Assembly: GCA_021738565.1 (NCBI GenBank)
Contig: JAIPBT010000013.1
Coordinates: 1 to 64,000 of the forward strand
Source: Bacteroidales bacterium
Lineage (GTDB): Bacteria; Bacteroidota; Bacteroidia; Bacteroidales; GCA-2748055
DNA length: 64,000 nt
Direction: 5' to 3'
In this document: piece after piece, positions 1 to 64,000 of the stretch
Numbering within the stretch: the first letter of the stretch is position 1
Layout of the letters: each line of letters starts with the position of its first letter
Program-made: the position numbers and the translations under genes
Notes under the pieces: generated by a model
The model's input: only the letters and a program-made list of their open reading frames with translations
Database searches by the model: none
What the model was told of the DNA's origin: nothing

Positions 1-134
1 CAGGCCGGGATTTTGCCGCCAGCTTCCTTCAGATTCCACCTCACGGTGGACACCCTTGCTCTTGGCTAACGCTTCCAACTGTCAAAGTGCGTTCGGGACT
101 TTCACCCTATAGTTATTGCCCATGCCGGGCAAAC
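1..134 (-). mobile_element. 5' end of a group II intron (truncated by window edge)
   Basis: Read on the minus strand from about 134 down to 1, the sequence begins GTTTGCCCGGCATGGGC, continues with AGGGTGAAAGTCCCGAACG and, further on, GGTGGAATCTGAAGGAAGC. From memory of the family, these blocks are typical of the 5' ribozyme domain (domain I) of bacterial group II introns with a reverse-transcriptase ORF. The usual 5' consensus is GTGYG, whereas here the boundary reads GTTTG, so the exact splice site is uncertain. The intron lies in the same orientation as the glycoside hydrolase gene it follows. The intron-encoded protein and the 3' end would be outside the window. Confidence 0.6.
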
Positions 135-2927
135 ATAGAGTGCAGTTAAATCCAATGATTCAACCGAACCGGTGAGCATGATAAGGGTATCTGCTTCACA
201 ATAAAGACTGTCCAGTGTTATGGCGGCTTTATTATATGCATTGTAGGATGTATCATAATACATATTCTCTGAAAAGGAATTTTCCGTACTGAACCAGTCG
301 ATGTCCACGAAGCCTCCTGTATCGATGGTCGGATAGTTGAAAATGCAGAACTTATTCCCGGTGAATATGGTCAACTCGAACTTCATATCCAGTTCGCTGC
401 CAAATTTTGTATATGTGGTGTTGTCCGCACTGTAATAGAAATTCGCTTTACCGGTATTGTAATCAGTAACAGCCCTCAGGTAAACGATCGAATCATTTAT
501 TACCGGGCCGCTTTCAACAGTACCGTTATGAGAAAAGATCACTTTATTTTCTCCACTGTTTTTCCTTATACCAATGTATGCGTAAGGATCCTGGAAGACT
601 GCCAGGCCTGCTATATCTCCATCTTTCATGCTGTCAATTTCCATTTTAATCGTGGCATGCGATAATAAGGTATCTGAATGGTATCCAAAGATCCGTTGTG
701 TAAGCGTATTTCTTGCTTCAAGGAAATTGCTTACCACATTAACTGTGTATAAGCGGAGGTGATCTGTTCGATCGAAGAGCGACCATTTCGACGGATCAGG
801 GTTGTGGTTCCAGCCCCATTGCATTCCCAGTTTGTAATCCCTGAAATTGTCATTGGTTGGTAACACAGTAACGGGATATTCCCTTCCAACATCAGGTTTC
901 CTACAGGTCGTGACGCCAACTCCGTTTTCTCCAATTACAGGCCAGTCGTCCACCCAGGTAACGGGTTGCAGGTTGGGCATCCGGCCGTATGCACCTTTGT
1001 CATAGAACAATAAGGTCCACCATTCACCTGTCTGTGTTTGTATAAGAGCCCCCTGGTGAATATTGTCGTCATTAAAATAGGTGGGCTGCTGTTCATAGGG
1101 GCCAAAAATGCTGGTTGAACGAAAAGCTACCTGGTAGGCCGGCCAACCACCATAAGTCGCATAGATATAGTAATAGCCACCTATTTTATAAAGGTGAGAT
1201 CCTTCCAGTCCTGGCTTCACCAGATCAGTATCGAAAATGACCTGGTGCTTTTCAATTTCTTCAAAATTCTCGTTCAACTCTGATATGAATATATTATCGA
1301 TCCCATGAGCGATATATATTTTCCCGTCTTCATCGAACATCAGACCTGCATCGTAATATGAATTGCTCAATTTCATTTTGGTCCAGCTTCCTTCAATGTC
1401 ACTGGTTGTTAAGAGGTAGCTTCCTTCATCGAGCGTATTAAAATGCAGGTAAAAGGTGCCGTTATCGTATTTAAGGCTGCTTGCCCACTGGCCATGGGAA
1501 TACCTGTCACAGCCATCCAGGTTGTAACAGTCATTGGACTCAATCATTTCCAGCGGATTGCAACAGTATTCCCAGTTTACCAGGTCATATGATTTGAGGA
1601 TGGTGGCCCCGGGGAAAATATGCATGGTTGTTGATACCATGTAGTACACATCATCCACCCTTATCACATCCGGATCAGGAAAATCGGCAAAGATCAGGGG
1701 ATTGGTATAGGTGCCGTCGCCGTTATCGCTGCGCGACTGATACTGAAATTCAGGTCTGGGAAAATTGACTTCAGAATACTCCTGGAACCAGTGAAAGACA
1801 GGCCACGGACATGCTTCAGGATCATTCAGAAAGGTATACGGTTCTCCTTCGGCCGGGGGAATACCATCGAACTGCGCGAGCAAGTGGGGGGAGGTGAAAA
1901 GCAACCAGCTTACATTTCCGGCATCGTCGGTGATCTTTTTGAAATTGGCTCCAAAACCCTCACCACCGGCAACGCCTGTTATGCCCTTTCCCCAGGATGC
2001 ATTGTACTCCTCAGGTGCCCAATCCATTTCAGTAACCATAATGGGTGCAAAATCGGCTACGGGTTGTACCTGTTCGTTCCATCCCTGTTGGAAAGGCTCG
2101 TAGCCTTCACCACTGTTAAACCAACCTGGGTATACATGCACAGCATAGCCAATATTTTTACCATCAACCGGATTGACAGCATATCCCTGGTATTGCGATT
2201 GCCAACCCAGTCCGGGGATCCAGAGTATATTGTGGGCATTAGACCGTATTGTATCAACAATGGTCTGAAAATATGCCTTCAGGTTATCAAAATGTCCCTG
2301 TGAACCTGACCCATAGGTTCCGTCAGGACCTAAAATATTAATAGGTTCGTTTGCCAGTTCAAACATGATACCCGGATGGTTTTTCAATACCGGATGCTTC
2401 GAAACAATGCTCCATACCCTGATCAGGTAGTTGTGGTACACACCACCTATTTCAATAGTCTCAGGGCATACTCCCGGCGGACGAAATATAACGTATAATC
2501 CTCTCGAAATCGCGTATTCAGCCATGGGAACAAATACTTCGTCGAGGTATTTTATAAATCTCGCTTCGTCAAAACATTCTTCTCCTTCATAACGTCCTGT
2601 ACACCCTGGTGTATTACTCCAGTAAGGATCCATATGCATACGTACGAAGTTCATCTTCCAGCCGGCGGCAAGTATACTGTCAATGATGCCCTGATTATAG
2701 TCAAGGCATCCCTGAACATCATAATTGGTCCATTGTGTCCCTTCTTCATTGAACCAGGGACTGAAAGTCTGCGCGTATCCGTGCAACACCACTTTGTTTC
2801 CATGTGTATCTACCAGGTTCTTGCCATCCACATGCAACCCAGGCATTGGCATACCGGTCCAGCCCATTACATTTATCTTAAAAAGGACCAGAATCAACAC
2901 GGTGAGGATCCTTTTTAATTTCTTCAT
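102..2927 (-). CDS. Secreted GH5-GH43 bifunctional glycoside hydrolase, 3' end interrupted
   Basis: Predicted to hydrolyse plant or algal polysaccharide outside the cytoplasm. From the ATG at 2927 the protein has a lysine-rich start (MKKLKRILTV) and a hydrophobic segment, i.e. a signal peptide; an ATG five codons upstream (2942) gives a poorer n-region. Residues about 30-350 form a GH5 (cellulase-like) barrel with the acid/base Glu in ELANEP (about residue 194) and a nucleophile Glu in VTEMDW (about 300). Residues about 385-690 are a GH43 five-blade propeller starting at ADFPDPDVIR (catalytic-base Asp region), with LEGSHLYK as the likely acid. About 700-880 is a concanavalin-like GH43 C-terminal domain. 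The last codons, after about residue 935, read into what looks like a group II intron, so the stop at 102 is probably not the original one. Substrate is not deducible; a xylan/arabinan or mannan pairing is only a guess. Confidence 0.85.
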   Translation of the reverse strand: MKKLKRILTVLILVLFKINVMGWTGMPMPGLHVDGKNLVDTHGNKVVLHGYAQTFSPWFNEEGTQWTNYDVQGCLDYNQGIIDSILAAGWKMNFVRMHMDPYWSNTPGCTGRYEGEECFDEARFIKYLDEVFVPMAEYAISRGLYVIFRPPGVCPETIEIGGVYHNYLIRVWSIVSKHPVLKNHPGIMFELANEPINILGPDGTYGSGSQGHFDNLKAYFQTIVDTIRSNAHNILWIPGLGWQSQYQGYAVNPVDGKNIGYAVHVYPGWFNSGEGYEPFQQGWNEQVQPVADFAPIMVTEMDWAPEEYNASWGKGITGVAGGEGFGANFKKITDDAGNVSWLLFTSPHLLAQFDGIPPAEGEPYTFLNDPEACPWPVFHWFQEYSEVNFPRPEFQYQSRSDNGDGTYTNPLIFADFPDPDVIRVDDVYYMVSTTMHIFPGATILKSYDLVNWEYCCNPLEMIESNDCYNLDGCDRYSHGQWASSLKYDNGTFYLHFNTLDEGSYLLTTSDIEGSWTKMKLSNSYYDAGLMFDEDGKIYIAHGIDNIFISELNENFEEIEKHQVIFDTDLVKPGLEGSHLYKIGGYYYIYATYGGWPAYQVAFRSTSIFGPYEQQPTYFNDDNIHQGALIQTQTGEWWTLLFYDKGAYGRMPNLQPVTWVDDWPVIGENGVGVTTCRKPDVGREYPVTVLPTNDNFRDYKLGMQWGWNHNPDPSKWSLFDRTDHLRLYTVNVVSNFLEARNTLTQRIFGYHSDTLLSHATIKMEIDSMKDGDIAGLAVFQDPYAYIGIRKNSGENKVIFSHNGTVESGPVINDSIVYLRAVTDYNTGKANFYYSADNTTYTKFGSELDMKFELTIFTGNKFCIFNYPTIDTGGFVDIDWFSTENSFSENMYYDTSYNAYNKAAITLDSLYCEADTLIMLTGSVESLDLTALYVCPAWAITIG

Positions 2928-3594
2928 AAAATATGATTCCATTTAAATTTGCGAATGAATTTCCTGGTTGACCTAAGCACCATTAAAAAATTACAAATAG
3001 CCTGTTCAACGAATTTTCAGTTTAAACCAATCTTATTACAATAATAGATAATTATTGGCAGACACACGCTTATTAATCAGTATAGCGTCAGAAGATCTGT
3101 TTATTGGGAAACACCCTTGAAGGTTTCATTGTCTCCAATTTAGCGACATCATTATGTATGATACATGTTTGTGTATTTAAGGAATGTTCAATTAAGTGTG
3201 TCATCCTTAAGTGTTCCCAGGTCATCTTTCAGGATGAATAAGTCATTCTTTATGTTTTTGCGAAGTACTCACTGCGCTCGTCTTATTTGGAACACAGATT
3301 GCCGGATGGTTCGCTAGAGCTCGTCGGTAGAAGGAACACGAACCGAAATCCGCCGGCGGCGGATGAGCTCTCCGCCGCTGGCGGAAATTTCACGAACCGA
3401 GCACGCGATAGCGGGCGAGCTCTCCGCCGCTGGCGGAAATTTCACGAATTATTTTCGAACACGATCCGATGCCGGTATGGTTAGTAAGGGATTGCGGGCT
3501 ACGTTCCAGTCCACCGTTACAAAAGTTGATGCGGACTACTGAGCTTCGCAAACCAATGTCACCCTTATTAGCTATACCGTTGTGGTATCGTGCA
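2928..3594. other. Intergenic region with hairpin modules, no gene
   Basis: No convincing reading frame. The first 300 bases are AT-rich and probably hold the promoter of the minus-strand glycoside hydrolase. From 3280 the composition becomes GC-rich and palindromic (separate repeat entry). The stretch 3484-3594 contains a structured-looking block just downstream of the toxin gene. Its function is unknown to me. Confidence 0.6.
3349..3448. repeat. Modular palindrome array (three 6-3-6 hairpins)
   Basis: Three 15-bp palindromes with perfect 6-bp arms and a 3-nt centre lie in a row: TCCGCC-GGC-GGCGGA at 3349-3363, and TCCGCC-GCT-GGCGGA at 3371-3385 and again at 3423-3437. The last two sit in a 32-bp direct repeat (3365-3396 and 3417-3448) that begins GAGCTC and ends AATTTCACGAA. 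A further CACGAACCGA block precedes the first hairpin at about 3337. No protein-coding signal is visible. The same 6-3-6 design recurs at 16491, 16514, 18092 and 21871. Confidence 0.75.
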
Positions 3595-3942
3595 TTATTC
3601 AATATCCAGTACTATTTGAATATTATCTTTAACTATTTCCATTAAATCATCAGGCAATATTCCTACCCTTTTTGTCAATCTTTTATTGTCAATCGCTCGA
3701 ATTTGTTCAATCATTATATCGCAAGGCTGATGTAAATTTGCCGTATCTTTTTTTAGATGAACTCTTAAAATCTCAGAATCCTTTTTAACGATGGTTGTAA
3801 TCGGACATACAACTGTTGAAGGATGAGGAATTTTGTTTAGTAAATTAGTCTGTATGACTAAAACTGGTCTTGTCTTACATGGTTCGGTTCCAATCTGTGG
3901 ATTTAAGTCTGCAATCCATATTTCAAATTGTTTAACCGGCAT
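3595..3942 (-). CDS. MazF/PemK-family mRNA interferase toxin
   Basis: Likely sequence-specific ribonuclease toxin of a type II toxin-antitoxin pair. The 115-residue protein from MPVKQFEIW has the MazF/PemK fold signature: an N-terminal strand, then GTEPCKTRPVLVIQ near residue 20-32 (the conserved GxExxKxRPxLVI pattern), a central VVCPITT strand and a C-terminal QIRAIDNKRL segment. I chose the ATG at 3942 because it overlaps the antitoxin stop in ATGCCGGTTAA, an 11-nt overlap typical of coupled pairs. A start at 3963 would add seven residues inside the antitoxin. Antitoxin first, toxin second, on the minus strand. Confidence 0.85.
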   Translation of the reverse strand: MPVKQFEIWIADLNPQIGTEPCKTRPVLVIQTNLLNKIPHPSTVVCPITTIVKKDSEILRVHLKKDTANLHQPCDIMIEQIRAIDNKRLTKRVGILPDDLMEIVKDNIQIVLDIE

Positions 3943-4162
3943 AATCAATCTCCTCGAATTCATTAAGTACAGACATTGAATCAGCCTTTACGATGCCAGA
4001 TTCCTTTTTTAGTATTTTCTCCAGAATCTGCTTACGTTGCATTTTATTATAGAAGTCAATCGCTTCATTAATATATCGGTTCCGTGGCTTTTTAAGCCGG
4101 GCTAGTATCTTTTCAGTCTCGCCGAAAATCGAATCGTCTATTTTGAGTGATACTATTTTCAT
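3932..4162 (-). CDS. Antitoxin of the MazF-like pair, ribbon-helix-helix type
   Basis: A 76-residue acidic protein directly upstream of, and overlapping by 11 nt, the PemK/MazF toxin. The first 45 residues (MKIVSLKIDDSIFGE, then a helix and RNRYINEAIDFYNK) fit a ribbon-helix-helix DNA-binding domain: one beta strand followed by two helices. The acidic tail (about 50-76) would wrap the toxin. By analogy with the family it should bind its own promoter in the AT-rich region 4163-4240 and repress the pair. The name of its antitoxin subfamily is not recognisable to me. Confidence 0.75.
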   Translation of the reverse strand: MKIVSLKIDDSIFGETEKILARLKKPRNRYINEAIDFYNKMQRKQILEKILKKESGIVKADSMSVLNEFEEIDYAG

Positions 4163-4588
4163 GATATTTGTTTATATATCACAATATGTATATCTTTTTA
4201 GTATATCTGTCAGGTATATTTATATTTTTATAGTTGGCTTAATTCTTGTGTCTCGATCACTTTAGCAAAATGCGGCCCTGCATGCACCACAAAGGTTTGC
4301 AGCTAAGAAACGTGGGGCTTTTCGGAACTTTTCCCTGTCTGCCCGTGACAAAGGTAGCCACGAAGAACGAAACTTGCGGGAACCACCGCCTGCCCCATGT
4401 TTTCTTAGGTGCTGTTATGGCAAGTAATTCTGTTTAGATTTAATCATTCGTATGAAATATTTCCATCTTTCTTTTTTTTGTGCGGTGGGGAGGTTTTTTG
4501 TTTTCTTGATTTTGTCAGTGCGTTGGCGGTTTTGCTCTTTGGCGCGCACAGGAACGAGCAAGACAATGTGCAAAACAGCGTTGGCGTT
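4163..4588. other. Intergenic block with large imperfect hairpins
   Basis: No coding frame is convincing. Directly upstream of the antitoxin (4163-4240) is an AT-rich promoter-like stretch. From 4245 the sequence is structured: one long imperfect inverted repeat (separate entry) and a second one at about 4526-4583, where GCGGTTTTGC is mirrored by GCAAAACAGC. This block lies between the toxin-antitoxin pair and the AbiE pair. Confidence 0.5.
4303..4408. repeat. Long imperfect inverted repeat
   Basis: The left arm CTAAGAAACGTGGGGC (4303-4318) is complementary to the right arm GCCCCATGTTTTCTTAG (4392-4408) with a bulged base and one mismatch. The loop is about 73 nt. Pairing may extend outward, since CAGC before the left arm faces GCTG after the right arm with extra bases bulged out. 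Bulged asymmetric stems of this sort resemble cassette recombination sites in design, but no known consensus is matched, so this is only an inference. Confidence 0.55.
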
Positions 4589-5404
4589 CTATTCTGTGAA
4601 TTTCTGAAATTTTCTCCAATGTTTTCCTAATTCCCGCCATACATCATTAAAGTCCGGTATTTCTGTCATTTGGTTTGCCAAGTGATCTTTCCAATGTTTT
4701 GAAAAGGTCTTTTCCTTTTGTCCAACTACTTTGATCAATTCGTTTGGGTCATAGCCTTTATGCTTTGCCTTATCCTGAAAAGCGAAAACATGATCTTCAA
4801 TATCCTGTCCCTCTACTTCAAACAAGTACCAAAGGTCATAAATGTCTCTGGGAGCAGTTCGCTGCATAATAGAACGCAACTTTTCCGCAATCAATTCTCC
4901 GAGTGAGTAGCAGAATATACTGTATTCTTCTTCAAGGTCGGAATACGTGTTAATGATTTGCTTTTCTTCCGGTGTGTTGTAAATCAGTTCGTCCCGGCTG
5001 ATGTCAACTTTAATGTCTTTATTGGCTCCTGCTCCACCAAGTGGTCCGGTATAAGAAAGATAGAAGTTGTAATTTCCAGTATCATGTTGTGTTTCATTCT
5101 GAACTGAAAGCGAAATCCGGGATTCCTCATACACCCATTCTATTAATTCATTGAATACAGTCTTTATGGCTTCAATATCAAAGTCTTTTCCTGTAAAATT
5201 AAAATCAAGGTCTTCAGAAAAACGGTAATCCGGAAAATACACCTTCTTCATCACAGTACCGCCTTTGAAAACCAGGTTCTTTTTCAGGAACGAATTGTTT
5301 GCAATGCCATAGGTCACCCAGGAAATGACATAATCTTTTTCAATTTGCGTGTCCCGGACACCTTCCTTTCCGGCTATGGATTGTATTTCTCCTGGTTGTA
5401 TCAA
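4589..5404 (-). CDS. abiEii: AbiEii-type nucleotidyltransferase toxin
   Basis: Probable toxin of a type IV-like abortive-infection system: a DNA-polymerase-beta-like nucleotidyltransferase thought to modify tRNA or other NTP-dependent targets. The 271-residue protein has the AbiEii motifs in order: KDYVISWV near residue 23, FKGGTVMKK about residues 46-54, then RFSEDLDFNF (about 62-71), which carries the two acidic metal ligands, and a late RDIYDLWYL motif at about 190. It lies 4 nt downstream of the cognate AbiEi gene on the same strand, the normal order. Length matches the family. The stop is followed by structured non-coding DNA. Confidence 0.85.
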   Translation of the reverse strand: MIQPGEIQSIAGKEGVRDTQIEKDYVISWVTYGIANNSFLKKNLVFKGGTVMKKVYFPDYRFSEDLDFNFTGKDFDIEAIKTVFNELIEWVYEESRISLSVQNETQHDTGNYNFYLSYTGPLGGAGANKDIKVDISRDELIYNTPEEKQIINTYSDLEEEYSIFCYSLGELIAEKLRSIMQRTAPRDIYDLWYLFEVEGQDIEDHVFAFQDKAKHKGYDPNELIKVVGQKEKTFSKHWKDHLANQMTEIPDFNDVWRELGKHWRKFQKFTE

Positions 5405-5408
5405 CGAT

Positions 5409-6227
5409 CTATGTTTTTATTGAGTCAAGAACAGTTTTAAAATCAATATTGTCTATAATGCCCCATTTTGAGCTGTAATTCCCATGTTTGTCAAGTGACG
5501 GATCTAACGGAGCGTATGATGAGGAAATCTTTCCGGTAATGAATTTTTGTAATTCCGGGTAAAGCTCAAGGGAGCCAATAATAAATCCAAGCCGTTTATA
5601 TACAACCTGTGTATTGAATTTTTCCAGGTACTCCTGAAATTTTGTTGGTTGCAGTTTTTCCCTGGATTTGTACAGTGCCTTGGTTATTTCAGTGATACCT
5701 CCGGCATAGTCTGGTTTGTACAGACAATCCAGAAATGTCTTTTCGAAATCGCTGCAGTTTACTTTGTAAAAGTCGTTTATCCAGTGTTTTTTGTAACCAA
5801 AGAATCGGTTTTTACTCAAAGTGATGAATTCAAACCGGACATTCTTTACTTGCTGAACTTTGGGTTTTACCTGTTCATGTGTAACCACTTGCTCTACCAT
5901 GGATGGTTGTGTGATCAGGCCGTGAATATCCAGGGCACTGTAAAATCCGATATAGTAATCTTTGGGCTGTACCATGGCTTCTGCCGTCAAGTGCCAGTTC
6001 GGAAAATATTGATTAGGATCTTGCTCATAAGGAATACGGTGGTATAAGCCTTCTTTGATACGCATCATCACACCCCTCTTTGTCATATCACTGAGCAATT
6101 TTCTTATAGTTGAATGGTCCTTTCCTGAAAGAATTTTCAACGCATCCGACAGCGTAAAGAATTCCTTTTTCTGTGCAATAAGTGCATTCAGAAGTTGAGA
6201 TGAGCGGTGTGATATATTCTTATTCAT
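5409..6227 (-). CDS. abiEi: AbiEi-type antitoxin / transcriptional regulator
   Basis: Antitoxin partner of the AbiEii protein just downstream. The 272-residue protein starts with a winged-helix domain (about 1-70: LSDALKILSGKDHSTIRKLLSDMTKRG, here split as helix-turn-helix plus wing KEGLYHRIP). The AbiEi core follows (about 80-200: YYIGFYSALDIHGL, then KVNCSDFEKTFLDCLYKPDYAGG), with a C-terminal SPLEL-like end region LGFIIGSLELYP. In known pairs this protein represses the operon through inverted repeats upstream. In 6228-6392 only an AT-rich promoter-like stretch is visible before the CRISPR array begins. Confidence 0.85.
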   Translation of the reverse strand: MNKNISHRSSQLLNALIAQKKEFFTLSDALKILSGKDHSTIRKLLSDMTKRGVMMRIKEGLYHRIPYEQDPNQYFPNWHLTAEAMVQPKDYYIGFYSALDIHGLITQPSMVEQVVTHEQVKPKVQQVKNVRFEFITLSKNRFFGYKKHWINDFYKVNCSDFEKTFLDCLYKPDYAGGITEITKALYKSREKLQPTKFQEYLEKFNTQVVYKRLGFIIGSLELYPELQKFITGKISSSYAPLDPSLDKHGNYSSKWGIIDNIDFKTVLDSIKT

Positions 6228-6392
6228 ATATGAAATGTGAGTTTTGACCTCACAATTATACTACAAAAGCAAACTTAAGAAACTTTTTGAAGAAGTACAA
6301 TTAATGCGTATTCTTTTATATCCTTATGGTGAGTTTTGAAGTAACTATTGAGCTATAACAACATATTATCGTAGGAAACCGGATCCGCACAA

Positions 6393-7873
6393 GGTGAATA
6401 TCTTATCAATTTTACATCAGACCACAACTTTACAATTAAAATATCGTGTGTTTCTCCAGGTGAATATCTTATCAATTTTACATCAGACCACAACAGGGTG
6501 AAAATTCACGTTTGATATTTTCTGGTGAATATCTTATCAATTTTACATCAGACCACAACGCTTTGTGTTGAAAGAATAATGAGATTATAGGTGAATATCT
6601 TATCAATTTTACATCAGACCACAACAATACGATGTTACAATTTTACAACAAGAAGGGTGAATATCTTATCAATTTTACATCAGACCACAACTCATACCTG
6701 TTGCGGGAATATGGTAAACAAGGTGAATATCTTATCAATTTTACATCAGACCACAACCATCGAAAAACCCATGTTGCAAATGATAAAGGTGAATATCTTA
6801 TCAATTTTACATCAGACCACAACTTGATAATCTTACATACCTTCCATCGTGGTGGTGAATATCTTATCAATTTTACATCAGACCACAACCCTGTTTGACC
6901 CTTACAACCATTCTTAGAAGGTGAATATCTTATCAATTTTACATCAGACCACAACTAAAATCCAACAGTCCAAAGTCCTGGCTCTGGTGAATATCTTATC
7001 AATTTTACATCAGACCACAACCTGGGTTCGTCCTACCTTATCGGCCCTCGGGTGAATATCTTATCAATTTTACATCAGACCACAACCGTCTCCTCGTATT
7101 CCTTGACTGCGGCGTCGGTGAATATCTTATCAATTTTACATCAGACCACAACTGCTTTCTGTAAAGGTCAAGCACAGACTCGGGTGAATATCTTATCAAT
7201 TTTACATCAGACCACAACTTGATGCAGGTGATATTGGAGCAGAACCTGGGTGAATATCTTATCAATTTTACATCAGACCACAACAACAGGATTATCACAC
7301 CCTCGAACAGATGGGTGAATATCTTATCAATTTTACATCAGACCACAACGGCTATGGCTGTGGTTGATATATCCGCTCTGGTGAATATCTTATCAATTTT
7401 ACATCAGACCACAACCAATACCTGGGCCATGAAAAACTATCCAACGGTGAATATCTTATCAATTTTACATCAGACCACAACCCTTCTGTCGGGATTATGG
7501 GTATTCAGAAGGTGAATATCTTATCAATTTTACATCAGACCACAACTGCAGGGACTGGCAGTGGATTTTTCATCGGGTGAATATCTTATCAATTTTACAT
7601 CAGACCACAACTTTTGCCCTACTAACAGCACCGAAAATGAGGTGAATATCTTATCAATTTTACATCAGACCACAACTGGCTTGATGTGTTTGATACCGTT
7701 GTTGGTGGTGAATATCTTATCAATTTTACATCAGACCACAACTGGACAGGAATACACTACTATATTACTGGAGGTGAATATCTTATCAATTTTACATCAG
7801 ACCACAACAAAGGTGTCTATGTATGCAAACGCAACGTGGTGAATATCTTATCAATTTTACATCAGACCACAAC
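6393..7873 (-). CRISPR. CRISPR array, 23 identical 36-nt repeats, 22 spacers of 29-30 nt
   Basis: The 36-nt repeat reads, in crRNA orientation (minus strand), GTTGTGGTCTGATG at its 5' end and GATAAGATATTCACC at its 3' end. I located repeats starting at 6393, 6459, 6524, 6590, 6656, 6722, 6788, 6854, 6920, 6986, 7051, 7117, 7183, 7249, 7314, 7380, 7446, 7511, 7576, 7641, 7707, 7773 and 7838. All appear identical, including the two ends, so no decayed trailer repeat marks the old end. The direction comes from the tracrRNA anti-repeat at 13464-13488, which can pair only with minus-strand repeats. The cas2 end (7874 onward) is therefore the likely leader. Spacer sources are unknown. Confidence 0.98.
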
Positions 7874-8092
7874 CAAGCTCCTTGAAAGTGCTGTATTTAC
7901 TAAGTTTATTTAAGATTTTACGATCAGAAAAACGCCAATCGGAAGCATGGAAGTGAGATGCCTGATCAATTTTTTAATTCCTGGGGTTTGATATTCGTGT
8001 TTCAACATTTCAAAGAACTTCATCCAGATCAAATTTAAAAAACAAATTAACTTTTATCAATCATGGTGAATACAATAATTCTAAATTGCGAA
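7874..8092 (-). promoter_or_regulatory. Probable CRISPR leader with a candidate promoter
   Basis: AT-rich 219 bp between the array and cas2, upstream of the array in the inferred direction of transcription. On the minus strand it contains TAAATTTG (8030-8037), a perfect match to the Bacteroidetes -7 consensus TAnnTTTG, with a TTG about 20 nt upstream. Transcription would start near 8023 and enter the first repeat about 150 nt later. Leader identity is inferred from position; no consensus leader sequence is known to me. Confidence 0.45.
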
Positions 8093-8431
8093 TCAAAACA
8101 TTTCCAATTGCCTGGGGCCTTCCTGTAACGGTTTGGATTTTTTGCCCCAGACATTCACTATGTTTCCGTATTGCTTATCGGTAACTGCCAGTATGCTTAT
8201 ATGCCCTTTTTCAGGCATGAACTTCTCCACCCTTTTTGTGTGTACCTCTGCACTTTCTTTGCTTGCACAATGGCGGTTATACACGGAAAACTGCATCATA
8301 TTGAAGCCATCGGTTAATAAACTTTTACGAAATCGTGTAGCAGATTTCCTTTCCTTTTTGGTAGTAACCGGAAGGTCGAAAAATACGAATAACCACATGA
8401 TATGATACGCGTTTAACCTCGTTTGTGCCAT
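8093..8431 (-). CDS. cas2: CRISPR-associated endoribonuclease/integration factor Cas2
   Basis: The small dimeric partner of Cas1 in spacer integration. The 112-residue protein has the ferredoxin-like Cas2 opening MWLFVFFDLPVTTKKERK, with the conserved Asp at the end of the first strand, and RFRKSLLTDGFNMMQFSVYNR further on, as in type II Cas2. I kept the ATG at 8431, seven bases after the cas1 stop; the internal Met at residue 12 directly before WLFVFFDLP is an alternative. Last gene of the cas9-cas1-cas2 operon, just ahead of the leader and array. Confidence 0.95.
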   Translation of the reverse strand: MAQTRLNAYHIMWLFVFFDLPVTTKKERKSATRFRKSLLTDGFNMMQFSVYNRHCASKESAEVHTKRVEKFMPEKGHISILAVTDKQYGNIVNVWGKKSKPLQEGPRQLEMF

Positions 8432-8437
8432 TGTTTT

Positions 8438-9328
8438 TTATTCAAAAGTTGGAAGGACCAATTTACGGCCATCCCCCGTAAAGCATCTTGCCAGAGAAGC
8501 AGTAGTATGTGTCAGTGCGATCATCAATGGCCGTTTATTATTCTCGACCCTTACATCAATGGACATTAATTGGAGCAGTTCTTTCTTATGTTCTTTTTCA
8601 AGGATCACGGCATCCGGATATTTATCAAACAGATCAATTGAAATTTCATCAACATATGGCCGGTATGGTTCCATTATATCGTCTGCAAGACAGAAAGCAT
8701 TGTAACGATTCCTGTGATGGATGCCCAGCGTGGGCAATAAACCGGATCCTGTTAATGCACGGGCAACCGCGGATCGCAACAATATATATCCATAATTCAG
8801 GTACATATTGGGAGGTTTTCCATAACGGTCCCTCATGAAATCCTTACCTAACATTGCAGACCAGTATATTCTTGCTGCAAATCCCTCACGGTTTTCACTG
8901 TCTCCGCTTTTGATATTCCTGGCAAGCACTGTTAACTGACGGTCAGATTTCCCCTTTTTCCTCAGTAACAATGCCTGGTTGTGAATTTTTCTTTCCACGA
9001 TCTGTTTCCAAAGATTTTTCTTCAATGGTTCGGTGGCTTCTATCTGAGAACGGAACAATTCACTTTGAATATGATGCGACTCCAGCGGCAAAACCATAGA
9101 TGATGGCATGTGCCTGCTGTCGCAGAAAACAGTTGCCACATTGTTTTCACTGAGTTCTTCTACCAATTTCATGGTAAAAGATATCTGAGGATGATCCAAT
9201 ACAAGGTACCCGATATCCTCTACCGGCACAGTCCGGACCTTTTCGTCTCTCTTTAATGACAATATAAGCTGCCTGTTTTTCAGGCTAAGATGATACGAAT
9301 CGGAAATATAGAGGGTGCGTTTTATCAT
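8438..9328 (-). CDS. cas1: CRISPR-associated integrase Cas1 (type II)
   Basis: Metal-dependent integrase that, with Cas2, inserts new spacers at the leader end. The 296-residue protein has the type II Cas1 pattern: an N-terminal beta domain (VPVEDIGYLVLDHPQISF), then the helical catalytic domain with the metal-binding Glu in REGFAARIYW (about residue 150), His in LGIHHRNRYN (about 205) and Asp in ADDIMEPYRPYVD (about 220). It begins 19 nt after the cas9 stop. No csn2 or cas4 accompanies it, which points to subtype II-C adaptation machinery. Confidence 0.97.
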   Translation of the reverse strand: MIKRTLYISDSYHLSLKNRQLILSLKRDEKVRTVPVEDIGYLVLDHPQISFTMKLVEELSENNVATVFCDSRHMPSSMVLPLESHHIQSELFRSQIEATEPLKKNLWKQIVERKIHNQALLLRKKGKSDRQLTVLARNIKSGDSENREGFAARIYWSAMLGKDFMRDRYGKPPNMYLNYGYILLRSAVARALTGSGLLPTLGIHHRNRYNAFCLADDIMEPYRPYVDEISIDLFDKYPDAVILEKEHKKELLQLMSIDVRVENNKRPLMIALTHTTASLARCFTGDGRKLVLPTFE

Positions 9329-9347
9329 AAAATTTTTATCATAAATT

Positions 9348-12300
9348 TTAATTGCTTTTTAAAATTTCGCCCAATGGTGAAATAATAAAGTCCTTTTTCT
9401 CAAGTAGAAAATTAAAGTTTGAAGGGGTTAATCGTAATTTGGAAGGAAAGGTTACAAAATCAAATTTTGATTCACCATTTGTTAAGGACTTAGGAGGCTT
9501 CACTCCATGTTTATTTTCATAATCAGATTTTAGTTTTTCATCATTTCTGGCTTCCTGATGAAATTTAAATGTTATTCTTCCATCCTTGCTCATCTTTATC
9601 ACTTTATATAACCTTTTTGTTAGTTCATGTCTGCTTAGATCCCAAATTTCATCAGGTGAATTTTTCCAAAAGATTACTAAGCATCCAGTTTTTATAGAAT
9701 AAATATGCTTCATAACTAATTTACCTGATGTCTTTTCTGAATTAATCAGACCTTCTATTCCACCTAAATCCTGTGTCTTAAGATCTCTTTGAACGGAATC
9801 CTTGAAAAACTCACCGGCCTCCATATTGTTAATTATCTCAAAGTCCCGTTTCACTTTACCTTTCGTATCTCTTCCCTCGTAAATTGCAATTAAATAATTC
9901 CCGTCATTGGCAGCATAGTAATCCTCTTTATAGGGCTTCCTGTTTTTCAAGGACACGTCTCTCTGTTTCTTGATCTTTAAGGGGTTTGTTATCGTCGGTT
10001 GGAACACACGTGCCTTCCTGATTGGAACGGGTTCCCCGTTTTTGTTCGGAAGAGAGTACAGGTCCTCTATCTGCTTTTCAAGGTTTTCTATCTCTGCAAG
10101 GATTGCCGGTTCTTCATTTTCTTCAGCTTTTTGCTTTTTTCTGCCTAATTCCTCAATCTTCTGCCTGATTTGTTTTTCTTGGATCCTTCCCTCCCGGACA
10201 ATTTCCCTCACCCTGTTATCTACAATATTCTTAATATTGCTGTCGTCAATATCTGACAAGGATTTTCTTACTACGAACCTAATCTTATCTTCCTTCTCTC
10301 CTTTTTTATTAACTCCTTCTCTTTTAATCGCACCATAAAAAGTCTCTTTGTGCAGACTTCCGCGAACAGTGTCTCCTTTCTGGAATATCGGCTCTCCTTT
10401 TTTATTGTATTGGATCTTTCCCCGGATTCTCATTTTCTTTTTGCTTTGCTTCGGCAGCACATCTGGTGTGTAATGTGAGACTAATACTTCATTTTCGAGG
10501 TTCTTAACATCTTCAGCAAATGTGTTCCAAGGCTTATCCACTTTCGGTAATTTATCGCTATTTAATCTGTCCATCTCCTCCCAATCGTGATAGAACTTTG
10601 CCAGTCGTTCGTAATTATCTTTTGTAATGCAGGCAATAGTAACGGCATCTATGCAATGGTGGATATGATTTACCCGCTCTTTCTTCTCGAATATTTCCTG
10701 CAATCCCCAAATCTTGCGAAAATCTGCCACTGTACTTCCTTTAACAGTATACACCTTATCGAACATCGTCTTCAGATACAAACGGGCATATTTTGTAATA
10801 ATACCGGTATCATTTATCTGACTGTTTTTAAATCCCTCGGGAACCTCTTTCATAGTAAACCGGGAGTATTTTTTTTGCCAGTAATCCCTCTCATAGGCCA
10901 GTTCATGCCTTCGGGTAATCGCCCGATCTTTACTATCCTTGTCTGCTGCTCTTCTTGCGTTCCTGATCTCACGTTGGATTTGCATATTCAGGTTTTCAAT
11001 AGTTGTTCTCCATTCTTCTAATCGTTCCAGTATTTCAGCGTGGTTGTCAAGTTCATATGGGATCCTGTTCTTTTTTACAGACCGGTTGAATTTGCTGTCA
11101 GCAAGGGTTTTATTGGTCTGTGAATTATCAAAAGACTGACTTCTGGGGATTGTGTGCTCAATGTCATAGCTGGGATTTGGCCCGATAAATTCACTTATAG
11201 CAATCTCATTACCGGTGTAAATGCATTTGTGTTTCTGTTCTTCCCATAGTTGATATTTCAGGATATCTTCCTTAGTTGGCTCCTCACCTTTTAAATACTC
11301 TTTCAATCGCTTGGCATATTCCTGATGAGCATTTTCTCTTTTTGTCTGCCAATTCCTGATCCCTTTGCGCTCATTCGCATTAAGCAAACCGCGCGACATC
11401 TCAATATTCACTCTTGTATTCTTATCAACTATTTCTTCTTTGATCAATTCATTGATCACTTTTCGCAGCTGGTGCATGGCACGCATGGCCATCGGATTAC
11501 GCACAGACGAAACCATGGGGCTTCCCAGGTAGTATTTTCCATCATCGAGCTTAACAGGTGGTTTATACACATCAATGGCCGATGGATGGTAAAGCTTATT
11601 CACATTATCGGGTTTTACATCAAAATGATCAGTTACAAACCTGAAAACACGTTCCTCAATAGTCTCAGCAACGGCAAATTCTCCCTTCCCCATATTCCTG
11701 TTCATCTGTGATATTAAAAGCCCGGAAGCTTCCTGTTCAATTTCATTCTTTTTTCCTTCTGAAAAAGCATCATATTCCTTTTCACCAAAGTAAGCCCTGA
11801 TATTTTTATTTAGGTCGTCTAAAAAAAGCTGTGATGCCTCTTCACTCCAACTTTGCAGGTTCTCTCGTGCCTTCTTGATGACACCGTTTACTGCGTCTAC
11901 TATTTGTTTATGACGGCTCTGTGTCTGAATGATTGTGAATATTTCATCTTCAATAATTCTCCGGGTACTTTCTTCTTTCCAGTATTCCCGCGGTATTACC
12001 TCTTCCATATTGGCCAGAAATACAGCATGGGAATAGATCAAACCTGTTCTTAGATAAGGGAGTATTTTGCGAATGGCTTTAAGGCTTAATGATGAAAATT
12101 CCTTGCTCAACTTTATTTTAAGAAACACCTTGACTTGTTCTTCATCCAATAACAGTTTGTTTTTTGCAAAGGCAGCTAATTTTTCATCTGAATCAAAAGT
12201 GTACAAAACATGCCAGACGTCATGGATTGTAATTGAGGATACTTTCCCATCTTTTTCCCTTGTATATTCAATTTTATAATTCAGCAAATCTTCTCCAAAA

Positions 12301-13397
12301 AATTCTCTGAACCGGGCCGTAACCGGACAACCACTTACCACAGTTTTCATATTGTAATTGAATAGCCAGTCTTCTGGTAAAATATTCCGATCCCTGAAAT
12401 ATTTATATTGCTTTTTCGGCGCCAATTGTTTCGCCAGGTCTTCAAAATCAAAATGTTCCTTACTTTTTCTGAAAAACAAAGGAAGAATCTTTTCTCTCTC
12501 TTCCGCGTTAAGAGATCTTAATTGATCGTCTTCCGGTGTTTTAACTTTAATATTGTTGAGAAAACAAAGCATCCTGTACTCTTCAAATTCAATTCGGGAA
12601 GTCGAACATCTTGGTTTTGACGGTTCAAAAACACATTTCCCTATCAATCCTTTCTGGGATTTTAAAGGTCGCTGATAGAATATAGCATTGCGTACTTTTT
12701 CAGTAAATTCAATTGGCAGATTTTGAAAAGTACAAATGCGATTAAATTCTTCCAGATAGTGATCTTCCCTGTGGGTGTAAGTGTCTCTGATCTTTTCCCC
12801 TGATATGTACTTTTCATAAAAATATTGGCCTAATGTTAAATCTCCTTTTTCTTCATTTATTTTTGCAATTGTTTTCTTTACTTCACCTTCGCTCTCGTTA
12901 GTAGTATCCAGTCTGTTGCTCAAAAACCCTCTTCTTTGGGCCATGTGATAAAAAGCTCGTCCAATTGAATAACGGGCTTCAGTATCATTCAAATCCATTT
13001 TTTCCGTTACAGCCAGATTCCTGAAATAGTATGGTGTTTTTTCCTGAAATTCATCCGTTTTTAACCAATTTCTGAATTCCTCATTCTGCGGATAGATCTT
13101 CTCATACCGCCAGCTTTCCAATTCCTGCTTTGTCAATTTAGGACAATACCCGAATTCAGATAATACGGATAATGTAGCTATTTTTCGAAGTTTTCTTCTG
13201 TACTTTATTCTGCGGGCACTTCTGAATCCTGTTCTTTCTGCAGCTTTTGAGCCTTCTACACCTTTTTCAATTTTAACTCCTTCCTGAAATATTCGAACAC
13301 CTTTATCGACTAATTTAAATTCTTTTCCCTTTTCTTCTTCTACAACAGCCCACCCTATGCTGTTAGTCCCTAAGTCAAGACCTAATATTTTTTTCAT
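9348..13397 (-). CDS. cas9: CRISPR-associated endonuclease Cas9 (type II-C-like, 1349 aa)
   Basis: RNA-guided DNA endonuclease. Visible elements in order: RuvC-I with Asp8 in LGLDLGTNSIGWA; an arginine-rich bridge helix around residues 55-73 (RTGFRSARRIKYRRKLRK); RuvC-II with Glu666 in NIEMSRG; an HNH domain with catalytic His748 in YDIEHTIPRS, followed by SQTNKTLADSKFN; and RuvC-III with His914 and Asp917 in HHCIDAV. The remaining 430 residues form the C-terminal PAM-interacting part. All nuclease residues are intact. At 1349 residues it is longer than the compact II-C enzymes (about 1000-1100) but fits the long Bacteroidetes branch. First gene of cas9-cas1-cas2; a divergent tracrRNA lies 60 bp upstream. 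Confidence 0.97.
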   Translation of the reverse strand: MKKILGLDLGTNSIGWAVVEEEKGKEFKLVDKGVRIFQEGVKIEKGVEGSKAAERTGFRSARRIKYRRKLRKIATLSVLSEFGYCPKLTKQELESWRYEKIYPQNEEFRNWLKTDEFQEKTPYYFRNLAVTEKMDLNDTEARYSIGRAFYHMAQRRGFLSNRLDTTNESEGEVKKTIAKINEEKGDLTLGQYFYEKYISGEKIRDTYTHREDHYLEEFNRICTFQNLPIEFTEKVRNAIFYQRPLKSQKGLIGKCVFEPSKPRCSTSRIEFEEYRMLCFLNNIKVKTPEDDQLRSLNAEEREKILPLFFRKSKEHFDFEDLAKQLAPKKQYKYFRDRNILPEDWLFNYNMKTVVSGCPVTARFREFFGEDLLNYKIEYTREKDGKVSSITIHDVWHVLYTFDSDEKLAAFAKNKLLLDEEQVKVFLKIKLSKEFSSLSLKAIRKILPYLRTGLIYSHAVFLANMEEVIPREYWKEESTRRIIEDEIFTIIQTQSRHKQIVDAVNGVIKKARENLQSWSEEASQLFLDDLNKNIRAYFGEKEYDAFSEGKKNEIEQEASGLLISQMNRNMGKGEFAVAETIEERVFRFVTDHFDVKPDNVNKLYHPSAIDVYKPPVKLDDGKYYLGSPMVSSVRNPMAMRAMHQLRKVINELIKEEIVDKNTRVNIEMSRGLLNANERKGIRNWQTKRENAHQEYAKRLKEYLKGEEPTKEDILKYQLWEEQKHKCIYTGNEIAISEFIGPNPSYDIEHTIPRSQSFDNSQTNKTLADSKFNRSVKKNRIPYELDNHAEILERLEEWRTTIENLNMQIQREIRNARRAADKDSKDRAITRRHELAYERDYWQKKYSRFTMKEVPEGFKNSQINDTGIITKYARLYLKTMFDKVYTVKGSTVADFRKIWGLQEIFEKKERVNHIHHCIDAVTIACITKDNYERLAKFYHDWEEMDRLNSDKLPKVDKPWNTFAEDVKNLENEVLVSHYTPDVLPKQSKKKMRIRGKIQYNKKGEPIFQKGDTVRGSLHKETFYGAIKREGVNKKGEKEDKIRFVVRKSLSDIDDSNIKNIVDNRVREIVREGRIQEKQIRQKIEELGRKKQKAEENEEPAILAEIENLEKQIEDLYSLPNKNGEPVPIRKARVFQPTITNPLKIKKQRDVSLKNRKPYKEDYYAANDGNYLIAIYEGRDTKGKVKRDFEIINNMEAGEFFKDSVQRDLKTQDLGGIEGLINSEKTSGKLVMKHIYSIKTGCLVIFWKNSPDEIWDLSRHELTKRLYKVIKMSKDGRITFKFHQEARNDEKLKSDYENKHGVKPPKSLTNGESKFDFVTFPSKLRLTPSNFNFLLEKKDFIISPLGEILKSN

Positions 13398-13446
13398 AAT
13401 TTATTGGATTTGCTATGTATTTATTTCAGATTAAGGCAAAATATTG

Positions 13447-13546
13447 TATTTTTACTGATGTAAATCAATTTTTACATCTTATCACAATAAGGCCAGTGTG
13501 CCGAAGGATTTTATCCTGTACCCTCGCTTCGGTGAGGGTTTTTTCA
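13447..13546 (+). ncRNA. tracrRNA with anti-repeat, hairpins and terminator
   Basis: The anti-repeat at 13464-13488 (ATCAATTTTTACATC, then ATCACAAT) is complementary to the 5' two thirds of the crRNA-orientation repeat, with one bulge and a few mismatches. Behind it come the body AATAAGGCCAGTGTGCC, a small hairpin AGGAT-TTT-ATCCT (13505-13517), and a terminator stem ACCCTCGC-TTCG-GTGAGGGT (13520-13539) followed by six T. A candidate -7 box TATTTTTA (13447-13454, one mismatch to TAnnTTTG) would start transcription near 13461. The gene is divergent from cas9. The 3' half strongly resembles other type II-C tracrRNAs. Confidence 0.88.
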
Positions 13547-13596
13547 TTTTATGCAGGTTGAATTCCTAATAAAAATAAAAAAGAGATGGGTGAAAT

Positions 13597-13680
13597 GCAA
13601 ATTCAAGCGCAGCTTGATTTGCAAGAGGCGGAATTATTTACATGATTCCGGGTGGGGTGGGCTTTACAACGGAAAAAAAT
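13597..13680 (+). repeat. Left copy of island-bracketing direct repeat
   Basis: GCAAATTCAAGC, CAGCTTGATTT, AGAGGCGGAATTATTT, CATGATTCCG and GGGCTTTACAACGGAA occur here in the same order and orientation as at 17549-17636, about 4 kb away, with only a few differences. The blocks AGAGGCGGRATT and CATGATT also resemble the tRNA-Met gene at 17760. Function unknown; possibly an attachment or recombination remnant. Confidence 0.7.
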
Positions 13681-13743
13681 AAGGTTTGCCTGGGGGAGGA
13701 CGAAGAAGGCAGTGAAACTGCAAACGCTTAAACTATATGAAAT

Positions 13744-13842
13744 TCAGATTAAATCCAGCGGATCAGTTTCCAGGAATGACTGCCATGGTATTCCTCCGGT
13801 TCCTATCACAAATACCCTGGCATCGGGGTGCCGTTTAAACAT
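13744..13842 (-). pseudogene. C-terminal remnant of a DUF4143-type ATPase
   Basis: A 32-codon frame, from a Met at 13842 to TGA at 13744, reads KRHPDARVFVIGTGGIPWQS and then FLETDPLDLI. This resembles the extreme C-terminus of AAA ATPases with a DUF4143 nuclease-like domain, which often end in a pattern like VIGTGGIPLEEFL. The rest of the gene is missing and a stop lies in frame a few codons upstream. It is therefore read as a leftover from a deletion next to the IS21-like end at 14012. The family assignment rests on this short motif alone. Confidence 0.4.
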
Positions 13843-14011
13843 ATTTACATATTACTCAATACTCTGAGTAAAATTACTCAATGTAATATAATAATACGAA
13901 TTACTCAGGCACGAATGAGAAGAAAAAGAAAAGTAATTAATGAAGAAAAAAGTTAAATTTGTTTAACCACGTGATGGCATGAAAAAGGTTCTTTTTATGG
14001 TGGAAAATCAG

Positions 14012-14077
14012 GGGTGGTCACTTTGCTCCGGTAGAGGTGGTCAATTTAAATCGTAGAAGGGTGGTCAATTTGTCCGG
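14012..14077. mobile_element. Solo end of an IS21-family element
   Basis: Three imperfect direct repeats, GGGTGGTCACTTTGCTCCGG (14012), GAGGTGGTCAATTTAAATCG (14034) and GGGTGGTCAATTTGTCCGG (14059), are followed by TTTTTCCACC. Multiple GGTGGTCA-type repeats of about 20 bp are typical of the ends of Bacteroidetes IS21 elements. No istA or istB frame remains nearby, so this is a relic. Confidence 0.55.
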
Positions 14078-14148
14078 TTTTTCCACCAGGCTGCTCTTTT
14101 TTTCTTTGCTAAATAAACCGTAAAATCTTATCATAAACCCGACAATAT

Positions 14149-14173
14149 GTAAAGAAAATTTGCATTTCTTTAC
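14149..14173. promoter_or_regulatory. Upstream palindromic operator of the fic gene
   Basis: The perfect inverted repeat GTAAAGAAA-N7-TTTCTTTAC lies 45 bp ahead of the fic start. It is closely related to the second palindrome at 14190-14214. Their centres are 41 bp apart, about four helical turns, as expected for cooperative binding of a dimeric regulator. Confidence 0.6.
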
Positions 14174-14189
14174 AAAACAGCCTTTCTTT

Positions 14190-14214
14190 GTATAGAAAAT
14201 TGGATTTTCTTTAC
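14190..14214. promoter_or_regulatory. Start-proximal palindromic operator of the fic gene
   Basis: GTATAGAAAA-N5-TTTTCTTTAC has 9 of 10 arm positions complementary and ends four bases before the fic ATG at 14218. A protein bound here would block both promoter clearance and ribosome access. The fic gene product has a C-terminal winged helix, so autorepression is the simplest reading. Confidence 0.6.
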
Positions 14215-14217
14215 ATA

Positions 14218-15285
14218 ATGAAAACTAAACCAGCTCTGTTACCATTAAAGATTGATCTTGAAACTAAGAAAGTACTCAAAAGCCTGCCTTCGGCACATGC
14301 TGCTCTTGCTGAATTGAAAGGGATTGCTACTACTATACCTAATCAAGCAATACTTATCAATACCCTTGGACTTCAAGAAGCAAAAGACAGCTCAGCTATT
14401 GAAAACATAATTACTACACATGATGATCTTTACAAGGCGGAACTAAATCTTGATTCATTCAAATCTATTAACGCCAAAGAAGTACAAAACTACGTGGCTG
14501 CGACCAAAAGAGGATTTGAATTAATATCAAAGTCCGGACTTATAACCAACAAAATCATAATTCAAATCCAAAAAGCTCTTGAAGGGAATAAAGCTGGTTT
14601 TCGCAGACTCCCTGGGACAACATTAAAAAACTCCTCGACTGGAGAAGTGATCTACACTCCTCCTCAAGATCCAGAAGAAATAAAAGGCTTAATGGCTAAT
14701 CTGGAGAAATTCATTAATGATAAAGAAATCTGCACATTTGACCCTCTGGTGAAAGTGGCTATAATTCACTACCAGTTTGAAAGCATACATCCATTTTATG
14801 ACGGCAATGGGAGAACTGGCAGAATTATATACATCCTTTATTTAATACTGGAGAAGCTTCAAAACCTTCCTATTTTATATTTAAGTAATTATATAATCAA
14901 AAATAAATCAGGCTATTATAGACTATTACAAGAAGTCAGAGAGAAAAATAATTGGGAAGATTGGATTTTATTCATGATAAAAGGTGTTGAACAAACTTCA
15001 CGAGAAACCATTGATCTGATTCTTCAAGTTCGTGAATTAATGATGCGTTACAAACACACATTAAGAGAACAATATAAGTTCTACAGTCAAGATCTTTTAA
15101 ATAACCTATTCAAGCATCCTTATACAAAAATTGAATTTATCCAACGCGACCTAAATGTTTCAAGGATTACTGCAGCAAACTATCTCAACCGACTTGCTGA
15201 CGACAAAATATTGACGAAAAAGAAACTAGGGACTGCTAATTACTATATCAATGAACCTCTCTTTGAACTACTTACAAAAAGATAA
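14218..15285 (+). CDS. Fic-family protein adenylyltransferase with C-terminal winged helix
   Basis: Likely transfers AMP to a protein hydroxyl group and may remove it as well. Of 355 residues, about 1-90 are the N-terminal Fic_N domain carrying SSAIEN, which fits the [S/T]xxxE[G/N] inhibitory helix and makes this a class II, self-inhibited Fic. The core motif is HPFYDGNGRTGR (about residues 193-204), with the catalytic His and the phosphate-binding loop intact. The last 70 residues (FIQRDLNVSRITAANYLNRL and a wing) form a winged helix. I chose the ATG at 14218, not 14188, because the longer start would cover the second operator. Isolated gene; two tandem palindromes upstream suggest autoregulation. 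Confidence 0.9.
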   Translation: MKTKPALLPLKIDLETKKVLKSLPSAHAALAELKGIATTIPNQAILINTLGLQEAKDSSAIENIITTHDDLYKAELNLDSFKSINAKEVQNYVAATKRGFELISKSGLITNKIIIQIQKALEGNKAGFRRLPGTTLKNSSTGEVIYTPPQDPEEIKGLMANLEKFINDKEICTFDPLVKVAIIHYQFESIHPFYDGNGRTGRIIYILYLILEKLQNLPILYLSNYIIKNKSGYYRLLQEVREKNNWEDWILFMIKGVEQTSRETIDLILQVRELMMRYKHTLREQYKFYSQDLLNNLFKHPYTKIEFIQRDLNVSRITAANYLNRLADDKILTKKKLGTANYYINEPLFELLTKR

Positions 15286-15501
15286 ATAGCACTAGCGGTA
15301 ATAGCCTTGTCATGATTTTTGCATATCCCCGCTAGAGCCTACGCTCTATTTAAATAAGAAAGGTTAACTTTATACATGAAACGTGAAAGCAGTATGAGAA
15401 GTTGGCAAAAAGTACGCCACCCCGAGGACTCGGGGCCGGCTACTAATCATACCGCCGACCGTTTTTTGGCATACAAACAGACTGCATAACAACAAAATAA
15501 T
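15286..15501. other. Structured spacer upstream of the unknown gene
   Basis: 216 bp without a coding frame. It contains a perfect 7-2-7 palindrome CCCCGAG-GA-CTCGGGG at 15420-15435 and the left copy of an imperfect repeat that recurs at the 3' end of the next gene. It ends GCATAACAACAAAATAAT directly before the ATG at 15502. Confidence 0.5.
15407..15460 (+). repeat. Left copy of cassette-bracketing imperfect repeat
   Basis: GTACGCCAC, a spacer of about 16 nt, CGGCT-AC and AT-ACCGCC occur here and again in the same order at 16336-16390, bracketing the gene between them. The two copies differ at many spacer positions but keep their spacing within a base or two. Confidence 0.55.
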
Positions 15502-16368
15502 ATGGATTTAAAAGATTTACAGAGACATATTGACCAGGTGATGAATGAGCAGAACAATAGGCCGATTCCAGAGTTTGAAGGATATTCGCCTTTTGAGATG
15601 CACAAGATATTACATTTTACTTTCGCAATAGATAGTCCTTTGAAACTTCAAAAATTGTCTGATTCTGATTATCAAAAGATTCCGATGCTTAATCAGGTAA
15701 AGTATTTGTCGGATTTGATTGAGAAAAACGGTGAGATTAAGCTAACAAACAAGGGATTTTTACCGACAAAGATAGTTTCAGATCTGTATAGTCAGGGATT
15801 CCTAAAAGAAGAACACATTGAAAAAGGGATTTCAAAATTATACAAGGAGACTGATTCAATGACTATAAATCTCACACGGATTTTGATTGAGCTTTCAGGA
15901 TTAACTAAAAAGAGAAATGGGAAATTAAGTTTAACAAAATCATCCCAAAAGATTCTTGGAGATAACGAGGAATTATTGCGACAGATATTTCTCACCTTCA
16001 CAAACAAGTTTAACTGGGCCTATTATGACGGATATGGTGAAAACCAAATCGGACAACTTGGATACGGATTCTCGTTGATCCTGCTTTCAAAATATGGACA
16101 AATAAAGCGACTGGATTCCTTTTACGCCGAGAAGTATTTCATGGCATTTCCTAAACTTTTAGATTCGCTGGAGCCAACATACGGAACTTTAGAAAGATAC
16201 TCGACAATGTGCTATTCGCTACGGACCTTTGAGAGATTCTTAGATTATTTTGGATTAATTACAATCGAAGAGGAGAAAAAAGGGTTTGATTCGATTAAAT
16301 ATATTGCAAAGACAGATTTATACGACAGATTAATAAAATGTACGCCACACAATCGAGTAGACGGCTGA
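15502..16368 (+). CDS. Unknown protein, 288 aa, cassette-like setting
   Basis: I recall similar proteins from Bacteroidetes accessory DNA, where they start MxLKDLQRHIDxxMNxQNNRP, but know no function. It is soluble, with no signal peptide or membrane segment, rich in Lys and Leu, and predicted mostly helical. Two stretches look like winged-helix pairs: about 60-105 (KYLSDLIEKNGEIKLTNKGF) and 120-150 (TRILIELSGLTKKRNGKLSL), each a helix pair followed by a hairpin. The final eleven codons, KCTPHNRVDG and stop, lie inside a repeat that also occurs 90 bp upstream of the start. The 3' end of the gene has thus been supplied or replaced by the flanking repeat. AT-rich compared with the surrounding housekeeping genes. 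Confidence 0.75.
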   Translation: MDLKDLQRHIDQVMNEQNNRPIPEFEGYSPFEMHKILHFTFAIDSPLKLQKLSDSDYQKIPMLNQVKYLSDLIEKNGEIKLTNKGFLPTKIVSDLYSQGFLKEEHIEKGISKLYKETDSMTINLTRILIELSGLTKKRNGKLSLTKSSQKILGDNEELLRQIFLTFTNKFNWAYYDGYGENQIGQLGYGFSLILLSKYGQIKRLDSFYAEKYFMAFPKLLDSLEPTYGTLERYSTMCYSLRTFERFLDYFGLITIEEEKKGFDSIKYIAKTDLYDRLIKCTPHNRVDG

Positions 16369-16390
16369 CGGTCAGATGACCGCCAGTGCG
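16336..16390 (+). repeat. Right copy of cassette-bracketing imperfect repeat
   Basis: GTACGCCAC, CGGCTGAC and ATGACCGCC match the block at 15407-15460 in order and orientation. The stop codon of the unknown gene (16366-16368) lies inside it. Confidence 0.55.
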
Positions 16391-16447
16391 CCTCTCACAG
16401 TTCTCCGCCGTAATCAAATGAAGGCGGACCACCGCATTCCGGAACCA

Positions 16448-16535
16448 CCTGACGAGCCGATCCACCTTCGGCGGTGAGGATCACCTAACGATCGCCGTAG
16501 GCGATCCCCTAACGGCCACGTAGTGGCCTATCGTT
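16448..16535. repeat. Hairpin array joined by CCTRACG linkers
   Basis: The order is CCTGACG (16448-16454), an imperfect hairpin GATCCACC...GGTGAGGATC, CCTAACG (16484-16490), the perfect palindrome ATCGCC-GTA-GGCGAT (16491-16505), CCTAACG (16508-16514) and the perfect palindrome GGCCAC-GTA-GTGGCC (16514-16528). The stems differ completely in sequence while the linkers and the 6-3-6 geometry are kept. An analogous array lies at 21842-21885. Confidence 0.75.
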
Positions 16536-16829
16536 GAATTGACCGGAGGTTCTTTGAAGTATTTCAGGGTTTCATGCTTTCGGTGCCTTTGGCCAGGGGA
16601 ATAATACATTGAGTAATGCTTTTTTCTATCTTTTTAATGACCACAGGACATACCTTTCCCGGCTTAATAATTAACAGCTTATAGAAAGTTACTTAACTTT
16701 CAGTATTTATGATGATCAAGCCATCATCAAGTGGCTGGGGATCATCCCGTTCCGGGTATTTAATTTCCTTTCTTAAAATCCATTATCTCATTTGGGATTT
16801 CCATGTTTTCCAGTTGAAAAGTCATTTTT

Positions 16830-16892
16830 CCCTATTGAAATGTCATGTTTCCCCGTTGAAATGTCATGTTTCCCCATTGATTTTCCATTCCA
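16830..16892. repeat. 21-bp tandem repeats
   Basis: CCCTATTGAAATGTCATGTTT (16830-16850) is followed directly by a copy at 16851-16871 that differs in its first bases, and by a diverged third unit from 16872. A partial related unit precedes it. The period is a multiple of three, which opens long but meaningless frames on both strands. Confidence 0.7.
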
Positions 16893-17465
16893 CCTTATTA
16901 AAGAACCAATTTTCCATATTGATCCTGCAGTGTTCCATGTTGAAATTGATCGAACTGTTAACGGAAAGTGATCCTGCAATATCGCTGCATGAAATATTGA
17001 GTTTGAAATGCGACCAGATAAACCGGGAATGATGTCTGGAATTATGGAGGTCCTAATCTGAATTGAGCTGTTCATTGTTTCCGGGTTTTTTAGTTATAAT
17101 TTCAGTTTTGGTTTGCCGAAAAGGAAGCTCATTTACAAAGGCCCCTTTATTATATAATATAGATGGCCCCTAAAAAGTCATATGTTTTTTGCGACTTTTT
17201 TTCAAAAAAATGCAAATGAAATTATGACAAAAGGTCCGGATGCCTTATGTGGCAGGGTATAGCGGGGAATTAAAAAGAATGGCAAAAATTCTAAGAAAAT
17301 CGCTTGTGACAAAACGATATTCATTGGCGCAAGACGCAGATGATGATGTTATGATATTACTTTGTCCGTAAAATTCGACTTATTTTTTACAGGTGAATGC
17401 GGAATTATTCTCCCGACATTTTGTCGGGATCATGAGCTCACTCCTTTCAGTCGTTCGGTTTCCTT

Positions 17466-17702
17466 GCATGATTCCGGGTGAGGTGGGCTTAACAACGGAA
17501 CAAAAATAAGCCTGCGCTACGCTGCGGCTTTTTATTTGCCTTAGGCCCGCAAATTCAAGCACAGCTTGATTTTCGAGAGGCGGAATTATTTGCATGATTC
17601 CGAAGGGGGTGGGCTTTACAACGGAACAAAAATAAGCCTGCGCTACGCTGCGGCTTTTTATTTGCCTTAGGCCCGCAAATTCAAGCACAGCTTGATTTGC
17701 AG
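17466..17702 (+). repeat. 126-bp tandem duplication related to the tRNA-Met 3' end
   Basis: Unit 1 (17466-17591) and unit 2 (17592-17702, cut short) are nearly identical. Each contains GCATGATTC, then ACAACGGAACAAAAATAA, a small GC-rich hairpin, TTTTTATTTG and GCAAATTCAAGCACAGCTTG. ACAACGGAACAAAAATAA is also the sequence directly downstream of the tRNA-Met gene, read on its own strand, so the unit looks like a decayed copy of tRNA 3' flanking DNA inserted in the opposite orientation. A third related copy is at 13597-13680. Confidence 0.7.
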
Positions 17703-17714
17703 ACCTCGTCAAAT

Positions 17715-17742
17715 AAAAAATCCCGACAAAAAGTCGGGATTA
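17715..17742 (-). terminator. Terminator of tRNA-Met
   Basis: On the minus strand, 18 bases after the tRNA 3' end, AATCCCGAC-TTTTT-GTCGGGATT forms a 9-bp stem followed by a T run (TTTTTTATTTG). It could also act in the other direction. Confidence 0.7.
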
Positions 17743-17759
17743 TTATTTTTGTTCCGTTG

Positions 17760-17833
17760 TAGCGAGAGGCGGGATTGAACCGCCGACCTCATGATTATGA
17801 ATCATGCGCTCTAACCATCTGAGCTACCTCGCC
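17760..17833 (-). tRNA. tRNA-Met (anticodon CAT)
   Basis: 74 nt on the minus strand with a full cloverleaf. The acceptor GGCGAGG pairs with TCTCGCT using G-U pairs at both ends; D-arm AGCTCAGATGGTTAGAGC; anticodon stem-loop CATGA-TTCATAA-TCATG with anticodon CAT; T-arm GGCGG-TTCAATC-CCGCC; discriminator A. CCA is not encoded. Whether it is elongator Met or the Ile2 (lysidine) species cannot be settled by eye; it lacks the three G-C anticodon-stem pairs of an initiator. Confidence 0.93.
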
Positions 17834-17856
17834 ATCCGTAGCTTTAGCGAAGAGTG

Positions 17857-17909
17857 ACCTCGCCATTATATTAAGAACTTTACGAGGCTGAATGAATCAT
17901 GCGCTCTAA
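17857..17909 (-). pseudogene. Fragments of decayed tRNA-Met copies
   Basis: ACCTCGCCA at 17857-17865 repeats the tRNA 5' end, and the 17-mer TGAATCATGCGCTCTAA at 17893-17909 is identical to 17798-17814 in the intact tRNA-Met. The pieces between are lost, so no cloverleaf is possible. Confidence 0.7.
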
Positions 17910-17997
17910 TCCTACCCCACCCCAATAGCGGGTGCAAATATAATATTTTATTTGAAACCCGAAATCAGAAAATTTATTAATTTCGCAACAACAATAA

Positions 17998-18069
17998 GCG
18001 GGAGTAGCTCAGTGGTAGAGCATCAGCTTCCCAAGCTGAGGGTCGGGAGTTCGAACCTCCTTTCCCGCT
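17998..18069 (+). tRNA. tRNA-Gly (anticodon CCC)
   Basis: 72 nt on the plus strand. Acceptor GCGGGAG pairs with TTCCCGC (one G-T); D-arm AGCTCAGTGGTAGAGC; anticodon stem-loop TCAGC-TTCCCAA-GCTGA with anticodon CCC; T-arm GGGAG-TTCGAAC-CTCCT; discriminator T, no encoded CCA. It is divergent from the tRNA-Met gene 164 bp away. Confidence 0.95.
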
Positions 18070-18074
18070 CTAAA

Positions 18075-18160
18075 AAGTAACTCAGTGGTAGTCCGCCACA
18101 GGCGGATCCCAAGCTGAGGGTCGCGGGTTCTTCCGATAACTATCGGGACGTTTCCCGCTC
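18075..18160 (+). pseudogene. Decayed tRNA-Gly copy carrying two small palindromes
   Basis: CTCAGTGGTA, CCCAAGCTGAGGGTCG and TTTCCCGCTC follow the order of the intact tRNA-Gly directly upstream. The anticodon 5' half is replaced by TCCGCC-ACA-GGCGGA (18092-18106) and the T-arm by CCGATA-AC-TATCGG (18133-18146). The D-arm G is changed and the acceptor 5' strand is missing, so it cannot be a working tRNA. Confidence 0.75.
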
Positions 18161-18212
18161 AATTCTCAATCCCTCTATTATTCATTTTATAAAACGCATC
18201 CTTCCAAACCTA

Positions 18213-19490
18213 TCAGATCCTGAGAATCTCTTCCCTGTCAATTTTGTCTTCATCCAGAACTATCCCGAATCCGGCCCTCCCCGGAAGATCAATATGACCG
18301 TTCACCGGTATATGCGGGTATTTCTCAAAATGTATTTTACCGGGCATCCAGTTTAAGAGGTACTCCCCTATCGGACAGGTCATGGGCGACTGGCTTGCTA
18401 TCACATGCATGGCTGCATGGATATTATGTCCGTGCGGCACTACCCTTACATCGAAAACGCTGGCAAGGTTGCAGATCTTTACCAGCTCACTTACACCCCC
18501 GCACCATTCCGGATCTGCCTGCACATAATCCAGGGCATTCCTTTTCAAAAATTCAGCGACTTCCCACCTGCCGTAAAAATGCTCTCCTGTGGCTATTGGA
18601 ACCGTTGTGCTTTTCTGAAGTTCAACAAAACTGTCTATCTTATCCGAATTTACGGCTTCTTCTATCCAGTAGGGCCGGTATTCCTCAACCAGGTTGCACC
18701 ATGTTTTGGCATAGTCAAGGTCCCAGCCATTGAATGCATCAAACATGATCTCATGTGCATCTCCCAGCGTTTCCCTCAGGACCCTCACCATCTCAACATT
18801 TTTCATCAACCCGGCGGACCCGTCTGCCAGTCCGTTGGCCATGAACCATTTCTGGTACCTGAATCCCTCCGATTTCAGCTCAACGCTTTTTGTTGCCAGG
18901 TCCTCCGGAAGCACAGAGAACCCAAGGCAACTTGCATACACTTCAAGTTTGTCCCTCGTCGGACCGCCAAGGAGCTTATAAACGGGCTCGTTGTAATATT
19001 TGCCCCTGAGGTCCCACAGGGCATTGTCCACGGCACTTATGGCCATCATATAATGACCCGCACGTGAATGCCGGTTCAGCCTGTACATTTTATCCCATAA
19101 CGTTTCAATGGCCAGCGGATCCTGACCGATCAAAAACGGCCTGAGCTGTCTTAATACAACCCATACCACTTCCTGGTCGATCAGACCATAGAATCCCTCT
19201 ACGCCTTCATTGGTAGTTATTTTAATGTAGTTCGAAGAATGTGTATAGACTTCCTTTTCAATGGTTTTCTGCTCAGGGTATGGGGCAAGCCTGTGTTCCG
19301 GGTAGGCCGTCAGGGGAGTGATCTGACCCTGGTAAGGGAACCCAAAAGATTCCTTTTTTCCCGTTACCCTTACAATTTGTACATCGGTAATTTTTATCGA
19401 TGTTGAATCAGTTATTCCCCTTGTATTGAAAGATAATAGGGGAAACGCACCGATCGCTCCCAGTTGCCCGATAAAGCTTCTTCGCTTCAT
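18213..19490 (-). CDS. Enolase-superfamily (mandelate racemase/muconate lactonizing type) enzyme, Tat-like leader
   Basis: Probable dehydratase or racemase acting on a sugar acid. The 425-residue protein opens MKRRSFIGQLGAIGAFPLL, a twin-arginine-like signal. The capping domain covers about 35-170 and the barrel follows with the metal ligands in order: Asp in MFDAFNGW, Glu in WIEEAV and Glu in ATGEHFYG. QADPEWCGG and VPHGHN come next; the late His is placed as in the galactonate/gluconate dehydratase side of the mandelate racemase group. The exact substrate cannot be told. Last gene of a three-gene minus-strand operon with an MFS permease, which suggests uptake and breakdown of a sugar acid. 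Confidence 0.85.
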   Translation of the reverse strand: MKRRSFIGQLGAIGAFPLLSFNTRGITDSTSIKITDVQIVRVTGKKESFGFPYQGQITPLTAYPEHRLAPYPEQKTIEKEVYTHSSNYIKITTNEGVEGFYGLIDQEVVWVVLRQLRPFLIGQDPLAIETLWDKMYRLNRHSRAGHYMMAISAVDNALWDLRGKYYNEPVYKLLGGPTRDKLEVYASCLGFSVLPEDLATKSVELKSEGFRYQKWFMANGLADGSAGLMKNVEMVRVLRETLGDAHEIMFDAFNGWDLDYAKTWCNLVEEYRPYWIEEAVNSDKIDSFVELQKSTTVPIATGEHFYGRWEVAEFLKRNALDYVQADPEWCGGVSELVKICNLASVFDVRVVPHGHNIHAAMHVIASQSPMTCPIGEYLLNWMPGKIHFEKYPHIPVNGHIDLPGRAGFGIVLDEDKIDREEILRI

Positions 19491-19516
19491 ACTGTCAGTA
19501 TCAATTTAATTTTCAA

Positions 19517-20056
19517 TTATTTTCTATCCCTGATCTCCCTTAGCAGATCCCTGATCTCCATCAACAGCGCCATCTGCTTGTCGTCTTCTGAACGGCTCCT
19601 TCCCGGGGATCCCTCGCTGTCCTTGTTCCGGATGATGGTGCGCTGGTTCAGTACCTCCTCCTTAAAGGCCGGCGTATCGATAATACCGATCAGCCTCATG
19701 TCGCTTCCCTGGGGATTGCTGGAACCTGCTGTCTCTATTTTCAGGATCCTGAGATCAAACCACCTCAGGAATGGGTTGTCCAAAAAGGTCAAGTCCTGGA
19801 TGTTCTCCAGGGGAATGGTCTTCTCAACACGGAACAGCACCCCCTTCTTATACTCAAGATGTGTTTCCGTTAGCATGCATTGCAATTTCTCATAATAACG
19901 GCGGCTTATTGTCTGCCCAATGCCGGCTACCCAGAAAATGATCAGCGGTATACCCGCTACCGAGACAAACAGGTAAAATGTCACGATCCAGAAAATATAC
20001 TTCTGAATGCGCTCATTGAATTCCGCCTGCCTGATAATTTCTTGTTTGGAATCCAT
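19517..20056 (-). CDS. Small membrane protein with bacterial PH domain
   Basis: 179 residues. Two adjacent hydrophobic segments (about 20-55, YIFWIVTFYLFVSVAG and IPLIIFWVAGIGQ) are followed by a bacterial pleckstrin-homology fold of the YdbS/DUF304 type: LTETHLEYKKGVLFRVEKTI, PLENIQDLTF, LRILKIETAG. A basic/acidic tail (EIRDLLREIRDRK) ends the protein. Such proteins sit in the inner membrane with the PH domain in the cytoplasm; the function is not established. It lies 26 nt upstream of the enolase-superfamily gene and 22 nt downstream of the MFS gene, so the three are cotranscribed, an unusual partner for a sugar-acid operon. Confidence 0.75.
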   Translation of the reverse strand: MDSKQEIIRQAEFNERIQKYIFWIVTFYLFVSVAGIPLIIFWVAGIGQTISRRYYEKLQCMLTETHLEYKKGVLFRVEKTIPLENIQDLTFLDNPFLRWFDLRILKIETAGSSNPQGSDMRLIGIIDTPAFKEEVLNQRTIIRNKDSEGSPGRSRSEDDKQMALLMEIRDLLREIRDRK

Positions 20057-20078
20057 AATTTATTCATTAAAAGTCAGA

Positions 20079-21422
20079 TCAATCCTGCTGCAATACTTCC
20101 GGTTTCTTCTTTCTGTATGAAATAAAAAGAATACTGAAACCAACTATAAGGATGAGGGGAAGTACGCCCATGCTTTGCAGCGCAACATCGGTATTGTTCT
20201 CTTCCATGATCCTGCCCATCAAAGGCATGAACATCGATGCAGAGACAAATCCCGCTCCCCCGAGCAATGAAAGTCCGAGTGCCCCGCTCCTGGGGATGTA
20301 TTCACTTGTAAAGCCAAGCATGGTCGGCCAGAAATAGGTGATCCCGATGGCAAAGAAAATTGCACCCACAATGGTCATGGCTGGTGAATTAACCATGCTC
20401 AGCATGTAGATCCCGATCGCTGAAAATGTGGAAGAAAGCAGGAGTACCCCAACAGGATTGATGCGGTGCACCAAACTACCGGCAAAAAACCTTCCCACAG
20501 CCATAATTCCGGATATCATCGCGAGTATCAGCATGGGGCTGACACCGGCTCCGCCAAGAAGCGCATTTACCCACTGATTGGTTACCAGTTCCGTGGAAGA
20601 TGTAAGCAGCATAAATGTAAAAATAATCGGAAAAATCACCTTCTCCTTCATGACAAACACTGCTTCTATGATCGATGCAGCAAATACCAACCCGATTAGC
20701 GCAAGGTACATCCACCCCACCGGGAATGAAATGACATTGGTCGCCAGCAGGATCATAAGGGTCATGGATACAATGATGGTCACAGGGGCCCCAATTGCTT
20801 TCAGCATTCCCCCATAACTTACACCACTGGTAAAACGCTCTGTTTCTGGTATTTTCTGACCGAGAAAAATTAATCCATATATGGCCAGCGGAATGAAGAG
20901 CAAGCCTGCATAGATCTGCCAGTTCATCTCAAGGCTGTCCATCAACAGGTAAGCAAGCAGACTCCCTATGACGATCCCGCCCGGGAACCAAACATGGAAC
21001 CTGTTCAGCATTTTTGTCTTGTTTTTCGGATAAATGGTCGCAATAAGAGGATTGAAGGCTGCTTCCACTGTTCCGTTCCCCAAGCCTATAAAGACATTGG
21101 CCACGAAAAGTGTCTCCTTACTGTCGGCGAGAATGAATACAATGGATCCGACCAGGTGGAGGAAGAACGCTGACCAGACCAGGGTCCTCGTTTTGACTAT
21201 ATCAATAATAAAACCGCCAAGGACCATGGCTATGGTGAAGCCCCAGAAAGCGGGGCTAAAGGCCCAGCCGATCACTTCCTTGTTAAGTCCGAACACGCCA
21301 CCATTTTCCACCGGACCAAAAATTTCTTCAATTTTGGCCCGCATGGCAAATGTAAGTGCAGTAACAAGCAGCGCAAAACAGCTGCCGATAAATAATCTCA
21401 GCTTGTTGTAGTTTTGTTCCAT
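20079..21422 (-). CDS. MFS permease, sugar or sugar-acid transporter type
   Basis: 447 residues with about 12 hydrophobic segments and the usual central loop near residue 195-210 (GQKIPETERFTSG). It resembles the FucP/sugar-permease side of the major facilitator superfamily (GLGNGTVEAAFNPLIATIYP, and NRFHVWFPGGIVIGSLLAY near residue 141). First gene of the minus-strand operon with the PH-domain protein and the enolase-superfamily enzyme, whose substrate it probably imports. The start at 21422 directly follows an AT-rich stretch (21423-21480) that likely holds the promoter. Confidence 0.85.
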   Translation of the reverse strand: MEQNYNKLRLFIGSCFALLVTALTFAMRAKIEEIFGPVENGGVFGLNKEVIGWAFSPAFWGFTIAMVLGGFIIDIVKTRTLVWSAFFLHLVGSIVFILADSKETLFVANVFIGLGNGTVEAAFNPLIATIYPKNKTKMLNRFHVWFPGGIVIGSLLAYLLMDSLEMNWQIYAGLLFIPLAIYGLIFLGQKIPETERFTSGVSYGGMLKAIGAPVTIIVSMTLMILLATNVISFPVGWMYLALIGLVFAASIIEAVFVMKEKVIFPIIFTFMLLTSSTELVTNQWVNALLGGAGVSPMLILAMISGIMAVGRFFAGSLVHRINPVGVLLLSSTFSAIGIYMLSMVNSPAMTIVGAIFFAIGITYFWPTMLGFTSEYIPRSGALGLSLLGGAGFVSASMFMPLMGRIMEENNTDVALQSMGVLPLILIVGFSILFISYRKKKPEVLQQD

Positions 21423-21581
21423 GATTTCAGTTTTTTTTAAAAAATTAAAGCCATAAGATATATAAAAAATTTTAAATGGATATCATATACTTCTTTGAGG
21501 CTGTCTCACTGCCGCAGCTTTCCACTTTCGCTGAAGCTACCCGGCAGAAACCCTAGCGAAAGCAATCATGAACTGGTCTTA

Positions 21582-21731
21582 ATGAAATTGGCTGTCCTTC
21601 CTCGAGGTTCATCAAGCTCAATCCAAGTGTGTGAAGAGGAATTTGAAAGGGTGAAAGATACTTTTAACTGGGAGCACCAGGTAAAAAAGTGGAGCCGTAA
21701 AAAAAAGCGGCCAAAAGCCGACAGAATGTGA
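21582..21731 (+). pseudogene. C-terminal half of a GIY-YIG endonuclease, degraded
   Basis: The frame reads EEEFERVKDTFNWEHQVKKW and then SRKKKRPK before a stop at 21729. This resembles the second half of small Bacteroidetes GIY-YIG (YhbQ/URI-type) nucleases, whose pattern is roughly YYEEFxRxxxAFxREKQxxxWSRxKK. The N-terminal GIY-YIG strand pair and catalytic Arg are missing. After a stop at the end of this segment the sequence can be read on, with few interruptions, into the hairpin array, as in full-length relatives with low-complexity tails. Assignment rests on that short motif. Confidence 0.5.
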
Positions 21732-21795
21732 AAAATCGTAGAGGATTATAAACCGAGCCTGTCGAGGTTTCATTATCCCCTCTTTACCTGTCGGT

Positions 21796-21886
21796 TCCTG
21801 AGCGAAGTAACGAGTTTACCGAGTTACGAGCCGAAGGACCCCCTAACGTGAACGAAGTGAACCCCTGACGTTCGCCTTCGGCGAAC
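21796..21886. repeat. Second hairpin array with CCTRACG linkers
   Basis: CCTGAGCG near 21797 is followed by GAGTTTACCGAGTTACGAG, CCTAACG (21842-21848), the direct repeat TGAAC-GAAG-TGAAC, CCTGACG (21864-21870) and the perfect 6-3-6 palindrome TTCGCC-TTC-GGCGAA (21871-21885). It shares linkers and geometry, but not stem sequence, with 16448-16535. Confidence 0.7.
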
Positions 21887-21895
21887 CAAAATGAA

Positions 21896-23290
21896 CTACT
21901 GCTCCTGGTTCTGCATTTTACCCCTCGCTATGGATGCAAATATGCCGAAAAAGCAAAGTGCCGTGAAAATATGAATGGCAATATTCATAGATTTAATAAA
22001 CTGTTCACTGTTTCCTGCTGTAATTTCTGTTTTTCCTATTAAAACTGAAAACAGCACAAGGACAATGCCCATGCTCAGCATTTGTCCGATCATTCTCATG
22101 GTCCCCACCGCACCGGAAGCGATCCCGTAATACCTTGACTCCACCGAACTCATAATAGCATTGGTGTTGGGTGAGGAAAAAAGTGCGAATCCCAATCCGA
22201 GCAGTGCCAGTACAATGAAAAAGTAATTCAGTGATGTTCCCGATTTTGCAAAGCCAAGCAGGAAGAGCCCAAGTGTGGTGAATGACATACCCAGCGAGGC
22301 CAGCACCTGGGGCTGGATCCTGTCGGACAACCTGCCGGTAACAGGTGATATTACTGCCATTATCAGGGGCTGTATAACAAGCATTGCCCCTGCTTCTCCG
22401 GGGGTCATCCCTTTTACAAACTGAAAATAGAGGCTTAACAAAAAGCCAACGCCGAAAGTTGCGCTGTAATTGATCAGCGCTGCAAGATTTGAAAATGCAA
22501 AAACCCTGTTAAAGCGATACAATTTGATCTCCACCAGCGGCTCTTTGATCCTGTTCTCAACAACAACAAACATGAAAAACATGGTGATCCCTGCAGCCAT
22601 GACCGGGTACCCCCAAATATCGGGCAACAATGAAATACCGGACATAAATAACCCCAGTGACAGCATGTACATCAGGGCGCCTGCCCAGTCGAACCGCTCT
22701 TTTTTAGCTGCCGACCATTCGCCGTGCAACTTGAAGATCAATAGAAAAAATGACAATGTACCTATGGGCACCAGCATCCAGAACACGCTTCTCCAGCCAA
22801 ACAACTCCGTCATGAGTCCGCCTACAAAAGGGCCCGCGGTGAGGCCTGCATAGACAGCTGCCACATTGATACCCAGGGCCCTGCCACGTTCACCAGGCGG
22901 GAAGACACTGCTGAGGATAGCAATGCCCGTACCAAAGATCATTGCACTGCCGATGCCCTGGAATATACGACTGGTGATCAGCATGGTCATATCCACAGAG
23001 ACTGCACCGGCGACACTGGAAAGTGTAAAAATAATGAGGCCGTAGGTAAAGATCTTTTTTCTTCCGACAATATCACCCAGACGGCCTGAAGGCAGTAAGA
23101 AAGCAGCTGTGGCTAACAGGTAAACCGTTGCGGTCAGGTTCAGAAGAATTGCATCTGCTTCAAGATCCTCTCCGATGGATGGCAAAGCAACATTGAGAGC
23201 CGCCCCGAGAAAAGGGGTCAGGAATGATGCAACAGTTGCGACAAGCAATGCAGTGTTTTTTTCTGATCTGGAAGAAACAGTATGTGTCAT
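21896..23290 (-). CDS. MFS multidrug exporter, DHA2 (EmrB/QacA-like) family
   Basis: 464 residues with about 14 hydrophobic segments, the DHA2 number. Family motifs are visible: GRLGDIVGRKKIF after segment 2 (motif A, about residues 68-80), SRIFQGIGSAMIFGTG (about 107-122, motif B), and VYAGLTAGPFVGGLMTELFGWRSVFW (given here in parts: AGPFVGG, motif C, then FGWRSVFW). Probably a proton-driven exporter of drugs or other organic compounds; the substrate is unknown. Single gene on the minus strand; 23291-23543 upstream is a plain divergent promoter region with the START-like gene. Confidence 0.87.
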   Translation of the reverse strand: MTHTVSSRSEKNTALLVATVASFLTPFLGAALNVALPSIGEDLEADAILLNLTATVYLLATAAFLLPSGRLGDIVGRKKIFTYGLIIFTLSSVAGAVSVDMTMLITSRIFQGIGSAMIFGTGIAILSSVFPPGERGRALGINVAAVYAGLTAGPFVGGLMTELFGWRSVFWMLVPIGTLSFFLLIFKLHGEWSAAKKERFDWAGALMYMLSLGLFMSGISLLPDIWGYPVMAAGITMFFMFVVVENRIKEPLVEIKLYRFNRVFAFSNLAALINYSATFGVGFLLSLYFQFVKGMTPGEAGAMLVIQPLIMAVISPVTGRLSDRIQPQVLASLGMSFTTLGLFLLGFAKSGTSLNYFFIVLALLGLGFALFSSPNTNAIMSSVESRYYGIASGAVGTMRMIGQMLSMGIVLVLFSVLIGKTEITAGNSEQFIKSMNIAIHIFTALCFFGIFASIARGKMQNQEQ

Positions 23291-23543
23291 ACAATAGTGG
23301 AGTATTTATGCAAATGACAATAATACAAAAAATGGATCAAAGAGCGGGAAGCAGCTTTTGGATAAAGTGTTTTTATCGTTTATCCCTTCACAAATCTCTG
23401 AAACTTCGGCCCAGCCTACAAAACAAAAATATCAAAGGAGAATATTGGAGGAAGTCCAATTTGTGCTGTTCGGTTTTAATAATCAGTTATTTTAGTTATA
23501 TTGCAAATCAGAGCACTTATTTTCTGACAAATCCTTACCCCCG

Positions 23544-23921
23544 ATGAGTAAGAAATATGAATTGGAGTACACATTGAACACCTCACCAAATGTACTGTAC
23601 AACAGGCTCAGTACTCCAGCCGGACTGGCAGAATGGTTTGCAGATGATGTCAACTTAAGAGATGGTATGTATACGTTCATCTGGAATGGTGTTGAGCAAG
23701 TGGCCGAAGTATTATCAAAGAAAGACAACAGGCACATTCGGTTCAAGTGGGTCGATGAAGATGAAGATACCTTCTTTGAATTTAAGATCCAGAAGGATGA
23801 ATTAACCGGGGATCTGGCACTGATGATAACAGATTTTACAAATGATGAAGATGACAAAGATGATGCAGTTGATCTCTGGGATACACAAATTGCTGAATTG
23901 AGACATGCAATTGGCCTCTAG
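23544..23921 (+). CDS. START-like domain protein, conserved in Bacteroidetes
   Basis: 125 residues with the helix-grip fold of the SRPBCC/AHSA1 superfamily: KYELEYTLNTSPNVLYNRLS, then PAGLAEWFADDV (about 28-39), a run of strands and a final long helix DLWDTQIAELRHAIGL. The acidic stretch DEDEDTFFEF and DDEDDKDDA makes it strongly negative. No function is established for this small family. It stands 77 bp upstream of the LptF/G-like gene and may share its transcript. Confidence 0.75.
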   Translation: MSKKYELEYTLNTSPNVLYNRLSTPAGLAEWFADDVNLRDGMYTFIWNGVEQVAEVLSKKDNRHIRFKWVDEDEDTFFEFKIQKDELTGDLALMITDFTNDEDDKDDAVDLWDTQIAELRHAIGL

Positions 23922-23998
23922 GAAAACCATCTTTCCTAAAAATAACTTACTTTTATCCTCGTTTTAAGTACAAATACGTTGATAGGGAGAAAAGTGCA

Positions 23999-25483
23999 GT
24001 GAAACGTCTGGATCTATTATTAATAAAATCATTCCTGGGACCGCTGGTACTCACCTTTTTCATGGTGATATTCATACTCCTGATGCAGTTCCTGTGGAAA
24101 TACATTGATGACCTTGTCGGGAAGGGACTGGATTTTAAAGTCATTGCTGAATTCCTGCTCTATTCCAGTGCCAGTATGGTGCCCATGGCACTTCCCCTGG
24201 CTGTTCTTTTATCCTCCCTGATGACATTCGGGAACCTGGCTGAGAACCTGGAATTGCTAGCATTTAAATCTTCAGGCGTTGCCCTTACCAGGATCATGAG
24301 CTCGCTTTTCTTTGTGGTCATTTTCATTACATTTGCTGCATTTTTCTTTGCCAACACTGTGATGCCCGTATCCAATCTGAAGTTGCGTACATTGCTGCAT
24401 GATATCAAACGTCAGCGTCCCGAATTACAGATCCAACCGGGGATCTTCGACAATACAATGGAAGGTTATTCAATAAGGATCGGTGACCAGGACAGCAAAA
24501 CAAAACTCCTGAAAGATATATGGATATACGACCACACCGACAAGGCAGGAAATGTAAGTGTAACGGTGGCGGATTCCGGCTATATGAAGATGTCGAGTGA
24601 CGAAAAACAGCTGATCCTGACGCTTTACAATGGAAACAGTTACGTTGAATTACAGAAGACAAGGAAACGCGGCAAGACGAAAACCTATCCACATAGAAGG
24701 GATCGGTTCGCAAAAAGGGAAGTGATTATTGAAATGACCGGTTTTGGCCTTAACCGGTCCGACCAGAACATATGGAAGAACAGCTTTTCAATGATGAATC
24801 TGAAGCAGCTGACCCATTATGAAGATTCTCTTGATAAAAATATTGGTCAGCTTTACAATTCCGTGGACAACCTCATTACCAGGAGTACCCTAAAGAAAGA
24901 GAAGAAGAATATGATCAAAAGCAAGGCTTCATTGGACTCAACCGAACTTGCGTCGATCGTTCCCGAATACCATAAAATCAATATTGATACCGCATACAAC
25001 GGACTTACAAGGACCCAGAAAAGAAGAGCCATTAATCAGGCCATCAACCTTGCCAGGAGCAATAAGTCGTTTGTAACCACAAATTCAAACACCATCGGTT
25101 ACAAAACAAAAATGCTGCGTCGTTACCAGATCGAAAAGCACCGTAAATTCACACTTGCGTTGTCATGTCTGATATTCTTTTTTATAGGTGCACCCCTCGG
25201 GGCCATTATCCGGAAAGGGGGTCTGGGCATGCCGGTAATAGTGAGCGTCCTGTTTTTCCTGGTCTGGTATATGATATCCATAACCGGTGAAAAATTCGTC
25301 AGGGAAGATATGATCACCCCTTTCAGCGGGATGTGGATCTCAACATTTATCCTGGTCCCCCTGGGGATATTTTTATCCTACAAAGCTTCAACAGATTCTG
25401 TGATAATGAACATTGAATCTTATTTTACCTTCTTTAAAAAACTCAGGACCAAACTAAGAAAAAGAATATTGCAGGTAAAATGA
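23999..25483 (+). CDS. LptF/LptG-family LPS export permease (YjgP/YjgQ)
   Basis: Inner-membrane component of the lipopolysaccharide export ABC system. The 494-residue protein starts at a GTG (23999). Three transmembrane segments lie at about 13-35, 55-85 and 100-125 (GPLVLTFFMVIFILLMQFLW first), followed by a large periplasmic region (about 130-370) and three C-terminal segments (from about 385, LALSCLIFFFIGAPLGAIIR). The motif PLGAIIRKGGLGMP is characteristic. The periplasmic domain is longer than in E. coli LptF/G (about 365 aa total), as is usual in Bacteroidetes. Its stop overlaps the next gene by four bases (ATGA). Confidence 0.88.
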   Translation: MKRLDLLLIKSFLGPLVLTFFMVIFILLMQFLWKYIDDLVGKGLDFKVIAEFLLYSSASMVPMALPLAVLLSSLMTFGNLAENLELLAFKSSGVALTRIMSSLFFVVIFITFAAFFFANTVMPVSNLKLRTLLHDIKRQRPELQIQPGIFDNTMEGYSIRIGDQDSKTKLLKDIWIYDHTDKAGNVSVTVADSGYMKMSSDEKQLILTLYNGNSYVELQKTRKRGKTKTYPHRRDRFAKREVIIEMTGFGLNRSDQNIWKNSFSMMNLKQLTHYEDSLDKNIGQLYNSVDNLITRSTLKKEKKNMIKSKASLDSTELASIVPEYHKINIDTAYNGLTRTQKRRAINQAINLARSNKSFVTTNSNTIGYKTKMLRRYQIEKHRKFTLALSCLIFFFIGAPLGAIIRKGGLGMPVIVSVLFFLVWYMISITGEKFVREDMITPFSGMWISTFILVPLGIFLSYKASTDSVIMNIESYFTFFKKLRTKLRKRILQVK

Positions 25484-26679
25484 ATGTATTGATTCTCAGC
25501 AGTAAAATGCCATATCCTCCCAGGGATGGCGGCGCCATTGCAACCCTGAACCTTGCTGCAGGGCTGGCAAAAAACGGGGTTGGTGTTGCCATGCTCGCAA
25601 TAAATACCGGTAAGCATTACTATGCTCCTGAAAAGATCCCTGAAACAATCAGAGAATTGATCGACTTCATATCGGTTAAAAAAGATACCTCCTTAAAATT
25701 CACAGCTGCACTGAGAAACCTTGTATTCTCAAAAGATCCTTATATCGCGGAAAGGTTTTTCTTTGTCGGGTTTGAGGAGGCATTGATTGAAATCCTGGAG
25801 CACAAATCCTTTGACATCATACAACTCGAGGGGCCGTATTTTTCCTTGTACATTCCTTATATTAAAAAACTTACCAATGCCAGGATAATCCTGCGGGCAC
25901 ATAATGTTGAATTTCAAATCTGGAACCAGCGGTGGAAGAATGAAAAACGCATCATTCACAGGTTATACATGATGAACATGGCCAAAAGGGTTAAAAAACT
26001 TGAAAAACGCATCCTGTCTGAAATAGATCTGCTGGTCCCCATTTCTTCCCGTGATGAGAAGGTGTTTCTGTCCATGAATCCCGGTCTGGCTTCAGTGGTG
26101 GTTCCTGCAGGACTTGACATATCAAAATACAGAAATGTAACTTCAGTAACCTGGAACAGCATATTTTTTATCGGATCACTCGACTGGGTTCCCAACCAGG
26201 AAGGATTGCAATGGTTTGTAAAGCATGTATTGCCGCACCTGCTTGACCACGATAAGGACATTTCGGTTCATATCGCGGGGCGCAATCCATCAGAGGAATT
26301 CATCAATTCCATCGCCCATCCATCGATCATATACCACGGTGAGGTTGAAGATGCAATCACATTCATGGGCAAATACAGGGTTATGGCGGTACCCCTGCTT
26401 ACCGGAAGCGGGATCAGGATAAAGATACTCGAAGGAATGGCCATGGGAAAATGCATTGTAACAACCAGCATTGGGGCTGAGGGGATTCCTGTTAAGGATG
26501 GCGAACACCTTTTCATCGCCAATGATGGAAAGACTTTTGCAAGGAAACTCCTGGAGCTGCTGAATGATCCGGTGGTTGCCGGCTCCATGTCTGCCGCGGC
26601 CAGGCAACTCATACAGAAAAAATTTGATACCTTTGCGATCGCTTCAAAACTGTTGAATCACTACAAAAATCTTATATGA
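25480..26679 (+). CDS. Glycosyltransferase, GT4-like (GT-B fold)
   Basis: 399 residues in the style of EpsH/PEP-CTERM-associated sugar transferases. The N-terminal Rossmann domain opens MNVLILSSKMPYPPRDGGA, with the glycine-rich acceptor loop. RAHNVEFQIWNQRW lies at about residue 137, and the donor domain contains FIGSLDWVPNQEG (about 229) and PLLTGSGIRIKILEGMAMGK (about 305-324), whose EGMAMGK matches the nucleotide-sugar EX7E-type region. It overlaps the preceding LptF/G gene and the following GT2 gene by four bases each, so the product is probably a cell-surface glycan linked to envelope assembly. Confidence 0.88.
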   Translation: MNVLILSSKMPYPPRDGGAIATLNLAAGLAKNGVGVAMLAINTGKHYYAPEKIPETIRELIDFISVKKDTSLKFTAALRNLVFSKDPYIAERFFFVGFEEALIEILEHKSFDIIQLEGPYFSLYIPYIKKLTNARIILRAHNVEFQIWNQRWKNEKRIIHRLYMMNMAKRVKKLEKRILSEIDLLVPISSRDEKVFLSMNPGLASVVVPAGLDISKYRNVTSVTWNSIFFIGSLDWVPNQEGLQWFVKHVLPHLLDHDKDISVHIAGRNPSEEFINSIAHPSIIYHGEVEDAITFMGKYRVMAVPLLTGSGIRIKILEGMAMGKCIVTTSIGAEGIPVKDGEHLFIANDGKTFARKLLELLNDPVVAGSMSAAARQLIQKKFDTFAIASKLLNHYKNLI

Positions 26680-27839
26680 GCGGCTGGCAAATCATATTCT
26701 GGATATCTGTCGGATTGATCCTGCACTCATACCTTATCTTTCCTTTTGTCCTTCAGTTGCTGGCTTACAAAAAGAGACAGAATGAATTGATCTACACTGA
26801 AAGTGAACTTCCCGCTGTTACAGTTGTAATGTCTGTATTTAATGAAGAAAATGTACTTGCAGAAAAAATCGACAGCATCTTTTCCTCAGATTATCCGGCC
26901 GGTAAAATTAAACTGTTCTTAGGTTCGGATGCATCGACTGACAAAACCAATGGCATCATAAAAGCATATGCCGCAAAAAACCGGTTGATAGAATACAGGA
27001 TGTATGAAAGCAGAAGAGGAAAACCCAATGTCATCAATGATCTGATAAAGAAAGTTTCCAACGGGATCGTTGTTATGACAGATGCTAAAGCCATCTTTCA
27101 TCCGGATGCGGTAAGGAACCTTGTAAAGCATTTCAAGAACCGGGATATAGGGATCGTCGGGGCAAACATTCAGGACAGCACCGGCAAAAAAAGCGGGGTC
27201 TCTGCACCTGAAAAAGCGTTCATGACAAGAGAAATCGTTATGAAATACCGTGAAGGATTGGTATGGGGAGCGGCAATGGGACTTTACGGCGCACTTTATG
27301 CCGTCAGGAGGCCACTTTTCACGCCGGTTCCAAAAGGATTCGCCGTTGATGATTTCTTCATTACTTTAAATGTTCTTCGGCAAAAAAAAAGGTCCATTCT
27401 CGAGATGAATGCCATCACCTATGAAAATGTTCCGGACCTGATCTCTGAAGAGTACAGGAGAAAAGTAAGAATAGCCAGTGGCAATTACAGCAATATGTCC
27501 TATTTTCTTAAGGAGCTGGTTTCCCTATGGAAAGGAGCATCTTTTGCATACTTCTCACATAAAGTGATCCGCTGGATGGGACCTTTTATACTGATCGCAC
27601 TGGCCATTTCAAACATACTGTTATACAACCAGCATCTGTTCTATAAAGTTAGTTTGTTCGCAGCCGCCGGGCTACTCATTTTTTCATTATTTGACATTTT
27701 GCTGAGCAAAATCGGATTACATATTGTATTTTTGCGCTTTGTAAGGCACTTCATTTCTATGAATGTGGCTTTGTTACACGGTTTTATTAATTATATCAGG
27801 GGGATAACGAAAGATGTCTGGCAACCAACAAACAGATAA
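26676..27839 (+). CDS. Membrane-bound GT2-family glycosyltransferase
   Basis: 387 residues: an N-terminal membrane helix (about 6-28), a GT-A domain with [20 protein letters not shown] (about 48-67), a DXD-like TDAKA at about 136, [12 protein letters not shown] (about 223) as the ED-type acceptor motif, a QxxRW-like region replaced by [11 protein letters not shown], and three C-terminal membrane segments from about 290. It likely builds a polymer or transfers a sugar to a lipid carrier at the inner membrane. Its 3' end overlaps the ribBA start by 26 nt. Confidence 0.87.
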
Positions 27840-29076
27840 GAATTTTAAGCTGAATACAATAGAGGAAGCAATTGAAGATATTCGCAATGGAAAAATAATC
27901 ATTGTAGTTGATGATGAGGACAGGGAAAATGAGGGAGATTTTCTTGCTGCAGCAGAATTAACCACAGCCGAAACCATCAATTTCATGGCACAGCACGGAA
28001 GGGGATTGATATGTGCAGCAGTTTCAGAGAGACGGTGCGAAGAACTCGATCTACCCATGATGGTAAGCAGAAACACTTCAAGTCATACCACTGCCTTTAC
28101 GGTCTCGGTTGATCTTCTCGGACACGGAACCACTACGGGAATATCCGCTTCCGACAGGGCAAAGACTGTCAGGGCACTTGTTGATCCTTCAACAACACCT
28201 GAAGACCTGGCGCGGCCCGGTCATATTTTTCCGCTAAAGGCCAAACTCCTTGGTGTTTTGCGCAGGGCAGGACATACGGAAGCAGCTGTTGATTTTGCAA
28301 AACTGGCCAATTTAAAACCGGGAGGAGTACTTGTGGAGATCATGAATGAAGACGGTACCATGGCCAGGCTGCCACAGCTTGTAAAGATCGCCAGGAAATT
28401 CAACCTGAAGATTGTCACAATAAAGGATCTTATCGCATATCGCCTTAAGAATGAAAGTATAATCATCAAAGGTACCGAAGTAAATCTTCCAACTGTTTAC
28501 GGTAACTTCAAGCTTATACCTTTCATCCAGAAATCAAACGGACAGGAGCATGTCGCACTTACCAAAGGAAAATGGACAAAAGATGATGCAGTCCTGGTAA
28601 GGGTCCATTCTTCATGCGTTACAGGGGATATTTTCGGGAGCTACAAATGTGACTGCGGGGAACAACTGCACAAGGCGATGGAGATCGTCGAGAAAGCAGG
28701 GACCGGGGCGATCGTCTATTTAAACCAGGAAGGGAGAGGTATCGGGCTCTACAACAAGATGAAAGCATACAAGTTGCAGGAAGAGGGGCTGGATACTGTT
28801 GAAGCAAATCTCAAACTTGGTTTTGAGGAAGATGAAAGAGATTACGGTGTCGGTGCAGGAATACTTCACGAACTGGGAATCGGGAAAATAAGGTTATTGT
28901 CAAACAACCCTGTAAAGCGCAAGGGGCTTGAAGGATACGGCATGAAAATTATTGAAACAATTCCGATCACCATTCAACCTAACAAACACAACGAGTTTTA
29001 CCTCAAGACCAAAAAAACCAAAATGGGACACTTCCTGGACCTGGTGAATTACAATATAAAAGAAGATAAGGAATGA
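27814..29076 (+). CDS. ribBA: Bifunctional DHBP synthase / GTP cyclohydrolase II
   Basis: Two entry reactions of riboflavin synthesis: ribulose 5-phosphate to dihydroxybutanone phosphate, and GTP to the diaminopyrimidine. Residues about 10-210 are RibB with [11 protein letters not shown] (about 32-42) and [10 protein letters not shown]. About 215-415 are RibA with the zinc ligands in [20 protein letters not shown] (about 268-287), [12 protein letters not shown] and [16 protein letters not shown]. All expected catalytic and zinc residues are present and the 420-residue length is standard. It begins inside the 3' end of the GT2 gene, overlaps fmt by four bases, and no FMN riboswitch is seen ahead of it. 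Confidence 0.96.
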
Positions 29077-30056
29077 AAGGTTCCGGAATCCGTATTGTTT
29101 TTATGGGCACACCTGCTTTTGCAGTAGGGCCCTTAGAAGCGATCCTGGATTCAGGAATCCTGGTGAATGGCATTGTAACTGCTCCTGACAAACCCTCCGG
29201 GAGGGGCCAAAAACCCAATCCGTCCGCAGTGAAGCAATATGCCCTGGAAAATCAGCTTAGCTGTCCGGTGCTGCAACCAGAGTCCCTGAAAGATCCACGC
29301 TTTACCGAAAAGCTCAAAACACTTGATGCCCATATCTTTGTTGTTGTTGCATTTCGGATGCTGCCTGAATCAGTATGGAAAATACCTCCAATGGGCACAA
29401 TCAACCTGCATGCTTCACTATTGCCCGATTACAGGGGGGCTGCACCCATCAACTGGAGCCTGATAAATGGTGAAACAGAAACAGGCGTTACAACATTTCT
29501 TATTGATGAACAGATAGATACAGGGAACATACTACTGCAAAAGGCTGTCAGGATCACCCCTTCTGATAATGCAGGTACCCTGCATGACAAGCTCATGCAT
29601 GCTGGTTCCGGTCTTACAGTCAGGACCATCAACCAGCTTTTCAACGGGAATATCAAACCCATCGACCAGAAAACTCTTGATACAAAAGCTGAACAGCTCA
29701 GTAAAGCGCCGAAAATATCAAAAGAAGATTGCAGGATCAGGTGGGATCAACCCGGCGAAAAGATTCAAAACCTGGTAAGGGGCATGAGTCCTTACCCGGC
29801 TGCATTCTCAGTTATGAAAAAAAGCGACGATGAAGAGATCCCAGTTAAGATCCTTGATGCAAGGATAATGGAAAAAGGCAGAACCGGACAACCGGGAACC
29901 ATCGAATCAGACAATACATCGTTCATCAGGGTTTGCGCGAGCGACGGACAGATCGAAATAACCACATTGCAAATGGCCGGAAAAAAAAGAATGGAAACAG
30001 CTGATTTCCTGCGGGGATTCCAGCATGACCTGAATGAATATTTTATGGTTGTATGA
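29073..30056 (+). CDS. fmt: Methionyl-tRNA formyltransferase
   Basis: Formylates initiator Met-tRNA using 10-formyltetrahydrofolate. 327 residues: the Rossmann formyltransferase domain opens [12 protein letters not shown] (about 7-18), then [20 protein letters not shown] (about 111-130), which contains the Asn-His pair and the SLLPxYRG signature. [15 protein letters not shown] carries the catalytic Asp, and a C-terminal tRNA-binding OB-like domain starts at about 210. Last gene of the operon from 23999; it ends one base before the convergent gene at 30057, with no obvious terminator hairpin between them. Confidence 0.95.
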
Positions 30057-30536
30057 TCACCTTTTTGAAGAAGTTCGCCTCAGTCCCTTTAGATTCACCT
30101 TAACTCCTTCTGCATATTCCAAATACAAAGTCAATCCATTTATAAATTGCAGCTGATAAGGCCTGGAATACCTGCCAATTACAAAGAAGTCATAATTGTA
30201 ATCCTCAATAATTTCCATGGAGATCTTCTTTATATCCTTCTCATCAATATAATCGAAGAATTTCCTGACCATAAAAACATAACTTCGACAGGTTTTAGGG
30301 CTGTAATTCCTGGTTGTAAGGAATTGGATAAAACCGTCAAGGTGGTCCTCCCTTTCATGCCTGGATGATTTTAACCAATCGCTTATGGCATGCCACCATT
30401 CAAAGGAATGCTTCTTTGTCCTGCCCGCAGCTGCATCGGACTTTCCTTTTGAAAAAAAGTCAATTCGAGTTTGCCTTCCATCGGTATCAGGATATTTGAT
30501 CAGATCATTCCTTTCTTGTTGCAACGATGTTTCCAC
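30057..30536 (-). CDS. Stand-alone SAM-like core-binding domain of a tyrosine recombinase
   Basis: 159 residues. The segment at about 60-150 (FIQFLTTRNYSPKTCRSYVF, then FFDYIDEKDIKKISMEIIEDY) matches the N-terminal SAM-like DNA-binding domain of phage-type integrases (XerC/D fold). The protein then ends in a basic tail (LKGLRRTSSKR) with no R-H-R-Y catalytic domain. No catalytic remnant is visible downstream, since the stop abuts fmt. It may be a truncated recombinase or a domesticated DNA-binding protein. The start at 30536 gives a 50-residue polar N-terminal extension that is unusual for the family. Confidence 0.65.
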   Translation of the reverse strand: METSLQQERNDLIKYPDTDGRQTRIDFFSKGKSDAAAGRTKKHSFEWWHAISDWLKSSRHEREDHLDGFIQFLTTRNYSPKTCRSYVFMVRKFFDYIDEKDIKKISMEIIEDYNYDFFVIGRYSRPYQLQFINGLTLYLEYAEGVKVNLKGLRRTSSKR

Positions 30537-30617
30537 AATCTGTTTTTGTGGTAAGTTACTGCAGCAATGTATGAATGTAAAGTTTTGATGCTCAAAATGA
30601 TTAACAATTTATGAACA

Positions 30618-31616
30618 TCAGATCCCATCAAACTCAAACTCCAGGCCAGGATTCTTCTCCTGTTCCCTTGCAGGCTTCTCCCTATTATTTTCCTTTATTT
30701 CCGGCCTCGACCTCCTTAGCCATATTTCGGTACCCGGTTCTACTTTTGTACCCTTGTCCAGGTTGTTCAATCTGTATAACCTGTTGAGCCTGATCCCGTA
30801 CTTCTGAGATATGTCACGCATTGTCTGATTTTCTTCAACAATATGTATCTCATTGCCTTTTGCAGCTTTGAAACGCTTGGGTTGCAGATATATGATCGTT
30901 CCCGGCTCGGGGGTTTCCCCACGCTCAAGGTCGTTGTACCTGAATATTTCAAATGGATACAGATCGAACTCTTTCCTGAGAGATGCAGGTGTGTCACCTG
31001 TTTCAACAATTATATAGTCGATGCGGTTGTTCTGTAAAACCTGTCTTGACGGCCCGGCCCCTGCCCTCTCTCTTGCCTTCCCCGGCTTATAGTCACCTGA
31101 AAGCACCATCTCATCGTATGCATACAATTCATTATCCTCAATGATCCCTATCAGCAAATCTGCATATTTCCTGCTTGTGGCATAGCCGGCATTTTTGAGC
31201 CCCCGCGCCCATCCCTTATAATCATCGGGTTTCAGTTCAAAAAGGAACTGGTATCGGGGTGTCGTTGTAATGAACAGGGAATGGTCATCGTAAGATTGTC
31301 CCGGGTTTCCGTATTTGCGAAAACATTCGTTTTTTTCATCGTCGTTATGATAAATTCTCTTTCCTTCCCAGTCATGGCACTTGATACCGAAATGGTTGTT
31401 TGCTTTTCTGGCCAGCCTGCTGTTCCCGTTGTCAGATTCCAGGCATCCCTGGGCCAGCGTAATGCTTGCAGGGATTCCCGTATTCCGCATGTTATTCATG
31501 GCCAGCTCTGCATAGGTTTCGATATATTCCTCCCTTGAAATTCTTTCCTGAGCTTTCGATGAAGTATACAGGAACAGTGCAATTGATGTTATTATAACCT
31601 TACCTCGCATTTTCAA
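30618..31616 (-). CDS. Secreted glucosaminidase (GH73) with two LysM domains
   Basis: Peptidoglycan hydrolase of 332 residues. A signal peptide (to about residue 22, ending SSKAQ) is followed by an N-acetylglucosaminidase domain at about 28-165: ITLAQGCLESDNGNSRLA with the catalytic Glu, NNHFGIKCHDWEGK, and YGNPGQSYDDHSLFI. Two LysM peptidoglycan-binding modules lie at about 200-245 (DYIIVETGDTPASLRKEFDL) and 255-300 (EIHIVEENQTMRDISQKYGI). The tail is charged. Likely exported and used in cell-wall remodelling or daughter-cell separation. Single gene, divergent from ppc. Confidence 0.92.
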   Translation of the reverse strand: MKMRGKVIITSIALFLYTSSKAQERISREEYIETYAELAMNNMRNTGIPASITLAQGCLESDNGNSRLARKANNHFGIKCHDWEGKRIYHNDDEKNECFRKYGNPGQSYDDHSLFITTTPRYQFLFELKPDDYKGWARGLKNAGYATSRKYADLLIGIIEDNELYAYDEMVLSGDYKPGKARERAGAGPSRQVLQNNRIDYIIVETGDTPASLRKEFDLYPFEIFRYNDLERGETPEPGTIIYLQPKRFKAAKGNEIHIVEENQTMRDISQKYGIRLNRLYRLNNLDKGTKVEPGTEIWLRRSRPEIKENNREKPAREQEKNPGLEFEFDGI

Positions 31617-31768
31617 TTCAACATTTACTTCAAAAGTATTGAAACATTTGTTCGATGCGACAATAAGATTTTAACACCCAAATCATATTATTATTGCGTA
31701 TTCTTTGATGCATTTAAACAAGATTGAACCAATTGCGTTAAATTTGTCAGACAAACCTTTTACTGAAA

Positions 31769-34345
31769 ATGAATCCATCCGATAATACCTACCTCGAAAA
31801 TTTCAACAAAGAGGTTGGACTTAAATTCCAGCTATACAACAGCCTTTTTACCGCTCTTCCTTTTCATAAGGTTGAAAAGACAGGTGTACTTGTTTCGATT
31901 TTTCTTCTGTATTGTGAAGAAAATTATGAAAAAGGAAGCGGCCCTGTTAAGATCATCAGGGATTTCCTGAAGCAATATGGGAACTATCATTCTGAAGAAG
32001 AGGAACTGGATCTCCTGTTTAGATTTGTGCAATATGCTGAAAGACAGGTGGTTCTTTTTGATGCGCTGGAAGATGCAGCATTCCCCCAGATCAACGACCT
32101 GACCGGAACAGGAACGCTCAACCAGCTTCATGCAGCAGTCAAACAGCAGAATTTCGACAGGCAGTTAAAGGAACGGCTGCAAGACTTTTCCGTCAGGCTC
32201 GTACTTACTGCACATCCAACACAATTTTATCCCAGCGAGGTACTGGTGATCATCAACGATCTGGCACAGGCGATTACCGATGACAACACCGCGCTTGTAA
32301 ATTCGTACCTGCAGCAGCTTGGAAAAACGCCTTTCTTCAAGAGTTCCAAACCCTCACCCTACGACGAAGCTGTCAACCTCATATGGTATCTTGAGAATGT
32401 CTTCTACCATGCAGCCGGGGAAATACTTACTTACATGACTGATCGTTTCCCGGGGGCAATTCCCGGTAACCGCCGTTTGCTTCAACTTGGATTCTGGCCC
32501 GGCGGTGACAGGGATGGAAATCCTTTTGTTAATCATGAAACCGCTTTGAATGTGTCCATGGCACTTAAAAATTCTATAATAAAATGCTATTATGATGATA
32601 TAAAGCTCCTCAAAAAAAGGTTAACCTTTAAAGGAGTTTCCCACATTGTAGCCGCCCTGCAGGAGAAGCTATACAGGAACATATTTGTTAATACTGAAAA
32701 ATCATCCTTAACAGCTGATGAGATCATCGAATTTTTAACGGAAATCCGGGATCAGCTGATCAGTGAACATAACAGTCTTTTCGTCGGCAGCGTGGAGAGC
32801 CTGATGCGCAAGGTGCAGCTTTTCGGGTTGCATTTTGCATCACTGGACATACGACAGGACAGCAAGGTGCATAACACATTGCTTGAAAAGATCTCAGCCT
32901 TCGCGGAAATCCTTCCGCCTGATTACAAAACATTACCCTCCAAAGAAAAAATAAAGGCCCTTGAAAATATAGAAGAACCCTTTGAAAAAATAGAAACCGG
33001 TAACGATACACAACAGGATGTGCTGGAAACGATCAAAGCAATAAAAAAGATCCAGCAAAGCAATGGCGAAGCCGGTTGCCACCGATACATCATAAGTCAT
33101 ACCCGGGAAGCGCTTGATGTCATGGGTGTTTACAGCCTGTTCAGGATTGCCGGCTGGAAGAAGAAAGAGATGTCGGTTGATTTCGTTCCCCTGTTTGAGT
33201 CGATCAGAGACCTTGAAAATGCATACCTTGTAATGAAAGAATTGTATGGAACAAAGCACTACAGGGAACACCTTTCGCGCAGGAACAATGTGCAGACCAT
33301 CATGCTTGGTTTTTCCGACGGAACGAAGGATGGCGGTTTTCTTATGGCCAACTGGAGCATATACAAGGCAAAAGAAGCATTAACAAAAATTTCAAAAGAA
33401 TACGGTGTTGATGTAGTGTTTTTCGATGGTCGCGGGGGCCCTCCTGCACGTGGCGGAGGACGGACACACCAGTTTTATGCCTCAATGGGATCAAATATTT
33501 CCAATAAAGAAATACAGCTTACCATACAGGGACAGACCATCAGTGCAAACTTTGGGACCGTAGATACTGCCCGATACAACATTGAACAATTGCTGAATGC
33601 AGGGATAACCAGTAATATATTTTCTTCCGGCAAACCCACACTAACGGAGAAGGAGGACAAACTGCTGGAGTCACTCGCAAGAGAAAGCTTTAATGCTTAC
33701 AGTCATTTAAAGAACAAACCCCTGTTCCTCGAATACCTGAACTTTGCAAGTCCGCTCAGGTATTATAGCGATACAAACATTGCGAGCCGGCCTTCGAGCC
33801 GAAAGACCGGCAAACTCAATCTTGAGGATCTCAGGGCGGTTCCATATGTCGGGGCCTGGAGCCAGCTGAAGCAAAACCTTCCGGGTTATTATGGTGTGGG
33901 AACAGCATTGGAAAAACTCAAAAATCAGGGCAGATGGGATGAAATAAACCTGTTGTATAAAAACTCATTGTATTTCAGAACAGTTCTTGAGAATTGTGAG
34001 ATGGCCATGACAAAATGCTTTTTTCCCCTAACATCCTACCTGTCCGATCATCCAAAATATGGCGCTCTCTGGAAAGATATCCACGAAGAATATGAAAGGA
34101 CCAGGAAATATCTTTTAAAATTATTTGAATGTGATGAATTAATGGATAAAAAGCCCGTGAACAGGTTATCCATCCAGATGCGTCAGCGAATAGAGCTTCC
34201 GCTCCTTACGATCCAGCAATATGCATTGGACCGGTTAAGAAATCTGAAGCCAAATGAAGGCAACAAGCGTTTGATCAATACTTATGAAAAACTGGCAATG
34301 CGTTGCTCCTTCGGGATCATAAATGCCGAAAGGAACAGTGCATGA
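31769..34345 (+). CDS. ppc: Phosphoenolpyruvate carboxylase
   Basis: Makes oxaloacetate from PEP and bicarbonate, the anaplerotic reaction. 858 residues. The catalytic-His motif is VLTAHPTQFYPSEV (His about residue 150), then WPGGDRDGNPFV (about 246), FFDGRGGPPARGGG (about 551-564) with the mobile loop, and a long helical C-terminal part. The C-terminus reads MRCSFGIINAERNSA rather than the usual MRNTG ending, a difference known from some Bacteroidetes forms as far as I recall. Upstream 31617-31768 is AT-rich, a likely divergent promoter region with the glucosaminidase. Confidence 0.95.
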   Translation: MNPSDNTYLENFNKEVGLKFQLYNSLFTALPFHKVEKTGVLVSIFLLYCEENYEKGSGPVKIIRDFLKQYGNYHSEEEELDLLFRFVQYAERQVVLFDALEDAAFPQINDLTGTGTLNQLHAAVKQQNFDRQLKERLQDFSVRLVLTAHPTQFYPSEVLVIINDLAQAITDDNTALVNSYLQQLGKTPFFKSSKPSPYDEAVNLIWYLENVFYHAAGEILTYMTDRFPGAIPGNRRLLQLGFWPGGDRDGNPFVNHETALNVSMALKNSIIKCYYDDIKLLKKRLTFKGVSHIVAALQEKLYRNIFVNTEKSSLTADEIIEFLTEIRDQLISEHNSLFVGSVESLMRKVQLFGLHFASLDIRQDSKVHNTLLEKISAFAEILPPDYKTLPSKEKIKALENIEEPFEKIETGNDTQQDVLETIKAIKKIQQSNGEAGCHRYIISHTREALDVMGVYSLFRIAGWKKKEMSVDFVPLFESIRDLENAYLVMKELYGTKHYREHLSRRNNVQTIMLGFSDGTKDGGFLMANWSIYKAKEALTKISKEYGVDVVFFDGRGGPPARGGGRTHQFYASMGSNISNKEIQLTIQGQTISANFGTVDTARYNIEQLLNAGITSNIFSSGKPTLTEKEDKLLESLARESFNAYSHLKNKPLFLEYLNFASPLRYYSDTNIASRPSSRKTGKLNLEDLRAVPYVGAWSQLKQNLPGYYGVGTALEKLKNQGRWDEINLLYKNSLYFRTVLENCEMAMTKCFFPLTSYLSDHPKYGALWKDIHEEYERTRKYLLKLFECDELMDKKPVNRLSIQMRQRIELPLLTIQQYALDRLRNLKPNEGNKRLINTYEKLAMRCSFGIINAERNSA

Positions 34346-34373
34346 ATCACGATCCTGATAAAAATTATATACA

Positions 34374-34868
34374 ATGAGAACAGATGAACTGAGAATACTC
34401 GTTTACACCTACAACCGGCCTGAAGAATTGCCCGGTAACGGAAAATCGTTGATTGACAGTGCAAAGGAGGCCGCACACAAAGCATGGGCACCCTATTCCA
34501 ATTTCCACGTTGGAGCTGCCCTGGATCTGGAGAACGGTGAGATCATTACAGGCAACAACCAGGAAAATATTGCATTCCCGGCAGGCCTGTGCGCTGAACG
34601 GGTGGCCCTGTTCTATGCCGGATCCCAGTACCCCGGTGTTGCAATCAAACGCATTGCTCTTGTTGCATATTCTGACGACAGGTTCGTTGAGAAACCGGTG
34701 TTCCCCTGCGGTGATTGCCGACAGTCGTTGCTTGAACACGAGAACAGGGTCGGAAAGAACATTGAAGTGATCATGTATGGCACCAGGGAAATAAAGGTCG
34801 TAAAGAGCATCCGTGACCTTCTTCCTTTGCCTTTTGATTATCAACTGGCGGGTAAGGGAACTCCATGA
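34374..34868 (+). CDS. cdd: Cytidine deaminase
   Basis: Deaminates cytidine and deoxycytidine for pyrimidine salvage. 164 residues. The core is AWAPYSNFHVGAAL, NNQENIAFPAGLCAERVAL (given in part: Cys zinc ligand with the proton-shuttle Glu in CAER) and VFPCGDCRQSLLEH with the other two zinc cysteines. The N-terminal 35 residues are an extension also seen in other Bacteroidetes versions. It follows ppc by 28 nt and may be cotranscribed with it. Confidence 0.94.
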   Translation: MRTDELRILVYTYNRPEELPGNGKSLIDSAKEAAHKAWAPYSNFHVGAALDLENGEIITGNNQENIAFPAGLCAERVALFYAGSQYPGVAIKRIALVAYSDDRFVEKPVFPCGDCRQSLLEHENRVGKNIEVIMYGTREIKVVKSIRDLLPLPFDYQLAGKGTP

Positions 34869-34931
34869 ATTTAAGGTGTGTCTGATCCAGCCACTCCAAC
34901 TTTATTGACAGGCTCTAAGGTGAGGCAAAGT

Positions 34932-35621
34932 TCACGGCTTAAAAACCTCAAAAATATCGTCTTCAGGGTACGGAGCGGTTGTATCGATCCTGTCCTTTTT
35001 TACCGGATGCCCGAACGCAATTTTCCTGGCATGAAGACTGATGCCTCCGTTTCTGTTGGGACGGCCGGCCCCGTATTTGACATCGCCTTTAACAGGACAG
35101 CCAATTGCAGCCAGCTGGGCCCGTATCTGGTGGTGCCTGCCTGTATTAAGGAGGATCTCAAGCAGGTGGTATTGATCTGATGATGCAAGGTACCTGTATT
35201 CAAGAACGGCCTGTTTAGATCCGGGTTTTTGATGGTCGGAACAATACGACTTATTCTGTTTTGCATTCTTTACAATATAATGCTCAAGGATACCTGAAGA
35301 AACTTCCGGTTTGTTCCTCACAATGGCATGATAGATCTTTTCTGCCTCTTTTTCCCTGAAAATTTTTGTCATACGGCTGAGCGCCTTGCTTGTTTTGGTA
35401 TACACAATTGCGCCACTGACAGGACGATCCAGTCGATGCGGGATACCAATGAAAACATTACCGGGTTTTCCGTCCCGCTCTTTTATGAATTTCCTCAACC
35501 TTTCATCAAGGGATATATCGCCCGTCTTGTCCCCCTGAACAATATCCGAGACCCTCTTATTAAGTATAACCAGGTGATTGTCCTCGTAGAGTATTTGAAT
35601 TGAATGATGGTCCTGCATCAT
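34932..35621 (-). CDS. RluA-family RNA pseudouridine synthase
   Basis: Isomerises a uridine in rRNA or tRNA. The 229-residue protein has VIFEDNHL-like YEDNHLVILNK at the start, the catalytic Asp in IPHRLDRPVSGAIVY (about residues 60-74), then LLNTGRHHQIRAQLAAIGCP (about 162-181) and a final LHARKIAFGHPV. No S4 domain precedes it, so it is a short RluC/RluD-like or TruC-like form. It is 17 nt downstream of panB on the same strand, so the two are probably one transcript. Confidence 0.92.
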   Translation of the reverse strand: MMQDHHSIQILYEDNHLVILNKRVSDIVQGDKTGDISLDERLRKFIKERDGKPGNVFIGIPHRLDRPVSGAIVYTKTSKALSRMTKIFREKEAEKIYHAIVRNKPEVSSGILEHYIVKNAKQNKSYCSDHQKPGSKQAVLEYRYLASSDQYHLLEILLNTGRHHQIRAQLAAIGCPVKGDVKYGAGRPNRNGGISLHARKIAFGHPVKKDRIDTTAPYPEDDIFEVFKP

Positions 35622-35638
35622 ACGGGGCAGAAACTGAA

Positions 35639-36454
35639 TTAATACTGTTCCCTTTCATTTGGGAAATCCCCTGACCTGACATCCTCAATATAGGCTTTCA
35701 CTGCCCCTGTTATCTCTGCATTCAGGTTGTGGTAACGTCGAAGGAAACGGGGCGAGAACTCCTGTGTAATTCCAAGCATGTCGTGGATGACCAGTACCTG
35801 TCCGTCTGCACTGCTTCCTGCTCCGATGCCAATCGTTGGTATCCGAAGCATTTTTGAAACCTTCTCTCCAAGGTTGGCAGGGATCTTTTCCAAAACTATG
35901 GCAAAACAGCCGGTAGCCTCAAGCTTTTTCGCATCCTCGACCAGCTTCTTTGCTTCATCATCGTCTGTTGCCCTGACTACATATGTTCCAAATTTATGAA
36001 TAGACTGGGGGGTTAGTCCAAGGTGCCCCATCACCGGGATCCCGGCTGAAAGTATCCGCTCAACGGATTCAATAATTTCCTGTCCGCCTTCCAGTTTTAC
36101 TGCACTCGCTCCTGTCTCTTTCATGATCCGTATGGCAGAGGCAAGCGCTTCCCTGGAATTTCCCTGATAGGTTCCGAAAGGAAGGTCCACAACCACGAGT
36201 GCCCTGCTGGTTGCCCTGACAACTGACGCTGCATGGTAAATCATATTATCCAGGGTGATCGGAAGTGTGGTTTCATAACCTGCCATTACATTTGAGGCAG
36301 AATCACCTACCAGGATTATATCAACACCCGCCTGATCCAGTATGCGTGCCAGGGAGAAATCATAACCGGTCAGCATTGCTATCTTTTCGCCCTTCAGCTT
36401 CATCTCGTGGAGAACATGGGTGGTTACCTTTCTGACTGAACTGTGTATTGACAT
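35639..36454 (-). CDS. panB: 3-methyl-2-oxobutanoate hydroxymethyltransferase
   Basis: First committed step to pantothenate: ketoisovalerate plus methylene-THF gives ketopantoate. 271 residues forming a single barrel. Motifs: [19 protein letters not shown] (about 23-41), [19 protein letters not shown] (about 46-64) with the metal-binding Asp, VKLEGGQE (about 118) with Lys, [10 protein letters not shown] (about 138), and [20 protein letters not shown] (about 200-219, catalytic Glu region replaced by the usual DGQ motif). First gene of the panB-pseudouridine synthase unit, divergent from dnaK. Confidence 0.95.
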
Positions 36455-36576
36455 CTTCTTTTTTTGTAAAGGTCTGAATAAAATCCGTAAAAACCGGAAT
36501 ATTTTGGAGATTTAACCGGAATCCTCAGTAATACAGGTCACTTGCAGAAATTAATGCATTTTTATTACTGCGCCAA

Positions 36577-36682
36577 TATGTCAGATTTTTATCGACATTT
36601 TATGAATACTGACATATTACAAGGACTGGAAATGTCATAATTTCATAAAAATCCCAAAATACAGGGATGGCATAATCATTGA
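36577..36682 (+). promoter_or_regulatory. Candidate sigma-54-like promoter and inverted repeat upstream of dnaK
   Basis: TGGCATAATCATTGA (36668-36682) has GG and a G exactly 10 nt apart, as in -24/-12 promoters, but GA replaces the normal GC at -12. The inverted repeat ATATGTCAG (36577-36585) / CTGACATAT (36609-36617) lies 50-90 bp upstream, where an activator would bind. Another AATGTCAT is at 36631. No CIRCE element is seen. Confidence 0.35.
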
Positions 36683-36727
36683 CTTTGTATTGCAAATCAA
36701 AATGCAAATCATTCAAACAACATTAAT

Positions 36728-38641
36728 ATGAGTAAGATAATTGGAATAGACTTAGGAACAACAAATTCATGCGTTGCAGTTATGGAAGGCAATGAACCTG
36801 TTGTAATTCCCAATAGCGAAGGAAAAAGAACGACACCTTCTGTTATTGCATTCGTGGATAACGGTGAAAGAAAAATAGGTGATCCTGCAAAAAGACAGGC
36901 AATTACAAATGCAGCGAGAACAGTGTTCTCCATAAAAAGGTTTATGGGAGAAACGCATGAACGCGTTAGTAAAGAAATCAAGAGGGTCCCTTACAAAGTG
37001 ATCAAGGGTGAAAACAATACACCACGTGTTCAAATTGATGACCGGAAATATTCACCGCAGGAAATATCGGCCATGGTACTTCAAAAAATGAAGAAAACTG
37101 CTGAAGAATACCTTGGCCAGGAGGTTACTGAAGCGGTGATCACCGTGCCGGCATATTTTAGTGATTCTCAAAGACAGGCTACCAAAGAAGCAGGTGAGAT
37201 TGCAGGACTGAAGGTAAAACGTATCATCAATGAACCTACGGCTGCATCCCTGGCTTACGGACTGGATAAAAAATCAAAAGATCTTAAGATCGCGGTATTC
37301 GACCTTGGTGGAGGAACTTTTGATATTTCGATCCTTGAGTTGGGTGATGGTGTTTTCGAAGTAAAATCAACCAATGGAGATACCCATCTTGGTGGGGATG
37401 ACTTTGACCAGGTGATCATTGACTGGCTGGCTGAAGAGTTCAAAAAAGATGAAGGAGTGGACCTTCTTAAAGATCCGATGGCTACACAGCGTTTGAAAGA
37501 AGCTGCAGAAAAGGCAAAGATCGAACTTTCAAGCTCTACACAAACAGAGATCAACCTGCCATATATCATGCCTGTTGACGGAGTGCCGAAACACCTTGTC
37601 AAAACACTTTCAAGGGCAAAATTTGAGAGCCTCTCAGATCAACTCATCCAGGCTACCATTGGGCCATGCAAAAAGGCCATGAAAGATGCGGGCATGAATT
37701 CATCAGATATTGATGAGGTAATACTGGTAGGAGGTTCAACAAGGATACCCGCTATACAGAAGGTTGTAGAAGATTTCTTTAAAAAGGCTCCTTCAAAAGG
37801 AGTCAATCCCGACGAAGTAGTTGCCATTGGAGCTGCAATTCAGGGAGGCGTACTTACCGGTGAAGTTAAGGATGTGCTTCTGCTTGATATAACTCCGCTT
37901 TCACTTGGAATTGAAACAATGGGTGGTGTTTCAACAAAACTGATTGAATCCAACACTACCATACCAACCAAGAAAACACAAACCTTTACTACTGCGGCGG
38001 ATAACCAGCCTTCAGTCGAGATCCATGTTCTTCAGGGCGAAAGGTCCATGGCGAAAGATAACAAAACCATTGGACGTTTCCACCTTGACGGAATACCACC
38101 TTCACCCCGCGGAGTCCCGCAAATTGAAGTGACTTTTGATATCGATGCCAACGGGATACTCAATGTTTCCGCAAGGGACAAGGGTACCGGCAAAGAACAA
38201 AGCATCCGTATTGAAGCATCTTCAGGTCTTACTGATGAGGAGATCGACAAGATGAAGCAGGAAGCCAAGGCGAATGAAGAATCAGATAAAAAAGCAAAAG
38301 AAAAGATTGAAAAACTGAACAATGCAGACAGCCTCATCTTCCAGTCTGAAAAGCAATTAAAAGAATATGGTGAGAAATTGCCCGGTGAGAAAAAGCAGGT
38401 GATCGAAGATGCGCTTGCAAAATTGAAAGAGGTACATAAATCAGAGGATCTTGATGCGATTGATTCAGCAACTGAAGAGTTGAACAATGCCTGGCAGGCT
38501 GCATCCCAGGATATTTATAATGCCAGCCAGCAGGGATCAGAACAATCCGAAGAACAAGAATCGGAAAAGACAACTGCTTCTTCAGATAAAAAAGGAGATG
38601 ACGGAGAGGTGACTGATGTGGATTTTGAAGAAGTCAAATAA
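36728..38641 (+). CDS. dnaK: Chaperone DnaK (Hsp70)
   Basis: ATP-driven folding chaperone. 637 residues. The nucleotide-binding domain (about 1-385) has [17 protein letters not shown] at the start, [15 protein letters not shown] (about 190-204) and [14 protein letters not shown] (about 335-348). The linker [13 protein letters not shown] begins the substrate-binding domain, and the C-terminal lid ends in an acidic DVDFEEVK tail as in other bacterial DnaK. Single gene; dnaJ and grpE are not adjacent. A terminator lies 24 bp after the stop. Confidence 0.98.
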
Positions 38642-38664
38642 CAATTCCAGGAAATTGTAATATG

Positions 38665-38702
38665 AGGCTGTGTCAAAAATACTTTTGACACAGCCTTTTT
38701 TT
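38665..38702 (+). terminator. Rho-independent terminator after dnaK
   Basis: AGGCTGTGTCAAAA-ATAC-TTTTGACACAGCCT forms a perfect 14-bp stem with a 4-nt loop, followed by a run of T. Confidence 0.92.
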
Positions 38703-38774
38703 GTCTGTTTGTGAATATATCGGTGTAATTTATCCTGATTAATACTATATTTCAATCAAATAAAAAAAGAACCG

Positions 38775-39539
38775 ATGAAGTTGATCTGTTTTCTGGTCCC
38801 GTTTATGTTGTTGAATACGTTTTACCTGTCTGGACAAAACCTGCTCAATGAAAATGGAAAAAAAATAGGCCACTGGAAGGGGTATTATCCCGATTCTACA
38901 TTGAAATATGAAGGTAGCTTTATAAATGGAAAACCTGTGGGCACCATGAAAAGGTATGACATCATGGGAGTCCTTTCAGCAACCATGGACTTTTACCCGG
39001 GGACCGACCGCTGTTATGCTGTAATTTATACCGGTCGCGGTAAGGTGGGAGCAGAAGGAGTATACGACACGCAGCTGAAAGATTCTGTATGGACCTATTA
39101 CGGGAACAATGGAACTGTCCGCCTGACAGAAACCTATAACAGGGACACACTGCACGGCAATGTTGAATTTTATTATCCCTCGGAAAATAAATCCCAGCAA
39201 CTGCATTACGATTCCGGAATAAAAGACGGTCCCTGGATAAAATTTTTTGAAAATGGTGATACGATGCTGATCACATCCTACAACAACGGGATCCTGTCGG
39301 GACCCTACCGGACCTTTTACCCGGAAAAGAAAATGCAGATCAGCGGTGTATACATTGATGATGTAAAAGACGGGGATTGGAAATATTTTGATGAAAATGG
39401 AGATACCATCATGATTTTAAAATACCGAATGGGTGATCTGTTAAACCCCGAAGTACTTGAAGATCAATATGAAGAATTCCTGGAATTTGAGCAGAATGAC
39501 AGCATGGATACAGATGTTTTTGATGAATACATCCGGTAA
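38775..39539 (+). CDS. Exported protein with MORN-like repeats
   Basis: 254 residues with a signal peptide (about 1-20, cleaved after LSGQ). The rest consists of repeated strands of the type NGKKIGHWKGYYPDSTLKYE, GKPVGTMKRYD, GIKDGPWIKFFENG and DVKDGDWKYFDENG, the bacterial MORN_2/YwqK-like repeat, about six to seven copies between residues 25 and 215. It ends in an acidic tail. These proteins are common in Bacteroidetes; they are named antitoxin-like in databases, but without a toxin here there is no reason to adopt that role. Followed 48 bp later by the subtilase gene. Confidence 0.75.
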   Translation: MKLICFLVPFMLLNTFYLSGQNLLNENGKKIGHWKGYYPDSTLKYEGSFINGKPVGTMKRYDIMGVLSATMDFYPGTDRCYAVIYTGRGKVGAEGVYDTQLKDSVWTYYGNNGTVRLTETYNRDTLHGNVEFYYPSENKSQQLHYDSGIKDGPWIKFFENGDTMLITSYNNGILSGPYRTFYPEKKMQISGVYIDDVKDGDWKYFDENGDTIMILKYRMGDLLNPEVLEDQYEEFLEFEQNDSMDTDVFDEYIR

Positions 39540-39587
39540 ATACGGCATATCCAAACCCTTTTGTAAGATAATTGTTAGATAATTATA

Positions 39588-41222
39588 ATGAGGAAATTAT
39601 TATTCGGCATATTGCTCACCGGCTTTGCACATACGGTTACAGCACAAAGGATCGCTGATGGCGCATACTGGTATTTCTTCACTAATAAAAACAACAATGG
39701 TTACAGTATTGAAGAGCCTGAGGACTTCCTGTCTCAACGTTCAATTGACAGGAGAGCATGGCAGTCGATACCTGTAACTGAAAGAGACCTTCCGGTCAAC
39801 CGTGACTATATTGACAGTCTGCTTTCCATGGGACTTGAGGTCAGGCATGTGTCCAAATGGCTGAACGGGGCACTTGTCATTACGCAAAACCTTCCGCTCA
39901 CTGATACCCTGCATTTCATTTCATTTCTGGACACAGCGATGTGGGAACCTGATCTGAACAACCAGTATTTTCCAGTTCCTTCTTCCGGCAAACGTTTTGA
40001 GGATCCCCTGTTCGTTTCCCCGGAGTACCAGTATGGCTATGCAGGCGACCAGGTCAGGTTGATGAACCTTCACCACCTGCACAATACAGGCTATACAGGT
40101 AAAGGTGTTGTTATTGCAGTATTGGATGCAGGTTTTATCAACTTGATTTCCCTGACTGCTTTCCAATCGGTCCTTGCTGACAACCGGATCGTTGCAACAA
40201 GGAATTACGTGAAAAGGGAAATGGATGTTTACGGTGATCACCCTCACGGAACGTATGTAACATCAATCATAATATCAGACTGGCCCGGGGTTATTATGGG
40301 CACAGCGCCTGATGCCAGCCTGATACTTGCAACATCAGAAAATGTCAGTTCAGAGACACGGATCGAGGAATATGCATGGATCGAAGCTGCAGAATGGGCA
40401 GATAGCCTTGGAGCTGACATTATCAACACATCACTGGGTTATACCACTTTTGATGACAGTCTGACAAACTACAGTTACAGCGATATGGATGGTCAAACCG
40501 CTCACATCTCAATTGCAAATGGAATGACTGCTTCTATGGGCATACTCAGTGTTACCAGTGCAGGAAATGCGGGGAATGAGGCATGGCATTATATAGGTGC
40601 ACCCGCGGATGCCAGGGAAATATTATCAGTTGGTGCAGTAAATAACCTCAGGGAAATCGCAGGTTTTAGCTCAAGGGGCCCCACCTATGACGGCCGCATC
40701 AAGCCAGAGCTGAGCGCCATGGGATCAGGTACAGCATTCCAGTCATCAGACAGCACAATCATGCTGGGAGGCGGAACCTCCTTTTCTTCACCGCTGATCG
40801 TCGGTGGTGCAGCATGTTTGTGGCAAGCCTATCCTGAACTGTCGGCCAGGGACCTGATGCAATGGATCAAGGAATCAGCAGACAGATATTCTGATCCCGA
40901 TATCAATTATGGGTATGGCATCCCCAGTTTCTCAAAAGCATACCACGCGATATCATCGGCCAGCGGGAATGTGTTTCCCCTGAATGCCACTATTTCCGTC
41001 TATCCCAATCCCTTCACATCCTATATAAATATTGAAATCCCCAAAAAGTGCCATGGTATATATTTACTGAGCCTCTATGATATACTGGGAAAAAAGATAT
41101 TTACAACCCAGGCCGGCCTTCCCGGGTCCATAAATATGCCGGGATATCTTGATAAAGGAATTTATTTTATTGAAATTCGGAACGAAGGTTATAATTTTAG
41201 AAGCAGAATAATAAAAAATTAA
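39588..41222 (+). CDS. Secreted subtilisin-like (S8) protease with type IX sorting domain
   Basis: 544 residues with a signal peptide (ending AHTVTAQ) and a prodomain to about 150. In the S8 catalytic domain the triad is Asp180 in VIAVLDAGF, His220 in HPHGTYV and Ser398 in GGGTSFSSP; the oxyanion Asn lies in TSAGNAGNEAWH. Residues about 470-544 are a type A C-terminal sorting domain (ISVYPNPFTSYINIEIP, then LYDILGKKIF and GIYFIEIRN), which directs secretion by the type IX system and attachment to or release from the surface. Its stop codon overlaps the xseA start by one base (TAATG). Confidence 0.93.
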   Translation: MRKLLFGILLTGFAHTVTAQRIADGAYWYFFTNKNNNGYSIEEPEDFLSQRSIDRRAWQSIPVTERDLPVNRDYIDSLLSMGLEVRHVSKWLNGALVITQNLPLTDTLHFISFLDTAMWEPDLNNQYFPVPSSGKRFEDPLFVSPEYQYGYAGDQVRLMNLHHLHNTGYTGKGVVIAVLDAGFINLISLTAFQSVLADNRIVATRNYVKREMDVYGDHPHGTYVTSIIISDWPGVIMGTAPDASLILATSENVSSETRIEEYAWIEAAEWADSLGADIINTSLGYTTFDDSLTNYSYSDMDGQTAHISIANGMTASMGILSVTSAGNAGNEAWHYIGAPADAREILSVGAVNNLREIAGFSSRGPTYDGRIKPELSAMGSGTAFQSSDSTIMLGGGTSFSSPLIVGGAACLWQAYPELSARDLMQWIKESADRYSDPDINYGYGIPSFSKAYHAISSASGNVFPLNATISVYPNPFTSYINIEIPKKCHGIYLLSLYDILGKKIFTTQAGLPGSINMPGYLDKGIYFIEIRNEGYNFRSRIIKN

Positions 41223-42601
41223 TGGCTTCTGATACCCTGACCCTATACGACCTTAATAAAAAAATTCAGTCGGTAACGACGAAAGCATTTCCCGATCCGC
41301 TCTGGGTGATGGCTGAGATCCTTGAGATCCAGGTAAACAGATCAGGGCACTGTTACATGGAGCTTATTGAAAAATCCGGAACAGATGAGAAAATCATTGC
41401 CAGAAGCAGGGCAACCATCTGGTCCTACAAATACCGCATCCTTCGCCCCTACTTTGAAACTACCACACGATCACAACTGCATGCTGGCATAAAGGTCCTT
41501 GTTAAAGCAGAAGTCTCTTTTCATGAACTTTACGGTCTAAGTCTTAATATTACAGATATCGACCCGTCATTTACACTGGGTGACCTTGAAATGAAAAAGC
41601 GGGAGGTGATAAAAAAACTCACTGCAGATGGAGTGATGGAAATGAACAAAGAACTCATTTTGCCAGAAGTTCCGCAGAATATAGCAGTTATTTCTGCAAA
41701 AACTGCAGCAGGTTATGGAGACTTCATTGATTCTTTGCTTAACAACAGCTATAATTTCAGATTTAATATAACCCTGTATCCGGCAATAATGCAGGGTGAT
41801 GCTGCAGAAAGATCCATTATTTCCGCACTTGAAAGTATCTTCAAAAAAGAAGAGATGTATGATGCAGTGATTGTTATAAGAGGTGGAGGGTCACAGGCAG
41901 ACCTGGAATGCTTTAACAGTTACAACCTTGCCCTGAATATCGCCCAGTTCCCGGTTCCGGTCATAACAGGCATTGGTCATGAAAGGGATGAAACGATAGC
42001 CGACCTGGTTGCCCACACCAGTCTGAAAACCCCTACCGCCGTTGCCGAATTCCTTGTCGACCTTATGGTAAGATTCGCGGACCTCCTCAACCATCTCCGG
42101 GAGGCCATCAACAAATCTGCTACATGGATCCTTCAAAGGCAGGAACTCCTTATCGCTCAAAAAGCATCTGATCTTTCTCACTTGATAAAAAGCTCTTTAA
42201 CACAGGAAGAACATGCATTGGAAACATTGTATGGAAGGCTGAAATCAGGTGCAGGCACAGGAAATATGAAAGTTTCAAACCATTTGAAGAGCTATTCTCA
42301 AAGGATAAAATATGCATGGAACAGTTTCAGCAAACAACAAGAGTTTGAATTGGCTGCTCTAAATAAAAGGAAAACACGCTCGACCAGGGAAATGATCATG
42401 CAACAAAAAAGACACCTTGGATCCATTGAAAAAAACATTGAGCTGACAGACCCTGCAAAAGTACTTGAACGCGGTTACTCCATTAGTTACATTGATGGGG
42501 AGGCGATCAAATCGGCAAAAAATGTCAAAAACGGTGACAAACTTTTAACCAAACTTAGTAAAGGCGAGATTCACAGTATCATTACAAAAAACGGTAAATA
42601 G
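41222..42601 (+). CDS. xseA: Exodeoxyribonuclease VII large subunit
   Basis: Catalytic subunit of the single-strand-specific exonuclease VII. 459 residues: an N-terminal OB fold (about 1-120), then the conserved nuclease core NIAVISAKTAAGYGDFIDSL (about 149-168), IRGGGSQADLECFNSY (about 220-235) and TGIGHERDETIADLVAH (about 245-261). A long coiled coil with Gln, Lys and Glu-rich helices and the C-terminal RGYSISYIDG motif follow. It starts in the overlap with the protease stop and is followed 22 nt later by xseB. Confidence 0.95.
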   Translation: MASDTLTLYDLNKKIQSVTTKAFPDPLWVMAEILEIQVNRSGHCYMELIEKSGTDEKIIARSRATIWSYKYRILRPYFETTTRSQLHAGIKVLVKAEVSFHELYGLSLNITDIDPSFTLGDLEMKKREVIKKLTADGVMEMNKELILPEVPQNIAVISAKTAAGYGDFIDSLLNNSYNFRFNITLYPAIMQGDAAERSIISALESIFKKEEMYDAVIVIRGGGSQADLECFNSYNLALNIAQFPVPVITGIGHERDETIADLVAHTSLKTPTAVAEFLVDLMVRFADLLNHLREAINKSATWILQRQELLIAQKASDLSHLIKSSLTQEEHALETLYGRLKSGAGTGNMKVSNHLKSYSQRIKYAWNSFSKQQEFELAALNKRKTRSTREMIMQQKRHLGSIEKNIELTDPAKVLERGYSISYIDGEAIKSAKNVKNGDKLLTKLSKGEIHSIITKNGK

Positions 42602-42623
42602 TAATTAACAATCTCTGACTATC

Positions 42624-42827
42624 ATGGCAAAAAACGAAATCTCTTATAAGGCTGCTGTAACGGAAATAGAAGAAATACTTGAAGCCATTGAAGATGGCAA
42701 CATGGATGTTGACGAATTGACTGTCAATGTAAAAAGAGTTACAGAACTGCTTAAACTATGCAAAGATAAATTGCATAAAACTGAAAAAGAGGTAAATAAA
42801 ATCCTTGAAGCCGATCAGGAAGAATAG
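42624..42827 (+). CDS. xseB: Exodeoxyribonuclease VII small subunit
   Basis: 67 residues, two helices: ISYKAAVTEIEEILEAIEDG, then VDELTVNVKRVTELLKLCKD and a charged end. Matches the small subunit in length and pattern (YxxAxxxLExIlxxle, then dlDexvxxvkraxeLlxxCkxkL). Directly downstream of xseA in the same transcript; binds the coiled coil of XseA. It ends 13 bp before the convergent lipoprotein gene stop. Confidence 0.95.
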   Translation: MAKNEISYKAAVTEIEEILEAIEDGNMDVDELTVNVKRVTELLKLCKDKLHKTEKEVNKILEADQEE

Positions 42828-42840
42828 GATCTAATCTTTA

Positions 42841-44481
42841 TCATTTACCTGGTTTCCTTACATATTTCAACAACAGGTTATTCATGGGATTGGGGTTGAA
42901 ACCTGTAACATCCGTTTGAACAAATCTGACGACCATATCATAGTACAATGGCACTACCACAGCGTTATGCATTACAATGCTATCCATCTTCGAATAAAGT
43001 TCAAACCTGATCTGTTCGTCGCTGGTTCTTATGGCCTTTTCATATAATTCATCAAACCGGTCCGATGAAAACCGTGTATAATTTGGCCCCCCAGGAGTAA
43101 AGTTGCCTGAATAGAACAGGGCAAGGTAATTTTCAGCATCAGCATAATCTGCGATCCACGAACCCCTGAAAAACTGAAGGTTTGCATTTGCAACCATGTT
43201 CCGGAAGGCTCCACCTGTCATTACAGATATCTTTACATTCAATCCGATCTTGCCCAATTCAAACTGGATATACTCACACAAATCGAGGTAATCAGAGGTT
43301 GTGGTCAGCTCTATGGGAACATTCTCATAGGAATCAGCGTATTCAGACCTGCCAATGTATTCCCTGGCGAGATCGGGATTGTAAGTATATCCTTCCCCCG
43401 GACCAATACAACCGGGCAATCCCGGGGGTATCATGCCGCCGGTTGCAGGATAACCAAGGTTGTTCCTCAGGTACTTCATCATTTTCGACCTGTCAAATCC
43501 ATAATTTATTGCCTTTCTGATGTTGATATCAAGCAGGATAGGATCATTTTCTCCAGCAGGTTCCTGCAATATCCCAAGGTATTCGGTATTCAAATAGGGC
43601 TCAGTAAACAATTGAATGCGGTCTTCATATTCAGGATTCAGTTTGCCTGACCTTGTCAGCAATTCGTCCTTATATGCAGGATGCACACCTGATATAAAAT
43701 CCAGATCTCCCTTTAGAAACTCGAGGAATTCACTTTGCTTGTCTTTAATGAAGGAAATGGAAACGGCATCAAGGTATGGCAGTGGATCCCCGTTCTGATC
43801 CAATTCAAAATATTCGTCATTGCGCACCAGGATCAACTTTTCTTCAGGGCTCCAGTATTTAAACATAAAGGGCCCGGTTCCAACGGGTCTGTTTGAGAAT
43901 TCAGTCTCCGGATTATCAACGATATCCTCCGGAACCACCGAACAATATGGCATTGAGAGAAGAGACAGGAACGGAGGGAAAGGTTGATCAAGACAAATGC
44001 GCAGTGTTGTGTCATTCAGCGCTGCAAAACCATTCTGATCATCTACATAATCAAATATCCATCTTCCCGGAGATGCTACTTCCGGGTTGAGAATCCTCTC
44101 AAAACTGTACACAAAATCCCCGGCATCCACCATCCTCTCTTCCTGGTTGACAAAATATCCTGAAGGGTGGAATTTTATGCCTTTACGCAGTGTGAATGTG
44201 TATTCCCTACCATCTTCACTGATGCTCCAGCTTTTTGCGATGGCAGGTTGCACTTTTAGCTGATCATCCAGCTGAACAAGCCCGTTGAAAAGTTGACTTA
44301 CAGGCCATATGTTGGTTTGATTTCTTGCATAAGCAGGATCAAGACTGGTAATTCCCTTTGATTCATTATACCGGAATACATTCTCTGACACCCCCTGTTC
44401 AGGGCCCGAACAACCGCTGAATACCAGCAAAGAAATTATTGCATGCAGGAATGGGTTCCTGCTTGTTGAGAAAACAAACAT
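42841..44481 (-). CDS. Periplasmic peptide-binding lipoprotein (ABC transporter SBP family 5)
   Basis: 546 residues. Lipoprotein signal with lipobox SLLVFSGC (Cys about residue 24). SBP_bac_5 domain: SLDPAYARNQTNIWPVSQLF near residue 44, KSWSISEDGREYTFTLRKGI (about 84-103), VGTGPFMFKYWSPEEKL (about 198), then INYGFDRSKMM and the C-terminal MDSIVMHNAVVVPLYYD. Similar to DppA/OppA, so likely binds oligopeptides. No permease or ATPase genes lie beside it, so it is an orphan binding protein. Single minus-strand gene, 64 bp downstream of the sensor kinase gene. Confidence 0.9.
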   Translation of the reverse strand: MFVFSTSRNPFLHAIISLLVFSGCSGPEQGVSENVFRYNESKGITSLDPAYARNQTNIWPVSQLFNGLVQLDDQLKVQPAIAKSWSISEDGREYTFTLRKGIKFHPSGYFVNQEERMVDAGDFVYSFERILNPEVASPGRWIFDYVDDQNGFAALNDTTLRICLDQPFPPFLSLLSMPYCSVVPEDIVDNPETEFSNRPVGTGPFMFKYWSPEEKLILVRNDEYFELDQNGDPLPYLDAVSISFIKDKQSEFLEFLKGDLDFISGVHPAYKDELLTRSGKLNPEYEDRIQLFTEPYLNTEYLGILQEPAGENDPILLDINIRKAINYGFDRSKMMKYLRNNLGYPATGGMIPPGLPGCIGPGEGYTYNPDLAREYIGRSEYADSYENVPIELTTTSDYLDLCEYIQFELGKIGLNVKISVMTGGAFRNMVANANLQFFRGSWIADYADAENYLALFYSGNFTPGGPNYTRFSSDRFDELYEKAIRTSDEQIRFELYSKMDSIVMHNAVVVPLYYDMVVRFVQTDVTGFNPNPMNNLLLKYVRKPGK

Positions 44482-44545
44482 GGTATTTACTGGTGTGTAT
44501 TAATCAGAATTTTTCATTAATCTAAAGCCTGAAGTTTTTACGAAG

Positions 44546-47365
44546 TTAATCTTTCAATGGTCCTTCAGATTTTCTTTTGTCATAAATGTCAGTATGCAAC
44601 TCATTTTTTGGCAATGAGAACCAGAATTCAGATCCTTTACCGGGTTCCGACTTGACTCCAAGTTCTCCCCCCAGCAAATCGACAAGGTTTTTTGAGATGG
44701 CCAATCCAAGTCCTGTTCCGCCATAAATTTTTGTTTCCGTTTTGTGTCCCTGCATAAACCTGTCAAATATCAATTCCAGCTTATCTGAACTTATTCCGAT
44801 GCCTGTATCTTTTACATAAATGCGGATGGTCTCCCCGGTATCCTCCACTCCAAGTTCAACATATCCCTGCTCTGTGAATTTTATGGCGTTGTTTAACAAG
44901 TTGGAGATTATCTGAACAAGCCTGAACGGATCTGAAAATATGGTTGTTTCAGAAGTTGGCAGTTTCCATGCAAATCTCAAATCAAGGTGTGATTTGTCCA
45001 ATCTGTCTGCATTCTGCATGAATATCGCTATTTGCTCATTCAACAGGGTATTAAGTTCTAAGTCACTTTTCTTGATCTGTATCTGCCCGGCTTCAATTTT
45101 CGATATATCAATGATATCATCGATCAGGTTCATAAGCGTATCTGCCCCGTGATTGATCAGCGTAATAAATTCTTCCCTGTCGATCTGATCAAGTGTTTCA
45201 TCTTTCAGTAGGTCAGAAAATCCCACGATTGCATTCATCGGTGTTCTGATCTCATGGGACATGTTCGACAGGAAAGCTGTCTTAAGGCGATCTGATTCCT
45301 CTGCCTTTTCCTTGGCCTCTTTAAGGTTTCTCTCAGCAAGCTTTCGGTCGGTGATGTCTTTAACAGTAATAACCATCGATTCAGGATTTCCCGCATTATT
45401 GTATATTGCACCGGTTGAAACTTCGGACTCAAAATACCTACCGTCAGCTCTACGAATGGTAAATTCAAGATTTTTTATATAACCCACTTCCCATGTTTTG
45501 TTGAAATTATTGATCGCCGATCTCCAGTATCTTCTTTCAATAAAATGAAAAATATTCTGATGGAGAACCTTTTCAGTGGTGACGTTCAGCGCTTCCAACA
45601 GATTCGTATTGTAGTCGATTATCAGGCCTTTCGGATCAACAACAATGATAGGATCCGGTGATGATTCAAATATCCTTCTTTGCTTTTCCTGGCTTTCCCG
45701 AAGATTATCCTGATCGCGCTTCCTTTCAATGGCCAGGGCGATCTGACCACTCACAAATTCCAGTATTTGCACGTCCTCCTCAGAATACATCACTTTATCA
45801 TTGTAGGATTGCACGACAAAAACACCTGTAATCTTATTGTCTATCTTTAGAGGCACCCCCAGCCAGCTAACACACGGGGCCCCCACAGGCTCAATTAATC
45901 CATCTGCAGTCAATTGCTTTTCCCTTTCAGCATCAATTAACTGCGACTTTCCGCTACTCACAACATATCCCGTAAATGTCTTTCCGGCCGGAAATTCGGT
46001 AAAAGAATCCTTTTCATCCCTGAGAAAGGGCAATGTAAGCATATTGGATTCTTTATGATATAGCGCAAGGAAACAATTTGTTGTATCGATAATATTCCCC
46101 AGGAACTCCCTTATTTTCTCATAGAGTTCATCAAGGTTACTGGTTGTGTTAACCGCATTTGAAATATTAAAAAGTGTTCTCTGGATATTTTCATTTCTTT
46201 TTCTTTCAGAAATGTCCTCGTGCGTTCCGATGATTCTTTTTGTCTTTCCTTCATCTGATCTCTCCAGAACCCTTCCCCTGCTAATGATCCATTTATAACT
46301 TCCGTCATTGCACTGCAAACGGAATTCAATTTCAAAATGACTCCGATTGGTCTTTATGGATTTGTCAATGGAATTCAGCACAAATCCCTTGTCCTCAGGA
46401 TGCAACAAACCATACCACGTATCAAGTTCATGGGGCAATTCATCAGGATCATATCCAAGCATCCTGAAATATATCGGTGAATAAAATATCTCATTCGTTT
46501 CCAGGTCCCAATCCCAGTATCCAAGACTCGTAGCCTCTATCGCAAGCTTGAGTCTCTCTTCGCTTAATTCAGTGGAGCGGGCCGCTTTCCTTGTATTTGT
46601 AACATCCCTTATGACAAGAATATATTGTTCGCTGCTCCCGGCCTCGAATCTTTTCAGTGTATTTTCTGTCCAGATTTCACTGCCATCTATTTTCCGGCTC
46701 TTGCAAACATATTTCACCGAAATTTCATTCCCAAGTTCATCTGCAGCCTTTTTCAGATTCCTTTTGCAGAAACCACTTCCCTCTTTCTGTAAAAAGGATA
46801 TTATCTCATCATCAGCAAAAGAAGCTTCAAACCCAAACAGATCCCTGACCGTTTCGTTAAGGTCCTTTATCTCCAGTGTGTCGGCTTCAATAAGAAGAAT
46901 GCCATCTGCAACCGTATTGAAGATGGAGTGGTATTTTAGCTCTGATTGCCTTAGCTCATATTCAACTTTTCTGTTCTTCTTTAGTACCTTGCCGTACTTT
47001 TGCGAGGAATAGACTGTTGGTACCAGTTTTACCAGGTTTCCTTTGACAATGTAATCCCAGACACCCCGGGTTAAAGTTTCAGCTGCCCTAAGTTCATTTT
47101 TTTCACCCACAAGGTATATGAAAGGTATATGAAAAGCAGATCTGCTGTGAAGCTTCTCAACCATATTGCGCAAAACTTCAGGAAGATCGTAATCAGATAT
47201 GATCAGATCCATATCTCCATTTAATAATTGGCTATGCAGGAGCTTTTCATTTTTACAAAGCCAGTATTCCGGTTCATAATTTCCCTGCCGCAGAATTTCC
47301 ACCATCTCCTTGACAATGGAATCATCCACATACCAGAAACAAATACTGATCTTTAGTCCTGCCAT
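44546..47365 (-). CDS. Multi-PAS/GAF sensor histidine kinase with N-terminal receiver-like domain
   Basis: 939 residues without membrane segments. About 1-125 resembles a response-regulator receiver (LIISDYDLPEVLRN, phosphoacceptor Asp about residue 60; late IVKGN in place of the usual KP loop). PAS domains lie at about 140-255 and 270-390 (YWDWDLETNEIFYSPIYFRM and a PAC motif), a GAF domain at about 395-550 (FLALYHKESNMLTLPF, VSWLGVPLKIDNKITGVFVV) and a third PAS at about 560-680. The kinase core has His704 in NMSHEIRTPMNAIVGFSD, followed by the HATPase domain with NLLNNAIKFTE, VKDTGIGIS, and GGTGLGLAISKNL. A cytoplasmic kinase responding to several inputs; no cognate regulator gene is adjacent. 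Confidence 0.93.
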   Translation of the reverse strand: MAGLKISICFWYVDDSIVKEMVEILRQGNYEPEYWLCKNEKLLHSQLLNGDMDLIISDYDLPEVLRNMVEKLHSRSAFHIPFIYLVGEKNELRAAETLTRGVWDYIVKGNLVKLVPTVYSSQKYGKVLKKNRKVEYELRQSELKYHSIFNTVADGILLIEADTLEIKDLNETVRDLFGFEASFADDEIISFLQKEGSGFCKRNLKKAADELGNEISVKYVCKSRKIDGSEIWTENTLKRFEAGSSEQYILVIRDVTNTRKAARSTELSEERLKLAIEATSLGYWDWDLETNEIFYSPIYFRMLGYDPDELPHELDTWYGLLHPEDKGFVLNSIDKSIKTNRSHFEIEFRLQCNDGSYKWIISRGRVLERSDEGKTKRIIGTHEDISERKRNENIQRTLFNISNAVNTTSNLDELYEKIREFLGNIIDTTNCFLALYHKESNMLTLPFLRDEKDSFTEFPAGKTFTGYVVSSGKSQLIDAEREKQLTADGLIEPVGAPCVSWLGVPLKIDNKITGVFVVQSYNDKVMYSEEDVQILEFVSGQIALAIERKRDQDNLRESQEKQRRIFESSPDPIIVVDPKGLIIDYNTNLLEALNVTTEKVLHQNIFHFIERRYWRSAINNFNKTWEVGYIKNLEFTIRRADGRYFESEVSTGAIYNNAGNPESMVITVKDITDRKLAERNLKEAKEKAEESDRLKTAFLSNMSHEIRTPMNAIVGFSDLLKDETLDQIDREEFITLINHGADTLMNLIDDIIDISKIEAGQIQIKKSDLELNTLLNEQIAIFMQNADRLDKSHLDLRFAWKLPTSETTIFSDPFRLVQIISNLLNNAIKFTEQGYVELGVEDTGETIRIYVKDTGIGISSDKLELIFDRFMQGHKTETKIYGGTGLGLAISKNLVDLLGGELGVKSEPGKGSEFWFSLPKNELHTDIYDKRKSEGPLKD

Positions 47366-47734
47366 TAGATAAATTGCGGGTTTGAAGCGTTAAAAATAAC
47401 ATAATTTTGATACAATTGAAGCCAGGTTCCGACTCAATTTTCCCGTGTGTGGCATTTTGCCATATATTCAGAAAAGAAGCAAATTGGAGACATTCCCTCC
47501 GGTCTTTTTGTCGTGCCGGTACCAATGTGTTTTTAAAAATTTTGCAGCAACACAGATATCGGACATTATGGACAGACACTAATTAAAGCATGTCAATACA
47601 GCCCGGTGGCTGGATCATAATGTTCGTTTGCAAGGCCTGCGAAGTCGGGAAATGCGGAGTCCCGATATATTATCGGGATGAGCAATTTCCCGACGAGCGT
47701 AACGCAGCAAACGGACATTATGGACAGACACTAA
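47366..47734. other. Intergenic region with an inserted hairpin element
   Basis: Between the sensor kinase start and the TonB receptor stop. The first 170 bp are AT-rich and probably contain the kinase promoter (minus strand). The rest contains the hairpin element and its flanking direct repeats described separately. No coding frame is supported. Confidence 0.6.
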
Positions 47735-47739
47735 TTAAA
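47561..47739. repeat. Palindromic insertion element with 27-bp flanking direct repeats
   Basis: GGACATTATGGACAGACACT plus AATTAAA occurs at 47561-47587 and again at 47713-47739. Between and overlapping them, 47616-47722 folds into a long hairpin. The outer arms are CATAATGTTCGTTTGC and GCAAACGGACATTATG (one mismatch), the inner arms GTCGGGAAAT / ATTTCCCGAC, and the innermost TCCCGATA / TATCGGGA. It carries no gene. It looks like a small non-autonomous palindromic element inserted behind the TonB receptor gene. Confidence 0.7.
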
Positions 47740-50158
47740 ATCGGGCTTTCAGGCTCACAAGCAGGTTTCTTCCCGCCTGCGGATAATAACCGTCCATATA
47801 GTATTCCCGGCCTCCACTATAATACCTGTAAAGCCAGGCATTGGTTTCATATTCTATATCGAATAGATTTGCTATTAAAATGCTCAGGGAAATTTCCTCC
47901 GCCCATCCGGGATGCATACTGTAAGAGGCCGACAGGTCATTCACAAAATACGGATCAATAATATAATTCTCATTGGATGTATTGTCAATATATTGTTTGC
48001 CCACGTATTTAGAGATCAGTGCAAACCTGAAGCCACCTTCAATTTTATAATCCAGCTGGCTTGCTGCCACAACCGAAGGTGAATAGGCAAGGCTAGACCT
48101 GCCCACCTCCTGTTGTACCTGGTAAGGTTCATTCGCCGGGTCCGACCAGTAATCCCAATTATCGATATAATTTACAAAATCCAGAATCTCATTTCTGCTG
48201 AATGTTATGTTGCCTTTCCAGATGAATTTATCATACAGGCTAAACCCCATCTCTAACTCAATTCCTGCCCTGTAGCTATCTTCCACATTTGTCATTACCG
48301 GGTAGCCCACTTCATTTATCTGACCGGTGAGGACAAGCTGATTATAATAACGCATCAGGTAGGCAGTCACTCCAGTACTGAAATTGTTGCCGGAATACGA
48401 ATATCCTGCTTCATAATCATCAAGTCTTTCAGGCACCGGTTCTCTTTCCGGGGGTGCATCGGTATAGTTGTTCCTGTTGGGTTCGCGGTTTGCCCGTGCA
48501 TAAGAGAGGAATGTCCTGTGATCAGGGAAAGGCTCAAAATTGACACCGGCTTTGGGGTTAAAGAACAGGTAATTATGTGCCTGCGTAACATCCCGGTTGT
48601 TTGCATCCTGTCCATCTATATCGTGTTGGATCGATCTGAGCTGAAGATCAATGAAACCGGTAAGTTTTTGACTGAAAAAGTAATAGTATTTCCCATATAC
48701 ATTCCAGTCATATTTATCACCTGTACCATCGTACCATTGGTGCCCTGGTATATTTTCCCCAAAATACCGGGCCCAGATCACTTTACCAAAATGTTTTCCC
48801 AAATAACGGTTCCAGCCCCCGCCCAATATCAAATTATTATTCTCATTTTCATAGCTTAACGATGCAATGGCCCCATAAAAATCGTTGTCCAGCCATTTCC
48901 TTCTTACAAGGTCGGTGCTGAACAGTGTATCATTCCCGGTAACAGGCTTTTGCATCCCGTAGTAGTCATATTCCTGATCGGTTTCATACTCTTCATAATA
49001 ACCGCTGCCCTTTGTATAATGCAATGCTGTATTCAAATAGATTCGGCTGGATATTTGCCTGTTGTAATGCAATTGATAGTGGATCTGATCGTAGTGGTCA
49101 ATCTGATTGCCGTAATAAGCTGTCTCTCCCGCAGAATCTGTATATGCTCCCATTGCATTGAACGTTCGACGCGTATCCAGTAGATCAGAAGGCACTCCGC
49201 CCCAGGCCTGGTACAATTCTTCGAATCCGCCAAAAGTAATGAACTTCAGGCTGGATAACTCTTCATACCATCCCGCTGAAAAGTAGTAGGATTGAAGATC
49301 GGTCCATGCCCTGTCGATATATCCGTCTGAACGGAGATCAGACAATCTTACATCAAATGTAAACTTATCATATAGCAGACCCGATCCTGCTGAGATCGTA
49401 TTCCTGATGGTATTAAAAGAACCTGCTGTACCATAATAATTTGTATATGGTTGCTTGTTGATCAGATCTGTCTGCATATTGACAGTCGCCCCAAATGCAG
49501 CAGCACCGTTGGTGGATGTTCCAACTCCGCGCTGGATCTGTATCTGCTCGGTTGATGAAGCAAGTTCAGGAAGATCAACCCAGAATACACCATGAGATTC
49601 CGCATCGTTCAGAGGGATGCCGTTAATGGTCACATTGATCCTGTTGGCATCCGATCCTCTGATCCGCATAGAAGTATAGCCAACGCCGTTACCTGCATCT
49701 GATGATGTGATCAGTGAAGGTGTGGTTTGCATCACATAAGGAATATCCCGGCCAGTATTCATTGCGAGTATTTCCTGGTCATTCAGGTTTGTATAGGCCA
49801 TCGGGGTTTTTTTCCCTGCTTTAAGAGCACTGATCGTAACTTCCTCTCCCCTGAAAAACAGCTGTTTCAACCTTATTTCACCAACATCAACCTGCCTGTC
49901 CACCTCAATTCGCTGCTCTGCCGTTTCAAACCCGAGGTAAGAAACAACAAGCTGGTAGGTTCCCTTAGGAACTGATGGTATTTTAAAAAACCCTTCCGGA
50001 CCGCTTATGGTTCCCCTGTTTAGTTCACTGATTATAATACTTGCTCCTTCAACGGGTAATTTCTTTTCATCAATAACCCTTCCGGAAATCTCAAACTGTG
50101 CATTCAAATGTACAGTTGCTGCCAGACATAACAGACCGGCAATAACCTGTTTCTTCAT
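47735..50158 (-). CDS. TonB-dependent receptor, probable thiamine transporter
   Basis: Outer-membrane active transporter of 807 residues. Signal peptide (to about 20, HLNAQ), carboxypeptidase-like regulatory domain at about 22-105 (ISGRVIDEKKLPVEGASIII), plug at about 115-240 (IPYVMQTTPSLITSSDAGNG, then RIRGSDANRINVTINGIPLN), and a beta barrel to the C-terminal Phe (GRNLLVSLKARF). A TPP riboswitch lies directly upstream on the same strand (50194-50272), so its cargo is most likely thiamine or a precursor; this rests on the riboswitch, not on the protein. The start at 50158 gives a normal signal peptide. Confidence 0.93.
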   Translation of the reverse strand: MKKQVIAGLLCLAATVHLNAQFEISGRVIDEKKLPVEGASIIISELNRGTISGPEGFFKIPSVPKGTYQLVVSYLGFETAEQRIEVDRQVDVGEIRLKQLFFRGEEVTISALKAGKKTPMAYTNLNDQEILAMNTGRDIPYVMQTTPSLITSSDAGNGVGYTSMRIRGSDANRINVTINGIPLNDAESHGVFWVDLPELASSTEQIQIQRGVGTSTNGAAAFGATVNMQTDLINKQPYTNYYGTAGSFNTIRNTISAGSGLLYDKFTFDVRLSDLRSDGYIDRAWTDLQSYYFSAGWYEELSSLKFITFGGFEELYQAWGGVPSDLLDTRRTFNAMGAYTDSAGETAYYGNQIDHYDQIHYQLHYNRQISSRIYLNTALHYTKGSGYYEEYETDQEYDYYGMQKPVTGNDTLFSTDLVRRKWLDNDFYGAIASLSYENENNNLILGGGWNRYLGKHFGKVIWARYFGENIPGHQWYDGTGDKYDWNVYGKYYYFFSQKLTGFIDLQLRSIQHDIDGQDANNRDVTQAHNYLFFNPKAGVNFEPFPDHRTFLSYARANREPNRNNYTDAPPEREPVPERLDDYEAGYSYSGNNFSTGVTAYLMRYYNQLVLTGQINEVGYPVMTNVEDSYRAGIELEMGFSLYDKFIWKGNITFSRNEILDFVNYIDNWDYWSDPANEPYQVQQEVGRSSLAYSPSVVAASQLDYKIEGGFRFALISKYVGKQYIDNTSNENYIIDPYFVNDLSASYSMHPGWAEEISLSILIANLFDIEYETNAWLYRYYSGGREYYMDGYYPQAGRNLLVSLKARF

Positions 50159-50193
50159 AGCAATTAAATTTTATAATTCACGATGTATAAAGC

Positions 50194-50272
50194 AATTCCC
50201 TTCGCCGGCATTACCCGGATCAGGTCTAAGGGTATGATCTCAGCCTGGTATTTAAGGCACCCCCCTTAGTGA
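50194..50272 (-). promoter_or_regulatory. TPP riboswitch (THI element)
   Basis: On the minus strand, GGGGTGCCTTAAATACCAGG, then CTGAGATCATACCC and ACCTGATCCGGGTAATGCCG with GCGAAGGGA. These are the conserved thiamin-pyrophosphate aptamer blocks (GGGGUGCC, CUGAGA, ACCUGAUCNGGNUAAUNCCNGCGNAGGGA) in the right order. It ends about 35 nt before the TonB receptor start; in such leaders TPP binding usually lowers expression. No separate terminator is evident, so control of translation start is more likely. Confidence 0.96.
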
Positions 50273-50426
50273 AATTACCCTGTAAAGTTAAGAAGGTTTT
50301 ATTAGAAAATGAAACGAACATGCTCAAAAAGAAACGAGCATATTCGTTTCATTAATAAACATGCCCGGTAATAGAAATACTTTTTTTTACATCTTTGCGT
50401 TATAGAATAACGCCATTTATCATCTG

Positions 50427-51860
50427 TTGGGAAAAAAAATTCAAATAATGCTGGTCCTGGGCATAGTGTTCCTGCTCTACTACTGTCGTCCTGAAAGAAC
50501 CTATATTGAAGATCCTCAGGCAACACTTCATTTCAGCCTGGACACGGTATATTTCGACACAGTGTTTACCACAATTGGTACCACTACAAAATCCTTCATA
50601 ATCTATAATCCGCATGAACGTTTCATTAAGATCGGGAAGATATTGCTTGCCGGAGGAAGTAATTCGGTATTCAGGATAAATGTAGACGGAGTGTCCGGAT
50701 CAGAATTTGAAAATTTTGAAATCGCTCCCAATGACAGCATGTATGTATTCGTCGAGGCCACCCTCAACCCCAACGAATCTCCCGATATTTTAAGGATTCA
50801 GGACTCCATTACTTTTTCTGTAAATGGCAATATACAGGATATAGACCTGGTTGCATGGGGCCAGAATGTGCATCTGTACAGGGATAGTGTCATCGATTAT
50901 TCTGCCACCTGGTCAGCAGACAAACCCTATTTGATCATCGGGGGAATCCTTGTTGACACATTGCAGACGCTATCGATTGAAGAGGGTGTCAGAATATATA
51001 TGCACAGGGACGCCGGGATTTTTATAAAAGGCACGCTTGAAATGCTGGGCACTGTTGATAATCCGGTTGTGGTGCGTGGTGACAGACTGGAATCTTTCTA
51101 TGATGATATTCCGGGACAATGGTTCGGGATCTATTTCGCCCCGGGAAGCATGAACAATTTGATCGATCATGCCGATATCCTGAACGGTACTTTTGGTTTA
51201 TGGGCCGACTCTGTCGTCAATCATGACCAGCCCGTTTTAACCATTTCCAATACAGAGATCAACCGAATGGGGTATGATGGTATTCTTGGCCGGGGGACCA
51301 CCATTACGGCATACAATACTGTAATTGGCGATTGCGGCAACAGCTGTATTGAACTGTTGTATGAAGGAAGTTATGAGTTCACACACTGTACATTTGCAAA
51401 TTACTGGAATGACGGTTATTCCAATCGGAAAACACCTGCTGTTTACCTGGCGAACTACTATGCTTACGAGGACAGCCTCGGAGAAGTAATTCTTGAAACA
51501 AGGAATATCGATAAAGCCGATTTCCTCAATTGCATCATATTTGGAAACCGTGCAAATGAACTGGTTATCAGCAAATCTGAAGAAGGGAAATTGAATTACA
51601 TTTTTGACAGGTGCATTACCCGCTTTGATGAAGAAAAATTCAACTACTATGCTGATCCGGCTTTTATAGGGATCATTAACAATGCCGATCCAAAATTTGA
51701 TTCTTTGCATGTAAGTTACGAACTCGACTCATTGTCGCCTGCAATTGACAGGGGCCTGGCGGACTATGCAGAGCATCCTTACGACAAGGACAAGAAAGAA
51801 GACAGCAGGCTCTCTGATAAGGCTCCCGACCTGGGTGCATACGAAAGAATCTTAAAATAA
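50427..51860 (+). CDS. Lipoprotein with right-handed beta-helix repeats
   Basis: 477 residues. A TTG at 50427 gives MGKKIQIMLVLGIVFLLYYC, a good lipoprotein signal with a KK n-region and a Cys at position 20; the ATG at 50448 would lose the charged start. About 30-150 looks like an Ig-like or choice-of-anchor domain (FDTVFTTIGTTTKSFIIYNP). From about 170 to 440, repeated turns with Asn, Gly and Asp (IEEGVRIYMHRDAGIFIKGT, and MNNLIDHADILNGTFGLWAD) fit a parallel beta helix. It ends SDKAPDLGAYER, a common end in this family. Surface or periplasmic; function unknown. Confidence 0.78.
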   Translation: MGKKIQIMLVLGIVFLLYYCRPERTYIEDPQATLHFSLDTVYFDTVFTTIGTTTKSFIIYNPHERFIKIGKILLAGGSNSVFRINVDGVSGSEFENFEIAPNDSMYVFVEATLNPNESPDILRIQDSITFSVNGNIQDIDLVAWGQNVHLYRDSVIDYSATWSADKPYLIIGGILVDTLQTLSIEEGVRIYMHRDAGIFIKGTLEMLGTVDNPVVVRGDRLESFYDDIPGQWFGIYFAPGSMNNLIDHADILNGTFGLWADSVVNHDQPVLTISNTEINRMGYDGILGRGTTITAYNTVIGDCGNSCIELLYEGSYEFTHCTFANYWNDGYSNRKTPAVYLANYYAYEDSLGEVILETRNIDKADFLNCIIFGNRANELVISKSEEGKLNYIFDRCITRFDEEKFNYYADPAFIGIINNADPKFDSLHVSYELDSLSPAIDRGLADYAEHPYDKDKKEDSRLSDKAPDLGAYERILK

Positions 51861-51981
51861 ATACGACATTCCCGGTCTTCATTGCATTAACTATTGATGG
51901 AGAAAATCAATGTATATTCTCTGTCTGACCTGGCAAGACCATTGCCAGCATCATTTTGTAACAGGAAATCTATGATGTTTT

Positions 51982-52947
51982 ATGACCAGATACCTGCCCT
52001 TAAATGTTCTTCTGGCGTTGTTATTGGCAACGGACCTGAAATCGCAGTCTGCAGAGCATTGCGCGTTGTTCTATAATGTTGAAAATTTATTTCATCCCGC
52101 AGATGATACTACATCATCTGCCGATAATGAATTTACACCGGAGGGGATCCGCAATTGGAGCCATTACAGGTATAAGAAAAAAATTGCTTCAATATGCAAA
52201 ATCATTCTTGCATCAAATCAATGGCAACCTCCCGGATTGATAGGTCTTTGCGAAATCGAAAACAAAAAAGTCCTTGAAGATATTGTTTTCCACCCACTGC
52301 TTATCAATTACGAATACAGGATAATACATCGCGACGGCGATGACCACCGTGGAATGGAGGTCTCAATTTTGTACCGTCCCGATATGTTCCGTTGTATTGA
52401 TACCAGTTTCATCAGCATCCGGGACAGAGAGGGTAAAAAGATCAGGACACGTGACATACTTGCAGCAGAATTTGCAAATGACAATGATACATTGCTTTTT
52501 GTTGTGAACCACTGGACTTCAAAGTACAGTGGTGCTTATGAAACGGAGGAAACCCGGATGCTGCAGGCATCGATTCTGGGAAACTATGTAACAGATGCAA
52601 TGAAAAGAAATCCTGGCCTGCATATCATCATTACCGGTGATCTGAACGAAAACAGCCAGTCTGCTGCATGCAGGAAATTGGTGCATTCCTGCAATGCCCG
52701 GGAGGTCATCCCTGTTGAGGAATTGGGAACATACAAATACCAGGGAAAATGGATGAGAATCGATCACTTTTATATTGCCGGAAAATTACGAAGTGAAAAC
52801 TGCTCGGCTGCTATAGCAAGCGCTCATTATCTGCTTGAAGAAGACCCCAAATACACCGGGAGAATGCCATACAGGACATACAGAGGCTATGCTTACAACG
52901 GGGGGATCAGCGATCACCTTCCCTTGAAGCTTCTTTTCCTTTTTTAG
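51982..52947 (+). CDS. Secreted endonuclease/exonuclease/phosphatase-family protein
   Basis: 321 residues with a signal peptide (ending LKSQS). EEP fold: FYNVENLFHPADD at the start with the metal Asn, GLCEIENKKVLEDI with Glu (about residue 87), then VNHWTSKYSG with His (about 175), TGDLNENSQSAA with Asp-Leu-Asn (about 216), and GGISDHLPLKLLF with the terminal Asp-His pair. All catalytic positions are present, so it is probably active as a DNase or a phosphodiesterase outside the cytoplasm. Its 3' end overlaps the convergent CCA-type gene by 41 bp. Confidence 0.87.
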   Translation: MTRYLPLNVLLALLLATDLKSQSAEHCALFYNVENLFHPADDTTSSADNEFTPEGIRNWSHYRYKKKIASICKIILASNQWQPPGLIGLCEIENKKVLEDIVFHPLLINYEYRIIHRDGDDHRGMEVSILYRPDMFRCIDTSFISIRDREGKKIRTRDILAAEFANDNDTLLFVVNHWTSKYSGAYETEETRMLQASILGNYVTDAMKRNPGLHIIITGDLNENSQSAACRKLVHSCNAREVIPVEELGTYKYQGKWMRIDHFYIAGKLRSENCSAAIASAHYLLEEDPKYTGRMPYRTYRGYAYNGGISDHLPLKLLFLF

Positions 52948-54385
52948 AAAGCTTTTTTGGATTTTCCACCTTCAACCCAATTTCTTTCGCAGTAGCTATA
53001 AGCAAATCATATGCAGGTTCAATTTCATTGGGTATTTCCCCTTCCAGAATTGCCTCCTTGATCCTGTTCTTGAGTATGCCGATCTTTCTGCCTGGGCGTA
53101 TATTGAAGATCTCCTGGATTTCATTTCCCGATATTGGAGGCTGGAAATTCTGGATATGATCCTTTTTTTCTATTTCAATGAGCTTGTTCCTTACAATTGC
53201 AAAATTCTTCAAATGCTTCTTTACAGTCTTCTCATTTTTTGAAGTAATGTCGGCTTCACAAAGCATCATCAAATCTTCAATTTCATCACCGGCATCAAAC
53301 AGCAATCTTCTGACTGCGGAATCTGTTACCGTTTCCTGCGATAATACGATCGGGCGCAAATGGAGCTTAACAAGTTTCTGAACATACCTCATCCTTGCAT
53401 CCAGGGGGAGCCGAAGTCGCTTAAATATACCGGGAACCATCCTGGCGCCAATGAAATCATGTGCATGAAAGGTCCAACCTGTTCCGGGTTCAAATTTCCT
53501 GGTCAGGGGCTTTGCCACATCATGCAGCAATGCTGCCCATCTGAGGTAAAGGTTGTTGCTCTTCAAGGACAAATTGTCAAGTACCTCGAGTGTATGGTAG
53601 AAATTATCTTTGTGACCAATATTGTCCCTGACTTCAACACCCTTCATTTTATATAGCTCGGGTAAAATGTATTCCAGCAACCCGGATTCATCCAGTGTTA
53701 AAAAGCCCGTTCCCGGATGATCGGCCATGAGGATCTTATTGATCTCATCGGTAATCCTTTCCTGGGAAATGATCTTGATGCGATCCCTGGTATTCCTTAT
53801 TGATTCAAATGTTCTCTTTTCGATATCGAAACCGAGAATTGCAGCAAACCTGATCCCCCTGAGCATACGCAGCGGATCATCCGAAAAAGTACTGTCTGGA
53901 TCCGCGGGTGTCCTTATTATCTTTCTGTCAAGATCATTCATGCCGTCAAAAGGATCAAGCAATGCCCCAAAAGTTTTTTTATTCAGTGACAATGCAAGTG
54001 CATTAATGGTAAAATCCCGGCGAAGCTGGTCGTCCCTGAGTGTGCCGTTCTCAACGATAGGTTTCCTGGAGTCGCTTCGGTAGGATTCCTTTCTGGCTCC
54101 CACGAATTCCAGGATAATGTCTCCATGTTTTACCATCGCTGTGCCGTAATTCTTGTATACAGCCAGGTGTGCCCTGGAACCCAGTGCATTTTTAACATCA
54201 GTGGCAAGCTGTATACCGCTTCCGACTGCTACAATGTCTATATCCTTAATCTCATTCGAGGTCCTTCCCAGAATCTGGTCCCTTACAAATCCTCCAATAA
54301 CATATACCTCTGTGCCTGTTTCATCGGCTATCCTTGAAATCAATTTGAAAACCGGATCAGTAAGGTATTTTTTCAGGGAGATCAT
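52907..54385 (-). CDS. CCA-adding-type tRNA nucleotidyltransferase with HD domain
   Basis: 492 residues. The nucleotidyltransferase domain has VYVIGGFVRDQILGR (about 28-42) and DIDIVAVGSG (the DxD metal motif, about 49-58), then RRDFTINALALSL (about 120) and the neck region with DPLRMLRGIRFAAILGFDIE. The HD domain has RWAALLHDVAKPLTR (about 273) and a late HDFIGARMVP. Neither tRNA in this window encodes CCA, so this enzyme is needed. I chose the Met at 54385 (MISLKKYLTD); an upstream Met at 54427 adds 14 residues that overlap no other signal. Minus strand, single gene. Confidence 0.92.
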   Translation of the reverse strand: MISLKKYLTDPVFKLISRIADETGTEVYVIGGFVRDQILGRTSNEIKDIDIVAVGSGIQLATDVKNALGSRAHLAVYKNYGTAMVKHGDIILEFVGARKESYRSDSRKPIVENGTLRDDQLRRDFTINALALSLNKKTFGALLDPFDGMNDLDRKIIRTPADPDSTFSDDPLRMLRGIRFAAILGFDIEKRTFESIRNTRDRIKIISQERITDEINKILMADHPGTGFLTLDESGLLEYILPELYKMKGVEVRDNIGHKDNFYHTLEVLDNLSLKSNNLYLRWAALLHDVAKPLTRKFEPGTGWTFHAHDFIGARMVPGIFKRLRLPLDARMRYVQKLVKLHLRPIVLSQETVTDSAVRRLLFDAGDEIEDLMMLCEADITSKNEKTVKKHLKNFAIVRNKLIEIEKKDHIQNFQPPISGNEIQEIFNIRPGRKIGILKNRIKEAILEGEIPNEIEPAYDLLIATAKEIGLKVENPKKLSKKGKEASREGDR

Positions 54386-54593
54386 CTTTGCAAAAGTAAA
54401 TAAAAATTCTATTTGGCATTTCTGCATTCTGCACAGTTGGTAAATGATCCGGTTAACGAATTACACGCGGTATTCCCTTTTTGTAAACTCCTGAAACGTA
54501 AAAATAAGACACCATTGGTTCCTTTTTCCACCTCACAATATTTTCCAGCCTTAATCTTTATCAACATATTTACCTATTTTTACAGCAAAAATT

Positions 54594-56225
54594 ATGATAC
54601 GTATATTTATCATATTCATCATCCTGTTTACAGGTTGCCAAATGGAAAGAACAAAAGTTGATCTGCTTATAAAAGACACCACCATTTACACAGTGGACGA
54701 CTCCTTCACCAAGGTTGAAGCCCTTGCAATAAAGGATGGGAAAATTCTTGACACGGGATCTTCAGCAGCCATGGAAAGAAAATATGAAGCCGACTCAACC
54801 ATTTCCCTTCCCGGTCGCTACGTTTATCCCGGCTGGAATGATGCCCATTGTCATTTTACAGGATACGGGTTGAGCCTCAACCATGTCGATCTTACTGGAA
54901 CTGGATCCATTGATGAGGTCATAAAAAAGTGCCTGGAATTCAGGGAGAACCATCCGGTACAATGGATTACAGGACGCGGGTGGGATCAAAACGACTGGAA
55001 AGATCAATCTTTTCCCCATAAAAACGATCTCGATCAATTTTTTCCTGACCAACCCGTATTGCTGAAAAGAGTGGATGGCCATGCAGGATGGGCAAATTCG
55101 AAAGCATTGGATTTGGCAGGCATAACAACAGGGACAACCGTTAAAGGCGGAACCGTTATGACCACCGATGGTCAACTTACAGGAATTTTAATAGACAATG
55201 CCATTGATCTGGTTGCGCGAATAATTCCGGAACCGGGCTCACGGGAAATTGTGGCAGGATTAAAAAATGCTGAAATAAACTGTTTTGGGGTTGGGCTTAC
55301 TTCTGTATCAGATGCCGGCTTATCGACAAAAATTGTCAGGATCATCGATTCTCTTCACAGCAACAATGAACTCAATATGAGAATCAATGCCTGGCTCGAG
55401 CCCTCAGAGAGCAATATGGAGACATTTGTTAAAAACGGAGTGATACAAAATGACAAACTGACTGTCAGCACTATAAAACTATACGCAGATGGCACTCTAG
55501 GGTCCAGGGGTGCAAAAATGATTGAACCCTACTCGGATGATCCCGGAAATTCAGGATTGTACTTAATGGAACCCCAGCAGCTGAGGAACTACAGTAAAAT
55601 TGCCCTCGAAAACAATTACCAGGTTGCCACGCATTGTATCGGGGATGCGGCAAATCGCACTGTTTTGAATATCTACGCTAAACTTTTGGAAGAAGGAAAT
55701 GACCGGCGCTGGAGAATAGAACATGCCCAGATCATTGCCCCGGAAGATTTCTATCTTTTCGGGAAATATCAAATTGTACCTTCTGTACAGCCCACGCATG
55801 CAACATCAGACATGTACTGGGTGGAGGATCGCCTAGGAAAAGAACGTTTAAAAGGAGCCTACAGCTACAATACGCTAATGAACCTTTTGGGATGGATCCC
55901 TTTCGGAAGTGACTTTCCGGTGGAGAGTATCAATCCGCTTTTTGGCTTTTATGCTGCTGTATCAAGGAAAGATCATGAAGGTTATCCGGCAAATGGCTTT
56001 ATAAAAGAGGAGGCAATATCAAGAAAAAATGCTTTGAAGGCCATGACCATCTGGCCGGCCAAGGCAGCCTTCGAAGAAAAATTTAAAGGCAGCCTTGAAG
56101 CGGGTAAACTTGCAGATCTTGTTGTTACCGAACAGGATATAATGACCATTGATGAATCAAGGATCCCTGCGATAAAAGTTATTTTAACAATCTCAGGGGG
56201 TGAGATCGTTTATGAAAAAAATTAG
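54594..56225 (+). CDS. Lipoprotein amidohydrolase (YtcJ-like, amidohydrolase 3 family)
   Basis: 543 residues. Lipobox LFTGC (Cys about residue 14), so anchored in a membrane. The metal-dependent hydrolase fold has VYPGWNDAHCHFTGYG (about 79-94) with the two His ligands, GRGWDQNDW (about 126-134), KLYADGTLGSRGA (about 297), HCIGDAANRTVLNIY (about 347) and IPFGSDFPVESINP with the late Asp (about 440). It resembles exoenzyme-regulatory-type AepA/YtcJ proteins, whose substrates are poorly known. Stands alone between the CCA-type gene and the convergent barrel protein gene. Confidence 0.88.
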   Translation: MIRIFIIFIILFTGCQMERTKVDLLIKDTTIYTVDDSFTKVEALAIKDGKILDTGSSAAMERKYEADSTISLPGRYVYPGWNDAHCHFTGYGLSLNHVDLTGTGSIDEVIKKCLEFRENHPVQWITGRGWDQNDWKDQSFPHKNDLDQFFPDQPVLLKRVDGHAGWANSKALDLAGITTGTTVKGGTVMTTDGQLTGILIDNAIDLVARIIPEPGSREIVAGLKNAEINCFGVGLTSVSDAGLSTKIVRIIDSLHSNNELNMRINAWLEPSESNMETFVKNGVIQNDKLTVSTIKLYADGTLGSRGAKMIEPYSDDPGNSGLYLMEPQQLRNYSKIALENNYQVATHCIGDAANRTVLNIYAKLLEEGNDRRWRIEHAQIIAPEDFYLFGKYQIVPSVQPTHATSDMYWVEDRLGKERLKGAYSYNTLMNLLGWIPFGSDFPVESINPLFGFYAAVSRKDHEGYPANGFIKEEAISRKNALKAMTIWPAKAAFEEKFKGSLEAGKLADLVVTEQDIMTIDESRIPAIKVILTISGGEIVYEKN

Positions 56226-56229
56226 TATC

Positions 56230-56796
56230 CTACCGGATCACAAAAGTAATTCCCGCACCAATGATATCCCAGGATCTTTCGGTTCCGGGAAGATCATATT
56301 CCAGGAAAACATAATATTTGTCATCAAAATTGAAAGTCACGTTCAAAGGTACCCAGGCACGCAATTCAAATGCAGTGATATCGGTGTCAAGATCAATACC
56401 GACCGTCAGATTTAACCAATAGACCGGTGTATGGGTAAAACTGACCGCCAGGTCAATACCGTATTCCTCCCATCTGTGAATACCGCCGTAAAGAGAATAG
56501 TAACTGTTCCTTGTCTCCCTGAAAAGATACTGAACATCTGCAGCGAAAAGGTCCTTTCCTCCATAATACCCGTATTTAATGCCCAGGTCGATGTTGTATC
56601 CGAATCCATATCCTCCTGCGACAAGAACCGACAGCCCTTCAAGGTTCGGGTGGTAGGTATTTGAAAAATTATAAAAAGGGGCCACGGTGATGCTGTAAGA
56701 TCTGATGGGCAAGGTCCTGGAAAAATTGATTATCTGCGAAGAAAGATCAGATGTGATAAATAGACCAACAATAGCTGCCAGGAGTAATCTCTTCAT
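56230..56796 (-). CDS. Small outer-membrane beta-barrel protein, unknown
   Basis: 188 residues with a signal peptide (about 1-20, SDLSSQ). The mature part alternates hydrophobic and polar residues: SYSITVAPFYNFSNTYHPNL, GYNIDLGIKYGYYGG, GIDLAVSFTHTPVYWLNLTV, FDDKYYVFLEYDLPG and a last strand IIGAGITFVIR. That is six to eight strands of a small barrel. No family name comes to mind. It lies 125 bp downstream of the TolC gene on the same strand and may be transcribed with the efflux genes. Confidence 0.7.
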   Translation of the reverse strand: MKRLLLAAIVGLFITSDLSSQIINFSRTLPIRSYSITVAPFYNFSNTYHPNLEGLSVLVAGGYGFGYNIDLGIKYGYYGGKDLFAADVQYLFRETRNSYYSLYGGIHRWEEYGIDLAVSFTHTPVYWLNLTVGIDLDTDITAFELRAWVPLNVTFNFDDKYYVFLEYDLPGTERSWDIIGAGITFVIR

Positions 56797-56921
56797 TCTC
56801 TAAAACGTTTATTACTACAAAATTACATGTTTCCTGTATATTAAGCACCAAACCGGTAAAATTTTGACAGATGTTCAACCCGGGAAAGCAAACGGCATAA
56901 CTGTTGTACTTTAGTAACCTT

Positions 56922-58277
56922 TTAAGGAAACGTGATATCCCTGCCCTGGTAAAAATCAAGTATTTTGACGTAGAATACAAATACAAATTTGGCGTTTGCC
57001 TGTTCTGTCCTTGCCGCAAACAGGTTGTTTCTTGATTCCTCGAGCTCGAGCGCTGTTGCTGTTCCTACTTTGAATCGCTCCTCAGTATATCGATAGGCTT
57101 CTTCACTGTTGGTGAAAGTCTCGCATGCCGACAGGTAATTGTCCAGGGCGGCTCTTGCATCGGCATGATATTGTTGTATCTCTTTGAATAACTGCTGCTT
57201 TTCGTTCTCCAGCTGGTATTTGGAATCCTGCAAATTTATTTTGGCTTTGCTGATATTGGTAAGGTTTTGCCATTTATTGAATACAGGAATACTCAAGCCA
57301 ACAGAAACCTGTCTGTACTGGTTATCCATTACCTGTTGCGGAACGGGATAGTCAAGCAGAGGATTCGCCGGGTCCCTCGGATTGATCAGTTTGTCTGAAT
57401 AATTGGAATAATACAATGCCCGCACGTACAATTCAGGAGACAATGCTCCTTTTGTAATGTCGAGGTTCTTTTTATTGTAATCGATGGTATATTCTGCTGC
57501 CTTGATCTGGGGCAGATGGCTGACAGCTGCAGCATATACTGTTTCAAGATCCTTAATCTGTAAAGCGGATGGATCCTCAATATCAGGACGTTCAATCTCA
57601 AATGAGTCATAATCCTGAAGATTCAGTAACTGTACAAGGTTCAACTTCGAAACTTCCATTTCATTCCTTGCCAGTGTCAGGTTATAGTTTTCCCTTGATG
57701 CCTGGGCCTTAACTTCCAGTAATTCACCCTTGGATGCATTTCCGACTTCAAGCAGCTTCTCCATCCGTTCCACCTGCAATTCAGTTACTTTTACCTTTTC
57801 AACGGCTATTTCATAAAGCTCCTCTTTTAAAAGCATATCAAGATAACCGGTCATAACCAGCAAAACAATATTGTTCCTGTACAATTCCAGATTGGATCTT
57901 GATACATTGTAATCTGCTTCCGCCACTTTTATTGTATTATACCCCCGAAGTCCCTGGAAGAGGGAAATATTGCTGACCACACCAAGATCTCCCTGTCTTA
58001 CATCGGTATTGACCCACTCATATGTACCCCTGTCCAGCACACGTCCCGATCCAATATTATGCTCAACCTGACCATACAGATCAGGCAGCAGATTCAATTT
58101 GCTCTGCTGAAAATCCTTTTTCTTAATACCAACCGTCAACTTCTGTCTCTTCAATGAAATATTATTCTCAGTGGCATATTTAATGCAATCTTCAAGCGAC
58201 CATGCAGAATGATCCTGGGCTGAAAGTTGTGCTGCTGTAAATATCAATAGTGCGAATACTTTAAATAATCGTCTCAT
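56922..58277 (-). CDS. TolC-family outer-membrane efflux protein
   Basis: 451 residues. Signal peptide (AAQLSAQ), then two repeats of the outer-membrane-efflux type with long coiled helices: SLEDCIKYATENNISLKRQK (about 27-46), YNVSRSNLELYRNNIVLLVM (about 123), then VGLSIPVFNKWQNLTNISKA (about 325-344) and ERFKVGTATALELEESRNNL (about 403-422). Forms the outer-membrane channel of a tripartite pump. It starts 10 nt after the HlyD-type adaptor gene in the same operon. No inner-membrane pump gene is in this operon. Confidence 0.92.
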   Translation of the reverse strand: MRRLFKVFALLIFTAAQLSAQDHSAWSLEDCIKYATENNISLKRQKLTVGIKKKDFQQSKLNLLPDLYGQVEHNIGSGRVLDRGTYEWVNTDVRQGDLGVVSNISLFQGLRGYNTIKVAEADYNVSRSNLELYRNNIVLLVMTGYLDMLLKEELYEIAVEKVKVTELQVERMEKLLEVGNASKGELLEVKAQASRENYNLTLARNEMEVSKLNLVQLLNLQDYDSFEIERPDIEDPSALQIKDLETVYAAAVSHLPQIKAAEYTIDYNKKNLDITKGALSPELYVRALYYSNYSDKLINPRDPANPLLDYPVPQQVMDNQYRQVSVGLSIPVFNKWQNLTNISKAKINLQDSKYQLENEKQQLFKEIQQYHADARAALDNYLSACETFTNSEEAYRYTEERFKVGTATALELEESRNNLFAARTEQANAKFVFVFYVKILDFYQGRDITFP

Positions 58278-58287
58278 TTTTATGTTT

Positions 58288-59547
58288 TTAGCGATTGTTT
58301 TTCAAAATTAACTTGTCGTGATCTGCAAAATTCTGATAGCTGGAAGTAATAACTTTTTCTCCGGGTTCAAGTCCACTGAGCACTTCATAATACCGGGGAT
58401 TTTGCCGGCCAATTGAAATATCCCGTTTAACTGCAAACTCCCCTGACGGATCCAAAACAAACACCCATTGTCCACCTGTTTTGTTATAAAATCCTCCTTT
58501 TGGAAGCAGCAATCCCTGTTTGGATTCTCCAAGTTGCAACCGTATGCGGGATGCCTGGCCTATCCTGATCTGATCAGGTATGCTGCCGGTAAAGATCATA
58601 TCCACGGCAAACCTTCCATTTTGAACTTCCGGATATATTTTTGTGATGGCAGCAGGATAAGATATACCGGCAAAATCACATTCACCCGTTAATCCTGTAT
58701 GGATCCTTGCGATATAATGTTCGTCGATCTCCACACGAAGCTTATATGATTCCAAAATATTCAGCGTACCCACCCGTGTACCATAATTGATCACCTCGCC
58801 AATCTCAGGATTCAGTGTCGCGAGCTCTCCATCAGCAGGAGCCTTTATATTAAGGTTATCAAGGCGTTTCCGGATGATGGACATACTCTTTTCCATACTG
58901 TTTACTGATGATTCAATTGAACTGATCTGAATGGAACGATATATTGAATCGTTCCTGTAATTCTCTTTGACAAGATCCAACTGGGCACGCGTGGCCATGT
59001 ACGCCTCCCTGGATTGTTTGAATTCTTCCTCAGAGACATGGTTGTCCGCGAACAATTCTACATTGTTCTCATACTGCCGTTTTTCCTGGGTAACCCGCCT
59101 TGTAAGATCAATGATCTGTTGCTTGTAGGCGAGCTTTTGCTGATCCATGGAGAGCCTTGCAGTTCTTAACTCGTTGACGGCCCTGACTACCTGTGCTTCG
59201 TTGTTTGTAATTTCCAGTAAAAGATTGTTGTTACTCATACGAAGTATCACATCACCCTCTTTTACCATATTACCGGCTTCGATCAGTATTTCTTCCACCC
59301 TTCCGCCTTCAACTGCATCCAGGTATATCGTCCTTATTGGCTCTACTATACCCTGGTCAGTTATATAATCCTGAAATACATCCTGCTTTACTTCATCGAT
59401 GGTTAAGCGGGAGATGTCCACATTGTATTTTGAGCTTTTGTCCCCGAATATCAGAATGCCGACTATTACCAAAACAAGGATCACCAATATTCCATAGGTA
59501 ATCGTTTTACCGGTAATGCGGTTCTTCCTTTCTATTTTACGATCCAT
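58288..59547 (-). CDS. HlyD-family periplasmic adaptor (membrane fusion protein)
   Basis: About 419 residues from MDRKIERKNR. One membrane helix (about 15-35, TYGILVILVLVIVGILIFGD), then lipoyl halves GGRVEEILIEAGNMVKEGDV and IKAPADGELATLNPEIGEVI, flanking a coiled-coil hairpin (about 100-215), followed by beta-barrel and membrane-proximal domains. It would link TolC to an inner-membrane pump, probably an ABC/FtsX-type transporter encoded elsewhere. Longer starts exist at 59583 and 59556, but the 59583 ATG overlaps a -24/-12-like element at 59580-59594, so I prefer a downstream start. First gene of the efflux operon. Confidence 0.88.
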   Translation of the reverse strand: MDRKIERKNRITGKTITYGILVILVLVIVGILIFGDKSSKYNVDISRLTIDEVKQDVFQDYITDQGIVEPIRTIYLDAVEGGRVEEILIEAGNMVKEGDVILRMSNNNLLLEITNNEAQVVRAVNELRTARLSMDQQKLAYKQQIIDLTRRVTQEKRQYENNVELFADNHVSEEEFKQSREAYMATRAQLDLVKENYRNDSIYRSIQISSIESSVNSMEKSMSIIRKRLDNLNIKAPADGELATLNPEIGEVINYGTRVGTLNILESYKLRVEIDEHYIARIHTGLTGECDFAGISYPAAITKIYPEVQNGRFAVDMIFTGSIPDQIRIGQASRIRLQLGESKQGLLLPKGGFYNKTGGQWVFVLDPSGEFAVKRDISIGRQNPRYYEVLSGLEPGEKVITSSYQNFADHDKLILKNNR

Positions 59548-59579
59548 TCCGTCCATAATAAGTTTTTTTGACTGATGTT

Positions 59580-59594
59580 TCATTAATTATGCCA
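59580..59594 (-). promoter_or_regulatory. Candidate sigma-54 (-24/-12) promoter of the efflux operon
   Basis: On the minus strand TGGCATAATTAATGA has GG and a following G separated by 10 nt, as in -24/-12 promoters, with GA instead of GC at -12. It is nearly the same as the element before dnaK (TGGCATAATCATTGA). The start site would be near 59569. Confidence 0.4.
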
Positions 59595-59679
59595 AAGAAA
59601 ATACTTTTTTGAAAATCAATTCCTTAATTATTCCATTCTGTGCAATTCTATTAAAAAAATGTTCGATTATGCATCCATA

Positions 59680-59697
59680 GTGTACGTATTCGTACAC
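59680..59697. promoter_or_regulatory. Palindromic regulator site GTGTACG-N4-CGTACAC
   Basis: A perfect 7-bp inverted repeat with a 4-nt centre lies in the divergent intergenic region. It is about 86-117 bp upstream of the -24/-12-like element of the efflux operon, the usual place for an NtrC-type activator. It also overlaps the expected -33 region of the promoter for the regulator gene at 59706, so one site could serve both. Confidence 0.6.
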
Positions 59698-59705
59698 CTT
59701 TTTGT

Positions 59706-59713
59706 TATATTTG
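59706..59713 (+). promoter_or_regulatory. Candidate sigma-A-type -7 box of the regulator gene
   Basis: TATATTTG fits the Bacteroidetes TAnnTTTG -7 consensus exactly. Transcription would begin near 59720, about 90 nt upstream of the regulator ATG. The -33 region falls in the palindrome at 59680-59697. Confidence 0.45.
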
Positions 59714-59810
59714 CAACATGACATTTTTGAAACTATTTGTTATTTAACTATTTAAATAATAAGGCATTTCATTTGCAGAGAAATAGTTCAAATTCTAAAA
59801 TCTTTTCCAT

Positions 59811-61190
59811 ATGGAAGAAAAAACAGGGAAAATACTTGCAATAGATGACAATGAAGATATTCTATTTGCATTGAAATTATTGCTCAGATCACATGTAGAG
59901 AAGATTGAAACCTTAGATGGACCGGGGGAAATACCGGAAATGTTGAGGAATGAAAATTGGGATGTCATTCTTTTGGATATGAATTTTACCAAAGACGCGA
60001 TCAGCGGCCAGGAAGGATTTGACGCTTTAAAAACGATACTTGACTATGATCCTGAAGCGGTTGTTGTATTTATAACCGCATACGGCGACGCGGAAAAAGC
60101 TGTTAAAGCAATCAAAGCCGGAGCAACCGATTTTATTTTAAAGCCATGGCAAAACGAAAAAATTCTTGCAACCATCAATTCCGCCATCAATCTGCGAAGA
60201 TCCCGGCTTCAGACACAATCTCTGAGACTAAAGCAACAAGAGATAAGTGCGGTGCTTGATCAGCCTTTTACGGATTTTATCGGGCAGTCTGAAGAAATGC
60301 AGGCAGTATTCCGGACCATTAAAAAAGTAGCTGCCACCGATGCAAATGTTCTCATTCTTGGAGAGAATGGTACGGGGAAGGAACTTGTTGCCAGGGCGAT
60401 TTACAGGAATTCATTGCGCAAGGAAGAGGTCTTTATAAGCGTTGATCTTGGTTCCATTGCTGAAACACTGTTTGAAAGTGAGTTGTTCGGACACGAAAAA
60501 GGAGCTTTCACTGACGCTCATAAAATGAAACAGGGAAGGTTTGAGATTGCTTCAGGAGGCACACTTTTCCTGGATGAGATCGGTAATCTCTCCTACCCGC
60601 TTCAATCGAAATTACTCACCGTAATAGAGCGAAGGGAAATTGTCAGAGTTGGCGCAGGCAAACCCATGCCCATCGATGTAAGGCTGATCTGTGCAACGAA
60701 TAATAATATCCATGATGATGTCAAAAATGGAGGCTTCAGGCAGGACCTCTTATACAGGATCAATACAGTTGAAATTCACCTGCCACCACTCCGGGACCGC
60801 ACTGGCGATTTACCTATCCTTTCAGACCATTTTTTGAAAATATACAGCAAGAAATACAGAAAGCCAATTCGCAACATACAGTCTTCAGCCTTAAAAAAGC
60901 TTAACCAGTACAATTGGCCCGGCAATGTCAGAGAATTGCAGCATGCAATTGAAAGAGCGGTTATAATGAGTGAAGGCACAAGCCTGGGACAGGATGATTT
61001 CATACTTTCTTCAGAGAGGTCTGCTTCCGTTGGGGACCTGGAGCTGGAATCCTACAACCTTGATGAGGTAGAAAAAAGTATTATTAACAAAGTGATGAAG
61101 CAGAACCAGGGAAACATTACCCAGGCTGCAACGCAATTAGGTCTGACACGAACTTCACTTTACAGAAGAATGGAAAAACATGGTCTTTAA
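59811..61190 (+). CDS. NtrC-family sigma-54-dependent response regulator
   Basis: 459 residues. Receiver domain (about 8-125) with acidic pair Asp-Asp in AIDDNED, phosphoacceptor Asp56 in VILLDMNF and Lys in ILKPWQ. The AAA+ domain (about 155-385) has Walker A GENGTGKE (about 184), sigma-54 contact loop GAFTDA (231-236, a common variant of GAFTGA), Walker B GGTLFLDEIGNL and the arginine finger region. A Fis-type helix-turn-helix ends the protein (about 418-459, NITQAATQLGLTRTSLYRRM). It should activate -24/-12 promoters, most likely the divergent HlyD-TolC operon. Overlaps the kinase gene by 11 nt. Confidence 0.95.
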   Translation: MEEKTGKILAIDDNEDILFALKLLLRSHVEKIETLDGPGEIPEMLRNENWDVILLDMNFTKDAISGQEGFDALKTILDYDPEAVVVFITAYGDAEKAVKAIKAGATDFILKPWQNEKILATINSAINLRRSRLQTQSLRLKQQEISAVLDQPFTDFIGQSEEMQAVFRTIKKVAATDANVLILGENGTGKELVARAIYRNSLRKEEVFISVDLGSIAETLFESELFGHEKGAFTDAHKMKQGRFEIASGGTLFLDEIGNLSYPLQSKLLTVIERREIVRVGAGKPMPIDVRLICATNNNIHDDVKNGGFRQDLLYRINTVEIHLPPLRDRTGDLPILSDHFLKIYSKKYRKPIRNIQSSALKKLNQYNWPGNVRELQHAIERAVIMSEGTSLGQDDFILSSERSASVGDLELESYNLDEVEKSIINKVMKQNQGNITQAATQLGLTRTSLYRRMEKHGL

Positions 61191-62532
61191 GCAATTCAGG
61201 GTCAACGTAATCATAAGGGTATTGTTGCTGACATTATCCTTTCTGCTGCTTTTTCTGCTGCTAAATACCAAATACATATTCACTCCAGCACTGGTCATTG
61301 CTGCAATTATCTACCAGGTTTGGTCGTTGATACGATATGTGGACAGAACGAACAGGGAACTTGCAAATTTTCTTGAGTCAATCAGGTATTCTGAATTTAC
61401 AAGGACATTTTCCATAAATGAGGCGGGATCATCCTTTGAAGCGCTGAGCGAAGCATTCAATGATGTAATGAAAGACTTCCAGCAGATAAGGTCTGAAGCA
61501 GAAGAGCACTTTCATTATTTGCAAAGTATTGTTCAGAATATTGATGTAAGTATACTTGCTTACCAGAGAAATGGTGAAGTTGAGATGATCAACCCTGCAG
61601 CGAAAAAGCTTTTCCAGGTTAATTCCCTGAAAAATATTCAAAAACTGAGTTTCCTGAGCCAGGAACTGTGCGATACATTATTAAACATCAAACCAGGGGA
61701 AAACCGCCTGCAAAAAGTACAGGATGAAGACGATATTTTACAGCTGGCGATCTATTCCACTGAATTCAAGGTCAAGGATAAATCCATACTACTAACTACT
61801 GTTAAAAACATACAGAATGTATTGGAAGGACAGGAAACTGAAGCATGGCAAAAGCTGATCAGGGTTCTTACACACGAAATTATGAATTCAATAGCCCCGA
61901 TTTCAAGTCTTTCCTCAACCATTGAATTGATGATCAAAGGATATGAAACAGAAAACCGGGATGAACCCTGCCTTGATAAAGATACGGTCCATGAAATACA
62001 GCAAGCGCTTCAAACCATTAATAAACGAAGCACCGGTTTAATGAATTTCGTCGAAACATACAGGAACCTGACAAAGATCCCGGAACCTAACTTTGCCATG
62101 GTAACCATGGAAAATCTTATCGACAATGTGATTACCTTAATGAAAAAAGAAACCGAAGATCACCACATTGACCTTTCCTGCTCAATGGAGCCTGACAGCA
62201 TCGAACTTCAGATTGATGAACAAATGATCTCTCAGGTTCTCATCAATATGATCAAAAACTCCATACATGCTTTGGAGGGAATTGATAACGGGAAAATACG
62301 TATCAAGGGATTCTACAATAAACGAGGCAGACCAACGATTCAGATCATAGACAATGGCCAGGGAATACTCAAAGATGTGCTTGATAAGATCTTTATCCCT
62401 TTCTTCACAACAAAGAAAAGTGGTTCCGGCATAGGACTCAGCCTGTCACGACAAATACTGAGATTGCATGGTGGCACCATCACGGCTCAATCAGAGCCAC
62501 AAAAGGAAACAATTTTTTCTCTGACCTTCTAA
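61180..62532 (+). CDS. NtrY-like membrane histidine kinase
   Basis: 450 residues. Two membrane segments close to the N-terminus (about 8-45, VLLLTLSFLLLFLLLNTKYI), a HAMP-like linker, and a PAS domain at about 105-205 (SILAYQRNGEVEMINPAAKK). HisKA has His232 in LTHEIMNSIAPISSL, and HATPase_c has NMIKNSIHALEG, IIDNGQGI, and FFTTKKSGSGIGLSLSRQIL. The almost absent periplasmic loop means it senses in the membrane or cytoplasm. Cognate kinase of the NtrC-type regulator it overlaps. Confidence 0.93.
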   Translation: MVFKQFRVNVIIRVLLLTLSFLLLFLLLNTKYIFTPALVIAAIIYQVWSLIRYVDRTNRELANFLESIRYSEFTRTFSINEAGSSFEALSEAFNDVMKDFQQIRSEAEEHFHYLQSIVQNIDVSILAYQRNGEVEMINPAAKKLFQVNSLKNIQKLSFLSQELCDTLLNIKPGENRLQKVQDEDDILQLAIYSTEFKVKDKSILLTTVKNIQNVLEGQETEAWQKLIRVLTHEIMNSIAPISSLSSTIELMIKGYETENRDEPCLDKDTVHEIQQALQTINKRSTGLMNFVETYRNLTKIPEPNFAMVTMENLIDNVITLMKKETEDHHIDLSCSMEPDSIELQIDEQMISQVLINMIKNSIHALEGIDNGKIRIKGFYNKRGRPTIQIIDNGQGILKDVLDKIFIPFFTTKKSGSGIGLSLSRQILRLHGGTITAQSEPQKETIFSLTF

Positions 62533-62920
62533 TTGAAAACATGCCTTTTTGAATGAGGTGAGAATAACCAAAATTCACTGCCGCTCGCGAAAACCTTCAA
62601 AAAAATAAATGACCAAATGCCACTCATCGTTGGGGCAGTGGTCATTCAATTTTGAAAAGTGTAAAATGAAAAAAGTTGGAGGATGTCATTTATTTGACAG
62701 GAATTCCCAATCAGGGAAAAGTAAAACTAACTAAATAACTAACTAACTAACTAACTGACCACCCTCCAACTCATGCAAATATAAGAACTTATTAAAAAGA
62801 ATTTATCAAATTGGTTGTAAAATAAAATCAAAACAGGCTTTCCCGGGAATACACTTTGTTTTAATTTGTGTTGAAATCCCATTATATTGAAAGCTTAAAA
62901 AAATCAATGCAAATGAAACA
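62533..62920. other. Intergenic region with tetranucleotide repeats
   Basis: AT-rich, no gene. It contains inverted GTTGGAGG (about 62674) and CCTCCAAC (about 62763) around a run of CTAA-type repeats (62724-62758, own entry). The part after 62770 is very AT-rich and probably holds the promoter of the gene at 62921. Confidence 0.5.
62724..62758. repeat. Tetranucleotide (AACT/CTAA) microsatellite
   Basis: About eight units of ACTA/AACT with one ATAA interruption, lying in a larger loop between GTTGGAGG and CCTCCAAC. It is 160 bp ahead of the next start codon. Confidence 0.85.
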
Positions 62921-64000
62921 ATGAAGGGAAAATTAAATGTCTACATAATACTGTTGTCATTGGTATCATTGAGTGCAAGCGGACAATTGAGGACATATTT
63001 ATCAATTGAAACAGGTCCTGTTGCAGATATTATTAATGTAAAGGACCCAGGCAATTATTTAAGTCCTGCTTTCGCCCGGGGAAGCATAACAGGAGTATCC
63101 GTTAGCCAGGAAATAATAGAGGATCTATCAATCGAATCGGGCATATATTTTCATACGTATAAAACCGGAATTAATTTTTCTGACAAAAGGTCCCATCAGC
63201 CTGATCTGGAAAATTTCAGAAGTGCACTTGTCCCCATAAGGATTTCATACCGGATCACAAATAGCAGACTCCTTTTCAGTATTACTCCGCGTCTTGGTTA
63301 CATGCATGGATTTATACAGGGACAACCTGCCATGCATGACTTTTCATCGCATATTTCTGTAAATAACAATACAACCTTCAGGTACGAACAAACCGATCAT
63401 TTACCGATCGTAAACCAAATACGGCTTATTGAGGCAGGAGCATCAATCGTCTATCGCTTCAATAACCAATGGCAGGTCTCATTGGCTGTTTCGCATTTCA
63501 TTGGACTGACCGAGATAAAATTTTCCGCCATTGATTATTTTTTATCCGGCAATTCATTTGAAGCAATATACAGCAATGAAGGTGATCGCATCCAATCATT
63601 ACTTTCCTTACAGGTTCCCTTAAGCAACGTTTGGGAAAACAAAAGTTCCAGGCTGCAAAAAAGAATTGAAAATTCAAGGTTCCCCAGGCAACGAATCAAC
63701 AACCGGCTAAAGTGGTATTTTGGAGGCAATGTTGCTGCTTTGTGGAGATCTTTTTATACATCCAATCCCGCCATTGGACCCTATCCGTCTGAAGAGAGGG
63801 GTATATTCAGGTATGCGAATTTATATACCGGTGGTTATGCAGGATTGATACTTGAAAATAATTTCGGCGCTGATATCGGAGCATACTACCAAAGATCCAG
63901 CACTTTCTTTTCGATTATCTTTGATGAACAGAACGAGCAAATTACCCGGACCAGTGCACCTTATTTTATTGAAATTCCACTGACATTGAGGTATTTCCAC
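62921..64000 (+). CDS. Outer-membrane beta-barrel protein, partial (3' end outside)
   Basis: An open frame of 360 codons from ATG 62921 to the window end. Signal peptide MKGKLNVYIILLSLVSLSAS followed by GQ. The mature part shows barrel-like alternation: RTYLSIETGPVADII, SIESGIYFHTYKTGINF, RSALVPIRISYRI, LLFSITPRLGYMHGF, WQVSLAVSHFIGL. Near the window end it reads YFIEIPLTLRYFH, a strand seen in porin-like proteins of Bacteroidetes. Function unknown. No stop is reached, so the total length is unknown. Confidence 0.8.
   Translation, partial: MKGKLNVYIILLSLVSLSASGQLRTYLSIETGPVADIINVKDPGNYLSPAFARGSITGVSVSQEIIEDLSIESGIYFHTYKTGINFSDKRSHQPDLENFRSALVPIRISYRITNSRLLFSITPRLGYMHGFIQGQPAMHDFSSHISVNNNTTFRYEQTDHLPIVNQIRLIEAGASIVYRFNNQWQVSLAVSHFIGLTEIKFSAIDYFLSGNSFEAIYSNEGDRIQSLLSLQVPLSNVWENKSSRLQKRIENSRFPRQRINNRLKWYFGGNVAALWRSFYTSNPAIGPYPSEERGIFRYANLYTGGYAGLILENNFGADIGAYYQRSSTFFSIIFDEQNEQITRTSAPYFIEIPLTLRYFH

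Follow-up and report, generated by a model that had tools for sequence, protein, structure and literature searches.

What sort of element keeps a short tag constant while the palindrome behind it changes from one copy to the next? The question is raised by two arrays in a Bacteroidales genome, located within a window that comprises the whole analysed stretch of 64,000 nucleotides (G000:C6:1-64000). The genome to which the window belongs, called the own genome below, amounts to 3.98 Mb in 83 contigs. The original prediction described modules in which a constant CCTRACG heptamer precedes a palindrome of freely changing sequence, and regarded these modules as unlike classical REPs. We examined their structure, their association with the tag, their genomic position and flanks, and their occurrence in relatives.

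Architecture of the two arrays

The two palindromes that were said to share a heptamer are exact in their letters, as CCTAACG-ATCGCC-GTA-GGCGAT (16484-16505) and CCTAACG-GCCAC-GTA-GTGGC (16508-16527). The common 6-3-6 size ascribed to them fits the first hairpin only without the last G of the tag and the second only with it. When this G and the C after the palindrome are counted, the stems have 7 bp (16490-16506) and 6 bp (16514-16528). The heptamer is therefore not wholly outside the hairpin, because its last G closes the stem; since this G pairs with C, the usual unit has 22 bp and reads CCCTRAC, then G-N5-NNN-N5'-C. The second array was expected to follow the same rule. Its second module does so, with a perfect 7-3-7 palindrome and a TTC loop (21870-21886), whereas its first module (21848-21862) is a direct repeat with an mfe of 0.0. 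The module at 21864-21886 leaves 9 nt between the array and the 3' end of a 464-aa ORF on the minus strand (21896-23290). Downstream of the first array lie a 21-bp tandem repeat (3.8 copies, 16802-16880) and a 126-bp one (1.9 copies, 17464-17698).

Table 1. Modules of the two arrays and the repeated sequences beside them, in window coordinates
Position	Strand	Feature	Basis or remark
16351-16399	-	Group II intron-like remnant (3' end, domain VI)	One end of the 168-bp block common to C17
16448-16483	+	CCTGACG tag with a longer, imperfect module ahead of the hairpins (GATCC ... GGATCA)	C17 paralogue about 84% identical
16484-16506	+	Tag CCTAACG and hairpin GATCGCC-GTA-GGCGATC, 7-3-7; first G of the hairpin is the last base of the tag	Exact sequence
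16508-16528	+	Tag CCTAACG and hairpin GGCCAC-GTA-GTGGCC, 6-3-6	Model match C6:16507-16535, E 0.0056; module is a training-set member
21791-21840	+	Dispersed repeat abutting the 5' side of the second array	5' flank class II; 50 bp at 98-100% common to C76b and C83; also in C30b
21842-21862	+	Tag CCTAACG, then GTGAAC-GAA-GTGAAC, which is a direct repeat and not a hairpin	Model match, E 9.6e-5; training-set member
21864-21886	+	Tag CCTGACG and hairpin GTTCGCC-TTC-GGCGAAC, 7-3-7	Sequence

Association between the tag and the hairpin

CCTRACG alone occurs 12 times in the window against 6.5 expected, a count reached in 4 of 100 shuffles. Two such linkers at a distance of 8 to 38 nt (CCTRACG-N8..38-CCTRACG, no palindrome required) matched 19 times in the 3.98 Mb of the own genome, where the reversed pattern matched twice; the 19 were counted as 18 distinct matches, as C28:14961 and C69:14 are identical letters at two contig ends. 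Three congeners yielded 0, 2 and 1 matches versus 2, 15 and 9 for the reversed pattern. A tighter form of the double linker gave 8 versus 0 in the own genome, and 0 in 27 family relatives. The 18 distinct spacers fold to a summed -121.2 kcal/mol, compared with a shuffled mean of -48.2 and with -78.2 for the best of 1000 shuffled sets; taken singly, 12 of the 18 reach p<0.05 against shuffles and the other six are not significant.

A perfect palindrome follows the exact CCTRACG in 8 of 65 cases, compared with 7 of 520 for seven scrambled heptamers, in a 438-kb sample of five contigs that were picked for their double-linker matches, and 2 of these 8 palindromes look unrelated. A looser search that tolerated weak stems and a single mismatch in the 8-mer showed no excess (46/404 versus 27-57 of 305-480 for eight permuted words), and we therefore claim the association for the exact tag only. 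A genome-wide count had been named as a test of the link between linker and palindrome, and the exact motif survives it in both the double-linker count and spacer folding.

Stem types and their decay

Stem variation was assessed on 20 modules, all of 29 nt, taken from linker-pattern arrays together with neighbours picked by eye; modules of other length, including the two 7-bp hairpins of the window, and one misaligned row were left out. Standard pairs fill 92.5% of the pair cells versus 67.5% after shuffling, the covariation score is 0.703 versus 0.244, and slid controls gave 30-49%. The tag reads CCTRAC in 17 of the 20 modules and is a one-base variant in the other three. The outer pair is G-C in 17 modules and G-T in three, the inner pair is C-G in 18, and the four pairs between them vary. 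GNA loops are found in 13 of these 20 modules, in 18 of 28 when eight more own modules are included, and in 9 of the 10 typed in a sister genus. TNC loops do not occur in these counted sets; outside them, the exceptions are the TTC at 21870-21886 and a CTC in the second hairpin at G008:C7. The C-GNA-G apex is very stable in DNA, and where apex polarity holds, the tag strand is also the one that bears C-GNA-G. The computed energies of both strands are alike. Within arrays, the modules run head to tail.

The 20 modules fall into four clusters (7, 5, 5 and 3). Within clusters, 11 pair changes are one-sided (7 to a mismatch, 4 to a wobble) and five are two-sided (three still paired); among the 24 cells that can be compared between cluster representatives, 14 have changed on both sides and not one on a single side. 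This pattern points to a limited number of stem types, each decaying after it has been copied, and less to steady compensatory drift. Arm exchange through a common CAC-GAA-GTG centre may have produced mixed modules, for example TTCAC-GAA-GTGGC on C66. The predicted combination of a constant linker with a changing inverted repeat is thus borne out by the double-linker counts, the covariation and the folding of the spacers. To call the stems freely changing was too strong, given four clusters with mostly one-sided decay and an orthologous locus, described below, at which the same two stems are kept. A dispersed element with a constant stem, CCGATA-TAT-TATCGG after GAGTC, is present at 47657-47678 and, with this copy counted, five times in 438 kb of the own genome.

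Occurrence in relatives

A covariance model built from the modules (R1) gave at least 29 matches at E<=1 in the own genome among the 150 of 641 first-look candidates that were scored. At E<0.01 there were 21 matches, five of which lie outside the training set (C59, C18, C30:27687, C17:209 and C83). Across the family, 5 of 28 genomes had matches at E<=0.1, namely the own genome and G006, G007, G008 and G010 of the sister genus with eight matches together; the E-values are per genome, some weak matches could be due to chance, and G006 has a single match (E 0.063). By eye, the matches in G007, G008 and G010 lie within CTAAC-hairpin arrays. Their rule is CTAAC followed by GNNNGC-NNN-GCNNNC, with mostly GNA loops and with TTC, CTT, CCC, ATC and CCT as the variable triplets, and at G008:C203 the hairpin is surrounded by successive CTAAC/CCAAC units. 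Seven perfect 6-3-6 palindromes follow CTAAC in the sister genus versus 0.05 expected, six of the seven being on contigs picked for having matches. The same search of unselected stretches found one in 560 kb of G008 (0.03 expected), one unrelated-looking in 371 kb of G010, and none in 177 kb of G007 or in the stretches of G011 and G002. Near L222:8741 in G008, GGAGTTAAT units, which are short tandem words, fill an intergenic gap.

An order-wide search with the model, which used stricter filters and scored 25 candidates per genome, matched 2 of 295 genomes: the own genome and, weakly, G109. The phage collection gave no match. A separate trial pattern was also without hits. One fixed-spacing pattern was found outside the family on eight genome contigs of scattered phyla, near the rough chance estimate of 7-8, and a triple-linker pattern hit 53 stretches of viral contigs that by eye are other tandem repeats. 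The viral contigs L060, L080, L098 and L101 have tandem palindromes or near-palindromes that include CCTGACG within the repeat unit.

The orthologous locus lies behind lpd. Lpd of G007 and of G008 are 91% identical, and behind the gene both genomes have GCCCGC..GCGGGC and GCTTGC..GCAAGC, with differing loops and GTTAG spacers. At the same position, G011 has the hairpin GTGCTAAA-CGG-TTTAGCAC ending on GTTAG, G010 (L276) has GTCGAAA-like heptamers as short tandem words, and the lpd locus of the own genome has no such hairpins. Among the 21 of 23 loci that were read (G002 and G003 excepted), a GTTAG-footed hairpin stands at three lpd ends (G007, G008 and G011); G015 has GTTAA/GTTAG words without a hairpin, and the hairpins of G023, G024 and G026 are untagged.

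Genomic position and flank junctions

Nineteen of 20 arrays (15 own, five from the sister genus) overlap no ORF of at least 90 aa, and the remaining one overlaps a 108-aa ORF on C28. The array adjoins the 3' end of an ORF in 15 of the 20 cases (10/15 own, 5/5 sister genus). The distance from the stop is -6 to 71 nt for the sister-genus arrays and 9 to 129 nt for those own arrays that have such an end; this count used a simple ORF caller, and the own locus C50 contains just short CGACAATCG.

We compared 150-bp flanks of 20 own loci with hand-set bounds, and counted similarity only where it reached to 40 nt or less from the array. On the 5' side 13 loci fell into five classes, and on the 3' side 10 loci into three. 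The 5' flanks of C30a, C45 and C76a agree at 97-99% over 150 bp, and yet C30a continues into the 3' class beta, common to C17b, C47b and C69b, while C45 continues into class gamma, common to C41 and C59. Class beta in turn stands behind three different 5' flanks. The first array of the window and C17a have only the 5' flank in common: 168 bp are homologous between this array and C17, and the hairpin after the second tag differs. The second array has a 5' flank common to C30b, C76b and C83, and a 3' flank common to none. Both flanks agree in C17b/C47b and in C76b/C83, as expected of block copies. These discordant flank classes indicate that the arrays often mark the ends of shared blocks. A contig end lies within 500 bp of 9 of the 20 array loci versus approximately 2% expected by length; long repeats thus probably adjoin the arrays, and part of the junctions depend on the edges of the assembly. 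Repeats that insert into arrays or beside them would likewise produce discordant flanks. The proposal of a recombination substrate gains support, since one 5' repeat class is joined to different 3' sequences at arrays. The palindromes are combined with other repeat motifs in more than one way, a mosaic feature like that of BIMEs.

Discussion

We favor, with a little less than even confidence, the interpretation that the modules are REP-like tagged hairpins that act as junctions of mosaic repeats through hairpin-provoked strand exchange. The tag, the covarying stems, the position, the discordant flanks and the kinship with the sister-genus form are established, and from these we infer the following mechanism. 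The single-stranded tag strand, for example as the lagging-strand template, would fold into mini-hairpins at which replication or repair may stall. The common tag and apex could then let strands re-anneal, or change template, from one module to another, and such exchange would shuffle, duplicate and delete whole modules and join neighbouring repeats. Once formed, a module type would be copied with its block and then decay by point mutation. The discordant flanks and the hairpin difference between the first array and C17 speak for this mechanism; against it, no exchange event was observed, the polarity of the apex has the exceptions given above, and the computed energies do not separate the two strands. 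Selection acting on the hairpin would likewise account for the lpd locus, with its constant stems and changing loops. With one tag, several adjacent stem types and an orthologous locus in sister species, the arrays are a small, countable case; a comparison of strains could show how tagged palindromes arise, are exchanged and decay.

The contrast with classical REPs depends on the definition of a REP. It is weak under the definition as a conserved 5'-terminal tetranucleotide with a palindrome of variable base composition (PMC3686654), because this amounts to a constant tag with a variable palindrome. It stands under the RepRanger definition of highly similar copies with a common consensus motif (PMC12306157), as the modules share the tag and the apex but not the stems. 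Like GTAG REPs (REP/RAYT, REPIN, BIME), the modules have a constant unpaired tag 5' of a short, class-variable palindrome, lie in intergenic DNA behind genes, and form composite mosaics. They differ in the tag, which is GT[A/G]G in these REPs versus CCTRAC (own genome) or CTAAC (sister genus), in having several stem types per array, and in that no RAYT was found beside them. Families tagged with GTAG or CGTC include sub-families with alternative complementary stem residues (PMC3733652). REP copies usually exceed 100 (PMC2817692), many families have 20-100 copies or fewer (PMC3733652), and the 3.98 Mb of the own genome hold at least the 29 matches given above.

CGTC REPs resemble the modules in that no dedicated transposase is known for them, and they are reported from Bacteroidetes among other phyla (PMC3733652). 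Read on the complementary strand, the module tag and the closing C give CGTYAGG, although in the modules the first C of this word takes part in the stem. CGTC REPs have stems of 8-9 bp that nearly always begin with A/T, loops of 4-5 nt, a short tail that is often CCA, and mostly head-head dimers (PMC3733652), in contrast to the 6-7 bp stems, closing G-C pair, 3-nt loops and head-to-tail order of the modules. Because the sequence features of neither super-family fit, we place the modules outside both: they work like REPs, and we class them as a variant of that kind and as members of neither the GTAG nor the CGTC super-family. They look like a REP relative with an unusual tag, and they mark sites at which repeated DNA was spliced.

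More distant likenesses were also considered. The TAACTGA direct repeats of Beggiatoaceae, Cyanobacteria and five Bacteroidetes are short, TAAC-bearing and mostly intergenic, and resemble the CTAAC runs of the sister genus; they are not described as hairpins, however, and in the genome chiefly examined most of them lie ahead of start codons (PMC4679880). The repetitive hairpin-forming elements of sponge mitochondria are tandem intergenic hairpins for which spread by insertion and recombination have been proposed, but they are organellar, and their stems are conserved while their loops vary, unlike the modules (PMC2800124). Our search of the literature, mostly open-access, found no account of a CTAAC-tagged hairpin family. 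Integron attC sites have RYYYAAC and GTTRRRY boxes, inverted partners that pair with each other. This identity was rejected, as the module tags are direct repeats in arrays and not inverted partners.

Among the other explanations, the arrays may be 3'-end RNA elements, that is, transcript stabilisers or end signals whose pairing is kept by selection on RNA. The frequent position behind genes, the covarying stems, the constancy of stems with changing loops at lpd in G007 and G008, and the folding of window 16440-16535 (z -3.1) are all consistent with this idea. We nevertheless consider it possible but unlikely, as the second array with its flank folds like shuffles on the minus strand (z 0.18), mismatches pile up inside clusters, and 18 of the 21 lpd ends read lack a GTTAG-tagged hairpin. 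Moreover, the tag strands of 28 modules have nine G-T versus five A-C cells, which is no clear pointer to RNA, and neither 16484-16528 nor 21842-21886 has a terminator-like site with a U-tract. An intrinsic terminator was rejected for both arrays, since a hairpin followed by a U-tract is found at neither.

Movement by a transposase, now or formerly, is somewhat harder to accept. The modules would then be REPs or similar single-strand elements whose TAAC-bearing foot is recognised by a Y1/HUH transposase (RAYT). A tag with a hairpin is indeed the anatomy of a REP, REPs lie mostly downstream of genes (PMC3733652), and a Bacteroidetes subclass of such enzymes is flanked by atypical structures (PMC6006769). 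The module-bearing G007 and G008 have two Y1 matches each, and TAAC-footed hairpins are found in 4 of 15 Y1 stretches of relatives (G022, two of G026, and G027). The hairpins near these Y1 genes, however, lack CTAAC, and at least one base of their TAAC is paired within the stem, unlike in the modules. Tagged hairpins are also absent from all four Y1 stretches in G007 and G008. The single Y1_Tnp match of the own genome is interrupted by a TAG, and its 3.4-kb stretch is free of tagged hairpins. Altogether, no CTAAC-tagged hairpin was found near Y1 at the 15 places in relatives or at the own one (incomplete genomes). The module-bearing G010 and G006 have no Y1 match (genomes 80-85% complete), and the head-to-tail order of the modules also argues against this origin. 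The Y1 units of G022, G026 and G027 are RAYT-like and perhaps ancestral to the modules. In L300, L302, L303 and L304, the Y1 genes of these three genomes stand among perfect hairpins, several with GAA loops and some with a partly paired TAAC at the foot.

A bolder reading, which we regard as quite unlikely, is a RAYT-free REP-like system in which the tag and the C-GNA-G mini-hairpin are recognised, or provoke strand exchange, on single-stranded DNA. The stem could take on any sequence, new stems would be made in place, and the arrays would be exchange points for mosaic intergenic DNA.

It is less probable again that fold-back or template switching beside a CTAAC repeat creates new palindromes in place, with the tag as the leftover of a short tandem repeat, an explanation that we judge improbable. 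Template switching can make perfect hairpins, and a single event suffices for a perfect stem (PMC8794818). The hairpin of G008:C203 stands in a CTAAC/CCAAC run, other intergenic CTAAC or GTTAG repeats occur in G008 and G010, the lpd locus of G011 has a different stem on the same GTTAG foot, and all the differing pairs between cluster representatives are two-sided. On the other hand, no ancestor-descendant pair shows the switch, and in 374 kb of the own genome the sole run of at least three CTAAC within 60 nt is itself an array. Several loci have stem types in common, which is the mark of copying. A chance or low-complexity artefact, with which the relaxed one-mismatch test and the pick-up of other tandem repeats by the triple-linker pattern in viral contigs would agree, is hardly credible, as the model matches oppose it and the double-linker counts, the covariation on 20 modules and the spacer folding rule it out for the exact motif.

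A group II intron was considered as a carrier of the modules and rejected: the remnant lies only at the first array and C17, none was seen at other arrays, and the assembly has no RVT_1 match.

Group II intron-like traces and other features of the window

Words of the remnant at 16351-16399 lie inside an Rfam Intron_gpII match in L054; this stretch of the window itself gave no group II match. A stretch approximately 80% like it is held by 209 plasmid records, mostly from Escherichia (80% over 48% of the 121-base query), and in the one plasmid examined it adjoins tet(X4) and an ISVsa3 transposase gene. At 1-50 (minus strand), an Rfam group-II-D1D4-3 match is truncated by the start of the contig. 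The assembly has no RVT_1 match, and its intron copies may have been collapsed or left unbinned.

Repeats of approximately 36 bp with spacers of approximately 30 bp occupy 6390-7874 and 9348-13397 (minus strand), near a 1349-aa ORF that is Cas9-like by eye, and together they probably form a type II CRISPR locus. A TPP riboswitch lies at 50180-50274 on the minus strand.
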